Both the position numbers and the translations under genes were made by a program. Shown here one piece after another: positions 1 to 64,000 of a DNA stretch of 64,000 nt (the first letter of the stretch is position 1; each line of letters opens with the position of its first letter). The DNA comes from Planctomycetota bacterium (GTDB lineage Bacteria > Planctomycetota > UBA11346): assembly GCA_016745075.1 (NCBI GenBank), contig JADGDD010000012.1, forward strand, positions 1 through 64,000. The letters run 5' to 3'. The notes beneath the pieces were generated by a model. The model did not search any database, was not told where the DNA came from, and saw nothing but the letters and a program-made list of their open reading frames with translations.

Positions 1-261
1 TCGCTGACGTCGCTTAAAAATAAAAAATAACTACACGATTTTATAAAAGAGCAAACCGGCTTGGCAAGACGGATACGTAGCAACTACTTAAAAGAACACA
101 AACGAACACCCAATACACCCTGCACCATACACACTCGGACGAACAGAATAAAAAAATGCATTCGTGTGTGCTGAATGGTGTTCCACCATTCGGCGCGGAC
201 GGATGCGGAAACCGTTTTACCAACTCAACAGAAAAAAAACAACCACACCACCAAAGAAATA

Positions 262-520
262 ATACCGTATGCACCAAAGATGAATACATATGTGGAAAGG
301 TTTGTCAGAACAATACGCATGGATACTGGTTATTCTTCGTGACCATTTGACAACAAATTACTATTGTAGTCATGATCTGAATTGAACTTAGGTGATTTTC
401 AATGACAAATATTGCCATTTCACCGATTGGTTTTCTATACAATTTTTAAAGAACAGGTCGCAATTTACGAGATTATTGCACCGATAGGTTTGTTGGCATT
501 ACGGGCGCTGAGCGAGGTAA
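262..520 (+). mobile_element. Truncated/deleted remnant of the IS whose intact copy lies at 47018-48320 (transposase 3' fragment joined to downstream repeat)
   Basis: 268-318 TATGCACCAAAGATGAATACATATGTGGAAAGGTTTGTCAGAACAATACGC closely matches 47829-47879; it is then joined directly to ATGGATACTGGTTATTCTTCGTGACCATTTGACAACAAATTAC, which matches 48132 onward. Confidence 0.8.
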
Positions 521-572
521 ACCTTGATATAGATCCATTTCTAGGACGCACTTAGCATTAAGCACTCTGCAA

Positions 573-1025
573 CTATGTACCATCAACTTTAATTAATTTT
601 TCCATATCATCAAAGCAAGCTTCAATATTCCACATATCATCATTATCATCTTTGCTTATATAACCATCAAAACATCCGGAAAAACCAATAGTATTCTCAT
701 TTAAATAAAAAAAGGACTTATGCTCAGACACTCCATTTGAATCTTTATTTACGGCACTTAAGATCAACTCCAGATCTATTTTAGAAAAAAAACAAACTAC
801 CTTAGTCCACTCATATCCATCAACCTCAGCATCAATGAAAGTTACTCCTTCTACTAAATTCGGTACCATAGCAGCAAGAGGGGTAACGTATGTCCCTGAA
901 AACACTTCTGTTTTACCATCACTTGCTCTGCCTATTCCAATCAGTGAAGAAGCCCCATACCAAGACTCACTTACCCTATATATCGACTCTACATATTTAG
1001 AAACATACTGTTCAAATGCATTCAT
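573..1025 (-). CDS. Putative immunity protein for the adjacent Rhs-tip toxin
   Basis: Small acidic 150 aa ORF starting 4 bp after the stop of the Rhs-tip ORF on the same strand; position-based. Confidence 0.55.
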   Translation of the reverse strand: MNAFEQYVSKYVESIYRVSESWYGASSLIGIGRASDGKTEVFSGTYVTPLAAMVPNLVEGVTFIDAEVDGYEWTKVVCFFSKIDLELILSAVNKDSNGVSEHKSFFYLNENTIGFSGCFDGYISKDDNDDMWNIEACFDDMEKLIKVDGT

Positions 1026-1029
1026 ATCT

Positions 1030-2514
1030 TCACCTTACAGGTGCATGGATTGCGTTAATTACATTATCCAGCCACGTATGTATCCCATTTCTCTCTAGAT
1101 CAGACAACGGAAATGCAGAATTTGCCGCTAGACGCCTAAATGTTCCTATGTGCAACCTGAAATTCTGATAATCTGCTATTGTAGCCGTTGGGTGTAGCCT
1201 AGAAAACTGAGGAGGGACTGAGCTAAACATGTTACCTGCTGCTGTCAAATTTAATCTTCCGGCCTGTAGGTCTAAAGCATGCTGTAGCTCCTCTAAGAAC
1301 ACTCCCTTTTCAGCCGACTCCCTAGGGAACGAAAAACGCATCCTTGAAGCCGTCGCACTGCTTCTCGTTCCTCCTGCCCCATATATTATCCTAATACCAT
1401 TACTTTTAGCCAGTTCCTCTAATGCCTGCAATGGTACTCCAGATAAAGTCCCCGGAATAAACCCATTAATCAAGGAGTTTTGTGACTGCAAGACACTTAG
1501 AGCTCTTCGTTCCGCTGCCCTCCTAGTCACAGACTCCCCAGATGTTATTCCAGCATCACTTAATGTTCGACTATTCATAAGCCTATGCATTTTTTCTCTA
1601 GCGAGATTCATCATGGGTAACATTTTATCTGCCAATTTAGAAGCCTTAAACTTCTTAAATGTAGCATAGGCTATTGTTCCACCCCCAATACCAATCGAGC
1701 CGTATTTTAAAGCTACGGCTTGCCCTGCTTCTGTCTCCATCATCCATTGAGAAAGGCCTGCAAGCATTGCCATATCACCAATGCCACCAAGAGAATACGT
1801 TCCAGCTGCCAAATCAAATGATAAGTCGTAATTTCGAGAAGCATTTTCCAAACGCAAGAAAATATAATGTTCAAGGCCTGCCTCTTGAGCATTTGTAAAG
1901 TCAAAACTTCTAGGACCATTCTGAACATATGAAGCCAAATAGCGGCCCCCTTCATAACGCATACCGAAACTACTTGGCAGACTCCATCGACCTGAATCAG
2001 AACCGAACCCACCGTTCCAGATTGGATTTTTATTCAAGCTCGGTCCTACTATATAATTCGGTATTAAATCTTGTAATGGCGGTGTTCCCAACCATGACTC
2101 ACCTTGACCTAGCGATTGCGGATAAGCAGTCCCTGACTGACCAAAAAGACCACTCGCCATTTGCCAATCAGAAGCACTCGGGCCACCCTCCGGCATTTCC
2201 GTACCGTCTTCAATCCAATTTGCGCTTAATGTATTATCCTCATTTCTAAATTTACCAAAAGTAGGATCAACATATACCTGCCAGTACAATCCCGTTGGAT
2301 CCCACCTATTCACCGGATCTCCGTTGCAATAGGAATACTTGTTATACCATGCGGGATGACCATCGAGCTTGGGTGAGTAGTCTAATTCGCTACCAATCCC
2401 ACTGAAAACGGGATGATCTAAGCCGCTTAAATTACTATCTTTACCACCAGCATGTATACTGGCAATGCTCCCTAGAAACAGGGTGAGAATGGTGGCGAAT
2501 TGGATGAGGCGCAT
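1030..2514 (-). CDS. Secreted Rhs-core-tip / polymorphic toxin-like protein with putative zincin-like C-terminus
   Basis: N-terminal signal peptide MRLIQFATILTLFLGSIASIHAGG; RHS-core end motif YSYCNGDPVNRWDPTGL; variable C-terminus with GVFLEELQHALDLQ. Confidence 0.7.
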   Translation of the reverse strand: MRLIQFATILTLFLGSIASIHAGGKDSNLSGLDHPVFSGIGSELDYSPKLDGHPAWYNKYSYCNGDPVNRWDPTGLYWQVYVDPTFGKFRNEDNTLSANWIEDGTEMPEGGPSASDWQMASGLFGQSGTAYPQSLGQGESWLGTPPLQDLIPNYIVGPSLNKNPIWNGGFGSDSGRWSLPSSFGMRYEGGRYLASYVQNGPRSFDFTNAQEAGLEHYIFLRLENASRNYDLSFDLAAGTYSLGGIGDMAMLAGLSQWMMETEAGQAVALKYGSIGIGGGTIAYATFKKFKASKLADKMLPMMNLAREKMHRLMNSRTLSDAGITSGESVTRRAAERRALSVLQSQNSLINGFIPGTLSGVPLQALEELAKSNGIRIIYGAGGTRSSATASRMRFSFPRESAEKGVFLEELQHALDLQAGRLNLTAAGNMFSSVPPQFSRLHPTATIADYQNFRLHIGTFRRLAANSAFPLSDLERNGIHTWLDNVINAIHAPVR

Positions 2515-2568
2515 GAGGGCAGAATGTTACGGCAATAGCTTGGATAGCAACAGAAAGAAGGTTAGCGC

Positions 2569-3558
2569 TTACTCTTTCTCATGCGGTCCTAGAAAGCGGT
2601 CTCCGTTGAAATGAACCATGTGACTGGGATTATCCGCAATCCATACTTCAGTTTCCCAAGCAATATCAGCAGCATTCTTTCGGAATTCAGCATGATCTGG
2701 AAATGCCGTCACATAAACAATCCCGACCAAACAATCTTTAAAAGCCTCTTCGAGTTCAATCCAGCGCTTAGGAGAGACCGGACCATGGCTTGTCACTGCC
2801 TCTATCATAAACAACCACTCTCTATGTTCATCATAAACAACGACATCGGGCAGCTTATCATGTGACATTGGAGGAATTCCTAATGATTCGAGATACTCAT
2901 TCTCCAAAACCATTAGCTTCCCACCCTCTTTTCTACTACTAGCAGTATCACCAATATACAATAACTTACCGCCATCGCCAATAAATCGAGAGCAAAATTC
3001 TTCAACAATCGCTGCATGAAGCTGGTTATGCTTACCTGGCGACAACTTAATAGTCTCGCCGCTTGGCAGAACGATGGGGATTTTATGCATATCAAGAGCA
3101 CGTTCATACTGCGCAGCCAACTCAGGAACCATCCCCTTGTAGTCTTGAACCTTCGTTTTCCAGTCGCCATCTGGGTATTCCAATAAAATATCCAAAATAG
3201 GCTGATTCAATGAATAATTATTATCTTTACTATTTGTTGCTCGCGTTAAATCATCTCTATTACGGTCCACCACTCTTGCCTGCTCAAACTGATGAAGAGT
3301 ACCCCTTCGAATAGTCTCTCGGCTATTAGGCTTATAATCCTTGCCATAATACTTCCGAATAAAGTCCATAATATTAACCGTAGGCAGTAAAGGAGCCGTT
3401 GCTGAAGCCCACCCATTCGACGGCTTAATACCCGCTAACGCAAGAAGCACCCATCCTGATCGGTCATTACATTGCGCTAATGGCAACCCCAACTCCGTCA
3501 ATACCTCTTTCGCTTGTTTGAGCTTTAGCTGCTGTTGTTTAGTAAACGCCATCTTCAT
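2569..3558 (-). CDS. BsuBI/PstI-like type II restriction endonuclease
   Basis: Sequence resembles the BsuBI/PstI family ([35 protein letters not shown]); overlaps the adjacent N6-adenine methyltransferase gene. Confidence 0.8.
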
Positions 3559-5144
3559 CCTTTGCTACAAACACCCTCTAGTCCAAGCACACCATTCACA
3601 ATAGCATCAAATTCACTAAAAATGTGCATTTTTTTACTTTTAATTTTTTTTCCAATTTCTTTAATCTCTTCCCTTGAAGGAAATCTCATTACCCTTATTT
3701 CAGTTGCATTTACCTGAGTATTCCCAGAGATACACCTAAAATACCTATCCATAAATGATGAGTTGAAAACCGCAGAAATACCGTAAGCCTCCACTGCGGA
3801 AAGACTTCCATTTACAACGCCGATATAATTCATTTTATTGCCAAACCCGATATAATCACAATCATGCTTGCTCGCAAGGTAAACACCAGATACGAGCCGA
3901 CGCCTTTCGTCCTTAGAAGAAAACCGCTTCAATAAAACATAATTCTTACTCTCTAAAGTGTACTTGTCATGCCCAATCACTAACCGAAAAAAAACATCCT
4001 TGCTGCCACTCCCCGCCCAAGTCGAAGTTAAAGGAGTTATATTGTGTGGGCGATAAAGCGGAACCTTATTTCCAGCCTCTGCATCTTGAGTTATATATTT
4101 TCTAGTTCGATGTTCAACCACGGGACCAGTAGAAATGAAATATCCTGCTGACTCAAAGGTCATGGAAAGCGATTCGGCCTGCCTTAATATTTCCGCCTCG
4201 CGAGAAGAGTCAGGTATTCTTATCAGCCTCTGATCATTTGATGGGTCAATAATTAAGTCAACTGGGTACACTTCTTCATTAGCATTATTAATGTTTTCAT
4301 GACTGCTCCCGGATCGAACCACCACTTCTTTGCCAATCTTACCTTTTACAAACCTGCAAATAATATTTTCCTGAAGGACCGAGTAGTCACTTTCTTTAAA
4401 AACTTTATTGCGGGACTTGAATACATGAACCAAATCTAAGGCAGATTGTAATAATAAATAGGAGCGAAACTCTTTAAAATAAAGACCGTTAGTGAAACTC
4501 CTTGGTGTAATGCTAACCATTTGCCCGCCACTCTTAAGGCAATCCATTACAACAGCCATGAATGAGGCATAGATATTCGGGTCACCACGATAGAGGTCAG
4601 CCACAGCCTTTGCATACGGCGACTCCTTCGCGCTATATTTAAAATAGGGAGGGTTTATCACTGAGACATCAAAAGAAGAAAAAGACTTGCCCCAATTATT
4701 TCTAGACAAGATGAAGTCTTCACAATGTATTTCATAGGTAAAGGAAGCACCATTCCGAGTAAAAATATCCTGAACAATATTCATCGTTTGCTCTAAAGCC
4801 ATTGCACTTTCAGTATCAAGTTCATACAGAACAGCATGAACTGAACGACACCCTAACTCTAAGCAGCGCAGTCCTATTGAAGCAGTTAATATCCCCGCAC
4901 CTGCACCCGCGTCTAAAATGCGAACAAATTTACTCTTAGGCTTTTCTACCAACGAAGCCATATAATTAGACACAACTGATCCCGTAAAAAACTGTCCTAA
5001 CAATTTCCTCGCTTCTATAGGCTTAGATTCAAGAAGCTTCCTCTGAGAAACTGCAATGTCATCTATAACATCATCACTCTTGAATCTATCAAAAGCACTG
5101 CTGTCTATCTCATTAAATGAAAAATCATTAGTTTTTAGTGTCAT
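3555..5144 (-). CDS. N6-adenine DNA methyltransferase (type II RM, BsuBI/PstI-like)
   Basis: SAM-binding [14 protein letters not shown] and catalytic NPPY ([11 protein letters not shown]); adjacent to the restriction endonuclease. Confidence 0.85.
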
Positions 5145-5336
5145 TATTATCTTAAGCGAAACCCGTTAACCTTTTGTAAGTCTCGTCATATAGACTCCGT
5201 TTCCTCGCCGCCACAAAGAGGGCCTCTGCTACCTTCGCATCCTATCCCTAAATTATCTCCTGCAAGAAGCATCCCCCACAGAAACGGCCACAAATATAAC
5301 GCAACAGCGCGCTCCGACATAGCCCCCTTGGACCCC

Positions 5337-6239
5337 TCACACCCCCAACCAAGGCATAGCTTCATCATAATCTTCGCGCAATTGCCCCGGCACCAGCTTG
5401 AGGTAGATCTTTGTGGTGTCCAAACACGCGTGACCGAGAAACTCTTGAATATATCGAATATCAGCGCCTCCCCTGAGCAAATGCACGGCAATAGCATGGC
5501 GAAAGAGATGCGGGCGGAGGTGTTTAGCATCTGATCCCCTGCTCTCATTGAGCAATCGAAACCAGCTATAGATCGTGTCATGGGTAATCCGATTGCCATA
5601 TTGCGTGAGGAAAAGCGCACCTTCATCTGGCCCTTTAAGCAGGGTTTTGCGCAGAGATAGATAATCCTCCAGCGCAGCTTGAGCCGTCTTCATCAATGGC
5701 ACCATACGCGTTTGATTGTGTTTGCTGTTCTTGATGAGCACCGTTCGTTCGGTGAGGTCGATATGATCGAGGTTCAAACGGGAGATTTCACCAGACCGGA
5801 GACCGCAGCCATAAAGTAATTCGAGGAAGGCAACATTACGCAGACCGAAAACAGAATGCCGTGGGAGCGATTCGATAATGCTGGCAACTTCCGCTTCTGA
5901 GAGCGGCTCTTGTGGTAAATCTTCTTCGCCATTGTCTGGAACGGGTAACGACCGCGCGGGATTACGAATGACTATTCCTTTTTCTTGCAGCCATTTGGAA
6001 AAGCGGATAATAAACCCTGCTGCGCCCAGTCTCGTTTTCTTAGCTAGTCCTCTCGCTTCGAGCGACTTCATAAACGCGTCGAGGTCTGCTGGTGAAACAT
6101 CCGGCCACCGTGTACAGCCCTGTGACCGCAAGAAGCCGTGGAGGAGATCAACGAGATAGGTGTAATGCTCCACTGTTTTTGGTGACCATGCTGCTTGTAC
6201 GGTGCCGTAGGAGATAAATTGATCGATAGCTTTTTGCAT
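5337..6239 (-). CDS. Tyrosine recombinase/integrase (XerC/D-like)
   Basis: CGLRSGE arginine motif, HLFRHA, FLGH, TTKIYLKL tyrosine motif. Confidence 0.93.
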   Translation of the reverse strand: MQKAIDQFISYGTVQAAWSPKTVEHYTYLVDLLHGFLRSQGCTRWPDVSPADLDAFMKSLEARGLAKKTRLGAAGFIIRFSKWLQEKGIVIRNPARSLPVPDNGEEDLPQEPLSEAEVASIIESLPRHSVFGLRNVAFLELLYGCGLRSGEISRLNLDHIDLTERTVLIKNSKHNQTRMVPLMKTAQAALEDYLSLRKTLLKGPDEGALFLTQYGNRITHDTIYSWFRLLNESRGSDAKHLRPHLFRHAIAVHLLRGGADIRYIQEFLGHACLDTTKIYLKLVPGQLREDYDEAMPWLGV

Positions 6240-6251
6240 GATGGCGACCTC

Positions 6252-7634
6252 CTATGCCCGCGGGTGGGCAGTGCGAAATATGCTCCGCATGTCTTCAATG
6301 GGAATGGGTGTATATTTTGCAGTAGTTGATAAACTGCGGTGCAACATTAATTCATTTACTGTGCGAATGGGGCAGTCATTAGAAAAGAGTAAGGTGGCAA
6401 AACTGACTCGGAGCGAATGCCATGTGATAGTTTTCTTGGCAAGGTCGATCAGGTCTTCATTTTTCTCAATGGTAGTTTGGAGTAATTCAGCAAGGAAGTT
6501 TTTAAATCCTCCATAGGACAGTGGCTCCGTTCCTGCGCTATTTGGAAAGAGCCAGAGGTCAGTGCTGTTCTTAGGAAGAAGCAAAGGCCGCGCATCTTTT
6601 ATATATTCTTTCACCACCTCCATCGCCCACTCCGCAACAGGGAGCACACGCCCTGTACGCCCTTTCTCTCGTTCCACGCGTAATTCGTGGCGGTCGCAAT
6701 CGAGATTTGTGATGAGCATATTTTCAAGTCCACCTACGCGACGACCTGTGGCGAGTGCGAGGGATATGGCAGTGAGATTGCGCAGACGTTTGGCCCAAAC
6801 GATATTTTTAGTTATGGCGCTTTCCTCGACCAATCCCACCTGCGTATGAATAAGTGCTATCGCTTCCTGCTGGGTGAGATATTCTTTGACCACAAGGCGA
6901 GAACGTGGGACGCGAATGTTTACCTGTGCCGCTGGATTCACCATGACATGATCGCGTTGCTCAAGCCACTGATACCACGATTTAATATTAGCGAGGCGCT
7001 GACCCACTGTCGTTCGTGCAAGCGGCTTTCCTGCGGGTGTACGATATTCGGTGACCAAGTAGACCAGATGACTTTCAATGTCTTTTTTCGTGACCACAAG
7101 AAGGTTGTAATTATTATCCACACACCAGTATTCAAAACGTCGTAATGCTTCTCTAGCAATTTTCGCTGTGCCTTCGCGCTTTTTTAAACAGAGGAACGTG
7201 AGATAATCTTCAATAAGTGGATGGAGTACTTCTGTTTCCTTTTGTGGTGGGGTTTTTGGTTTTTCTAAGATGCTTGCGGGATTATCATTTCGATGTCCAT
7301 TTTCTTCTAGCCACGCAAACCAGAGTTTGACCGCTTGGAGAATATTCCGCTGGGTGGTTTGACTTGGTGGGGAATTTCTACTTGTGAGATATTTAGATGC
7401 CAGCCATTCTGGAAAGGTAGCCAATTGCTTCTTATATATAGTAGAGAAATCCAAACCGACTTCTTCCAACCATGACCACAAAGGACGGAGACGTTTCGGC
7501 AAAGCGTCTGCTGATGTCTGACTCCTCCGTGTTGCCATTTCTCTCATAAATTCCTGAGCGAGTTCTGGCATGCCATCATACCGTGTTTCCTTCCTCTTTT
7601 TATAAGTTCTTTTAGTATTTTCTTTATATTTCAC
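6252..7634 (-). CDS. Second tyrosine recombinase/integrase
   Basis: TGRRVGGLE, WHSLRVSFA, LMLHRSLSTTAKYT catalytic motifs; tandem with the previous gene. Confidence 0.9.
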   Translation of the reverse strand: MKYKENTKRTYKKRKETRYDGMPELAQEFMREMATRRSQTSADALPKRLRPLWSWLEEVGLDFSTIYKKQLATFPEWLASKYLTSRNSPPSQTTQRNILQAVKLWFAWLEENGHRNDNPASILEKPKTPPQKETEVLHPLIEDYLTFLCLKKREGTAKIAREALRRFEYWCVDNNYNLLVVTKKDIESHLVYLVTEYRTPAGKPLARTTVGQRLANIKSWYQWLEQRDHVMVNPAAQVNIRVPRSRLVVKEYLTQQEAIALIHTQVGLVEESAITKNIVWAKRLRNLTAISLALATGRRVGGLENMLITNLDCDRHELRVEREKGRTGRVLPVAEWAMEVVKEYIKDARPLLLPKNSTDLWLFPNSAGTEPLSYGGFKNFLAELLQTTIEKNEDLIDLAKKTITWHSLRVSFATLLFSNDCPIRTVNELMLHRSLSTTAKYTPIPIEDMRSIFRTAHPRA

Positions 7635-7657
7635 GGGGTCCCCAGTAGTATTACAAA

Positions 7658-7775
7658 ACGTGTCAAAAGGTTCACAAGGTCAAAAGGTTGAGCTAACTCA
7701 CTTTTGTTACTAGGTTTAGGTTGTCAAAACCTTGCGAAACGCCTTCAAAAGGTTTCAAAAGGTCGAAAGGTTGAG
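7658..7775. repeat. Iteron-like cluster of CAAAAGGT(T)
   Basis: CAAAAGGTT at 7664, 7681, 7746; CAAAAGGT at 7756; variants CAAGGT (7675) and GAAAGGTT (7765); inverted CAAAACCTT at 7725. Confidence 0.65.
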
Positions 7776-9933
7776 CGGAATTAGGCGGTACATCTGCGCC
7801 TTCTTTGAGATAAATATCTCCTTTGTGGTTGGTTGTTCCTGCGGACAGTTGATAGCTCCGTTTGCGCCCCATAGCTTTCTCGGATGCCGTTACCAATCCC
7901 ATGTGCACCAGTTCTTCTGTCGCATGGCGGTAAGCGTAGTACGTCCAGTCGGGTTGGATGTTCTTAAGATCGGCGAGAGCAAAGTCCGTCGTGCTGGTTG
8001 CGAAAAGTCTCTCGTATAATTGGCGCGCTTGGGAACTGAGACCATCGCCACCAGTGGAGAGAAGGCTTCCAGCTAAAGATAACGCTGTAGTGAAATCGTG
8101 TTCCGTAGCGATTAATGCACCGTCTTCCGTGCGCTCCCTTTGATATTGATGGAGCAGGGCTGAGGCTTCTATTAATGTCAGCAAAGCGGCATGTTGTTGG
8201 CGGTGCGTAATACTGGTCTTTGGAAAATGTATCCGCTTGGCAAAAGGAATTATTACCACAAGGGGTTTAAGTAATCTCTGAACCGCATGATGCTTTTTAA
8301 GAATGGTATCGATTGCGTTTTGCGTTGGGCCATTGCCACAATGCTGATTTTGTTGTGCGGACACGATACGCTCAGTTTGCTCGGGACTTTCATCGACGTT
8401 TATTTTCAGGAAAATATCGCGGCAACGTTTATCAAGTGCGCCAGCAGATGCAGCGAGGACGGCAACGGGACCACGTACATCGGTGAGTAATCCTGCGCTC
8501 TGTTGGTTCTCTTGAGACGCGAGTGCATGCCAGCCGATACTTCCCCGCTCATTGAGTACGCGTAGAGCTAAAGCCCCCTCTGGTCGTATCGTTTCTGCGC
8601 GGTCAATAAATAAGAGCTTATGACGGAGGGAACGTTTATCGGTTTGGCGGAGTAATGATTCTGTGAGCGTATGGAATACTACGCAATCTTCGGGCGGTGT
8701 GAGCGCTGCGAGTAATCCAAGAGAATGCCACGGTGCGGCCCCTGCGCTGGCTTGATAGACAGACCACAAAGGTGATGGTAATAGACGACTAATACTCGTT
8801 AAATAGAGCAAACCTTTTGTGGTCTCTTCGCCCACCCAGCCGAGGGTTGAAAGGTCGCTTATTAATTCGGATAATAAATTATTATTTTTAAGGAGTGTTT
8901 CTGCCTCCGCTTTCTCCGATTCGCCAATCGCTACCGTTGGCAAGGTGTCGATTGCTTTTTCGTGTGTTTCAAGATACGCCCACGCTTCGGCAAGCGCTTC
9001 TACAATTTGTACTTTCTCTACACTTACCCGTCTGGATGCGCTCGCGGCGAAGCGTTGGCGTTGTACGAGGACGGAGAGGTTTATCCGATCTCTATGCGCT
9101 TTATCTCCTCGGCGTATAATCACTTGGCGTTGTGGGTTGCCATCGTCGCGAGTCTCCAAGCAATAGCGAATGGGGCCAGATTGAAAAAGAGCGATGCTGT
9201 CTTGTTCATCGAAATTGGTGAATGTGAGATTGCTCTTTTCTATTTTTTCCTCTTGTGGTAGATCACTTTTTTTATTATTTATCTCTGGCGTAACAACTTT
9301 AGACTTCGGAATGGTCACCATATCAGCACCAGTGACAGATACATTTTCTATAGTAACGAAGAAGCCAGCATTCCGAAATACGTTTCCAATACTTTTTGAT
9401 TCGCTTTCATCTTCCATGCGCAGAGTGACTTGCCTGATATTATTACTGACAAACTGCTCAATATTATTTGTAACATCTTGCTCATTGCGAATAAAGATCA
9501 CATCCTGATAGCCTTGCTTGAGTAAGCGGAGAAGCGACACAAAAGAATCGGTTACGATGATCTGACCCTCTGCTTGTTTGAGGGATGCCAGACAACAGAG
9601 ACCACAAGAAGTTTCATAAATACTGCGCTCGGAAATGGCGAGTGTTTCGGGATTAATTATACAGCAATCGACTAGCTGTTCGTTTTCATCATATGCGGGT
9701 AATAAAAACCGATTGCCCAGTTCTATTCCATCGACTGCTTTTTGCGATGGCGTATCGAGTGCATCGTGATAATGCTCTGGTAAATAGCCGAAGGAAAGCG
9801 CACGCAAACTCGCGTGGATCGATGGGCCAAAGTCAGAGAGATAGGACATGCCTATGCCTGCTTCTAATCGGTTGACGGCGAAGGCGTGGAGATGGTGGAG
9901 GAGTGATGGATTAATCATCGCAGGCTCCCTCAA
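7693..9933 (-). CDS. TOPRIM/primase-associated ATPase-like protein of mobile elements (Walker A apparently degenerate)
   Basis: TOPRIM-like segment GQIIVTDSFVSLLRLLKQGYQDVIFIRNE; C-terminal ATPase-like region DIFLKINVDESPEQTERI ... RLLKPLVVIIPFAKRIHF ... LLTLIEASALLHQYQRE. Confidence 0.6.
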   Translation of the reverse strand: MREPAMINPSLLHHLHAFAVNRLEAGIGMSYLSDFGPSIHASLRALSFGYLPEHYHDALDTPSQKAVDGIELGNRFLLPAYDENEQLVDCCIINPETLAISERSIYETSCGLCCLASLKQAEGQIIVTDSFVSLLRLLKQGYQDVIFIRNEQDVTNNIEQFVSNNIRQVTLRMEDESESKSIGNVFRNAGFFVTIENVSVTGADMVTIPKSKVVTPEINNKKSDLPQEEKIEKSNLTFTNFDEQDSIALFQSGPIRYCLETRDDGNPQRQVIIRRGDKAHRDRINLSVLVQRQRFAASASRRVSVEKVQIVEALAEAWAYLETHEKAIDTLPTVAIGESEKAEAETLLKNNNLLSELISDLSTLGWVGEETTKGLLYLTSISRLLPSPLWSVYQASAGAAPWHSLGLLAALTPPEDCVVFHTLTESLLRQTDKRSLRHKLLFIDRAETIRPEGALALRVLNERGSIGWHALASQENQQSAGLLTDVRGPVAVLAASAGALDKRCRDIFLKINVDESPEQTERIVSAQQNQHCGNGPTQNAIDTILKKHHAVQRLLKPLVVIIPFAKRIHFPKTSITHRQQHAALLTLIEASALLHQYQRERTEDGALIATEHDFTTALSLAGSLLSTGGDGLSSQARQLYERLFATSTTDFALADLKNIQPDWTYYAYRHATEELVHMGLVTASEKAMGRKRSYQLSAGTTNHKGDIYLKEGADVPPNSAQPFDLLKPFEGVSQGFDNLNLVTKVS

Positions 9934-19155: not shown

Positions 19156-19692
19156 ATGCAGACACTCGACACCTACGCCGAGAACACCATCCACCACAAA
19201 GCCAGCTATCTCATTGGTAAACATGGCTTTACCACATCAGACAAAGACGACATAGAACAAGATCTCCGTCTAACGCTGCTTACACGACAGGCGCAGTTTA
19301 CTCGAAGCAAAGGAAAATGGAGCACCTTTGTTGCCCGTGTTCTTGAGCGCCGCATTGCCAATATCATCAGAGATAGGCAGGCAGCCATACGTGATTACAG
19401 GCGTAGTAATCCCTGTGACTTTATTGACGAAACCAACGACGGGCATCGCTCCTGTTTGGCAGAACACAGCGCGGCACAAGACGAAAACCGTCGTGACCTG
19501 CATATCGATCTGACTGACGTACTCGCAAACCTACCAGATGAAGAGCGCACTATCTGCGCAGCACTCATGCGCGGAAATATTACAGACACAGCGCGCCAAC
19601 TTGGACGCAGTCGCAAATACATCCACAAAATAATTCACCGTCTCCGTGAGGTTTTTAGCGCACACGGATTGGATATGTATCACGGCTGTTAA
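19156..19692 (+). CDS. Sigma-70-like RNA polymerase sigma factor (phage-encoded)
   Basis: DIEQDLRLTLL...KWSTFVARVLERRIANIIRDRQA and LPDEERTICAALMRGNITDTARQLGRSRKYIHKIIHRLRE. Confidence 0.72.
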   Translation: MQTLDTYAENTIHHKASYLIGKHGFTTSDKDDIEQDLRLTLLTRQAQFTRSKGKWSTFVARVLERRIANIIRDRQAAIRDYRRSNPCDFIDETNDGHRSCLAEHSAAQDENRRDLHIDLTDVLANLPDEERTICAALMRGNITDTARQLGRSRKYIHKIIHRLREVFSAHGLDMYHGC

Positions 19693-19779
19693 AGCCCATA
19701 CGGAAACACTTTTGCCCAGAGCTGGGTAAGTAACCACTGGCGGTCGAGATGAAAAAGCACCGCACAAGGAGACCCCATT

Positions 19780-20628
19780 ATGACCAATGTCTTTCAGCGC
19801 CGTGCCGCTTCATCTGACCGCCACCTCTCCCCCACTCTTGAGTTTCTGATTAAGGAACCTGCAGAAGTCTACCATGCGAAACGTGGACAAAATCTCAGTT
19901 CTCATTTACTCGGAGACTTTCGCCGCTGCCCTCAATTGTATCACGATAAAGTAACCGGGCAAATTGCAGACGGTGACCGACCCGCCTACTTAATGGGACG
20001 CGCCGCACATACCCTCACCTTAGAAGGTCGCCAAGTTTATAATAATGAGTACGCCGTTGGTGGCCCCATTAATCCATCAACTGGAAAATCCTACGGCGCT
20101 ACGTCTAAAAAGTTTCAAGACTGGGCCGCCGCACAAAATAAAGATATTCTATCAGATGCACAAGCCGCCCTTGTTGAAGAACTTGCTGCTGCTGTGCATA
20201 AGCACGAAGAGGCGAGTCAGCTTATTGCTACCGGTGTCCCTGAAGGTGTTGCCCGGGCTGAACTCTGCGGTGTTCCCTGCCAAATCCGTATCGACTGGCT
20301 CAACCCAGAAAACGGCATAGTTGATCTTAAAACCTGCGATGATCTTGATTGGTTTGAAGCAGATGCCCGTCGCTATGGCTACGCTCATCAACTGGCGTTT
20401 TATCGTTCGGTTTTACACGCTGCCACTGATTGCACCGTTCCTGTCTACATCATCGCCGTTGAAAAGAAGGCCCCCTACCGCGTCGGCGTGTGGCATCTAA
20501 CCGAGCAAGTCCTCGACAGTGCCGAGCGTGATAACCGCGAAGCCATACACCAACTTCGTACCTGCCGCGACCGTGATAACTGGCCAACTGGTTATGAAGA
20601 CATTCGCGCTTTTGATTACATCACTTAA
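19780..20628 (+). CDS. PD-(D/E)XK nuclease, RecE/exonuclease VIII-like
   Basis: QIRIDWLNPENGIVDLKTCDDLDWFEADARRYGYAHQLAFYRSV. Confidence 0.82.
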   Translation: MTNVFQRRAASSDRHLSPTLEFLIKEPAEVYHAKRGQNLSSHLLGDFRRCPQLYHDKVTGQIADGDRPAYLMGRAAHTLTLEGRQVYNNEYAVGGPINPSTGKSYGATSKKFQDWAAAQNKDILSDAQAALVEELAAAVHKHEEASQLIATGVPEGVARAELCGVPCQIRIDWLNPENGIVDLKTCDDLDWFEADARRYGYAHQLAFYRSVLHAATDCTVPVYIIAVEKKAPYRVGVWHLTEQVLDSAERDNREAIHQLRTCRDRDNWPTGYEDIRAFDYIT

Positions 20629-20677
20629 TTATTTTTTCTTAAACCACAACGAACTCACAACCAACAAGGAGATTTTC

Positions 20678-21436
20678 ATGAGTTTACTCGACACCATTCA
20701 AACAGGCCCACAAGAACGCCCACGCCGCGTGCTGGTCTACGGCACACAAGGCATTGGTAAAAGTACCTTTGCTGCCAACGCTCCAAAGCCGATTTTTATT
20801 CAAACAGAAGATGGCATTGATGGCATTCATTGTTCACGCTTTCCACAAGCACAAAACTTTGATGAAGTTATGCAGGCACTTGGTGACCTGTACGCTGAAG
20901 AACATGTTTTCAAAACCGTTGTTATTGATTCCCTTGATTGGTTGGAAAAACTGATCTGGGCTGAAGTCTGCAAACGCCGTGGCGTTGAAAGCATTGATGA
21001 TATTGGTTATGCCAAAGGCTATAGCTTTGCCCTGACCTATTGGCGTGAATTTTTAGATGGCCTTGCTGCACTGCGTAATGACAAAGGGCTTTCTATTATT
21101 TTTATTGCCCATGCAAAAATAGAAACATTTCAAAATCCCGAAACAGAAAGCTATGACCGCTACTGTCCCAACCTGCACAAACATGTTGCGGCACTGGTAC
21201 AAGAATGGTGCGATGAAGTCTTTTTTGCGACTTATAAAGTTCACACAAAAAATACTGATGAGGGCTTTAATAAGAAACGCGCACAAGGCATTGGTACAGG
21301 TGAACGTGTCATGCGTACCTGTGAACGCCCGGCGCACCTCGCTAAAAACCGTCTCGATTTACCCGAAGAACTCCCACTCGAATGGGCAGCGTATGCCCAC
21401 TTCGTTACCGAATCAACTCAACAGAAAGGAGCCTAA
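20678..21436 (+). CDS. Sak4-like RecA-fold AAA ATPase
   Basis: Walker A VYGTQGIGKSTFAA; TVVIDSLDWLEKLIW; SIIFIAHAK. Confidence 0.85.
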   Translation: MSLLDTIQTGPQERPRRVLVYGTQGIGKSTFAANAPKPIFIQTEDGIDGIHCSRFPQAQNFDEVMQALGDLYAEEHVFKTVVIDSLDWLEKLIWAEVCKRRGVESIDDIGYAKGYSFALTYWREFLDGLAALRNDKGLSIIFIAHAKIETFQNPETESYDRYCPNLHKHVAALVQEWCDEVFFATYKVHTKNTDEGFNKKRAQGIGTGERVMRTCERPAHLAKNRLDLPEELPLEWAAYAHFVTESTQQKGA

Positions 21437-21438
21437 CC

Positions 21439-21891
21439 ATGGCTACACTGAACTTTAACGCCGAAACCGTCGAACCAAACACCGGGTTTGACCCAATTCC
21501 CGCTGGAAAATATCTTGCTGTTATAACCAACAGTGAAATGAAACCCACCAAGCAAAACAATGGTGAATATTTAGAACTCACATTTGAGATTATTGACGGG
21601 CAATACAAGGCGCGCAAGGTCTGGAGCCGCCTCACGCTAGCACATCCAAACCAGCAAGCCGTTACTATTTCACGCGGTCATTTATCGGCTATCTGTCGCG
21701 CCGTTGGTGTCCTGCAACCAAATGATTCCTGTGAGCTACATGACCGTCCACTTACTATTAGTGTAAAATGCAGTAAACGCACAGATACAGGTGACATGGT
21801 CAATGAGGTCAGTTCCTACGCGCCAAGTGAAAGTGCGCAGGGACAGCCAACACAGGCCGCTACCAACACACCACCGTGGCGGCGGTCTTAA
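21439..21891 (+). CDS. DUF669-family, probable ssDNA-associated protein
   Basis: FDPIPAGKYLAVITNSEMKPTKQNNGEYLELTFEIIDGQYKARKVW. Confidence 0.8.
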   Translation: MATLNFNAETVEPNTGFDPIPAGKYLAVITNSEMKPTKQNNGEYLELTFEIIDGQYKARKVWSRLTLAHPNQQAVTISRGHLSAICRAVGVLQPNDSCELHDRPLTISVKCSKRTDTGDMVNEVSSYAPSESAQGQPTQAATNTPPWRRS

Positions 21892-22253
21892 TGCGCGAGT
21901 TCACGCTTCCGTTCCCCCCGTCGATAAATCATTATTATCGGCGGGTGGGGCCGCGCACGTTAATTAGTCGTGAAGGTCGCGCCTTTCGTAAAACGGTCAT
22001 AAGTAATTTGCGCCACCAACAGATTCAAACGCTCGACGGAAGATTACTTGTTACCATTACCGTCTTCCCTCCAGATCGCCGTCGGCGTGATTTAGATAAT
22101 TTACTCAAAAGTACCCTGGACGCTTTACAACATGCGGGGGTGTACAAGGACGATAGTCAAATTGATTCTCTAGAGATTCATCGCGGACCAATTAAACCAG
22201 AAGGTTCTCTTCTGATAATTGTCAGCGAAATCAAACAAAACAGGGGCCAGTAG
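21891..22253 (+). CDS. rusA: RusA-like Holliday junction resolvase
   Basis: PFPPSINHYYRR...RDLDNLLKSTLDALQHAGVYKDDSQI; TAATG coupling. Confidence 0.88.
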   Translation: MREFTLPFPPSINHYYRRVGPRTLISREGRAFRKTVISNLRHQQIQTLDGRLLVTITVFPPDRRRRDLDNLLKSTLDALQHAGVYKDDSQIDSLEIHRGPIKPEGSLLIIVSEIKQNRGQ

Positions 22254-22464
22254 CCTCTTCAACGTTAGGGACACCAACTGAATCAAGCTTTTCTCCTTCT
22301 GTATCAATACGAAATTTCCCCCTATTTGACTTCACCATGATAATATCCGAACCACGAAGTGCATTAAGCATCTCAACTGAATTTTTGGCATCTTCCTCAT
22401 CATCAAAGTCAAAAAGCAAAGGATCTAATTTCTCCTTGCACTTAATTTCAACTCTCCACGGCAT
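22231..22464 (-). CDS. Small hypothetical protein, opposite to surrounding genes
   Basis: 77 aa ORF, convergent overlap with rusA. Confidence 0.35.
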   Translation of the reverse strand: MPWRVEIKCKEKLDPLLFDFDDEEDAKNSVEMLNALRGSDIIMVKSNRGKFRIDTEGEKLDSVGVPNVEEATGPCFV

Positions 22465-22493
22465 ATCACACCCTCCTTATATAGGTATACATT

Positions 22494-24158
22494 ATGCAAC
22501 TAAGATCCTATCAGCAAGCAGCCGTTAATGCGGTCTATACGCATCTGCGTGAACGTACTGATAACCCCGCTATTGTTTTACCAACAGGTTCGGGGAAGAG
22601 TCACGTACTTGGAACGATTGCAGCCGACACCGTTCAACAATGGGAAGGCCGTGCTTTGGTACTGGCCCATGTTCAAGAATTACTGGAACAAAATGCAGAA
22701 AAGATTCGACACTATATGCATGGCGTTGGTGTTGGCATTTATTCAGCAGGACTACGCAGACGCGATACAGGGCTCCCTATTATTGTCGCTGGCATTCAAT
22801 CTGTGTATAGACGCGCCTGTGAGCTGGGTGCGTTTGATCTTATTATTATAGACGAAGCACATCTGATTCCTGCTGATGGTGAAGGTATGTATCGACAATT
22901 TCTTGCTGATATGAAACTGATTAATCCACATATGCGCGTGGTAGGGCTCACTGCAACCCCCTACCGTTTGAAGTCTGGACATATCTGTACGCCTAAAAGT
23001 ATTCTCAATGCGATCTGTTATGAAGCTGGCGTGAAAGAGCTTATTCAAGATGGGTATTTATGCCCGCTTGTTTCTAAGGCAGGAAAAGACAAACCAAACA
23101 CAGCAAGCTTACATAAACGTGCTGGTGAATTTATGGCCAGTGAAACCGAAGCGATGATGGATCAAGAAGAACTCGTTGTTTCGGCCTGCTCCGAAATTGT
23201 CGAACATATGGCTGACAGGCACGCTTGTCTTATATTTGCTGCAGGCGTTGAGCATGCACAACATATTGAATCCGTTCTACGTGAACAGCATAGCTGCAAT
23301 GTCGCCAGCCTCTTTGGCGAAACACCATCTGCTGAACGAGACGCTCTTATTACGCAATTCAAAAACGGGTCACTTACCTATCTTGTCAATGTTGGTGTAC
23401 TGACTACTGGCTTTGACGCGCCGCATGTTGATTGTGTGGTCTTATTGCGACCAACCATGTCTACAGGATTATTTGTACAGATGTGTGGGCGTGGCTTTCG
23501 CCTGCATCCGAATAAGAAGGACTGCCTTGTTCTTGATTATGGCGATAATGTTATGCGCCATGGGCCTGTTGATGCAGTACATATTGCGGAGAATGAACGC
23601 ACCGGACAAACAGGCGAAGCGCCCGCAAAAGAATGTCCAGAATGTCAGACACTTATTGCAACGGGCTTTGCAACCTGTCCAGAATGTGGTTTTGTTTTTC
23701 CACCACCAGAAACCAAACAACATAAAGCACATGCATCCACTGCGGGTATTTTAACGGGGCAGTTTTCAGACACAGAATATACCGTTGAGGAAATGTCCTA
23801 TAGTGTGCATACAAAAATGGGTGCAGATGACAGCACACCAAAAACATTACGTGTAGAGTATCAAATAGGCTGGAACCATTATCACAGTGAATGGGTCTGC
23901 GTTGAGCATACTGGCTTTGCTCGCAATAAAGCAGAAGCATGGTGGCGTGAACGGACAGACCTGCCTATACCAAGCAGTGCTGCCGAGGCTGTAGCGCTTG
24001 CGCATGAAGGGCTGCTTGCTGAACCAACACAGATTACCGTGCGCGATACGGCTGGCGAAAAGTTCCCGCGTATTATTGCGTATGGGTTAAGTGAGAAGCC
24101 AACTGTACAAAGTGAACCTGCTTTGGCGTGGTATGACGATGATGAAGTTCCGTTTTGA
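22494..24158 (+). CDS. SF2 DEAD/DEAH helicase with zinc ribbon
   Basis: LPTGSGKSHVL, IIDEAH, GLTATPYR, CGRGFRLHPNKKDCLVLDYGDN, CPEC...CPECG. Confidence 0.92.
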   Translation: MQLRSYQQAAVNAVYTHLRERTDNPAIVLPTGSGKSHVLGTIAADTVQQWEGRALVLAHVQELLEQNAEKIRHYMHGVGVGIYSAGLRRRDTGLPIIVAGIQSVYRRACELGAFDLIIIDEAHLIPADGEGMYRQFLADMKLINPHMRVVGLTATPYRLKSGHICTPKSILNAICYEAGVKELIQDGYLCPLVSKAGKDKPNTASLHKRAGEFMASETEAMMDQEELVVSACSEIVEHMADRHACLIFAAGVEHAQHIESVLREQHSCNVASLFGETPSAERDALITQFKNGSLTYLVNVGVLTTGFDAPHVDCVVLLRPTMSTGLFVQMCGRGFRLHPNKKDCLVLDYGDNVMRHGPVDAVHIAENERTGQTGEAPAKECPECQTLIATGFATCPECGFVFPPPETKQHKAHASTAGILTGQFSDTEYTVEEMSYSVHTKMGADDSTPKTLRVEYQIGWNHYHSEWVCVEHTGFARNKAEAWWRERTDLPIPSSAAEAVALAHEGLLAEPTQITVRDTAGEKFPRIIAYGLSEKPTVQSEPALAWYDDDEVPF

Positions 24159-24518
24159 ATATAGTAAAAAGAGTCAAACCTAATAAATTGCATATAGATG
24201 TCATATACATAGCATGTAGATAGCATATATAAATAATAGCTTTGCATAAAAGTTTCTAACACTTATGTTTAGCCACCAATATTTTTACAAATAAAAATAC
24301 ATGGAGCACATCATTACATGACATGCCTGATTGTCCCAATACCGCGCTCTACTATGCTAAATATTAGTTGGCGATCCATTTGATAATCTCTTTTGAAAAG
24401 GCAACTGAAATGCAAACGAAACACAAACTTCTCTTATCTCTATTTGCATTCTCGCGTTGACTTATTACCTTTACCCTTCGGCTTTTCTTCCAGTAAAATA
24501 TATGGAGCATTTCATTAC

Positions 24519-26552
24519 ATGACAGATTTCCTTGATGCCGCGCTCTATTACGCTGACCTTGGCTATCCCATATTCCCATGTATTCCCAAAACAAAGAAGC
24601 CAATTACAGAAAATGGGCTGCATGATGCCAGCACGGACTTTGATCAAATCGAAGCATGGTGGAATAAATATCCACAAGCAAACATTGCTATTAATACAGC
24701 AGGGCTTGTTGTTATTGATGTAGATGGAGAAAATAATCCATGGCTTGAAAACAAGGACCTCTCTGGTGCTGTTATTGCTCTGACCCCACGCGGTGGGCGA
24801 CACTTTCTCTATCGTCAGCCAGACGATAAGCAGTGGGGATGTAGTACGAGTAAGCTAGCACCCAAAGTAGATGTGCGTGGGTATGGTGGCTATATTATTG
24901 CAGCACCATCAATCTTTGAGGGCAAGCACTATCGCTGGGCACCACATTGTGAGCTCTGTGATCCTAATGATTTATCACTACCGCCAGAGTGGCTATGCGA
25001 CTTACTTGATAATTTATTAAAAATCAAAGCACCCGTACAAAATGCAAACACCATACCTGACGGACAACGCAATAGTACGCTTGCAAGCCTTGGTGGAAAT
25101 ATGCGCCGTGTCGGCATGAGCCAACCAGAAATAGAAGCAGCCTTGAAACAAGTCAACACAGACCGCTGCAATCCACCATTAGCAGAGAAAGAAGTACAAC
25201 GCATTGCCACGTCTGTTTCACGGTATGAGCCAGATCAAATAAGTGTTGCCGTGGCTGAGCATCATTTTGAGCAAGACCAAGACATAATAATTGATGAAGA
25301 AAAAGACACCGCTGATCCCGGCCCTCTTCCTGAACATTTGCTTCATGTACCCGGGTTTATTGATGAAGTTATGCAGCATACGCTTCGTACTGCCCCCTAC
25401 CCTGAGCGCACCTTGGCTTTCTGTGGAGCTTTAACTTTGCAGGCTATTCTTGCAGGCCGTAAGGTCAAAGAACCAGGAGGCAGCCGGAGCAATCTCTATA
25501 TTCTAGGTCTAGCCAATTCAGGAACTGGCAAAGAACATCCGCGAAAAGTAAACCAACGCATTATGGCAACCGCAGGATTATCCCATCAATTGGGCGATAA
25601 CTTTGCGAGTGGTGAAGGCATAGAAGATCGTATGTTTGCAAGTCGGTCTGTGCTTTTTCAAACAGACGAAATAGATGATATGCTCCAGTCTATATCCAAA
25701 AGCCGTGACGGTCGTGCGGAACGCATTATGGCTATACTCCTTAAATTCTATTCTGCCTCTGGAAGTCTTTATCATATGCGCGTCAAAGCGGGTCAAGATG
25801 CACAAGTCATAGATGACCCCTGTTTGGTTTTATTCGGTACGGCTATCCCTAAACATTATTATGAATCGCTGTGTGAGAAAATGCTCACCAATGGTTTTTT
25901 TGCACGTATGCTCGTAATGGAATCTGGCAGACGTAGTGATGGTCAAGAAGTCAGAGACGAACCGCTCTCTGAGAATATTATTGAAACAGCGCGCCATTGG
26001 GCACAGGTTACTCCGGGATTTGGTAATTTACATAATGAAAATCCGCAACTTCAAGAAGTGCCTTTTGCTAGTGGCTCAGAGGCGTTATTACGGGATATAC
26101 GGGCACAAGAAGTGAAAGCCTATAACGAGGCCCAAGATAGAAACGATGCCATTGCTATGGCCTTATGGGCACGGGCCGTTGAGAAAACCAGACGACTGGC
26201 CCTACTCTGGGCGTGTAGTGAAAACTATGAACAACCAATTATTACACCACGATCTATTGAATGGGGCTGGTCACTCGTTGAGCACCTCACACGACGTATG
26301 TTATTTCAGGTTACACTACATGTAGCCAATTCCGATTTTGAAGCGCGTTGTAAAAAGCTTCTTGGTATTCTGCATTCGTGGCACAGCACAAAGGGCAACA
26401 CACCTATGCCTGCATGGCAGGTAGCCAGACGTATGAAATTATCAAACCGAGAATTGGATGATGTGCGTAATGCATTAGTTCAACAACAGCGAATCTCTTA
26501 TATTGAGAAGCCTACTGGCGGCACACCTCAACGCCTCTACCTATTGACGTAA
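24519..26552 (+). CDS. Prim-Pol bifunctional primase/polymerase fused to DUF3987-like domain
   Basis: YADLGYPIFPCIPKTKKPITENGLHDAST...NIAINTAGLVVIDVDGEN...TPRGGRHFLYR; DUF3987-like YILGLANSGTGKEHPRKVN. Confidence 0.88.
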   Translation: MTDFLDAALYYADLGYPIFPCIPKTKKPITENGLHDASTDFDQIEAWWNKYPQANIAINTAGLVVIDVDGENNPWLENKDLSGAVIALTPRGGRHFLYRQPDDKQWGCSTSKLAPKVDVRGYGGYIIAAPSIFEGKHYRWAPHCELCDPNDLSLPPEWLCDLLDNLLKIKAPVQNANTIPDGQRNSTLASLGGNMRRVGMSQPEIEAALKQVNTDRCNPPLAEKEVQRIATSVSRYEPDQISVAVAEHHFEQDQDIIIDEEKDTADPGPLPEHLLHVPGFIDEVMQHTLRTAPYPERTLAFCGALTLQAILAGRKVKEPGGSRSNLYILGLANSGTGKEHPRKVNQRIMATAGLSHQLGDNFASGEGIEDRMFASRSVLFQTDEIDDMLQSISKSRDGRAERIMAILLKFYSASGSLYHMRVKAGQDAQVIDDPCLVLFGTAIPKHYYESLCEKMLTNGFFARMLVMESGRRSDGQEVRDEPLSENIIETARHWAQVTPGFGNLHNENPQLQEVPFASGSEALLRDIRAQEVKAYNEAQDRNDAIAMALWARAVEKTRRLALLWACSENYEQPIITPRSIEWGWSLVEHLTRRMLFQVTLHVANSDFEARCKKLLGILHSWHSTKGNTPMPAWQVARRMKLSNRELDDVRNALVQQQRISYIEKPTGGTPQRLYLLT

Positions 26553-26835
26553 AAGGTTGTGCAATAGGTCTCCCCTGCGCAATAGGTTTGACAACGGCAA
26601 CTGAAAAGATGATCAATAGGTTGCAACAGGTCGCAATAGGTTGTCAATAGGTTTACCCCGAAAAAAAAAGGAAAACATCGTGAATAACGTACTAAACACT
26701 ACTCTCTCTCTACCTATTAACCTATTGCACCCCCCCTATCTCTCGACACTTATTTTTGTGTATAAATGCGACCCCCTAATCAATAGGTCAATAGGTTTGG
26801 ACCGAAAGTGCCTTTGTGTCATTTCGATAGGTACT
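26538..26835. repeat. Iteron-like cluster of CAATAGGT
   Basis: CAATAGGT at 26562, 26580, 26614, 26634, 26645, 26781, 26789; variants CAACAGGT (26624) and CGATAGGT; inverted ACCTATTAACCTATTG at 26712-26727 and ACCTATTG near 26539. Confidence 0.75.
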
Positions 26836-26920
26836 ACCCCCGTACTGTGTCATAATACCGCACGCGGCCCCATTTTCTTATACAGCAAAGTTTGTTTGTT
26901 TTTGTCCGAGCAGAAAGGTC

Positions 26921-27124
26921 ATGTATCCAATGAATAATTCTACCCCTGCTGCACTCACGCCAGCGGAACTTTCCGCAGCTTTAATCAAAAGTGGTGCGCG
27001 CCACATTGATGAAAAAAAGATTCTAGCAGACATTGCTGCTGATGCGCCAACGAATACAGACGGCACACTAAGTTTGCTCACCTACGCCGCGTGGCTTGTG
27101 AAGGAGCGCGGTCATGGCGCTTGA
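26921..27124 (+). CDS. Small phage protein, paralogous to TerL N-terminus (possible TerS-like)
   Basis: 67 aa; overlaps terL start; shares pattern with the TerL N-terminal segment. Confidence 0.6.
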   Translation: MYPMNNSTPAALTPAELSAALIKSGARHIDEKKILADIAADAPTNTDGTLSLLTYAAWLVKERGHGA

Positions 27125-29384
27125 TCCATCACGGTTACGTCCATCAGAATTAGTGCGCTTACTCAACAGCACCACACTCGGGGCCGTTATCGAAGAACGT
27201 CAACTCTACCGCCAACGTATGCGAGCAGGATTTCGTATTGGCGAAGGGCAAACGGTTAACTTCCCGCGCTATGTGGCATGGCTTGCAGAAGAACGGCACA
27301 AGCCTCTTGAAATAAAAAACACTGACAGCTATGATCTCATGAAAGAATCCGCTCGTCAGCGTAACGCGCACAAATCACTTTCTGGACGAGACATTGCTCC
27401 CCTACCTACTGTCGTTGATGAAGACCGTCGACAAGCTGCGCAGAAAGCATTTCGTCTTTTTTGCGAATCCTATTTTCCGCTCACCTTTCATCTGGGCTGG
27501 TCTACTGATCACTTACAAGTTATTGCAAAAATAGAACAGGCTGTTTTGCATGGCGGCCTGTGTGCTATGGCTATGCCGCGTGGGTCAGGCAAAACGACCC
27601 TTGCAGAAATTGCATGTTTGTGGGCTATGCTTTATGGCCATCGTGATTTTATCTTTCTTATAGGTTCCGATGAAGGCCACGCACAGGGCATGCTCGAATC
27701 CATCAAAACAGAATTAGAATCAAATGATTATTTGCTCGAAGATTTTCCAGAGGTCTGTTATCCCATACAAAAGCTAGAGGGCATTTCTAACCGCTGCTCT
27801 GGGCAATTACTCAATGGCGAACGTACACAGATTGGTTGGACAGCCAGCGAAATCATTCTGCCAACTGTAAATGATTCAGATGCTAGTGGTTCGCTTATTC
27901 GTGTAGCTGGTATTACTGGCCGTATTCGTGGAGCAAAATACAAACGGTCTGATGGACATACCGTGCGCCCAAGTCTAGTTATTTTAGATGACCCACAAAC
28001 GGATGAAAGCGCACGCTCTGTCAGCCAATGTGCCAACCGTGAGCGCGTTATTGCTGGGGCTATACTTGGGCTTGCTGGCCCGGGTAAAAAGATTGCAGGC
28101 ATTATGCCCTGTACCGTTATTCGTCCGGGTGATATGGCTGATCGCATTTTAGATCGTGACCGAAACCCTGAGTGGAATGGTGAGCGTACACGCATGGTCT
28201 ATTCTTTTCCTACCAACGAAAAGCTCTGGGATGACTATGCCACGTTGCGTGCTGAATGCCTACGTGCAAATGGCACCATTACCGATGCCACCGCCTTCTA
28301 TAAAAAACACCGCAACGCTATGGACGCAGGTTCACAAGTGGCATGGGAAGCACGTTATAATCATGACGAAGAATCTGCCATTCAACATGCTATGAATCTA
28401 AAGCTCCAAGATGAAACCGCCTTCTGGGCCGAATACCAAAACGAACCGCTGCCTGATCATGATGACGATGATGAGCAACTCGACACCGAACATATTATGC
28501 AAAAGCTGAATGGCCTACCGCGTCGACGCATACCTATTGGCTGCAATACCCTGACCATGTTTATTGATGTACAGGGCAAAGTGCTCTACTTTGTGGTCTG
28601 TGCATGGGAGGATGATTTCACAGGTTACATTATTGACTATGGAACGTGGCCAGATCAAAAGCGTCGTTACTTTACTTTGCGCGATGCCAAGCACACCCTG
28701 CAAGATGCGACAGCAGGTGCAGGCCAAGAAGGTGTTATCTATGCAGGGCTTGAAAGTCTCACGGCTCTGCAACTCGACCGAGAATGGAAGCGGGACGATG
28801 GAGCGCGTCTCAAAATAGACCGCTGCTTAATTGACGCAAACTGGGGACAAAGCACTGATGTGGTGTACCAGTTTTGCCGCCAATCTCGGCATGCATCTAT
28901 TCTGCTACCAAGTCATGGCCGCTATGTTGGCGCTGCCTCCCTGCCGTTTTCTGAATATAAGAAAAAGCGTGGCGATCGGGTTGGCCATAACTGGCGCATT
29001 CCATCTGTTACTGGAAAGCGTGCCATCCGTCATGTGCTTTATGATACCAACTACTGGAAAAGCTTTGTTGCTACACGCTTCTTAGTTGCCATGGGTGATC
29101 GTGGCTGTTTATCACTCTATGGTAAGCAACCGGAACTACACCGCATGATAGCGGAACATTGTGCTGCTGAATATCGCGTTAGAACTGAAGGACGTGGACG
29201 CACTGTTGATGAATGGAAAGTACGGCCAGAGGCGAGTGATAACCACCTATGGGACGGGGTGATTGGATGCGCTGTCGTCGCATCAATATCAGGAATAAAC
29301 CTACTCACGAATACGGTAAAAGCAAAAAAAACGGCTATCAAACTCTCCTTTCTCTATAAACAAAAAGGGCAAAAAAATGGATGA
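27114..29384 (+). CDS. Phage terminase large subunit
   Basis: MPRGSGKTTLAEIACLWAMLYGHRDFIFLIGSDEGHAQGMLESIKTELE; LVILDDPQTDESARS. Confidence 0.88.
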   Translation: MALDPSRLRPSELVRLLNSTTLGAVIEERQLYRQRMRAGFRIGEGQTVNFPRYVAWLAEERHKPLEIKNTDSYDLMKESARQRNAHKSLSGRDIAPLPTVVDEDRRQAAQKAFRLFCESYFPLTFHLGWSTDHLQVIAKIEQAVLHGGLCAMAMPRGSGKTTLAEIACLWAMLYGHRDFIFLIGSDEGHAQGMLESIKTELESNDYLLEDFPEVCYPIQKLEGISNRCSGQLLNGERTQIGWTASEIILPTVNDSDASGSLIRVAGITGRIRGAKYKRSDGHTVRPSLVILDDPQTDESARSVSQCANRERVIAGAILGLAGPGKKIAGIMPCTVIRPGDMADRILDRDRNPEWNGERTRMVYSFPTNEKLWDDYATLRAECLRANGTITDATAFYKKHRNAMDAGSQVAWEARYNHDEESAIQHAMNLKLQDETAFWAEYQNEPLPDHDDDDEQLDTEHIMQKLNGLPRRRIPIGCNTLTMFIDVQGKVLYFVVCAWEDDFTGYIIDYGTWPDQKRRYFTLRDAKHTLQDATAGAGQEGVIYAGLESLTALQLDREWKRDDGARLKIDRCLIDANWGQSTDVVYQFCRQSRHASILLPSHGRYVGAASLPFSEYKKKRGDRVGHNWRIPSVTGKRAIRHVLYDTNYWKSFVATRFLVAMGDRGCLSLYGKQPELHRMIAEHCAAEYRVRTEGRGRTVDEWKVRPEASDNHLWDGVIGCAVVASISGINLLTNTVKAKKTAIKLSFLYKQKGQKNG

Positions 29385-30339
29385 GATTAACGAACTGATA
29401 AAATGGTGGAGTCAAAACTACGGAGTTGCGGCCTTATATGATACGGCGGGAGAAAAAATCACTGTAGGAGTCGCTGGAAAATGTCGCTTTTGCGGAAAAG
29501 ATAACTCCGAAACTACCTTCAGAAATAAAGCACATGCAATATCAGACTCGCTTGGCAATAGAAAAATCATTTCACTTGACGAGTGTGACGAGTGCAATGG
29601 TTTATTTGGCAGAACGATAGAAGACCATTTAGGAAGGTATATGGCTGCCCCCAGAGCTATTTCCCAAATAATAGGAAAGCGAGGGGTTCCCTCCTATAAA
29701 ACAAAGCAAAAGAAATCAAGGTTGTCTACGACTGAAGGCTGCCTTTCTATAGAAAATCATGAGGATGATTCCTTTGTAGAAATAGACGAGAATAATAAAA
29801 CGGTTACTTATACAATGACCAGACAATCATATAGTCCCATAAGTGTCTATAAAGCATTTGTAAAAATGGCGATTAGCATAGCGCCACAAAGCTTACTTCC
29901 ATATTTGAACGAGGCCAATAGATGGGTCAGATCACAAAATAGTAATCATATCTCATTTCCACCATTTATATTCGAAGGTTTCATCCCTGGACTAACACCA
30001 TTCCAAAACAATATTTGGACGACCCTTCTAGTCAGAAAAACAAACACTCCTTCACCAGGAGTAGTTTTTGTTCTTCAGGTATCAAATTATTTATTTCAAA
30101 TACCTATCCCATCACCCATCATTGATGCAGACTTAGGCGTCGAAAGTATATCCATGCAAATGTTTCCTACACCATTCGACTTAAGCAATCCATGCGGAGC
30201 AGTTAAACGATGGCCAAAAAAGATGGAGGGACACGATTTAATACAAAATGATGAATTTAAAATTACCCAGAAGTGTATTGAAATGACTCCGGTTGATATT
30301 TCAAACAAAAAAATACAAAAAAATGCCGAAGATAAATAA
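29377..30339 (+). CDS. HNH-like endonuclease (CxxC/CxxC), accessory insertion
   Basis: CRFCGKDNSETTFRNKAHAISDSLGNRKIISLDECDECNGLFG. Confidence 0.72.
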   Translation: MDEINELIKWWSQNYGVAALYDTAGEKITVGVAGKCRFCGKDNSETTFRNKAHAISDSLGNRKIISLDECDECNGLFGRTIEDHLGRYMAAPRAISQIIGKRGVPSYKTKQKKSRLSTTEGCLSIENHEDDSFVEIDENNKTVTYTMTRQSYSPISVYKAFVKMAISIAPQSLLPYLNEANRWVRSQNSNHISFPPFIFEGFIPGLTPFQNNIWTTLLVRKTNTPSPGVVFVLQVSNYLFQIPIPSPIIDADLGVESISMQMFPTPFDLSNPCGAVKRWPKKMEGHDLIQNDEFKITQKCIEMTPVDISNKKIQKNAEDK

Positions 30340-30358
30340 ACTTATCCTCGGCATTTTC
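30318..30358. terminator. Bidirectional terminator between convergent genes
   Basis: AAATGCCGAAGATAA-ataaac-TTATCCTCGGCATTT flanked by A/T runs. Confidence 0.75.
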
Positions 30359-30359
30359 T

Positions 30360-30626
30360 CTAGGATGGAACTGGTCCCGATCCCGCAAGAGTAAGCACGT
30401 CATTGTCCCAATGAGCACACTGACAGGTTCCTTTTTCGCCAGTCGGCGTAACTACATCATAAGAAGTATTACCCATAGCTAGCCCACGATCACTACATTC
30501 CAAAAATAAATCCCACGTTCTGATAGCAGTTGGAGTGTTCGATCTGGGAGCATTAGCTATAGACATTTGGCCTACTAGCGACGCGACCTTCTCACCTTGT
30601 TGGAAAAGCTGAAATATACCTCGCAT
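30360..30626 (-). CDS. Small hypothetical protein
   Basis: 88 aa ORF with downstream terminator, paired with the DUF2188 gene. Confidence 0.45.
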   Translation of the reverse strand: MRGIFQLFQQGEKVASLVGQMSIANAPRSNTPTAIRTWDLFLECSDRGLAMGNTSYDVVTPTGEKGTCQCAHWDNDVLTLAGSGPVPS

Positions 30627-30637
30627 ATCAGCGCCCC

Positions 30638-30877
30638 TTATCCTTTTGGTGGGTAAGGATCATTACCCGGTGAAACAGTGTCCTTGTCTCGAATCTTTCC
30701 GTTTACACCTTTAGTCGTCAACTCGCCACCACCTTGATTACCAAGCATGTTTCTTGCAGCGCCTTGAGCGTCTCTTTGGGTGTCGTGAACGGATGATGCA
30801 CGTTCGGCATCATTGCGTTTGTTTACCCAGCTACCATCTGATCGCTGATAAACGGTTCTATCTTGTGGCTTACTCAT
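30638..30877 (-). CDS. DUF2188-family small protein
   Basis: YQRSDGSWVNKRNDAERASSVHDTQRDAQGAARNMLGNQGGGELTTKGVNGKIRDKDT. Confidence 0.8.
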   Translation of the reverse strand: MSKPQDRTVYQRSDGSWVNKRNDAERASSVHDTQRDAQGAARNMLGNQGGGELTTKGVNGKIRDKDTVSPGNDPYPPKG

Positions 30878-31202
30878 GTAAGCTCCTTTACGCGACCTGA
30901 GTGTTGCATTTAAAAGTTGGCTACCACCATGGCGGCCTTACAGGAAAAGCTGGCTCTTTCGGCTCAGGTCGAAAAACCGGTTGAACCACCCCCAGTCCTT
31001 GGTGTTAGCCGCACCAAGGACTGTATCTTGTGTCTCAATGACACGAGACTACTACATGTAGCAATTCCGGTGCCAATAAGATCTCAACTGTATACTAATT
31101 ACGACATGTCATAATGGCCTGTATTGAATCTATACGCCTCTTTATTAGGAGCACCGCCCCTATCCACCGTCATAGCCTATTATCATTCCATATAAGGTAA
31201 CA

Positions 31203-31237
31203 CTCCTATCTGTTCTCGGGTAAGTAACAGATAGGAG
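31203..31237 (+). promoter_or_regulatory. Perfect 12 bp hairpin sequestering the Shine-Dalgarno of the head-joining gene
   Basis: CTCCTATCTGTT-ctcgggtaagt-AACAGATAGGAG; AGGAG lies in the 3' arm, ATG at 31243. Confidence 0.75.
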
Positions 31238-31242
31238 AAGCC

Positions 31243-31443
31243 ATGTCGGATGACGACCTCAGTCAAACCATAAAAGAAACTGCCGCCACGGCTAAAAAAG
31301 CAAAAGGCGACAATGGCGAACTTGAGCAGCACAATCTCTCTGAATTAATTACCGCAGACCGCTACCTTAAAGAACAAGAAGCAGCGCGGAACCCAACAAA
31401 AACATTACGTTTCTCACGCGTTGTTCCACCGGGGAGCGTGTAA
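31243..31443 (+). CDS. gpW-like head-tail joining protein
   Basis: LSELITADRYLKEQEAARNPTKTLRFSRVVPPGSV; immediately upstream of portal. Confidence 0.65.
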   Translation: MSDDDLSQTIKETAATAKKAKGDNGELEQHNLSELITADRYLKEQEAARNPTKTLRFSRVVPPGSV

Positions 31444-32915
31444 TGTTTGGCTGGGGTAAAAAGAAAACAGTCGAAGCACGAAAAAGCCGCCCCGTTGTGC
31501 GTGCTCGCTATGACGCTGCACAAACAAGCGGCAATAGCCGCAGGCATTGGGACGCAGCAGACGGACTTTCTGCACGCGCTGCCAACTCACCAGATGTGCG
31601 CCGTACCCTCCGTAATCGTTCACGTTATGAAGTTGCTAATAATTCTTATGCTAAAGGCATTGTTCTCACACTCGCTAATGATGTTATTGGAACAGGCCCA
31701 CGCCTGCAAATGACAGGGCTGAAGCCAGAAGCTGCTCGGCTTGTTGAAAATGAATTCATGAATTGGACACGGGCTATTAACCTGTCCGAAAAATTACACA
31801 CACTACGCATTGCTCGTACACAAGATGGTGAAGCCTTTGCCCTGTTTAGTAATAACCCATCGCTACCCACCCCCGTTACGTTAGACCTGCGGCTTATTGA
31901 AGCAGAACAAATTACCACGCCAGACCCACGCCTTGCTGGTGATCCACGCGCTATTGATGGCATTCGCTTTGATGCCTACGGCAGCCCCGTTGAATACCAT
32001 ATTCTCAAAGAGCATCCGGGAGACACCCACCTTGGCACAGGACTTGGCTTTGATCGCGTTCCCGCCAACGCCATCTTGCATGACTTCCGTCGCGAACGTC
32101 CCGGACAAGAACGTGGCATTCCTGAAATAACACCTGCTCTCCCACTCTTTGCTATGCTACGTGATTATTCACTAGCGACTTTAGACGCAGCAAAAGCCGC
32201 CGCCTATTTTGCTGGCATTCTCTATACAGACGCACCCCCCAATGGGGAAGCGACCGATATAGAACCAATGGACGCACTGGAGCTAGAGCGCAACATGCTA
32301 CTCACCATGCCCGGCGGCTGGAAGCTTGGACAAGTCAAAGCGGAACATCCCACCGCTAGCTATAGCGAGTTCAAAAAAGAAATACTGAATGAAATTGCAC
32401 GCTGTTTGAATATGCCCTTTAATGTCGCGGCTGGAAATTCATCTGGCTACAATTACGCATCTGGTCGTTTGGATCATCAAACTTATTTCAAGAGTATCCG
32501 TGTTGATCAAACCCATGTCGAAACCGTTCTCCTTAATCGTATTTTTGAAGCGTGGGTTAATGAAGCCGTTCTTATTGAAGGCTATTTACCACAACGCTTA
32601 CGCACAGTTTCAACCGATTGGTCACATCAATGGTTTTGGGATGGTGTCGAGCATGTCGACCCAGCCAAAGAGGCTACTGCTCAAAAAACACGGCTGGAGT
32701 CACATACCACAACACTGGCCGATGAGTACGCCAAAAAAGGACAGGATTGGGAAACGGCGCTGCGGCAGCGAGCAAAAGAAAAAGAATTAATGGACGAACT
32801 CGGTCTGACCGCCGCGCCTCCCAAAGAAGTTGAAGAAGAAAAAGAAAATACAAATAGCGCTGATGATGAAAAACAATCCTCAGATACGGAAAAGGAAACA
32901 ACAGATGCTGCCTAA
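31443..32915 (+). CDS. Phage portal protein, lambda family
   Basis: RRHWDAADGLSARAANSPDVRRTLRNRSRYEVANNSYAKGIVLTLANDVIGTGPRLQM. Confidence 0.92.
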   Translation: MFGWGKKKTVEARKSRPVVRARYDAAQTSGNSRRHWDAADGLSARAANSPDVRRTLRNRSRYEVANNSYAKGIVLTLANDVIGTGPRLQMTGLKPEAARLVENEFMNWTRAINLSEKLHTLRIARTQDGEAFALFSNNPSLPTPVTLDLRLIEAEQITTPDPRLAGDPRAIDGIRFDAYGSPVEYHILKEHPGDTHLGTGLGFDRVPANAILHDFRRERPGQERGIPEITPALPLFAMLRDYSLATLDAAKAAAYFAGILYTDAPPNGEATDIEPMDALELERNMLLTMPGGWKLGQVKAEHPTASYSEFKKEILNEIARCLNMPFNVAAGNSSGYNYASGRLDHQTYFKSIRVDQTHVETVLLNRIFEAWVNEAVLIEGYLPQRLRTVSTDWSHQWFWDGVEHVDPAKEATAQKTRLESHTTTLADEYAKKGQDWETALRQRAKEKELMDELGLTAAPPKEVEEEKENTNSADDEKQSSDTEKETTDAA

Positions 32916-34932
32916 ATATGTTCGTATTATTACTGCCGTTGCTGGGTGGACTGATATGACCGCCAGCGAAACAGAAAATGACAAACCTGCCTTGCGCCGT
33001 TTTAATATGACGGCCTATACAGGCTCAGCGATGGCTCTTGCTGGCTGGGACGCACCTGTCGTTGTGGACTTAGCAGGATTACAGATCAGCGCTAAAGCCC
33101 GTCCTATTTTACGAGACCACAACCCCGCACTTATTGTTGGTCATACCGATAGCGTCAGCGTTGATGATGGGCAGCTTCATGTTGCTGGCACCGTTTCCGG
33201 CGCTGGTGCTATAGCCCAAGAAGTCATTGCTGCCGCTGAGAATGGTTTCCCATGGCAAGCCTCCATTGGCGCAAGCGTTCAAAACGCTGATTTTATTCCC
33301 AGAGGAAAGCAAGCCGACGCTAATGGCCGTTCCTTTACTGGTCCCGTTTATATTGCCCGCACTGCCGCGCTTGGAGAGGTGTCGTTCGTCGCCCTTGGCG
33401 CGGATGATAACACCACCGCCACCGTTACTGCATCCCAATCCCATCAGGAGAACGCTACTATGGATTTCACCACATGGCTGACCGCCAAAGGCTTTGATGC
33501 CGATTCCCTCACCGACGCACAAACAACAACGCTCCAAGCCATGTTTGATGCTGAACAAGCTGACGCTACCGGAGGAGATGAGCCTCCAACACCACAAGCC
33601 CCTGCGCATAATGACAGCACCCCTGTTGGAGATTTGCGCGCTGAACTTGCTGCCGAAACAGAACGGGTTGCAGCTATTCGCGCAACCTGCTCTGGACAAC
33701 ACAACACCATAGAAGCCCAAGCGATAAAAGACGGCTGGGATGTCACCCGCACTGAACTGGAAGTCCTACGTGCTGAACGCCCCAGTACCGTTAACACCGT
33801 TACGGGTGGGCATGATGTACCAACCAATGCCGTCTTAGAGGCAGCAGCCTGTTTGGCTTCTGGTATCAGCACACCTGAACAACATTTTAATGAGCAAACA
33901 CTCGATGCCGCAGACAAACGCTTTCGTGGTCAGCTTGGCCTGCAAGAGTTACTCTTAGAAGCTGCATGGGCTGGTGGCTATAATGGACGCAGCTTTCGCG
34001 GTGATATGCATGGCGTTTTAGAAGCCGCTTTTTCTAACCTCAGTTTGCCGAGTATTTTCTCCAATATTGCTAATAAGTTTTTACTGGCTGGATTTGAAGG
34101 TGTTGAAGATACATGGCGTGCGCTTGCTAGCATTCGCACCGTTCGTGATTTTAAGCAAGTTTCTTCGTATCGCTTGAATGGCGGCTTCACCTATGAAGAG
34201 GTTGGCCCTGATGGTGAACTTAAGCATGGCGAGCTTGGTGAAGAAAGCTACCACAACCAAGCCAAGACCTATGGTAAAATGTTTAGTCTTACCCGGCATG
34301 ATCTTATCAATGATGATCTTGGTGCGCTGACTGCTGTACCACGTCGTTTAGGACGAGGCGCTGCCCTGAAGCTGAATGATGTTTTCTGGCGCACCTTTTT
34401 AGATGACGCTGCATTCTTCTCTGCCGGAAATAATAACCTACTGACCGGAGCAAACACGGCCCTGAGTATTGATGCGCTCACAACGGCTGAACAACAGTTT
34501 CTTGATTTAGAGGATTCAGACGGCAACCCTATGGCGGTCAGCCCTGCCATTATGCTTGTACCAAATGCTTTACTAGCACCTGCAAGCCAACTTATGCAAG
34601 CAACCAGCGTGCGTGAAGACGGCAATGCGAACAAATCAAAATACCTCACCAACAACCCACACGCTGGCAAATTCCAAGTCGTCCGTTCATCCTATCTTGG
34701 TAATGGTAAGATACCCGGCGGTAGCGTTTCTGCATGGTACTTACTGGCAAATCCTGCTGACATGCCCGTGATTGAAGTTGCTTTTCTCAATGGTCAGCAA
34801 CGCCCAATCGTCGAACGAGCTGATGCTGATTTTAATGTCTTAGGCATTCAAATGCGCGGCTATCACGACTTCGGTGTTGCCCGCCAAGAACCGAAAGGCG
34901 GCCTCAAAAATACTGGTGTTGCTGCTAGCTAG
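32905..34932 (+). CDS. Prohead protease-major capsid protein fusion
   Basis: Protease-like FPWQASIGASV...GEVSFVALGAD followed by capsid-like C-terminus; in-frame internal start at 33460. Confidence 0.88.
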   Translation: MLPKYVRIITAVAGWTDMTASETENDKPALRRFNMTAYTGSAMALAGWDAPVVVDLAGLQISAKARPILRDHNPALIVGHTDSVSVDDGQLHVAGTVSGAGAIAQEVIAAAENGFPWQASIGASVQNADFIPRGKQADANGRSFTGPVYIARTAALGEVSFVALGADDNTTATVTASQSHQENATMDFTTWLTAKGFDADSLTDAQTTTLQAMFDAEQADATGGDEPPTPQAPAHNDSTPVGDLRAELAAETERVAAIRATCSGQHNTIEAQAIKDGWDVTRTELEVLRAERPSTVNTVTGGHDVPTNAVLEAAACLASGISTPEQHFNEQTLDAADKRFRGQLGLQELLLEAAWAGGYNGRSFRGDMHGVLEAAFSNLSLPSIFSNIANKFLLAGFEGVEDTWRALASIRTVRDFKQVSSYRLNGGFTYEEVGPDGELKHGELGEESYHNQAKTYGKMFSLTRHDLINDDLGALTAVPRRLGRGAALKLNDVFWRTFLDDAAFFSAGNNNLLTGANTALSIDALTTAEQQFLDLEDSDGNPMAVSPAIMLVPNALLAPASQLMQATSVREDGNANKSKYLTNNPHAGKFQVVRSSYLGNGKIPGGSVSAWYLLANPADMPVIEVAFLNGQQRPIVERADADFNVLGIQMRGYHDFGVARQEPKGGLKNTGVAAS

Positions 34933-35000
34933 GGCACGCCAGCCCCCTCTCTTTTTATTTTCTCTTTTATTCTTCATCCATTGTACAAGGAACCTCTCTT

Positions 35001-35333
35001 ATGACCGCACGTTTTGTTCATCAAGGTAATAATCTTGATATCGTCCCCGCAACAGACATTGATTCAGGAAGCGTTATTATTAGCGGTGACTTAATCGGCA
35101 TTGCTTCTCTTCCGATTCCTGCAGATGCACTTGGCTCTATTACTGTTACAGGTGTTTTTGATATTCGCCGCGAAACAGGCGCAGCGACACCACTCGGCAC
35201 CAAGTTGTATTTTGATGCCGCCAATAATCGCGTCAGTGATGATGATGATTCAGGAGCACGACCCTATATTGGTATGTCTGTTCAGGCGGCAGCGGATAAT
35301 GACCCGACTGTTCGCCTGCGCCTCAATCATTAA
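35001..35333 (+). CDS. DUF2190-family capsid decoration protein
   Basis: GNNLDIVPATDIDSGSVIISGDLIGIASLPI...GVFDIRRETG. Confidence 0.85.
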   Translation: MTARFVHQGNNLDIVPATDIDSGSVIISGDLIGIASLPIPADALGSITVTGVFDIRRETGAATPLGTKLYFDAANNRVSDDDDSGARPYIGMSVQAAADNDPTVRLRLNH

Positions 35334-35380
35334 CGTATTTATCTTTCTTTAAACCACCCCACTACGCACAGGACTTTCTT

Positions 35381-35680
35381 ATGAACACAACTATTATTGC
35401 TACAACATCTATGGGTCTTCTGCTTGGTGTCATTGCTCCTCTTGGTGTTGCTGATGGTAGTATCTGGGCGCAGTGGGGACTCGCTGGTTTAATCGTCAGT
35501 TACACCTTGTGGCGCGACCACCAAAGAGAACGCCGTATGGCAAAAGCAGTTGAAAAACAAAACCAGTGGATGCGTGAAACCATGCATGAAACAATTAAGC
35601 ACAACACCGCTGCGCTCCATACCGTTATTCGCTACTTTGGCGATCAAGGAACCGCCGTCTTTACTAAAGGCGACAAATAA
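35381..35680 (+). CDS. Small membrane protein (holin-like candidate)
   Basis: Two N-terminal hydrophobic segments and charged C-terminal tail. Confidence 0.5.
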   Translation: MNTTIIATTSMGLLLGVIAPLGVADGSIWAQWGLAGLIVSYTLWRDHQRERRMAKAVEKQNQWMRETMHETIKHNTAALHTVIRYFGDQGTAVFTKGDK

Positions 35681-35681
35681 A

Positions 35682-36038
35682 GTGAGCAGCAACTTTGCAA
35701 AACAGTTTAACAGCAAAGGCCGCCCCATGCTCTGGGCTTTGCATAGTGAAACCATTAACTACGTCAGTAGCGAAGGCATTCAGAGTGAATTACTCGTTAT
35801 CTGGAAGCGCATCAATCCCACGAGTGCAGATGCAGAGGGCCTTGGGGTCGATGAATTTCACGCAGAGGCACAAGCCATTGTGAAAATTGAAGACATGCCT
35901 GTGCCTAATGGTATGGCAACGCTTATTCGAGAAGGTGAAGAATGGGCTATCCGAGATATTGAACGGCAAGACGAATGGACATGGATTTATCACTTAGCAC
36001 AACCGGATGAAGATATTCATCTTCCTGAAAGGATATAG
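35682..36038 (+). CDS. Hypothetical phage head-tail protein
   Basis: GTG start right after the previous gene; 118 aa. Confidence 0.6.
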   Translation: MSSNFAKQFNSKGRPMLWALHSETINYVSSEGIQSELLVIWKRINPTSADAEGLGVDEFHAEAQAIVKIEDMPVPNGMATLIREGEEWAIRDIERQDEWTWIYHLAQPDEDIHLPERI

Positions 36039-36042
36039 AACT

Positions 36043-36528
36043 ATGCCACTGCAAGCCGTTGGTATTTTAGCAACTCCCCTTCTGAGACTTAAAAGCATGC
36101 TCGCTGCATCCGAGAATTTTCAGGAGTGGCTTGGTCTCTCTGTTAACCCAGACGACCGCATTCATGTTTTGCAAACAGCACGCCAGCCAGAGATGCCCTT
36201 TTGCTTAGTTGATTTTGGTGATCGCTTTGATCGGCAACGGGTGCTCGTCACCAACAAACGTCCATTTGAGCAAACGGCTGAGATGGTGGTCTATATACGA
36301 GCAGGCGTGCCTGACGGTCTTGATGATACGGACGCGACTGTCGATTTTTGTAATAAACTTGGCGCTGTTTGGGATGACATTGAAATGTTAAGCGGGCAAG
36401 TTGGGTATTTATTAGTAACCAGCATTTCTCTTGCCGTTGCGCCTAATCGTGTGGAACCGGAGCGCCGTACACATGTTGGTGATTATTTTGAAGCGGCACT
36501 CGCCATTACATGGAAGGCAACACACTAA
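36043..36528 (+). CDS. Tail completion/minor tail-like protein
   Basis: Gene order between DUF2190 and gp10-like gene; translationally coupled to next gene. Confidence 0.6.
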   Translation: MPLQAVGILATPLLRLKSMLAASENFQEWLGLSVNPDDRIHVLQTARQPEMPFCLVDFGDRFDRQRVLVTNKRPFEQTAEMVVYIRAGVPDGLDDTDATVDFCNKLGAVWDDIEMLSGQVGYLLVTSISLAVAPNRVEPERRTHVGDYFEAALAITWKATH

Positions 36529-36911
36529 TGAAAATATATTTTCTTTTACTCGCATGTGTTCTCCTCGTTCTTTCGGGCTGCTTTCTTTGGGAACGAACCG
36601 GACAAGAAACAAGTACAGGTACTGACCGACAAGTTTCTAAAACAACAGAAATCGTTGCAGGTACTGAACAAGGCCAGCCAACACACCTCAAGAAAACGGT
36701 CTTTACTGAAACCCTTACCGAACGCGAAGCCCAGCGAGATATTCACAGCTCATCACAACCAAGCACGAGTAGCTCTTCTGGCTCTGGCTTTCTCGGTATG
36801 GACACAGGAACGCTTCTTGGCATTGCGGGTACACTGCTTGGTGGTGGCGCAGGCGGGAGCTTTCTGGCTAATCGCAAACGCAGAAAAGAAACGGAAGCAA
36901 AATCATCATGA
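36528..36911 (+). CDS. Lipoprotein with C-terminal TM segment (candidate unimolecular spanin)
   Basis: Lipobox LVLSGC at N-terminus and C-terminal TLLGIAGTLLGGGAGGSFLANRKRRK. Confidence 0.55.
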   Translation: MKIYFLLLACVLLVLSGCFLWERTGQETSTGTDRQVSKTTEIVAGTEQGQPTHLKKTVFTETLTEREAQRDIHSSSQPSTSSSSGSGFLGMDTGTLLGIAGTLLGGGAGGSFLANRKRRKETEAKSS

Positions 36912-36932
36912 GTGCTGCAACAGACATGAGAC

Positions 36933-37439
36933 ATGAGTGCTACAACAGACATGAGAATTGAAGGCGAGAAAGACCTCGTCAAAGCGCTCAATAAATTAGA
37001 TGAGCGCACACTACTCAAAGTCGGTAAAGGTGGCATGCGTACTGCTGCACGACCTGTTGTTCGTATGGCAAAGCGTCTTGTTCCAGTACGCTCTGGTCGC
37101 CTGCGCACATCTCTTGCCGTAAAAATAACGGTTGGTGACCATGCCCTGCTTGCGTGGATTGGCCCACGGCGTGACTTTCGTTACACGGGCACTGATAAGG
37201 TCAAACGAGTCTCTGGCTACGGTAAACAAAAAAAACGAGCCATGAAAAAAGGCGCAGTACATGATAATGTTAATCCTATCCTGTATGCCAGCGGCATAGA
37301 ATATGGCAAACAGAGCAATGGTCGCATTGCACGCAAACGAGGCGGTGTCCATTTTCTTGAGCGTGCGCTCAATGCAAATAAAAACACCGCATCAGGGCAT
37401 CTTGCAAGTGGCCTTCGTAAGTATCTTGCAAAAATATAA
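36933..37439 (+). CDS. HK97 gp10-like protein
   Basis: RTAARPVVRMAKRLVPVRSGRLRTSLAVK...HFLERAL. Confidence 0.85.
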   Translation: MSATTDMRIEGEKDLVKALNKLDERTLLKVGKGGMRTAARPVVRMAKRLVPVRSGRLRTSLAVKITVGDHALLAWIGPRRDFRYTGTDKVKRVSGYGKQKKRAMKKGAVHDNVNPILYASGIEYGKQSNGRIARKRGGVHFLERALNANKNTASGHLASGLRKYLAKI

Positions 37440-37491
37440 ATAACATCTTCGCAATTCTTTCTTTTAACCACATACCATAAGGAGATTTTTT

Positions 37492-37911
37492 ATGTCTACC
37501 ATTGCCCTCGAAGGTGTCGGCGCACGTATTAAATTCTACAGTAGCAATTTAACCAGTGATCTTATTACGTTGTCACTACCCGAGCGAGCGCGTGAAGCTA
37601 TTTCAACCACCCACCTTGGAACGAAGGTCGCCAAGACCAGCAAGCCGGGGAAACTTATTGATGCGGGACAAATTTCTGCTGAATTTGACCATGACCCGGA
37701 CGCGCCTGTTCTACTCAAGCAAGACCCTGAAACGATTGCTATTCATTATCCACTTGAGGAAGGGCAGGACAATCCCGCACGCTTGTCGTTTAAGGGGTTT
37801 GTGGTGAGCGAAGGCGGCGAAGAATTTAATGTGGATACACGCATGACGACCAAGGTAACCATTCAGGTTATTTCAGATTACAGCTATACGCCTGCAACAT
37901 TACTTCCATAA
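37492..37911 (+). CDS. Major tail tube protein
   Basis: Position and beta-rich composition between gp10-like gene and tail chaperone. Confidence 0.65.
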   Translation: MSTIALEGVGARIKFYSSNLTSDLITLSLPERAREAISTTHLGTKVAKTSKPGKLIDAGQISAEFDHDPDAPVLLKQDPETIAIHYPLEEGQDNPARLSFKGFVVSEGGEEFNVDTRMTTKVTIQVISDYSYTPATLLP

Positions 37912-37968
37912 ACACAACACACAAAGCTCCCCTTTTTCTTTTCATAATTTCATTCTAGGAATACCGCC

Positions 37969-38370
37969 ATGTCTATCACGCTCACTCGCGATTCTTTTCT
38001 CTCCACCTACAACACTACTGATGATATCCAGCAAGTCGAATTACCTGATGGTAATCATATCTTTATTAAGCCACTCACTGGACGTGGAGCTGATGCTTTT
38101 GCGCATGCTACACAAAACACGCCTGACCTTGCACGCTCTACCCTACTCGCCCAATGTGTTTGTGATAAAGATGGCGCACCTTTTTTCACCAATACCGATG
38201 TTTTTCGTGTTGCTGAATTACCAAATACTATCGTTCTACCCATCGTTGATGCGATCATCGAGCATAACGGCCTCAATGATGACGGAGGACAAGCAGCGCT
38301 GGGTTTTTCCGAAGCAACCCCGTCGAGCGTATCTGGTTCAGACTCGCCCGCGACACCAGCCGCAGTGTAG
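37969..38370 (+). CDS. Tail assembly chaperone (gpG-like, zero-frame product)
   Basis: Position directly before tape measure; contains slippery GGGTTTT at 38301. Confidence 0.8.
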   Translation: MSITLTRDSFLSTYNTTDDIQQVELPDGNHIFIKPLTGRGADAFAHATQNTPDLARSTLLAQCVCDKDGAPFFTNTDVFRVAELPNTIVLPIVDAIIEHNGLNDDGGQAALGFSEATPSSVSGSDSPATPAAV

Positions 38371-38540
38371 CAGAGGCCAAAGCAACTATCACGCTTAATG
38401 AATTTCGTTACTGGTCAGCATTCTATCTCTGGGAAACAGAGGCACTTATGCCAGCAGAGAAAAGGCCAAAGCGGCCCGCAAGTGCAAGTAGAGCGTGTGC
38501 AGAAATCAATAAACTTTTTGGTATTACAGAAAGGAGGTAG
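37969..38540 (+). CDS. Tail assembly chaperone gpG-gpT frameshift fusion (-1 PRF at 38301-38307)
   Basis: G_GGT_TTT in zero frame; -1 frame runs FRSNPVERIWFRLARDTSRSVAEAKATITLNEFRYWSAFYLWETEALMPAEKRPKRPASASRACAEINKLFGITERR to TAG at 38538. Confidence 0.85.
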
Positions 38541-38546
38541 AAATAG

Positions 38547-40664
38547 ATGTCGAATAAAATCATCTCCCAACTGGCCGTGCTGCTTAAACTAAAAGCAGGC
38601 GGCTTTTCGTCTGGCATGAAGAAGTCACGCAAGCAGACGAAAGGCTTGGGACATGATCTTGATAAGGTAAAAGGTGCGGCCATAGGACTGAGCGGAAAGT
38701 TGCTCGGCATGGTTGGCGTTGGTGCTGGGCTGGCTGGCATTACGGCAGGCATAGCGTCAGCAAGTGACCGTATTGATGGCATAGCAAAAACATCAGACAA
38801 GCTAGGCATTGCTACTGACAAACTCGTCGGCATTCATCATGCGGCACAATTAACTGGGAATAGTATTACCCAAACCAATACGGCTTTGCAGCGCATGGTG
38901 CGCCGTGTTGCTGAAGCAGCACAAGGAACCGGCACGGCAAAAAATGCCCTTAAAGAATTAGGTATTTCTGCTCAAGAAATGAACCGCCTTGCACCCGACC
39001 AACAATTCGAGCGCCTTGCTGGTGCCATGGGAAAAGTTGGCACCAAAGCAGATAGAGTGCGCTTGGCTATGGGCTTATTCGATACCGATGGGGTGGGCTT
39101 GGTTAATACGCTAGCTCTTGGTGTTGATGGATTGCGAGATACGGCCACCGAAGCAGAAAAGCTGGGCATATCGCTCTCCCGTGTTGATGCCGCCAAAGTA
39201 GAAATGGCTAATGATGCCATGTTTCGCTTAAAACAAATAGCAACTGGTGTATTTAATCAGCTCAGCATTCAGGTAGCCCCTATCATTGTTACGGTTGCGG
39301 AAGAATTAACGGGCGCTGCTACGGCTGGAGATGGCCTTGGTGCAACGATGGGCAACATGGCCAGTTATGGTGCGAAGGCAGTCGGCTTCTTGGCAAATGC
39401 ATGGCAGGGATTAAAGATTATATTTAAAGCCACACAGCTTGGCCTCACAAAAGGGCTTGGTTGGGTTCTTGAAAAGGTAAACAATGTTATTGCTGTTACT
39501 AAATGGCTTGCAACTATTACAGGACGTGTTGGCACATTTATGTCAGCTTCTTGGGATGGTATGGGACATACTTTTGCTCTGATGGGCAATGGTATGAAAG
39601 TGGTCTTCGCTAAGACCGTTCGGCTTATTAGTAATCAGATTGGCGACCTCATCAAAAAGGCATCAGATGCGGCCTACCTTTTTGATGCGGAACTTGGATC
39701 TACCTTGCTCGCGGGTTACCATAAAATCACTGTAGCTAGTGGCGCATTTGTTGGTCAGGCTGAAACAGATTTTGCCAAAGCTGGTATGGCTGCCTACAAT
39801 GCCGCAGAAGAATCAAGCAAAGCATGGAACTCTATTTTTACAGTTATGCCAACGGGAAGTGGTAGCGACACCATTAGTAATTTCGTTGCTGGTATGGCTG
39901 TTGTTCAAGAAACGCAGCAAAAAGAACTGAATACACTGCGCAATCAATCCGTTGCTGCTGATGCCGTCTGGCAAGGCTACCAACGAATTAATCAAGCCAT
40001 ACAGGAACGTGCTGTCATCACTGCAGAGGCAGCAGCCTTAAGTGGAAGCGAAGAAGACCCGGTTATCGCTGCAGAAAAAGCGCGGCAGTCGATGCTTGAG
40101 GAAATGGCAAAAACGCATCAAGGATCACTGACGGGAATATGGTACGCGGGTTTACAGCAACGAGAGAAATTTGTGAAACAAAGTAGCTGGGCGCAAGTAA
40201 AAGATGTATTCTCCTCACTAGAAACCATGACGCGGGGCGTTGCGCAACATAGCAAGACCATGTTTAAGATTAACCAGGTAGCGGGTATTGCGAATGCAAT
40301 TATTAATACGGCGCAAGGTGCCACTAAAGCGCTGGCCGCATACCCTCCCCCCCTTGGCCCAATTATGGCAGGGCTCGTTGTCGCTGCTGGGGCTTCGCAA
40401 ATCATGGCGATTAAAAATACAAGCTTTGGTGGCGGTGGATCAGCTCCAAGTATTGCGGCATCTATTGCGCAACCGTCACCAAGCGGTGGCGGCGTTGGGG
40501 AAGACAGTGCTGGTGGTGATTCCAAGAGCGGGCAATCTGAACGACAAACAACTTCACAGGCATTAGTTATTCAGGGAGATTTTATTTCAGCAGAATATCT
40601 TGAAAGAATTTCACAGGAAGCCAAAGAACGAAATATAATGTTTTCGGAGATACGTCGTGGCTAA
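38547..40664 (+). CDS. Phage tail tape measure protein
   Basis: Long ORF, helical/hydrophobic, positioned after tail chaperone; KLKAGGFSSGMKKSRKQTKGL start. Confidence 0.9.
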   Translation: MSNKIISQLAVLLKLKAGGFSSGMKKSRKQTKGLGHDLDKVKGAAIGLSGKLLGMVGVGAGLAGITAGIASASDRIDGIAKTSDKLGIATDKLVGIHHAAQLTGNSITQTNTALQRMVRRVAEAAQGTGTAKNALKELGISAQEMNRLAPDQQFERLAGAMGKVGTKADRVRLAMGLFDTDGVGLVNTLALGVDGLRDTATEAEKLGISLSRVDAAKVEMANDAMFRLKQIATGVFNQLSIQVAPIIVTVAEELTGAATAGDGLGATMGNMASYGAKAVGFLANAWQGLKIIFKATQLGLTKGLGWVLEKVNNVIAVTKWLATITGRVGTFMSASWDGMGHTFALMGNGMKVVFAKTVRLISNQIGDLIKKASDAAYLFDAELGSTLLAGYHKITVASGAFVGQAETDFAKAGMAAYNAAEESSKAWNSIFTVMPTGSGSDTISNFVAGMAVVQETQQKELNTLRNQSVAADAVWQGYQRINQAIQERAVITAEAAALSGSEEDPVIAAEKARQSMLEEMAKTHQGSLTGIWYAGLQQREKFVKQSSWAQVKDVFSSLETMTRGVAQHSKTMFKINQVAGIANAIINTAQGATKALAAYPPPLGPIMAGLVVAAGASQIMAIKNTSFGGGGSAPSIAASIAQPSPSGGGVGEDSAGGDSKSGQSERQTTSQALVIQGDFISAEYLERISQEAKERNIMFSEIRRG

Positions 40665-41412
40665 TGAAGAAAACCTACCACGTATTGCATGGAATAATGT
40701 ATTATCTACTGCAACAATTACTCCGAGCAGTGAGGAGTTGAATCACCTCGCCGTTTTCTCTTGTGATGACACCCTCTACCGTTCATGGCAACCGGAGAGT
40801 GATGGTACGCATACCATTGAGGCAAGCTGGACGGGGCTACAAGAAATTACCTGTTGGTGCATGTACGGTCATGGACTTGGTCTTACCGCTGGCTCTCTAG
40901 GTCTTGAATACTGGAATGGCTTTGCATGGGCACTCTTTGGCAATGGCTTTATTGCGCCAAACGGCAGCGAATGTCTCTATGAAATGAGTGAACCCATTTA
41001 TACCGACCGCATTCGCTTTGTTATTAACAGCACACCGCCCTCACGTATTGCCGCCTTATTCGTCGGTAATGATTTACTCTGCGAGGAAGGACTCACACCC
41101 GGCTGGGTTGACCCGACCATTGGGCAAAAGCAAAAGGTTGTCCATGCAACCAGTCGATCAGGCTTGGCTCTTCCGTCCATTATTGAAGATGAATTCCTTA
41201 CGCAGCGATTTACGCTCAAAGATGTGTCTATGGACTGGGCTATGAATAAATGGCTGCCATTCAAACAACACTGCCAAACGCGGCCATTCTTTTTATGGTG
41301 GAATGAACAAGCATCTCCGTGTTATTGCTCACAGGCTACTTTTGAGAATGAGCGATATAGCCGTGTGGGATTTGTAAACGTAGGTTTTTCTGCGCGTATG
41401 GTGGTACAATGA
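40657..41412 (+). CDS. Distal tail-like protein
   Basis: After tape measure, GTG start overlapping it. Confidence 0.65.
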   Translation: MANEENLPRIAWNNVLSTATITPSSEELNHLAVFSCDDTLYRSWQPESDGTHTIEASWTGLQEITCWCMYGHGLGLTAGSLGLEYWNGFAWALFGNGFIAPNGSECLYEMSEPIYTDRIRFVINSTPPSRIAALFVGNDLLCEEGLTPGWVDPTIGQKQKVVHATSRSGLALPSIIEDEFLTQRFTLKDVSMDWAMNKWLPFKQHCQTRPFFLWWNEQASPCYCSQATFENERYSRVGFVNVGFSARMVVQ

Positions 41413-43124
41413 CTTTATCAGGTGAACGGGAAAGTTTTACAGCAAAACCATTATCATTTATTGAGGTAGACCTTGATTGGGTAGATGACACTGTCCCCGC
41501 ATTTAATGGAGACGGCACGCCTTGTTACAAAACGCCAGCAACTACTGATAATATTGATGCCTTAACTATTGGCACTCGTACACGCCGTTATTGTGATACT
41601 ACTGCTGCTCAGGTCTGGGATCTTGATGCTATCCCCTGTATTGATGGGATTCGCTACCAAACAACACAACTCAAAGTAGGCGAGAGTCTGGGTTCCTTTG
41701 GACAGGTAACAATTACCCTGCGTGATTTCGTAGATGATGATCGCCTTGAAGACCCGTTTTATAGTCAGCGCACACATGACACGGCAGCGGGAACATATTT
41801 CACTAAACTCCATGCTCGCAATCCTTACATTCAAGGCCGCGCCCTCCGCGTTTTTGCTGGCTTCGCTGGCGAGGAATATAACAACGCAAATTTTGAAGAG
41901 CGGCATTATTTGATTAGGTCAATTAAAAGAACGAATAAATCTAGCTGGCAAATCATAGGCGTATCACCTTTACAACTTGCGAATTTACGCGGAGCCAAAG
42001 CACCAAAGCCGAGTGGCTGGACGCTCAAATATAACATTGGTCTTGGCAGCACGACTGCGGAACTCGTTGATTATTCTATTGCCGATGACGATCCGACTTC
42101 TGGTTACTGTTTAATCAGCGATGAAGTTTGTAGCTATACGCGGGTCAATAATGTACTTAATATAGCCAGAGGTCAATTCGCTACCACGCCTGATTCCCAT
42201 GACGCTGGCGATGGCATACAACCTGCTCTGCAATTTATTAATACGCCAGTGCAGGAAATAATACGCACGCTACTCGTAGACTACGCGGGTGTCAGTCCTG
42301 CCCTCATTCCCATTTTCGATTGGAACAACGAATCAAATAAATGGTTACAGCTCTATTCTTTATCTCCTCTGCCAATCACTGAGCCCGTTGATGTTATTGA
42401 ACTCATCAATGAAATCTGTGAACAAGTTGGCTTATTTCTTTGGTATGATGAAATTGCACAAATAATTCGCCTGCAAGCCATTCGGCCTGTGCCAACTTCT
42501 AGCATCCAGCTAGTCACTGACGATGACTTGGTCAGCGAAGTGGCAATTAACCCAGACGTATCAGCACGGGTGTCGAGGGTTGCTATGCTCTATGATAAAC
42601 GCACCCCCATTGCTGATGATGGAAAAGATGCGAGCTATCGAAAGCGACTCATAGGTCGCAACTTTGGCGATGGAACATACGAACATGGAAGCGAAAGTTT
42701 AAAAGTCATCCACTCCCGCTGGTTTGGCACCAATGATGATGCGGTTTCGGGGAGAACGGCTTTTACCATTGCCAGCACACTACGGGATGGACGAACGCTT
42801 TATACGTTCACGCTCAATAAACGGCGAGCTGATTTAGACCTTGGCAATGTCATCTCTTTAAGAACCAGAGATGCAATCGACACCACGGGGCAGATGAAAA
42901 CACTACCTGCAATTATTGTCAAACGTACGCCTGCAAAAGATGGGCTGAGTGTGGAATATATCGCGGAGCCATTTATTTATGCGGCGCGATTTATTTATGT
43001 GCTGCCAAACGATCACACCACAACCTACCCCAATACACCCGAAGCCACTCAAGATCCCGGATGGTTTCTCGCATCGAGCGATGGCACGATGCCAAACGGA
43101 GATGCGCCGTACGTGCTCGGCTAA
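41409..43124 (+). CDS. Tail tip/baseplate hub-like protein
   Basis: 571 aa after distal tail-like gene; 4 bp overlap. Confidence 0.7.
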   Translation: MTLSGERESFTAKPLSFIEVDLDWVDDTVPAFNGDGTPCYKTPATTDNIDALTIGTRTRRYCDTTAAQVWDLDAIPCIDGIRYQTTQLKVGESLGSFGQVTITLRDFVDDDRLEDPFYSQRTHDTAAGTYFTKLHARNPYIQGRALRVFAGFAGEEYNNANFEERHYLIRSIKRTNKSSWQIIGVSPLQLANLRGAKAPKPSGWTLKYNIGLGSTTAELVDYSIADDDPTSGYCLISDEVCSYTRVNNVLNIARGQFATTPDSHDAGDGIQPALQFINTPVQEIIRTLLVDYAGVSPALIPIFDWNNESNKWLQLYSLSPLPITEPVDVIELINEICEQVGLFLWYDEIAQIIRLQAIRPVPTSSIQLVTDDDLVSEVAINPDVSARVSRVAMLYDKRTPIADDGKDASYRKRLIGRNFGDGTYEHGSESLKVIHSRWFGTNDDAVSGRTAFTIASTLRDGRTLYTFTLNKRRADLDLGNVISLRTRDAIDTTGQMKTLPAIIVKRTPAKDGLSVEYIAEPFIYAARFIYVLPNDHTTTYPNTPEATQDPGWFLASSDGTMPNGDAPYVLG

Positions 43125-43164
43125 AATAATATTTTATACTATTTAATTAAATAGGAGAATCACC

Positions 43165-43686
43165 ATGCCTTGGACCAACGTCCCCTACAAACAACCTCTC
43201 GACCCGGTCACTGCTGATGAATGGAATGGGCTCGTTGGTAATTTCGATGGTCTTGCCTCTGGCGATCCCAATGCACCAAAGGTTGCTCTTCCCAATGCGA
43301 TAACCACTACCACAATCGATACCACGCTTGTCTTGCAACCCGACGGACTCGGCGGTGTCCATTGGGGCGTTCCAAGTGGCGCAGCAAATACTGCACTAAT
43401 GAGTAAAACACAGCATACAAACTCGGTAGCGATTACGGGCCTGAGTTCTGGCTACTGGCTCGCCCATATTCTCGCCCACGTCGATCATGGAGAAATCACC
43501 GAAGCAACCGTACAAGGTTTCTGTGTTGTGCATAATGGAGTCATCATCGACCAGCATGCTATGGATACAGCAGGAAACGTTGAATTGGATACGCTGTTTT
43601 CGCTCACTGCTGGGACATTGACATTTTCGCATGGTGTGGCGCGAACAGGAAATCGATTTGTGGTGGTCGTGAATCGGGTGCGGTAA
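43165..43686 (+). CDS. Putative tail tip structural protein
   Basis: Last gene of the structural operon; AGGAG RBS. Confidence 0.6.
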   Translation: MPWTNVPYKQPLDPVTADEWNGLVGNFDGLASGDPNAPKVALPNAITTTTIDTTLVLQPDGLGGVHWGVPSGAANTALMSKTQHTNSVAITGLSSGYWLAHILAHVDHGEITEATVQGFCVVHNGVIIDQHAMDTAGNVELDTLFSLTAGTLTFSHGVARTGNRFVVVVNRVR

Positions 43687-44166
43687 TGAATAGCGCTACT
43701 ACGGTAAACAGAACATCTGCCAGCACATTGATCTACTGCCTATGCTTCACTATACAGAAATCAGGGTAACTACTAAAGACCAATGACTTGTTTCTTTGGC
43801 AAAGATTCGAGCAGCCGCAGTATTGCGAGCAACATTAACACTCTACAAAGTGTGTAACTTAATTTTTTATTTTATGCATATAACCACACAGTCCATCAAC
43901 CCATGAATGTTCGAGCATATATGCTGACCTTGGCAGAAACTTAGTTGCCCTACAATAATCAGAAAATACCCAGGACATTGGTTCAAAAAAAACAAGAAAA
44001 ATCACCTACAAACGACATGTGCCAACTCATACAATATAGAACATATCTTAACAACCAATGTAAGAGCACGGCAAAAGAAGACTTCTCATTGATTCCATAA
44101 ATACAACATTAGCGTATTCTCAGCATAGAAGACACTTACCCACCCCTCCTCTAAACAGGACAACTC

Positions 44167-45162
44167 ATGAAGAAAACACTGCTCTACATTCTCAGCATCC
44201 CTTTCTTGCTAATTGCAATAATAACGAGCATAACCTGCCTTGTAGACCCAAACAACGGCACATTAACCCTTTCTATCATCTCTTGGGGATTTTTCATAGT
44301 CATCATATACAAAGGCAAGAAAAGCGGCAATAGCAAGAATTCCCATATCACGATAGAAACGTCTTACATTCACAACGGAGAAAACGAAAGCAGCCTTGAA
44401 GGCATGAAAGCACAAAAAATACTGAAGATCATAGATACATCATCACTGAACAGCAAACCGTGGCACAAAGACCCCGTTTCTAAAAAACAAAAAGATCTAC
44501 TTGAAGACTTCGAGGTCAAAAACATTAGCAACTTAACCAAAGGAGAAGCTTCGCTAATCATTTCAGCTATTTTTGATGAGAATAACAACCCACAACAAGG
44601 CTCATCTAGCCACCCCAACCCCGAAGACCAAAAGAATTCAATTAATTGGGCCAACAAAGTCCTTAGCGATAAAAATAAATATGTCATTTTAGATACCGAA
44701 ACGACTGGATTAGGTAAAAAGGATGAGGTCATTCAAATAGGCATTATCGACATGGATGGCAAAACACTTCTCACGCAAAATATCAAACCAACACATCACA
44801 CATCGATACCTAAAGAAGCATCTCAAGTTCATGGTTTAACGATGAAAGATCTAAAAAAATGCCCAACTTTTGATCAACTGGAAGAAAAGTTAGAAACAGT
44901 ACTTAACGGAAAAGTCATCATCGCTTACAACTCCAAATTCGATAAACGCCTCTGTATCCAAACACAAAAGATATGCGGTGGTTACCAAATCAAAAACAAA
45001 TGGTCTTGTGCCATGCTAGAATACGCCAAATTTATAGGAGAATTGAATAGCAGTAAAGGTAATTATAAATGGCATAAGCTTGAAGGTGGTGACCATAGTG
45101 CCACAGGAGACTGCATTGCCACCCTTAATGTCATTAAAAAGATGGCTGGACAAATACAATAA
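44167..45162 (+). CDS. DEDDh 3'-5' exonuclease (DnaQ-like) with N-terminal TM segments
   Basis: KYVILDTETTGLGKKDEVIQIGI...VIIAYNSKFDKRL...HSATGDCIATL; N-terminal hydrophobic helices. Confidence 0.85.
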   Translation: MKKTLLYILSIPFLLIAIITSITCLVDPNNGTLTLSIISWGFFIVIIYKGKKSGNSKNSHITIETSYIHNGENESSLEGMKAQKILKIIDTSSLNSKPWHKDPVSKKQKDLLEDFEVKNISNLTKGEASLIISAIFDENNNPQQGSSSHPNPEDQKNSINWANKVLSDKNKYVILDTETTGLGKKDEVIQIGIIDMDGKTLLTQNIKPTHHTSIPKEASQVHGLTMKDLKKCPTFDQLEEKLETVLNGKVIIAYNSKFDKRLCIQTQKICGGYQIKNKWSCAMLEYAKFIGELNSSKGNYKWHKLEGGDHSATGDCIATLNVIKKMAGQIQ

Positions 45163-45164
45163 AC

Positions 45165-45340
45165 TCTCTCTCTTCACCATCGTTGCCCTTGAACAAGGCA
45201 CCCCAAAATGGCTCGACTGGCGCAAATCTGGCATAGATGCATCGGAAGCCGCTGAAAAAAACCAGAGCAAGTACTTGCTGAAAATCTTGACACCGATCCA
45301 AAGTTCGTACCCAGCGCCCGTGCCCCTCAAAAAAGATTAA
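45165..45340 (+). pseudogene. Fragment of YqaJ-like recombinase/exonuclease
   Basis: VALEQGTPKWLDWRKSGIDASEA resembles the YqaJ N-terminal motif; the reading frame ends soon after. Confidence 0.5.
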
Positions 45341-45550
45341 CCCCTATTTGAATCCCCCCCTCGCTCCAAAAAAGAAACAGGCAAGCATTAGCAATTCCCA
45401 GAGAGCAGCAACAGTTCCCCATCCGGTATCGATTGTCCACCGTAACAACCAGATCCACCGCATCTACCCACGGCGCTGAGCGAGGTTGCTATCGTGTCGA
45501 TATTTACGGGATTATTGCACCGATAGGTTTATTGGTAGTAAGACAATTCA

Positions 45551-46084
45551 TTAAAATTCATCTACATCTTGTTTTGTGATTTCCTCAGATCGCTTCTTTA
45601 GAAGATATCGTGTCATACTCTGCTTTATTTTCTTATCCGCTTCAGATTGGGACATCACCTGTGCCGATATAAACCAATCACCAATACGAATAGGTGAACC
45701 TTCGGTTTTGTAAAGAATGTCAATATATGTAGTATCACTTTCTGAATAAACGGTCAAATCCCCGCTCTCTTCCAGCCTTATCCCAGCCTCCTCTGTATGC
45801 ACAAGAGTTCCCGTTAAGAGAATTTCACCATTTTCTTTAACTTTACCACTTAAATGTCCTGAATACCCAAGAAACACAGAATGATTCAACACTTTGACAT
45901 CCTTACCTTCGTACAGCACATGAGAAGGCTCTTTTTTTTGATTCTTCACAAAGGCATGCTCTGGTTTTTCCGAACCTTCCTTAAGCATTTCAAGGAAAAT
46001 AAAATCCTTCTTGCCTGCCTCCTGTGCCTCTAAAGAACAAAATATCATATTAACTAAAATAATACATATTGAAAAAAACTTCAT
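45551..46084 (-). CDS. Putative secreted protein
   Basis: Signal peptide MKFFSICIILVNMIFCSLEAQ; 177 aa. Confidence 0.6.
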   Translation of the reverse strand: MKFFSICIILVNMIFCSLEAQEAGKKDFIFLEMLKEGSEKPEHAFVKNQKKEPSHVLYEGKDVKVLNHSVFLGYSGHLSGKVKENGEILLTGTLVHTEEAGIRLEESGDLTVYSESDTTYIDILYKTEGSPIRIGDWFISAQVMSQSEADKKIKQSMTRYLLKKRSEEITKQDVDEF

Positions 46085-46239
46085 TAGTAGTCCCTACCTA
46101 TTCTAAGACCTTTGTTAATATATGTAATTGCTACACAGCAACACATATAACGATTCACTTCTCGTGAGGTTAAAATACGCTATCGATCGATCGCTATGTT
46201 TAACGCTTCATATTCCTAAAGGTTCATACTTATTTCTCT

Positions 46240-46320
46240 GAACTTGGCAGTAAGGGCAAGCACACACTTGAACGTGGACTCGATCAGTTCCTCGACTACT
46301 ACCACACCGCTCGTCAAAAG
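46240..46320 (+). pseudogene. C-terminal remnant of a DDE transposase
   Basis: Frame reads GSKGKHTLERGLDQFLDYYHTARQK, typical of IS transposase C-termini. Confidence 0.5.
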
Positions 46321-46357
46321 GTATCGATGGCAAGTTACTGCGCGTTGATATGTGAAT

Positions 46358-46481
46358 ACACACAGTAATACTTTGTCGTTATCTTGATACATCTTCCTAT
46401 ATATATAAGGAAATTTTAAAAGTATTTTACACACAGTAATACTTTGTCGTTATCTTGATACATCTTCCTATATATATAAGG
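46358..46481. repeat. 53 bp direct repeat (two copies, 46358-46410 and 46429-46481)
   Basis: ACACACAGTAATACTTTGTCGTTATCTTGATACATCTTCCTATATATATAAGG repeated, 18 bp spacer. Confidence 0.92.
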
Positions 46482-47017
46482 GGGTAGAAAAGCACCCGAA
46501 TCTATATAAATATTTGAATCCTACCTTCTTTTGCTCTTTCGTGTGTCATATAAAGACCTCTCCCCTCTACTAGATATATACGTATGAGCGACCATCGGTT
46601 TAAAAAGCATTTCATTTTCAAAATCACCAATCCCCGCTTGCTCACTATTTAACCATCTGCTCACCCGCCCTCCCCTGCCTCTTAATGCGTACTCCCTATT
46701 AGATTCTCTACCCGAAAACTCGCCCACTGGTTCGTACTTTTTCAAATCCACCAAGTCACAAAACGAAAAAAGCCAGAACCATATTTGGCTCTGACTCATC
46801 TCACATCTTGTGGTAAAATTCTTTTTTCTTATCCGTACAATTGGTGCACGAATCCCGCGCAAAACAAAAACAGCAAGGTAGCGATTGCTGCCCTGCTGAA
46901 TAAGTTGGTTAGTTGGGGGAGTGTTAACATGGATGAACAATAGCGAACTGTATAGAATGGCTAGTAGCGAGTAGTGTCCATTGACTTCCTTCGCTACCTC
47001 ACACCATCCCGCGCCCT

Positions 47018-48091
47018 ATGAAAAAATCACTCAATCCCATCTCGTGGCTCAAAGCCATGATGCCCGAAACCAATCGTGAAGATGAATATCTGCGGATTAT
47101 TCAACTGTTATCAGAACAGCTCAATATCTACATCGAAACATCTCCACGTCCAAAAGTCACCGATACACAACGCAGTAGACTTGGCACCCTATCTCGTCTT
47201 ATAGATCGCAAGACACTGCATTCGCTACCTTGTATGGTAAAAGTAGACACCATGCTCGGCTGGGTACGACAACTCCAAAGACGAAAGTTCCACTCTCAGT
47301 CAGATAAGTCCAAAGGCGGGCGACCAAATCTTGAACAAATAATTCGTAAAGAAATTATCAAACTGGCTAATGCTGGCTGTTTAACTGCACGACGACTTGA
47401 GGGAGAATTAAAAAAATGCAATCTTGAAGTAAGTCATGAAAGTATTCGGAAAATCCTGCGTGAAGAAGGATTTCCATCTGGTAGCGATAACGACTCTTGG
47501 GCAAAGTTCATCAAACGGCAGATCCACTTAATGCTTTGTACGGATTTTTTCACCATTGAAACAGGAGGACTCCTCCCCTTCACCAAAGCGCGCACACATT
47601 ATGTTTATTTCATCATGGATATGGCAACCAGAGCAGTTAAAATCATCAACATGACCGAGCATCCAACACAGGAATGGACTGTGCAGCAAATCCGCAATCA
47701 TGCTCTAGAAGATGATAACCTTTTCGCTGGAAAGAAATATCTCATTCATGACAATGGACCACAGTTCAAAAAGGATTTTTGCTGCATTCTCAAATCAGAA
47801 GGCATTACGACGAAAGCGATCATGCCCTATGCGCCAAACATGAATGCGTATGCCGAAAGGTTTGTCAGAACAATACGCGAGGAATGCTTGAATAAATTTG
47901 TATTCTTCAATAAAGCTCAGCTTAGACGAGCACTTTCACAATTTGAAGAACACTACAATACAGAGCGCCCACACCAAGGAATTGGTAACGAAACTATCAC
48001 ACCTTGGAAACATGCTGAAAATACGGGCGACATTATCTGTGATGAAAGACTTGGCGGATTGCTCAAGTCATTTCGCCGCGAAGCTGCCTAG
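47018..48091 (+). CDS. DDE integrase-core transposase
   Basis: LCTDFFTIE, LIHDNGPQFKKDF, PNMNAYAERFVRTIREECLNKF, HYNTERPHQGIG. Confidence 0.9.
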   Translation: MKKSLNPISWLKAMMPETNREDEYLRIIQLLSEQLNIYIETSPRPKVTDTQRSRLGTLSRLIDRKTLHSLPCMVKVDTMLGWVRQLQRRKFHSQSDKSKGGRPNLEQIIRKEIIKLANAGCLTARRLEGELKKCNLEVSHESIRKILREEGFPSGSDNDSWAKFIKRQIHLMLCTDFFTIETGGLLPFTKARTHYVYFIMDMATRAVKIINMTEHPTQEWTVQQIRNHALEDDNLFAGKKYLIHDNGPQFKKDFCCILKSEGITTKAIMPYAPNMNAYAERFVRTIREECLNKFVFFNKAQLRRALSQFEEHYNTERPHQGIGNETITPWKHAENTGDIICDERLGGLLKSFRREAA

Positions 48092-48149
48092 TACGACCAC
48101 CTCTCATTCAACAATCGCCACCAGCTCCGCAATGGATACTGGCTATTCT

Positions 48150-48480
48150 TCGTGACCATTTGACAACAAATTACCATTGTAGTCGTGTCTTGAAATAGAC
48201 TTAGATGATTTTCGTCACCAAATGCTGCGATTTTACCGATTGGTTTTCTATAGGATTCTCAAAGATCGCGTCGATATTTACGGGGTTATTGCACCGATGG
48301 GTTTGTTGGTAGTAAGGGGTTCGGGCTACCCTTCTGGCCATGCGACAATAAATTGCCACTATAGTCATACCCTGATTTGAGCTGAAGTAATTTCTCACAA
48401 CAAATTTCGGCGTTTTACCGATTAGTTTTCTATAGGATATTTCGTAAATATCGTGTCGATAGGTTTATTGGTAGTAAGAG
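48150..48480. repeat. Two adjacent copies of a dispersed ~150 bp repeat (others at about 338-505 and, partial, 45491-45540)
   Basis: Shared GACCATTTGACAACAAATTAC...ACCGATTGGTTTTCTATAGGA...GTCGATATTTACGGGNTTATTGCACCGATAGGTTTATTGGTAGTAAG. Confidence 0.75.
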
Positions 48481-48490
48481 CCCAAAAACG

Positions 48491-49906
48491 TTAGTACTCC
48501 ATTAAAGCGCTAAAACCAACTAGTTGAACATCTTCGTTTTCTGCGAGTAGGTCTGCGTAACCGTTACCAACTTCAAAGAGGGCGTAGAACATGGTGAAGG
48601 CCGTATGGCTGTTATATTCGTAGCGCATGGTGAAATCATATTCTACACCAAATTCATCATCAACTCCGGCTGGCGCGTCGTTGAGGGTAAAACGGCCAAC
48701 ATCTAAACGAAGGCTTACCGGCTGGCGCGTTTGGAAAACGTATTCTGCACCGATTTTCCATGCGTCTAAGCCACCATCACCAACACGCTCGGCAAGTTCT
48801 CCGTAACGTTCGTGTTCAGCGATGTAGAGGTCACGTCGGCCTTCAAAGGGGTCAATAAGGGCTTCGTATTCATTATCCGTGGTGCCGTTGCTGTCACCTG
48901 AAATGCTATCGTACTGGATGTTGAACGCTGCCTTGCGCAGATCTTCGGTTTTTGCGTGCCAAACAATCCCGCCGCTATAACCACTGCCAGAGGTATCGCC
49001 ACCTCCGTCAATGCTACCGTCTTGTCTGGCGTATTCACCATAGAGGTCAAAGCCACTCGTGAGATTCCATTCGGTACCGACGTAAAACGTATCTATTTCA
49101 CTAGCAACAGCGGTACCAGCAGTGCCAACACTCATCGGCACATCTTCTTCGTGGGTCCAGCTGACTGTGAAGAAAACACGGTTATCAGATTCGTTTTCTG
49201 GCTGCCAATCAATAACCAAACCATAGAGACTTTGGTCGTCTGATTCATCACCAGTGTTCACTGGTGGCACAACCGCACCACGACCTTCGTAGGATTCATT
49301 GATAATGAAAAACTGGCCAATAAAGGTAAGTTGATCCATGTTGTAATAAAAACGTGCACCATCCCAGCTGGTAACAGTTGGATCGTTGGCGCGACTATCC
49401 CAAAGGAATCCACCATCTGGTTTAGTTCGTAAATTCCACGCTACCGGCTGACGACCAAGCCATAAATCCGCATTCGGCAGGAAGAAACGCTCAAAAACAA
49501 CGTAGGCATCATCCAAAACAATTTCACCACTACGGTCATTAGAAGCACCAGCAACATGACTTTGATCACCACCTTCAGCATCGTAGGCGAGAGTGATGCG
49601 CACTTCCATATCGTCACCAACTTCAACACTGGTGCCGAGTTCAGCGCGCATCCACATCTGGCTGGTGTTCGTTTCCGCAGCACCTTGATTGTAATCTTTT
49701 TGTCGAATAGATTCGATCAGCAAAGACCCTTGCAAGTGATCCAGTTCCAAACCACCAGAACCACCCCAAGCCATTGTTTTACCTGGCCCAGGTGCTGGGG
49801 TAAGCGCTGAACCAGATGTTGATTGCACACCTTCTGCGGCCATGGCACTTAATGGCAGAACAGTCAGGCAGGCTAAGGTAGGTACAAGGCGTTTGCTGCA
49901 CATCAT
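48491..49906 (-). CDS. Outer membrane beta-barrel / porin-like protein
   Basis: Signal peptide MMCSKRLVPTLACLTVLPLSAMAA; alternating beta-strand pattern and terminal Y. Confidence 0.78.
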   Translation of the reverse strand: MMCSKRLVPTLACLTVLPLSAMAAEGVQSTSGSALTPAPGPGKTMAWGGSGGLELDHLQGSLLIESIRQKDYNQGAAETNTSQMWMRAELGTSVEVGDDMEVRITLAYDAEGGDQSHVAGASNDRSGEIVLDDAYVVFERFFLPNADLWLGRQPVAWNLRTKPDGGFLWDSRANDPTVTSWDGARFYYNMDQLTFIGQFFIINESYEGRGAVVPPVNTGDESDDQSLYGLVIDWQPENESDNRVFFTVSWTHEEDVPMSVGTAGTAVASEIDTFYVGTEWNLTSGFDLYGEYARQDGSIDGGGDTSGSGYSGGIVWHAKTEDLRKAAFNIQYDSISGDSNGTTDNEYEALIDPFEGRRDLYIAEHERYGELAERVGDGGLDAWKIGAEYVFQTRQPVSLRLDVGRFTLNDAPAGVDDEFGVEYDFTMRYEYNSHTAFTMFYALFEVGNGYADLLAENEDVQLVGFSALMEY

Positions 49907-50103
49907 AGATGTCTCCAAGGGCGAGAAGTTAGAGGCTCTTGCACCGGGTGCAAGCCATGTCACCGAGCATTGTGGCTCTGTGAGTAATTCCGCTAGCCTC
50001 TTTTCCTATGAAAGATACGCTGCCGACCTGACTACAAGAGAGTACACACTCCCCGCCTTGCAGCGAACTGCTTGTGCACACTCATTTGAAAAGGGCTTCA
50101 CCA

Positions 50104-51153
50104 ATGAAAGCATTTATTATCCTCCTTCTTCTCGCTGGTGCCGGATATTATGGCTGGCAACACTTCGCAGCCGAAAATACCGCTGAAACAAACGATCCTG
50201 CTGCCAACTCAGAAACTGCTGCCGAAGACGGCATCAACGATGGTCTACCGAGCCTTGATGGCCCAGTTGAAGACAGCTCTACCCTATCTGCCGAGTTACA
50301 ACAACTCCTGACGGATTCCGATGCACGCTGGACCGTACTTGCAGAAAAAGGTGATCCTGCTGTAGATGCCAATGCTCCAGAGCTTGCTAGAGCCTACACA
50401 CGCATACTTCGTGCAACCTACAATATACCAGCGCTCAAAAGCACCCAAGAACGCATCATCGCTGATCAACTAAGCGCACTCGGGCAAAAACTCTTTTATT
50501 CCAGCAACCGCTATGCAGACAGCACTGGTCTCTTCGGCACCTATACTGTACAAAGCGGTGACATCTTGGATAACATTGGTCGTAAAATGGGCATGAGCTA
50601 TCAAATGCTCAACATCATGCGTGGTACAAACCCAGAAAGCAGTAATCTTGGCCCTGGCGATACCCTGAAAGTTGTTCACCTCAAAGATACAGACGGTAAA
50701 CATATTAACAGCGGTTATGAAATGCATGTTGATAAGAGTGATTATTTCATGGACGTATTTATCGGCGGCATTTTTGCCCGCCGCTACCAAGTTGGCGTAG
50801 GCCGCGAAGGGTACGATACCCCGACTGGAACCACCCGTATCATTAGTCGTGAATTTCGTAAAGGTGGCGTTCCTTGGACTCACCCAGAAACTAAAGAAGT
50901 ATTCCAGCCCGGTGATCCACGCAACATCCTTGGTGAAATCTGGTTGAAATTGGACCCTGTTATTGGCAAGTCCGGCCTTGGCATGCACGGCTACACTGGT
51001 GAAGGCGATTCTGTTGGCGGTAAACTCAGCCACGGCTGCATTCGCTTACTCAATAATGATGCGAAGGAACTTTATCATACTCTTGTTAAAGTATATGTAA
51101 AAAATGGCGAAGTTATTACTCGTTCACCAATGACGGTTGTTATTGTAGACTAA
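50104..51153 (+). CDS. LysM domain L,D-transpeptidase
   Basis: YTVQSGDILDNIGRKMGMSYQMLNIMRG; MHGYTGEGDSVGGKLSHGCIRL. Confidence 0.92.
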   Translation: MKAFIILLLLAGAGYYGWQHFAAENTAETNDPAANSETAAEDGINDGLPSLDGPVEDSSTLSAELQQLLTDSDARWTVLAEKGDPAVDANAPELARAYTRILRATYNIPALKSTQERIIADQLSALGQKLFYSSNRYADSTGLFGTYTVQSGDILDNIGRKMGMSYQMLNIMRGTNPESSNLGPGDTLKVVHLKDTDGKHINSGYEMHVDKSDYFMDVFIGGIFARRYQVGVGREGYDTPTGTTRIISREFRKGGVPWTHPETKEVFQPGDPRNILGEIWLKLDPVIGKSGLGMHGYTGEGDSVGGKLSHGCIRLLNNDAKELYHTLVKVYVKNGEVITRSPMTVVIVD

Positions 51154-51177
51154 CCAAACAACACGAATGAAAGAGAC

Positions 51178-51220
51178 CAAAGCCGCTTAATAAAATATTA
51201 AGCGGCTTTTCTTTTTTATA
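51178..51220. terminator. Bidirectional rho-independent terminator
   Basis: AAAGCCGCTTAATA-aaa-TATTAAGCGGCTTT followed by T-rich run. Confidence 0.88.
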
Positions 51221-51554
51221 CAGACACTACAAACCAAACAATATTATTGTCTGGATCATAAATTTTTGCTTCGTTTTCTGACAGTCGGGCAGCAATAATT
51301 TTTCCTGCTAAACGATCACAAAAAGCATCCAATTCAGCGACGCTCGCACAAGAAAAGCGAAGGCCAGTATCTATGCCAGCAATAACATCAACAGCTCCAG
51401 TTTCGACCTGAACCTCCTGAATAATAAGATCTTTTCCAAGAGCGGTAAAACTGATTGATGACTGACCCTCGGGTTTAGGTAACTTCATGTCAAATAAAGT
51501 TCGGTAGAACATCCGTGAATGTTTCATATCAGTGACATTGATTGTTGTGGACAT
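51216..51554 (-). CDS. VOC/glyoxalase-family protein
   Basis: MSTTINVTDMKHSRMFYRTLFDMKLP...EAKIYDPDNNIVWF. Confidence 0.8.
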   Translation of the reverse strand: MSTTINVTDMKHSRMFYRTLFDMKLPKPEGQSSISFTALGKDLIIQEVQVETGAVDVIAGIDTGLRFSCASVAELDAFCDRLAGKIIAARLSENEAKIYDPDNNIVWFVVSV

Positions 51555-51609
51555 AAGCACTCTCCTGCTCTTCGTAAGAATACCTTCAAAAAACGATTGG
51601 GGCAATACT

Positions 51610-51638
51610 CAAAAACCTTCCCGTTATAGGAAGGTTTC
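51610..51638 (-). terminator. Rho-independent terminator
   Basis: AAACCTTCC-cgttata-GGAAGGTTT with T tract on the minus strand. Confidence 0.7.
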
Positions 51639-51757
51639 TTATGAGTAAGAATTTGGTTACTTTCAGAAAAGAGCTATTCACCTCAATGGACATTCACAAA
51701 TGCGTCTGCGTCTAGATCTTCCGTTTTAAAATGTTCTTCACAGCGTCTGACTGGGTC

Positions 51758-54559
51758 TTATTTAGCTTTCTTCTTTTTATCAGCCTCTTCTTTTTTTAAG
51801 CGTTCTTGTTCAGCTTTTTTCTTAGCTGCATCTTCCTTAGCCTTTTTCGCTTTTTCACGTTCGGCCGCTTTTTTCTCTGCGGCTAAACGTTCTTTTTCGG
51901 CTTTTTCTTGACGCTTACGAGCTGCCGCTGCTTTTTTTGCTTCCTCTTTGGCCTTTTTCTCTGCGGCTCGGCGTGCTTTTTCTTTTGCCTCAGCTGCTCG
52001 TTGTGCTTGTTCTTTGGCTTTACGTTCGGCTGCTTGTGCCGCCTTTTCTGCGGCTTTTTTCGCGCGTGCTTTTTCTTCTGCTTGTTGCTCTGCTAATTCT
52101 TTAGCTTTACGCTCGGCTGCTTTCTTTTCAGCAGCGGCCTTTTTCTCTGCAGCTCGTTTTGCCTTAGCTGCTGCCGCGGCTTTTTTCTCTGCGGCTTTTT
52201 TTGCTTCCGCTTCAGCGCGTTTCTTTTCTTTTGCTGCAATATCAGCTAAACGTTTCTGTTCTTTTTCCCATGTTAAAATAGATTTTAGTGCCACGCTTGC
52301 TTCATCAGCAGCATGTGCAAGTAAAGAACGTTCTGTTTTTAAACTACGAGCAATTTCCAATAAGGGTTTAGCTTCTGCATATTTTTCTGTACCCAGTTGG
52401 AAAAGGGTCATGCCTGTCCGGTAAGCAAGCTCCGTTTGATCTGCACCTTCGCTGATCGCAGAAAGGGTAACCAAAGCTGCTTTATAATCTTGTTGTAAGT
52501 ATTGACTCCAGCCAAGTAAGGTCTTGCCGTTAACGGATGCAGCATCCAAAGTAAGTGCCTGCGCCGCCTTTGCTGCGGCTAATGCATAAGCTGATGTTTT
52601 TAAACTATCATCTGCATCTGCTGGTAAAAAGGTTGAAGCCCAACCCAGTGCAAGCGGCAAACGAACGTCAGTCACATCATTACCACAAACATCACGTAAA
52701 GCAGCGGTGGTACCCGCCATATTATCGAGAGCATATTGTGATAAACCAACATCACGGCTGGTACGTACTCTTTCTGTATCCAACACGAGCAGTGACAAAG
52801 CATGTAGACCTCGCTCAACCGTTTCTTCATGCTGCTCTGTTGTTGCCAACATAGATGTAAGATCTGATAAACCACGGGCATGGTTTGGTGCAACAGCGAT
52901 CAGTTGATGCCCCCAATCAATACCCTTAGTCAAATAACCGTTATCTGTATGTGATAATTCTAAGCTTAAACGGGTCAGTGCAAATAAAGTTTCAACATGT
53001 TGTTTATCACGCGCTTGGTAGCTGGCATACACATCATACGCTTCTTGGCGGCGCTCTAAACGCCACAGATAAGAGCCAAGCTCCGCATAGAGTGCCGCAC
53101 GTTCTGGAGCAAGATCTAGCGCAGCATGAAAATGCTCGATAGATTGGTCATGACGATCAGCAGCTTGATGATAATAAGCAAGTTCTACATGCGCTTCTAT
53201 ATAACGTGCATCAACGGCAACACATTTATTCCACCGACGAGCAGCCAAGTCTGCTGTGGCTTCCACCATTTTAACACCGATACGTACTTTACGCTCGGCA
53301 GATGTTGCCGCGGATGTTGCTTCGGCAATAACCATACCGCTCAAATAATAGGTATCTGCATCTTTATTATTTAATCGAATAGCAATATCATATTCACGCA
53401 AAGCCATTACTCGATCGGCAGCAGCAGCAACAGTGTTGCCCTCTGCGCCAGCAGCAACGCTGCGATGATGGTAGGCACCAGCTATACTTTTATGAATACG
53501 GTCATCTTTTGGCGCAAGATCAATCGCACGTTTCAGCGCTTCAATAGCTTCATCATAACGACCCTGCAAATCTAAAATACGACCATAATACCAACGGACG
53601 GTTGGATTGGTCGGCTGCATACGAATTGCACGTTGGCACCGTACACGTGCTTCATCAAATTCTTGCACGCCAGCAAGCGCTACACCAAGTACCGCGTAGG
53701 CACCACCAAGAGTTGGGTCTAGCGTAACAGCTTTGCGCGAATGTTCGATAGCATCACGATAAAATTCTTCAGCTTTTTCGCTGTCTGTCATCACAGACGC
53801 ATCGGCAGCACTTTGCTGTAAACGCGCCATTAAATAATGCGCTTCTGCAAGCGATGCGGCTAAGGGTTCTCCACTCCAGCTCTCATAAGCACGCAGGCCT
53901 GGAATAAGGGCTGCGACACCTTCTTCATATTTTCCATTATCATATAAATTTTGTGCGCGCAATATTTGCACAGAAATACGCAAACCATTTGGAATACGAC
54001 CTTCAAGCGCGGCTTTGTAGTTTTCTTCCGATAATTCGAATTCGCCATCAGCATGTAATGAACCAGCTTCTTGAATATGGTCCAAAATATCAGTTGTGAA
54101 CGATGAACCAGACAGAACTCCTACGTTCTGAACATCTATCCATGCGCTGTTACGATAGTCTGAGGTAACAACTCCTTCGACTTCTATCATTTGATATTTA
54201 CGCAAACTCGTAACTAGCTGAGTACCTGCCAATGCTTTTGGATAATAGAGCGTTGTCATTGGTTGTGCGCGTACTTCTGGGTCCCAAATACCAGCGAGGT
54301 CATCCCATACGACCATATTGATGTACCGCTCTGGAGTAAATGGCGTGTGGAAGGGTGCGTATAAATCACTATTTTCGGCAAAGGTACAGCGAAAACGAAC
54401 GTGCAAACCTTTGTATGATGATGGACTTGCCAACAATTCATTTAAATCAACTTCGTGGACAGAAATGTTTCCGCGTGACGCGGCTTCAAGTTCTGTTGGA
54501 ATGGCCAAGGCACTGGCAACAACACAGGTGGCAGTCAAAACAGTTGAGCGGATAGACAC
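51758..54559 (-). CDS. TPR-repeat secreted protein with long Lys/Glu/Ala-rich helical C-terminus
   Basis: TPR motifs (GGAYAVLGVALAGVQEFDEARVRCQRAI, VRWYYGRILDLQGRYDEAIEALKRAIDL); roughly 170-residue KAE-rich tail. Confidence 0.88.
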   Translation of the reverse strand: MSIRSTVLTATCVVASALAIPTELEAASRGNISVHEVDLNELLASPSSYKGLHVRFRCTFAENSDLYAPFHTPFTPERYINMVVWDDLAGIWDPEVRAQPMTTLYYPKALAGTQLVTSLRKYQMIEVEGVVTSDYRNSAWIDVQNVGVLSGSSFTTDILDHIQEAGSLHADGEFELSEENYKAALEGRIPNGLRISVQILRAQNLYDNGKYEEGVAALIPGLRAYESWSGEPLAASLAEAHYLMARLQQSAADASVMTDSEKAEEFYRDAIEHSRKAVTLDPTLGGAYAVLGVALAGVQEFDEARVRCQRAIRMQPTNPTVRWYYGRILDLQGRYDEAIEALKRAIDLAPKDDRIHKSIAGAYHHRSVAAGAEGNTVAAAADRVMALREYDIAIRLNNKDADTYYLSGMVIAEATSAATSAERKVRIGVKMVEATADLAARRWNKCVAVDARYIEAHVELAYYHQAADRHDQSIEHFHAALDLAPERAALYAELGSYLWRLERRQEAYDVYASYQARDKQHVETLFALTRLSLELSHTDNGYLTKGIDWGHQLIAVAPNHARGLSDLTSMLATTEQHEETVERGLHALSLLVLDTERVRTSRDVGLSQYALDNMAGTTAALRDVCGNDVTDVRLPLALGWASTFLPADADDSLKTSAYALAAAKAAQALTLDAASVNGKTLLGWSQYLQQDYKAALVTLSAISEGADQTELAYRTGMTLFQLGTEKYAEAKPLLEIARSLKTERSLLAHAADEASVALKSILTWEKEQKRLADIAAKEKKRAEAEAKKAAEKKAAAAAKAKRAAEKKAAAEKKAAERKAKELAEQQAEEKARAKKAAEKAAQAAERKAKEQAQRAAEAKEKARRAAEKKAKEEAKKAAAARKRQEKAEKERLAAEKKAAEREKAKKAKEDAAKKKAEQERLKKEEADKKKKAK

Positions 54560-54704
54560 GGCGGCATCCTTTTCTTGTTGGCTTCTTTTCGCTTATGAAT
54601 CTCATATCGGTCGCCACAGGAAGCGACACTCAAGGGGATGTTAGGGTAAGCACTTACGCTACGCAAGCAGGAAGAACGGTGATGCAAATGTTGCATTGGC
54701 AAGC

Positions 54705-55175
54705 TTATCGCATCGTTACCTGCGCTCCCCCTGCAATAACCAGCGAACGGGTTTTCCCTAAAGAGACAAGACAACGATAGGACACAAAGTATTGCCTAAC
54801 AGACGGAGACACTGGAGTCATCCAGCTATCCAACTGTTTTTCTGTGGCTTCCACTGCTTCACATTCATCCAAACAAGCAGATATGATAGCCTGTAAATGT
54901 GCACCTGAAGACCACAAACGCAAACGCTTGCTCAACAAAGCCCAAGCACCAAAAAACCAGCGTTCTGCCGTATGGGGTGTGATGCCTAAAATCCTTGCCA
55001 CCTCATCCATTTCTAATCCTGTGAAAGCGCGCAAAGCAAAAACTTCGTACATACAATCTGGCAATTTCTGCACTTCCTGCCGTAACCATGCCTGCTGTGC
55101 TTCCATAGATATGAGGCCATCCTGTGCTGGCTCTGCGGCTGCGTTTTTGCGTCGAAATGTTTCTGTATCTGACAT
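54705..55175 (-). CDS. Sigma-70 region-4-like transcription regulator
   Basis: LPDCMYEVFALRAFTGLEMDEVARILGITPHTAERWFFGAWALLSKRL. Confidence 0.75.
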   Translation of the reverse strand: MSDTETFRRKNAAAEPAQDGLISMEAQQAWLRQEVQKLPDCMYEVFALRAFTGLEMDEVARILGITPHTAERWFFGAWALLSKRLRLWSSGAHLQAIISACLDECEAVEATEKQLDSWMTPVSPSVRQYFVSYRCLVSLGKTRSLVIAGGAQVTMR

Positions 55176-55251
55176 ATCAGTATACTACATCAAAAATACG
55201 CAGTAAGATAGCTTTTTTGCCGCACTTGAAAATGATCTTCAGACAAACACG

Positions 55252-56472
55252 ATGATGGCTATGACCTGTACTGTAGAAACTCGCTTGGAATCTTGGCTAA
55301 ACAAATCTTTTAGTCGTGAATTGACAGGCACTTATGATAATATGAAGCAAGAGCCGCTACGCAAAGTATTGAGCCACCTTCCCACACCACCACCACCTGT
55401 AACCTTTGCCGGCACCAAGGGTAAAGGCAGCACTCTACGCTTAGTTGAGTGTGGTTTACTGGCTGCTGAGCAAGCAACGGTGGCATTTACAAGCCCGCAT
55501 ATCTTTGATATTCATGAGCGCTGGCGTATTGGCGGCATGCCTGTACACCCAGAACGTGCCTGGAAACATGCTTGTTCTGTTATTGATGCGGAAGAACACT
55601 GCGACGAACAACTCACCTACTTTGAACGCTGCTTTGCCATTGGCTGCCTGCTAGCAGCAGAAGAACAGCACAACAAAGAACAGGCCTTCTTCTTATGTGA
55701 AGTCGGCCTTGGCGGACGACTAGACTGCGCCAACATCCTCGACTGCCAGCTGGCAATTATTACCCATATTGGTTATGATCATACCGATGTACTTGGTGAT
55801 ACCTTGGAGCTGATTGCAGGTGAAAAACTTGCGATTGCCCGTCCAAACAAACCTTTGTTAATTGCTCCACAAACCCCAGAGGCAGAACACGCCATTCGCC
55901 ATGTCTTGCCAGAAAAGCCTGCGGCTCAATGGGTTCATCAGCCAGAACACCCCTTGCCTTGCGGTCTGACGGGTGTGCATCAGCAAGAAAGTGCCGCTAC
56001 CGCCTTAGCAGCTTTGTACCATCTTGTCCCTGAACATATTTCCGATGTCCATACGGGTATGGCAGCGGCTCAACTTGCCGCACGTTGTCAAATTATTACA
56101 AACGGCAAGCGACGCATACTTATTGATGGTGCACATCATTATGAAAGCATTCAAGCCACCCTCAAAGTTGCTCAAACGGAGCTAACAGATGGATGGCACT
56201 GCATTGTTGCTTTAGCCAATGACAAAGACATAAACCGTCTGCTACCACTCCTCAGTACACAAACCACTTTGGTTCGCTGTGGCTATAATTGGCCGCGCGC
56301 ACGTTTGGAAAATGATTGGCCGGAAACGCTTCAAGACACAGCGTGGTTCACAAATATTATCGAGGCTCTTGCCGCACTCCCTGACGATGAGGACCTGTGT
56401 ATTACTGGTAGTTTTTATCTTGCTGGCGAAGCCTTACAGGCATTGCAGGTTGAAACAGGCATTCCTGGTTAA
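55252..56472 (+). CDS. folC: Folylpolyglutamate/dihydrofolate synthase
   Basis: FAGTKGKGSTLRLVECGLLAA, EVGLGGRLDCAN, ITHIGYDHTDVLG. Confidence 0.92.
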   Translation: MMAMTCTVETRLESWLNKSFSRELTGTYDNMKQEPLRKVLSHLPTPPPPVTFAGTKGKGSTLRLVECGLLAAEQATVAFTSPHIFDIHERWRIGGMPVHPERAWKHACSVIDAEEHCDEQLTYFERCFAIGCLLAAEEQHNKEQAFFLCEVGLGGRLDCANILDCQLAIITHIGYDHTDVLGDTLELIAGEKLAIARPNKPLLIAPQTPEAEHAIRHVLPEKPAAQWVHQPEHPLPCGLTGVHQQESAATALAALYHLVPEHISDVHTGMAAAQLAARCQIITNGKRRILIDGAHHYESIQATLKVAQTELTDGWHCIVALANDKDINRLLPLLSTQTTLVRCGYNWPRARLENDWPETLQDTAWFTNIIEALAALPDDEDLCITGSFYLAGEALQALQVETGIPG

Positions 56473-56482
56473 GAATACCCAC

Positions 56483-57397
56483 ATGAGTATTCTTGATCTT
56501 GTCGGTAATACGCCGTTGTGTGATCTGACCTTCCTCCTCAAACAGCAAGATACACCGCAAGTGCGCTGGCTGGCAAAGCTAGAGGGAGATAATCCAGGCG
56601 GCAGCGTGAAAGACCGCGCCGCCAAACACATGATTCAATCTGCCATAACACGCGGCGAATTAAAACCCGGCATGCGGCTCATTGAAGCAACCTCTGGTAA
56701 CACCGGCATTGCCCTTGCCATGAGTGCCAAAGCCGCTGGCATAGACATGCACTTAGCTCTGCCATCTAATTCCAGTATTGAACGCGCCCAAACCATGCGC
56801 GCTTATGGCGCCACCGTTCACCTTATTGATTTTGGCATAGAAGCCGCCCGCGATTTTGCTGATGAACAAGTACGCGCAACCGCTGGCCAAGACGATGCTT
56901 TTTTTATGCTCGATCAATTTTCTAATCCAGACAATCCCGGTGCTCACTACACCACTACCGGCCCTGAGATTTGGCGCGATACAGAACAACAGATCACTCA
57001 TTTTGTCAGCGCCATGGGCACAACTGGCACCATTATGGGCACCAGTCGTTATCTCAAAGAACAAGATCAGTCTATTGAAATTATTGGTTGCCAGCCAACA
57101 GAAGGCTCCTCCATTCCGGGCATTCGCCGTTGGCCCGCGGAATATTTACCAAAAATATTTGAACCAGAACGGGTTGATCGGATTATAGATGTCTCACAGA
57201 TAGATGCAGAGAATACCGCCCGCTACCTCGCCAAAGAAGCTGGCTTATTTATTGGTATTAGCTCTGGCGGTGCCGCTTGGTCTGCTATGCAAGTCGCTAA
57301 TGAATTAATTAACAACCAACAAACTGCTACCGTTATCTCTATTGTCTGTGATAGAGGTGATCGTTATTTATCCACTGGGGTTTTTGAAAAAAAATAA
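56483..57397 (+). CDS. cysM: Cysteine synthase (CysM-type)
   Basis: LEGDNPGGSVKDRAAKHMI, EATSGNTGIALA, GTTGTIMGTSRYLK, GISSGGAA. Confidence 0.92.
   Translation: MSILDLVGNTPLCDLTFLLKQQDTPQVRWLAKLEGDNPGGSVKDRAAKHMIQSAITRGELKPGMRLIEATSGNTGIALAMSAKAAGIDMHLALPSNSSIERAQTMRAYGATVHLIDFGIEAARDFADEQVRATAGQDDAFFMLDQFSNPDNPGAHYTTTGPEIWRDTEQQITHFVSAMGTTGTIMGTSRYLKEQDQSIEIIGCQPTEGSSIPGIRRWPAEYLPKIFEPERVDRIIDVSQIDAENTARYLAKEAGLFIGISSGGAAWSAMQVANELINNQQTATVISIVCDRGDRYLSTGVFEKK

Positions 57398-64000: not shown

Follow-up and report, generated by a model that had tools for sequence, protein, structure and literature searches.

The Prim-Pol gene and the repeat cluster at its 3′ end

The window analysed here, a stretch of 64,000 nt, carries a plus-strand gene whose product combines Prim-Pol (PF09250, 1.2e-35), PriCT_1 (PF08708, 1.4e-16), and DUF3987 (PF13148, 1.1e-09) domains, all exceeding the curated cut-offs. 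The ORF ending at 26552 is listed from a TTG at 24393. Homologues align from residue 43–44 of this listed ORF, and translation likely starts at the ATG at 24519, where homology begins. On one side it is bordered by genes for recombination and for helicases (exonuclease, Sak4-like annealase, ResIII helicase), and on the downstream side by genes for a GpA-type terminase, portal, capsid, and tail; the element is therefore a prophage, in a planctomycete genome. The nearest named relatives were Planctomycetota, and megablast of the phage region against phage records gave no match. Directly 3′ of the gene, positions 26539–26832 contain nine exact copies of CAATAGGT, seven on the plus strand and two on the minus strand, together with three one-mismatch copies. 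The features of the locus are as follows.

24519–26552, plus strand: Prim-Pol, PriCT_1, and DUF3987 putative initiator gene (Pfam)
25290–26333, plus strand: DUF3987 AAA+-like ATPase part (AlphaFold2 model) with Walker A variant GTGKE and Walker B FQTDE
26334–26549, plus strand: C-terminal winged helix, proposed iteron reader (model and wing/iteron covariation)
26511–26528, plus strand: wing tip PTGGTP
26539–26546, minus strand: exact iteron overlapping the last codons of the Prim-Pol ORF (motif positions)
26562–26652, plus strand: iteron set A, five exact direct copies (26562, 26580, 26614, 26634, 26645) and one-mismatch CAACAGGT (26624)
26653–26711: AT-rich stretch, 64% AT, candidate melting region
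26712–26727, minus strand: iteron set B, inverted tandem pair of one-mismatch TAATAGGT (26712) and exact CAATAGGT (26720)
26728–26780, plus strand: 53-nt spacer starting CACCCCCCC and ending GTGTATAAATGCGACCCCC(TAAT), with C-runs at both ends
26781–26796, plus strand: iteron set C, tandem direct pair CAATAGGTCAATAGGT (exact copies at 26781 and 26789)
26825–26832, plus strand: degenerate iteron copy CGATAGGT, one mismatch

The cluster thus runs from set A (plus) through the AT-rich stretch to set B (minus), the spacer, and set C (plus). The earlier note had counted seven exact direct copies, an inverted ACCTATTAACCTATTG (26712–26727), and a tandem (26781–26796), and had let the cluster begin within the last codons of the primase gene; counts, coordinates, and the overlap of the first site with the end of the ORF were all correct. 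The most frequent 8-mer in 26535–26840 has nine copies, and 2000 dinucleotide shuffles never gave more than three. No other 8-mer cluster in the 64-kb window is as dense. CAATAGGT is not common in the genome, with 140 copies in 4.68 Mb compared with 161 for the reversed control word, and same-strand pairs spaced within 30 bp number five in the whole genome, every one of them inside the cluster. Iterons dominate, and the largest inverted repeat is built of iteron pairs. A point against an origin here is that GC skew does not turn clearly at 26.7 kb. Elsewhere in the window, five copies of AGCGGACG within 300 bp (63601–63950) form the next-densest 8-mer cluster.

The DUF3987 part was modelled with confidence by AlphaFold2 (pLDDT of 90, pTM of 0.88). 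In Foldseek searches, it matched PDB entries for MCM, RuvB, ORC, and the C-terminal region of the NrS-1 Prim-Pol (E-values of 5e-5 to 1e-3) with TM-scores below 0.5, a level that indicates the fold class only. These matches suggest an AAA+ fold of the MCM/RuvB type. In the model, the winged helix comprises helices 349–368, 375–382, and 386–398 and strands 402–407 and 414–419. PDB sequence searches found no credible relative of this protein or of the 7693–9933 protein described below. In this DUF3987 branch (24519–26552 in the window, relatives L006–L185), Walker A reads GxGK[DE]xPRK, with an acidic residue instead of the usual Ser/Thr after the lysine.

Repeated segments at 247–496 and 47807–48434 were considered as att sites at the ends of the element and rejected, as they are diverged (75–84%) copies around a transposase gene. 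The segments are 70–180 bp long and surround an rve_3 transposase gene (47018–48091), which suggests remnants of two related insertion sequences flanking the prophage.

Arrays in relatives and covariation with the winged helix

Single-protein queries returned no related loci, whereas queries with an alignment of the helicase and winged helix did. Two such searches gave 160 loci, which were pooled with earlier loci and dereplicated to 112, mostly Planctomycetota prophages and viral contigs. The best-word score at the gene 3′ end was at least 5 in 54 of the 112 loci (48%) compared with 7 of 386 control windows from the same loci (1.8%), and at least 6 in 33 loci (29%) compared with none of the 386; the fraction of loci with arrays is a lower bound, as exact 8-mer counting misses degenerate arrays and in some Phycisphaerales loci picks GC-rich words. 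As in the window, where the array starts in the last codons, the arrays lie immediately 3′ of the gene, which is also the position of SaPI/PICI-type origins. Sinorhizobium phage AP-16-3 and Rhizobium phage RHph_TM3_3_14B also have comparable arrays 3′ of their homologues. Against the origin reading, a strong exact-word array was missing from about a third of the relatives, and none occurred in those examined from Vibrio, Pseudoalteromonas, and Serratia. The earlier note had made its replication-related reading depend in part on a motif that is not common throughout the genome and on clusters kept in relatives, and both were observed.

Among the 67 relatives with an inverted dyad, 49 have a C-run at one or both ends of the spacer, and 11 at both. 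The flank 5′ of (outside) set B averages 51% AT in relatives compared with a locus mean of 38% (Wilcoxon, 3e-8). The spacer was rejected as a melting site, because unlike this flank it is on average not AT-rich. It often contains a long alternating purine-pyrimidine GC-rich run ending GCGA(GA)CCCCC (window 26728–26780; L009, L035, L115, L116, and others), and its C-runs and purine-pyrimidine alternation are conserved while the iteron words change.

The words vary among relatives and include CAATAGGT, CAATAAGT, CAACAGGT, CAAGAAGT, CAAAAAGT, CAATGAGT, CGGTAAGT, GGTGAAAG, and TTGACGGA. Word similarity correlated with winged-helix identity when helicase identity was held constant (partial r = 0.50; 0 of 1000 permutations, in a test that ignores phylogeny), whereas the partial r with helicase identity was 0.10 when the winged helix was held constant. 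Two prophages of one genome (G033; L007 and L018) have helicases that are 92% identical, winged helices that are 25% identical, and the words CAATAAGT and TTGACGGA, respectively. In the near-isogenic pair L109 and L111, the winged helix is identical through the end of the recognition helix; the wing reads GTPQR in the former and GRPSK in the latter, and the words are CAATAGGT and CAAGAAGT.

Wing classes were compared among the 44 loci with CAANRRRT words. A GTP-type wing tip occurs with ..GG in 19 of 21 loci and a GRP/GKP tip with ..A in 23 of 23 (Fisher, 1.5e-10). The pairing of GTP with ..RGGT and of GRP with ..AAGT/..AAAT thus holds in 42 of the 44, and the two loci that break it have the wings GPTKK and GPAKR. 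In the AlphaFold2 model, a confident one, the covarying residues make up the wing tip. The constant CAA half of the word accompanies an unchanged recognition helix. Only three phylogenetically independent wing switches fall on supported branches, all concordant (sign test, p = 0.25), and eight on the best tree. The reading in the earlier note of an iteron array that would serve the C-terminus of the primase as a replication initiator site is supported.

A second array beside an integrase-linked ORF

The other array of the window lies about 19 kb from the first, the two occupying the left and the centre of the element.

5337–7634, minus strand: two adjacent integrase ORFs (5337–6239 and 6252–7634) of the tyrosine-recombinase type (PF00589, 1.7e-23 for the second), adjoining the second array
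7664–7771, plus strand: second array, four exact copies of CAAAAGGT (7664, 7681, 7746, 7756) with CACAAGGT and CGAAAGGT; a separate system
7693–9933, minus strand: integrase-linked, Toprim/ATPase-derived ORF that has a C-terminal winged-helix-like segment and has lost its Walker A; the second array belongs to it

This array is weaker than the first, as shuffles reached at most three copies, in 8 of 2000, against the four exact copies observed. It had been placed by the earlier note at the end of a primase-like gene. The position held, since the array is real and straddles the 3′ end of ORF 7693–9933, and "primase-like" was partly right: the ORF had no Pfam, PHROG, or NCBIfam match, and it is degenerate in both the Toprim-like region and the P-loop. 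The P-loop reads ASAGAAP instead of GxGKS/T, and the Toprim acidic residue is also lost. The family was found in 19 of the 151 genomes searched, including that of the window, and was absent from 20 other viral records searched, many of them fragments. Members from the host family of the window have lost the P-loop and the Toprim acidic residue, whereas most other, distant members keep GKS or GKT. From its sequence, the protein looks like a catalytically dead primase-helicase with its DNA-binding tail kept. In several members, arrays of other words at the 3′ end are followed by the apparent start of a tyrosine recombinase gene. The role of the second array may lie in integration or excision and not in replication.

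The occurrence of two arrays in one element, pointed out by the earlier note, recurs in one relative, G022:C40, whose genome belongs to the same family as that of the window. Homologues of both integrase ORFs stand there at the matching place, followed by a 7693–9933-type ORF with GTTGGCGR repeats and then by phage genes with Prim-Pol and CAATAGGT. The integrase-linked word and the Prim-Pol word of G022:C40 are unrelated, and the duplicated origin or matched pair that had been proposed is therefore unsupported. The adjoining proteins in the window come from different families, exact copies of the word of either array are missing from the other, and A at iteron position 4 is rare for Prim-Pol proteins with the window-type wing (5 of 109 sites in other loci). 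For partition sites at opposite arms, also suggested earlier, nothing was found in favour. The sites of P4 belong to one protein, whereas the two arrays of the window belong to two different proteins.

A candidate replication origin

In PICIs, the origin lies directly 3′ of rep, with two sets of short iterons flanking an AT-rich region, both in Staphylococcus and in Gram-negative PICIs (PMC6092414), and the layout of the array here is alike. The C-terminal domain of the initiator helicase binds the iterons in the case of SaPI Rep and Cch2 (PMC7581432), and here the same role is predicted for it from the covariation and the winged-helix model. Unlike these satellites, which lack a full structural gene set, the element is a complete prophage that encodes a terminase, portal, capsid, and tail of its own; its Prim-Pol is fused to DUF3987, and it has an additional C-run-bounded spacer and a third iteron set. 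P4 alpha likewise joins a primase-helicase to a repeat-binding winged helix (PMC4234260), but its primase is of the Toprim type. ORF904 of the Sulfolobus plasmid pRN1 is also a Prim-Pol–helicase–winged-helix protein with an origin just 3′ of its gene (PMC4234260); its helicase is SF3, however, and that origin is a 100-nt stem-loop without iterons, whereas the cluster here is dominated by iterons rather than by a large stem-loop of that kind. The DUF3987 primase-helicases of phages and mobile genetic elements (PrimQH and All3500 families, PICMI prim) share the ATPase family and are predicted replicative helicases of such elements, but the passages considered here describe no origin or iteron for them (PMC5862659, PMC10803314).

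Linkage, no less than recognition, would give rise to the covariation, because the iterons directly follow the winged-helix codons and a single recombination can shift both. The word could then belong to a mobile cassette of C-terminus and intergenic region whose repeats the winged helix does not recognise, and the C-terminal domain has evidently been swapped while the helicase stayed nearly constant. Linkage does not predict, however, that the residues that change lie at the tip of the wing and follow two particular base positions, or that the constant CAA half pairs with the unchanged recognition helix, and a cassette obliged to stay together is what cognate recognition itself predicts. We consider linkage alone unlikely, and recognition of the iterons by the winged helix is strongly indicated by the sequence comparison and the model.

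An operator array without origin function, at which the winged helix or another regulator autoregulates the replication operon or controls the downstream terminase and late genes, seems to us quite improbable. Autoregulation at nearby repeats is common among DNA-binding proteins, and the array is placed between replication and packaging genes; but it lies 3′ of the gene rather than at its promoter, its oppositely oriented sets are grouped around an AT-rich stretch together with a spacer whose C-runs are conserved, and its word tracks a domain of an AAA+/Prim-Pol replication protein. An operator role could be additional to origin function. Since the same prophage encodes a ParB-domain protein (12839–13414), the repeats might also be parS-like partition or incompatibility sites. 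This is hardly credible, as the words track the winged helix of the primase across relatives and the ParB-domain homologue of G022:C40 lies on the other strand and at another position than in the window.

The cluster at 26539–26832 is very probably the replication origin of the prophage, arranged in the SaPI/PICI style, with its iterons bound by the C-terminal winged helix of the adjacent gene product. Within this domain, CAA, the constant half of the word, would probably be read by the recognition helix, and RGGT, the variable half, by the wing tip. Iteron sets in opposite orientation would let two AAA+ (DUF3987) rings assemble face to face, the AT-rich stretch at 26653–26711 would melt, and the Prim-Pol domain would prime the exposed strands for bidirectional replication. 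The protein would then be a self-loading initiator-helicase-primase like SaPI Rep or P4 alpha, which is the simplest reading in view of what has been described for SaPI Rep, Cch2, P4 alpha, and ORF904 (PMC6092414, PMC7581432, PMC4234260). The proposed function is an ordinary one; the specificity pattern is unusually clear, and the SaPI/PICI-type layout stands in a complete prophage.

More tentatively, and with some doubt on our part, planctomycete phages may possess open-ended origin specificities, generated by swaps of winged-helix/iteron cassettes on a constant replicase under a code in which the recognition helix specifies CAA, wing GTP specifies RGGT, and wing GRP specifies AAGT/AAAT. Some elements would also keep a second array that may couple excision to replication; its owner would be the relative of primase-helicases that is catalytically dead and linked to tandem integrases.

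The locus offers a precise origin model for a phage replicase family for which the passages noted above describe none, and it extends the PICI-style layout beyond satellites. Nature supplies dozens of winged-helix swaps as well as near-isogenic variants of the wing, and with them initiator-origin specificity becomes approachable residue by residue; this specificity bears on the compatibility of co-resident phages. A Phycisphaeraceae chromosome (CP054186.1; L031, L048, L075) carries three copies of the replicase gene within about 108 kb whose top array words differ, and it is a natural case for origin compatibility.

Follow-up and report, generated by a model that had tools for sequence, protein, structure and literature searches.

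Does the tail assembly chaperone gene of this prophage encode a single protein, or two proteins that share an N-terminus through a programmed -1 frameshift? The gene lies in the window, the whole 64,000-nucleotide stretch of DNA analysed here, which opens a 120,579-base contig in a draft bacterial genome of 4.68 Mb. Its zero-frame product of 133 amino acids (37969..38370, + strand), the putative counterpart of lambda gpG, matches two families annotated as 'tail assembly chaperone', PHROG 344 (3.4e-13) and PHROG 1749 (1.7e-4). The match to Pfam Phage_TAC_13 is weak (4e-5) and under the Pfam cut-off, and comparison of the zero-frame chaperone with PDB chains by sequence gave no match.

The genes around the chaperone are those of phage heads and tails, and their reading frames are open. 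They include a terminase (27114-29384), a lambda-type portal (31443-32915), a single long ORF that combines the head maturation protease with the major capsid protein (32917-34932; PHROG 4523, 'major head and protease protein'), a head decoration protein (35001-35333), an HK97-gp10-like protein (36933-37439) and additional tail genes. The major tail (tube) protein gene (37492..37911, + strand; PHROG 158, 6e-4; Pfam Phage_TTP_11, 9e-4, under the Pfam cut-off) stands upstream of the chaperone as V does in lambda, and the tail length tape measure protein gene (38547..40664, + strand; PHROG 9483, 4e-79) completes the order major tail protein, chaperone, extension, tape measure. Elsewhere in the prophage, an HNH endonuclease-like gene (29377-30339; Pfam HNH_5, PHROG 26663) sits between the terminase and portal genes, and an early-gene block (19780-26552) encodes an exonuclease VIII-like protein, a Sak4-like annealing protein, a DEAD/ResIII helicase and a Prim-Pol/DUF3987 primase. 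Downstream of the tail genes, an ORF at 44167-45162 combines an RNase_T/DnaQ-type exonuclease domain with an N-terminal stretch resembling membrane helices, and an integrase-core (rve_3) transposase-like gene (47018-48091) lies 3' of the late genes.

The -1 frame of the chaperone gene is closed up to a TGA at 38280, then open from 38283 to 38537, and ends at a TAG (38538-38540). The extension that a shift would reach in this frame (38307..38540, + strand) comprises 77 codons plus TAG and stops six bases before the ATG of the tape measure gene at 38547; its length, its stop and the residues read from 38307 are those given in an earlier note on this DNA. The predicted fusion junction reads ALGFFRSNPVER. 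The extension, a candidate counterpart of lambda gpT, matches PHROG 337 'tail protein' (1.2e-5), and the fused product shares 53% identity with its nearest relatives.

A putative slip site lies 67 nt 5' of the zero-frame stop. The zero-frame codons there read CAA GCA GCG CTG GGT TTT TCC GAA, placing the heptamer G_GGT_TTT (38301..38307, + strand) with GGT in the P site and TTT in the A site. As the same note had proposed, and as reading the codons bears out, the heptamer stands in exact X_XXY_YYZ register, with 38301 at codon position 3 of the 37969-38370 ORF. In RNA, G_GGU_UUU fits the rules derived in E. coli as an R_RR.U_UU.Y motif and is shiftier than its type predicts (PMC4066793), and a Burkholderia phage chaperone has GGGTTTT as its proposed slip site (PMC7266877). 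A background rate was obtained by counting in-register X_XXY_YYZ heptamers over the late ORFs of the prophage. They occur at 13 of 3729 codons, so that about 0.10 would be expected by chance in the 29-codon overlap, and the heptamer taken alone is consequently suggestive, a modest piece of evidence for frameshifting. Another in-register heptamer, T_TTT_TTC at 38181, was considered and rejected, the -1 frame there closing about a dozen codons further on. Comparisons of homology, reading frame and substitutions, described below and all drawn from sequence, exceed chance by far.

Homologous loci allow the junction to be compared across relatives. Fifteen were inspected: three in this genome (the window, C31 and C32), ten in other genomes of the phylum (two in G004, C28 and C30; two in G246; and one each in G322, G063, G215, G324, G385 and G219) and those of phages Psymv2 and Mcat24. 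Neither viral nor genome contigs were matched in single-protein look-ups, and an alignment query matched only the two G004 contigs and no viral contig. At all 15 loci the -1 frame encodes the extension, and a canonical in-register heptamer is present at the junction in 13, the same scan recovering GGGAAAG in lambda. The heptamer is GGGTTTT in the window, AAAAAAG in C31 and C32, AAAAAAC in G322, G385, G219, Psymv2 and Mcat24, GGGAAAA in G063, both G246 loci and G215, and GGGAAAC in G324. The sites in C32 (L003, 1794-1800) and C31 (L004, 1815-1821) are A_AAA_AAG, and their chaperones are only distant relatives of that in the window; this one genome thus has three chaperone loci with two different slip sites. 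In the public records of Psymv2 (L010, 3360) and Mcat24 (L011, 3291), the T-type extension is annotated separately and a -1 fusion across A_AAA_AAC is unannotated.

The two loci lacking a heptamer are the closest relatives of the window, the G004 loci C28 and C30, whose contigs come from a genome in the window's own family. They read GTC CCT ACC where the window reads CTG GGT TTT, giving C_CCT_ACC (L006 and L007, about 1848-1854) with GAGGAGG upstream. The earlier note had looked to conservation of GGGTTTT as a check and to loss of the slippery site in close relatives as refutation. The outcome is mixed, with the foreseen loss seen in part: the exact heptamer varies, and in the G004 loci only a C_CCT tetramer takes its place, yet the -1 frame relation holds throughout and these two relatives keep the fusion arrangement. 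Across the 15 loci, the slip-site sequence turns over among relatives while the frame relation persists.

The G004 loci also bear on whether the -1 product might arise by another route through the overlap, either slippage of a single tRNA or slippage of RNA polymerase on the run of five T. A run of that length is short for transcriptional slippage. Single-tRNA slippage draws on the G004 junctions, where C_CCT is a Z_ZZN tetramer of a type (C_CC.U) that in E. coli shifts weakly and requires a stimulator (PMC4066793). Two-tRNA heptamers are nevertheless found in most relatives, and such a route for the window is judged very improbable. It is also conceivable, if rather unlikely, that one chaperone lineage exchanged a two-tRNA G_GGT_TTT heptamer and a single-tRNA C_CCT tetramer at the homologous codon; a Shine-Dalgarno (SD)-like element retained upstream, and not the heptamer, would then be the lasting part of the signal.

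The identity of the extension was assessed with a family profile built from an alignment of 13 extensions, which share the core F-(R/K)-L-A...(L/I)...M...E...W-x-A. Pfam Phage_tail_T matches six of the 13 (best 4.6e-16), the window's own extension not being among them, and PHROG 337 matches nine. Compared with lambda T by hhalign, the family profile gives a probability of 95% and an E of 5e-8; by this profile match, the extension and lambda gpT are homologues.

A T-type domain of this kind could in principle be made on its own, through re-initiation or from an internal start, with no fusion formed. Psymv2 and Mcat24 annotate such extensions as genes of their own, and the lambda T entry is a CDS that starts at GTG. 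Against this, the -1 frame contains no ATG, GTG or TTG from the slip site up to the conserved WFRLAR...EF..W part in the window, both of its own paralogues and both G004 loci. In the window, the first of these codons is found only 47 codons past the shift, beyond the conserved domain, in line with the earlier observation that the extension has no start codon near the shift. Separate synthesis would also leave the in-register heptamers at 13 of the 15 junctions unexplained, and is highly unlikely.

Pairwise comparisons of near relatives, in which differences were counted at codon positions 1/2/3 in the zero frame before the slip and in the -1 frame after it, indicate where one frame gives way to the other. 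G004 C28 and C30 differ by 5/1/15 at zero-frame positions before the slip, and after it, at -1-frame positions, by 0/0/2 in the overlap and 3/0/11 beyond it. Other overlaps give, again by -1-frame position, 1/0/5 for C32 versus C31, 1/0/5 for G246a versus G215 and 0/1/3 for G246a versus G246b. Between the window and G004, the overlap (9/8/10) is too saturated with substitutions to choose a frame, whereas the counts beyond it (23/18/43) favour the -1 frame. Among the near relatives, differences thus gather at third positions, those of the zero frame before the slip and those of the -1 frame after it, even in the doubly read overlap. In the relatives compared, these patterns locate the change of frame at the slip site or close to it and show purifying selection on the -1 frame.

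The same comparisons bear on the idea that the chaperone gene is simply broken, whether by prophage decay that left an indel or by a sequencing error, and that no fusion is made. The prophage does lie in a draft assembly, and the transposase-like ORF at 47018-48091 is downstream of its late genes. A chance lesion is nonetheless difficult to reconcile with an identical -1 relation at 15 homologous loci in various genomes and phages, with the purifying selection seen on this frame in relatives, or with the open terminase, portal, capsid and tail genes around the site. The probability of a broken gene is accordingly close to negligible.

Frameshifting at such heptamers may be assisted by neighbouring elements. 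An SD-like GGAGGA inside the chaperone gene (38284..38289, + strand), which the earlier note did not mention, is a candidate stimulator. It lies 11 nt upstream of the heptamer, and the 12 nt from its end to the heptamer's second base satisfy the 6-17 nt spacing rule (PMC4066793). As background, any SD-like motif falls within that range at 8.9% of codons, and GGAGG at 0.3%. The rule in its loose form is passed by 12 of the 15 loci. This recurrence is suggestive, because the Glu-rich codons of this stretch favour such motifs. The host 16S gene and its 3' end, the site of the anti-SD, were not found in the assembly by pattern search or Rfam, and no downstream RNA hairpin was significant relative to shuffled sequences (z -0.7 to +1.3).

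Taken as sequence evidence, the locus very probably encodes, in a siphovirus-like prophage, a tail assembly chaperone with a -1 frameshift of the lambda G/GT type. The lambda G/GT arrangement had been recognised in the earlier note, and it gains support from PHROG 344 and PHROG 337, the gpT profile match, the gene order, the -1 relation at 15/15 loci and the heptamers at 13/15. In the mechanism we infer, the majority of ribosomes would stop at the TAG at 38368-38370 and yield the G-type chaperone of 133 aa. While tRNA-Gly is paired with GGT and tRNA-Phe with TTT, a minority would slip back one base to GGG/TTT, probably aided by pairing of the internal SD-like GGAGGA with 16S rRNA. The slipped ribosomes would go on in the -1 frame and produce a fusion of about 190 aa whose C-terminal domain is of the T type. 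On the lambda model, binding of the tape measure protein would fall to the G part and recruitment of the major tail protein to the T part, and the ratio of chaperone to fusion would follow the shift frequency.

The frameshift of lambda G/GT is reportedly the subject of work by Levin in 1993 and by Xu in 2004 and 2013. The window resembles lambda in the order V-G-T-H, an X_XXY_YYZ heptamer near the end of G, homology of the T domain, and a -1 extension that overlaps G and ends at the start of the tape measure gene. Unlike lambda, it has GGGTTTT rather than GGGAAAG, a T part of 77 rather than about 144 residues, 67 rather than 22 nt from slip to zero-frame stop, and an SD-like element upstream of the slip; the lambda system has been reviewed (PMC5009743). 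ORF16/16.1 of Burkholderia phage phiE067 is likened to the window by its gene kind and its proposed heptamer, GGGTTTT in both, with the tape measure gene nearby, although phiE067 is a myovirus (PMC7266877). In Psychrobacter phage Psymv2, gp33/gp32 are a homologous chaperone and T-type -1 extension annotated as two genes, but the site is A_AAA_AAC, the zero-frame stop follows it immediately, and identity is 24%. E. coli dnaX likewise has an SD-like sequence shortly upstream of its heptamer. There, however, a downstream hairpin contributes, none having been detected in the window, and the shift shortens the product.

This kind of frameshift has long been known in long-tailed phages and, as judged from sequence, the present example is a well-supported but ordinary one. 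It brings a prophage lineage that has been little sampled into the range of the familiar G/GT frameshift and adds a further case in which ORF callers miss a frameshift extension. Of mild interest is that the slip sequences (GGGTTTT, AAAAAAG, AAAAAAC, GGGAAAA, GGGAAAC and C_CCT) vary among relatives, while the position and the frame are retained, as is, in most cases, an SD-like motif upstream.
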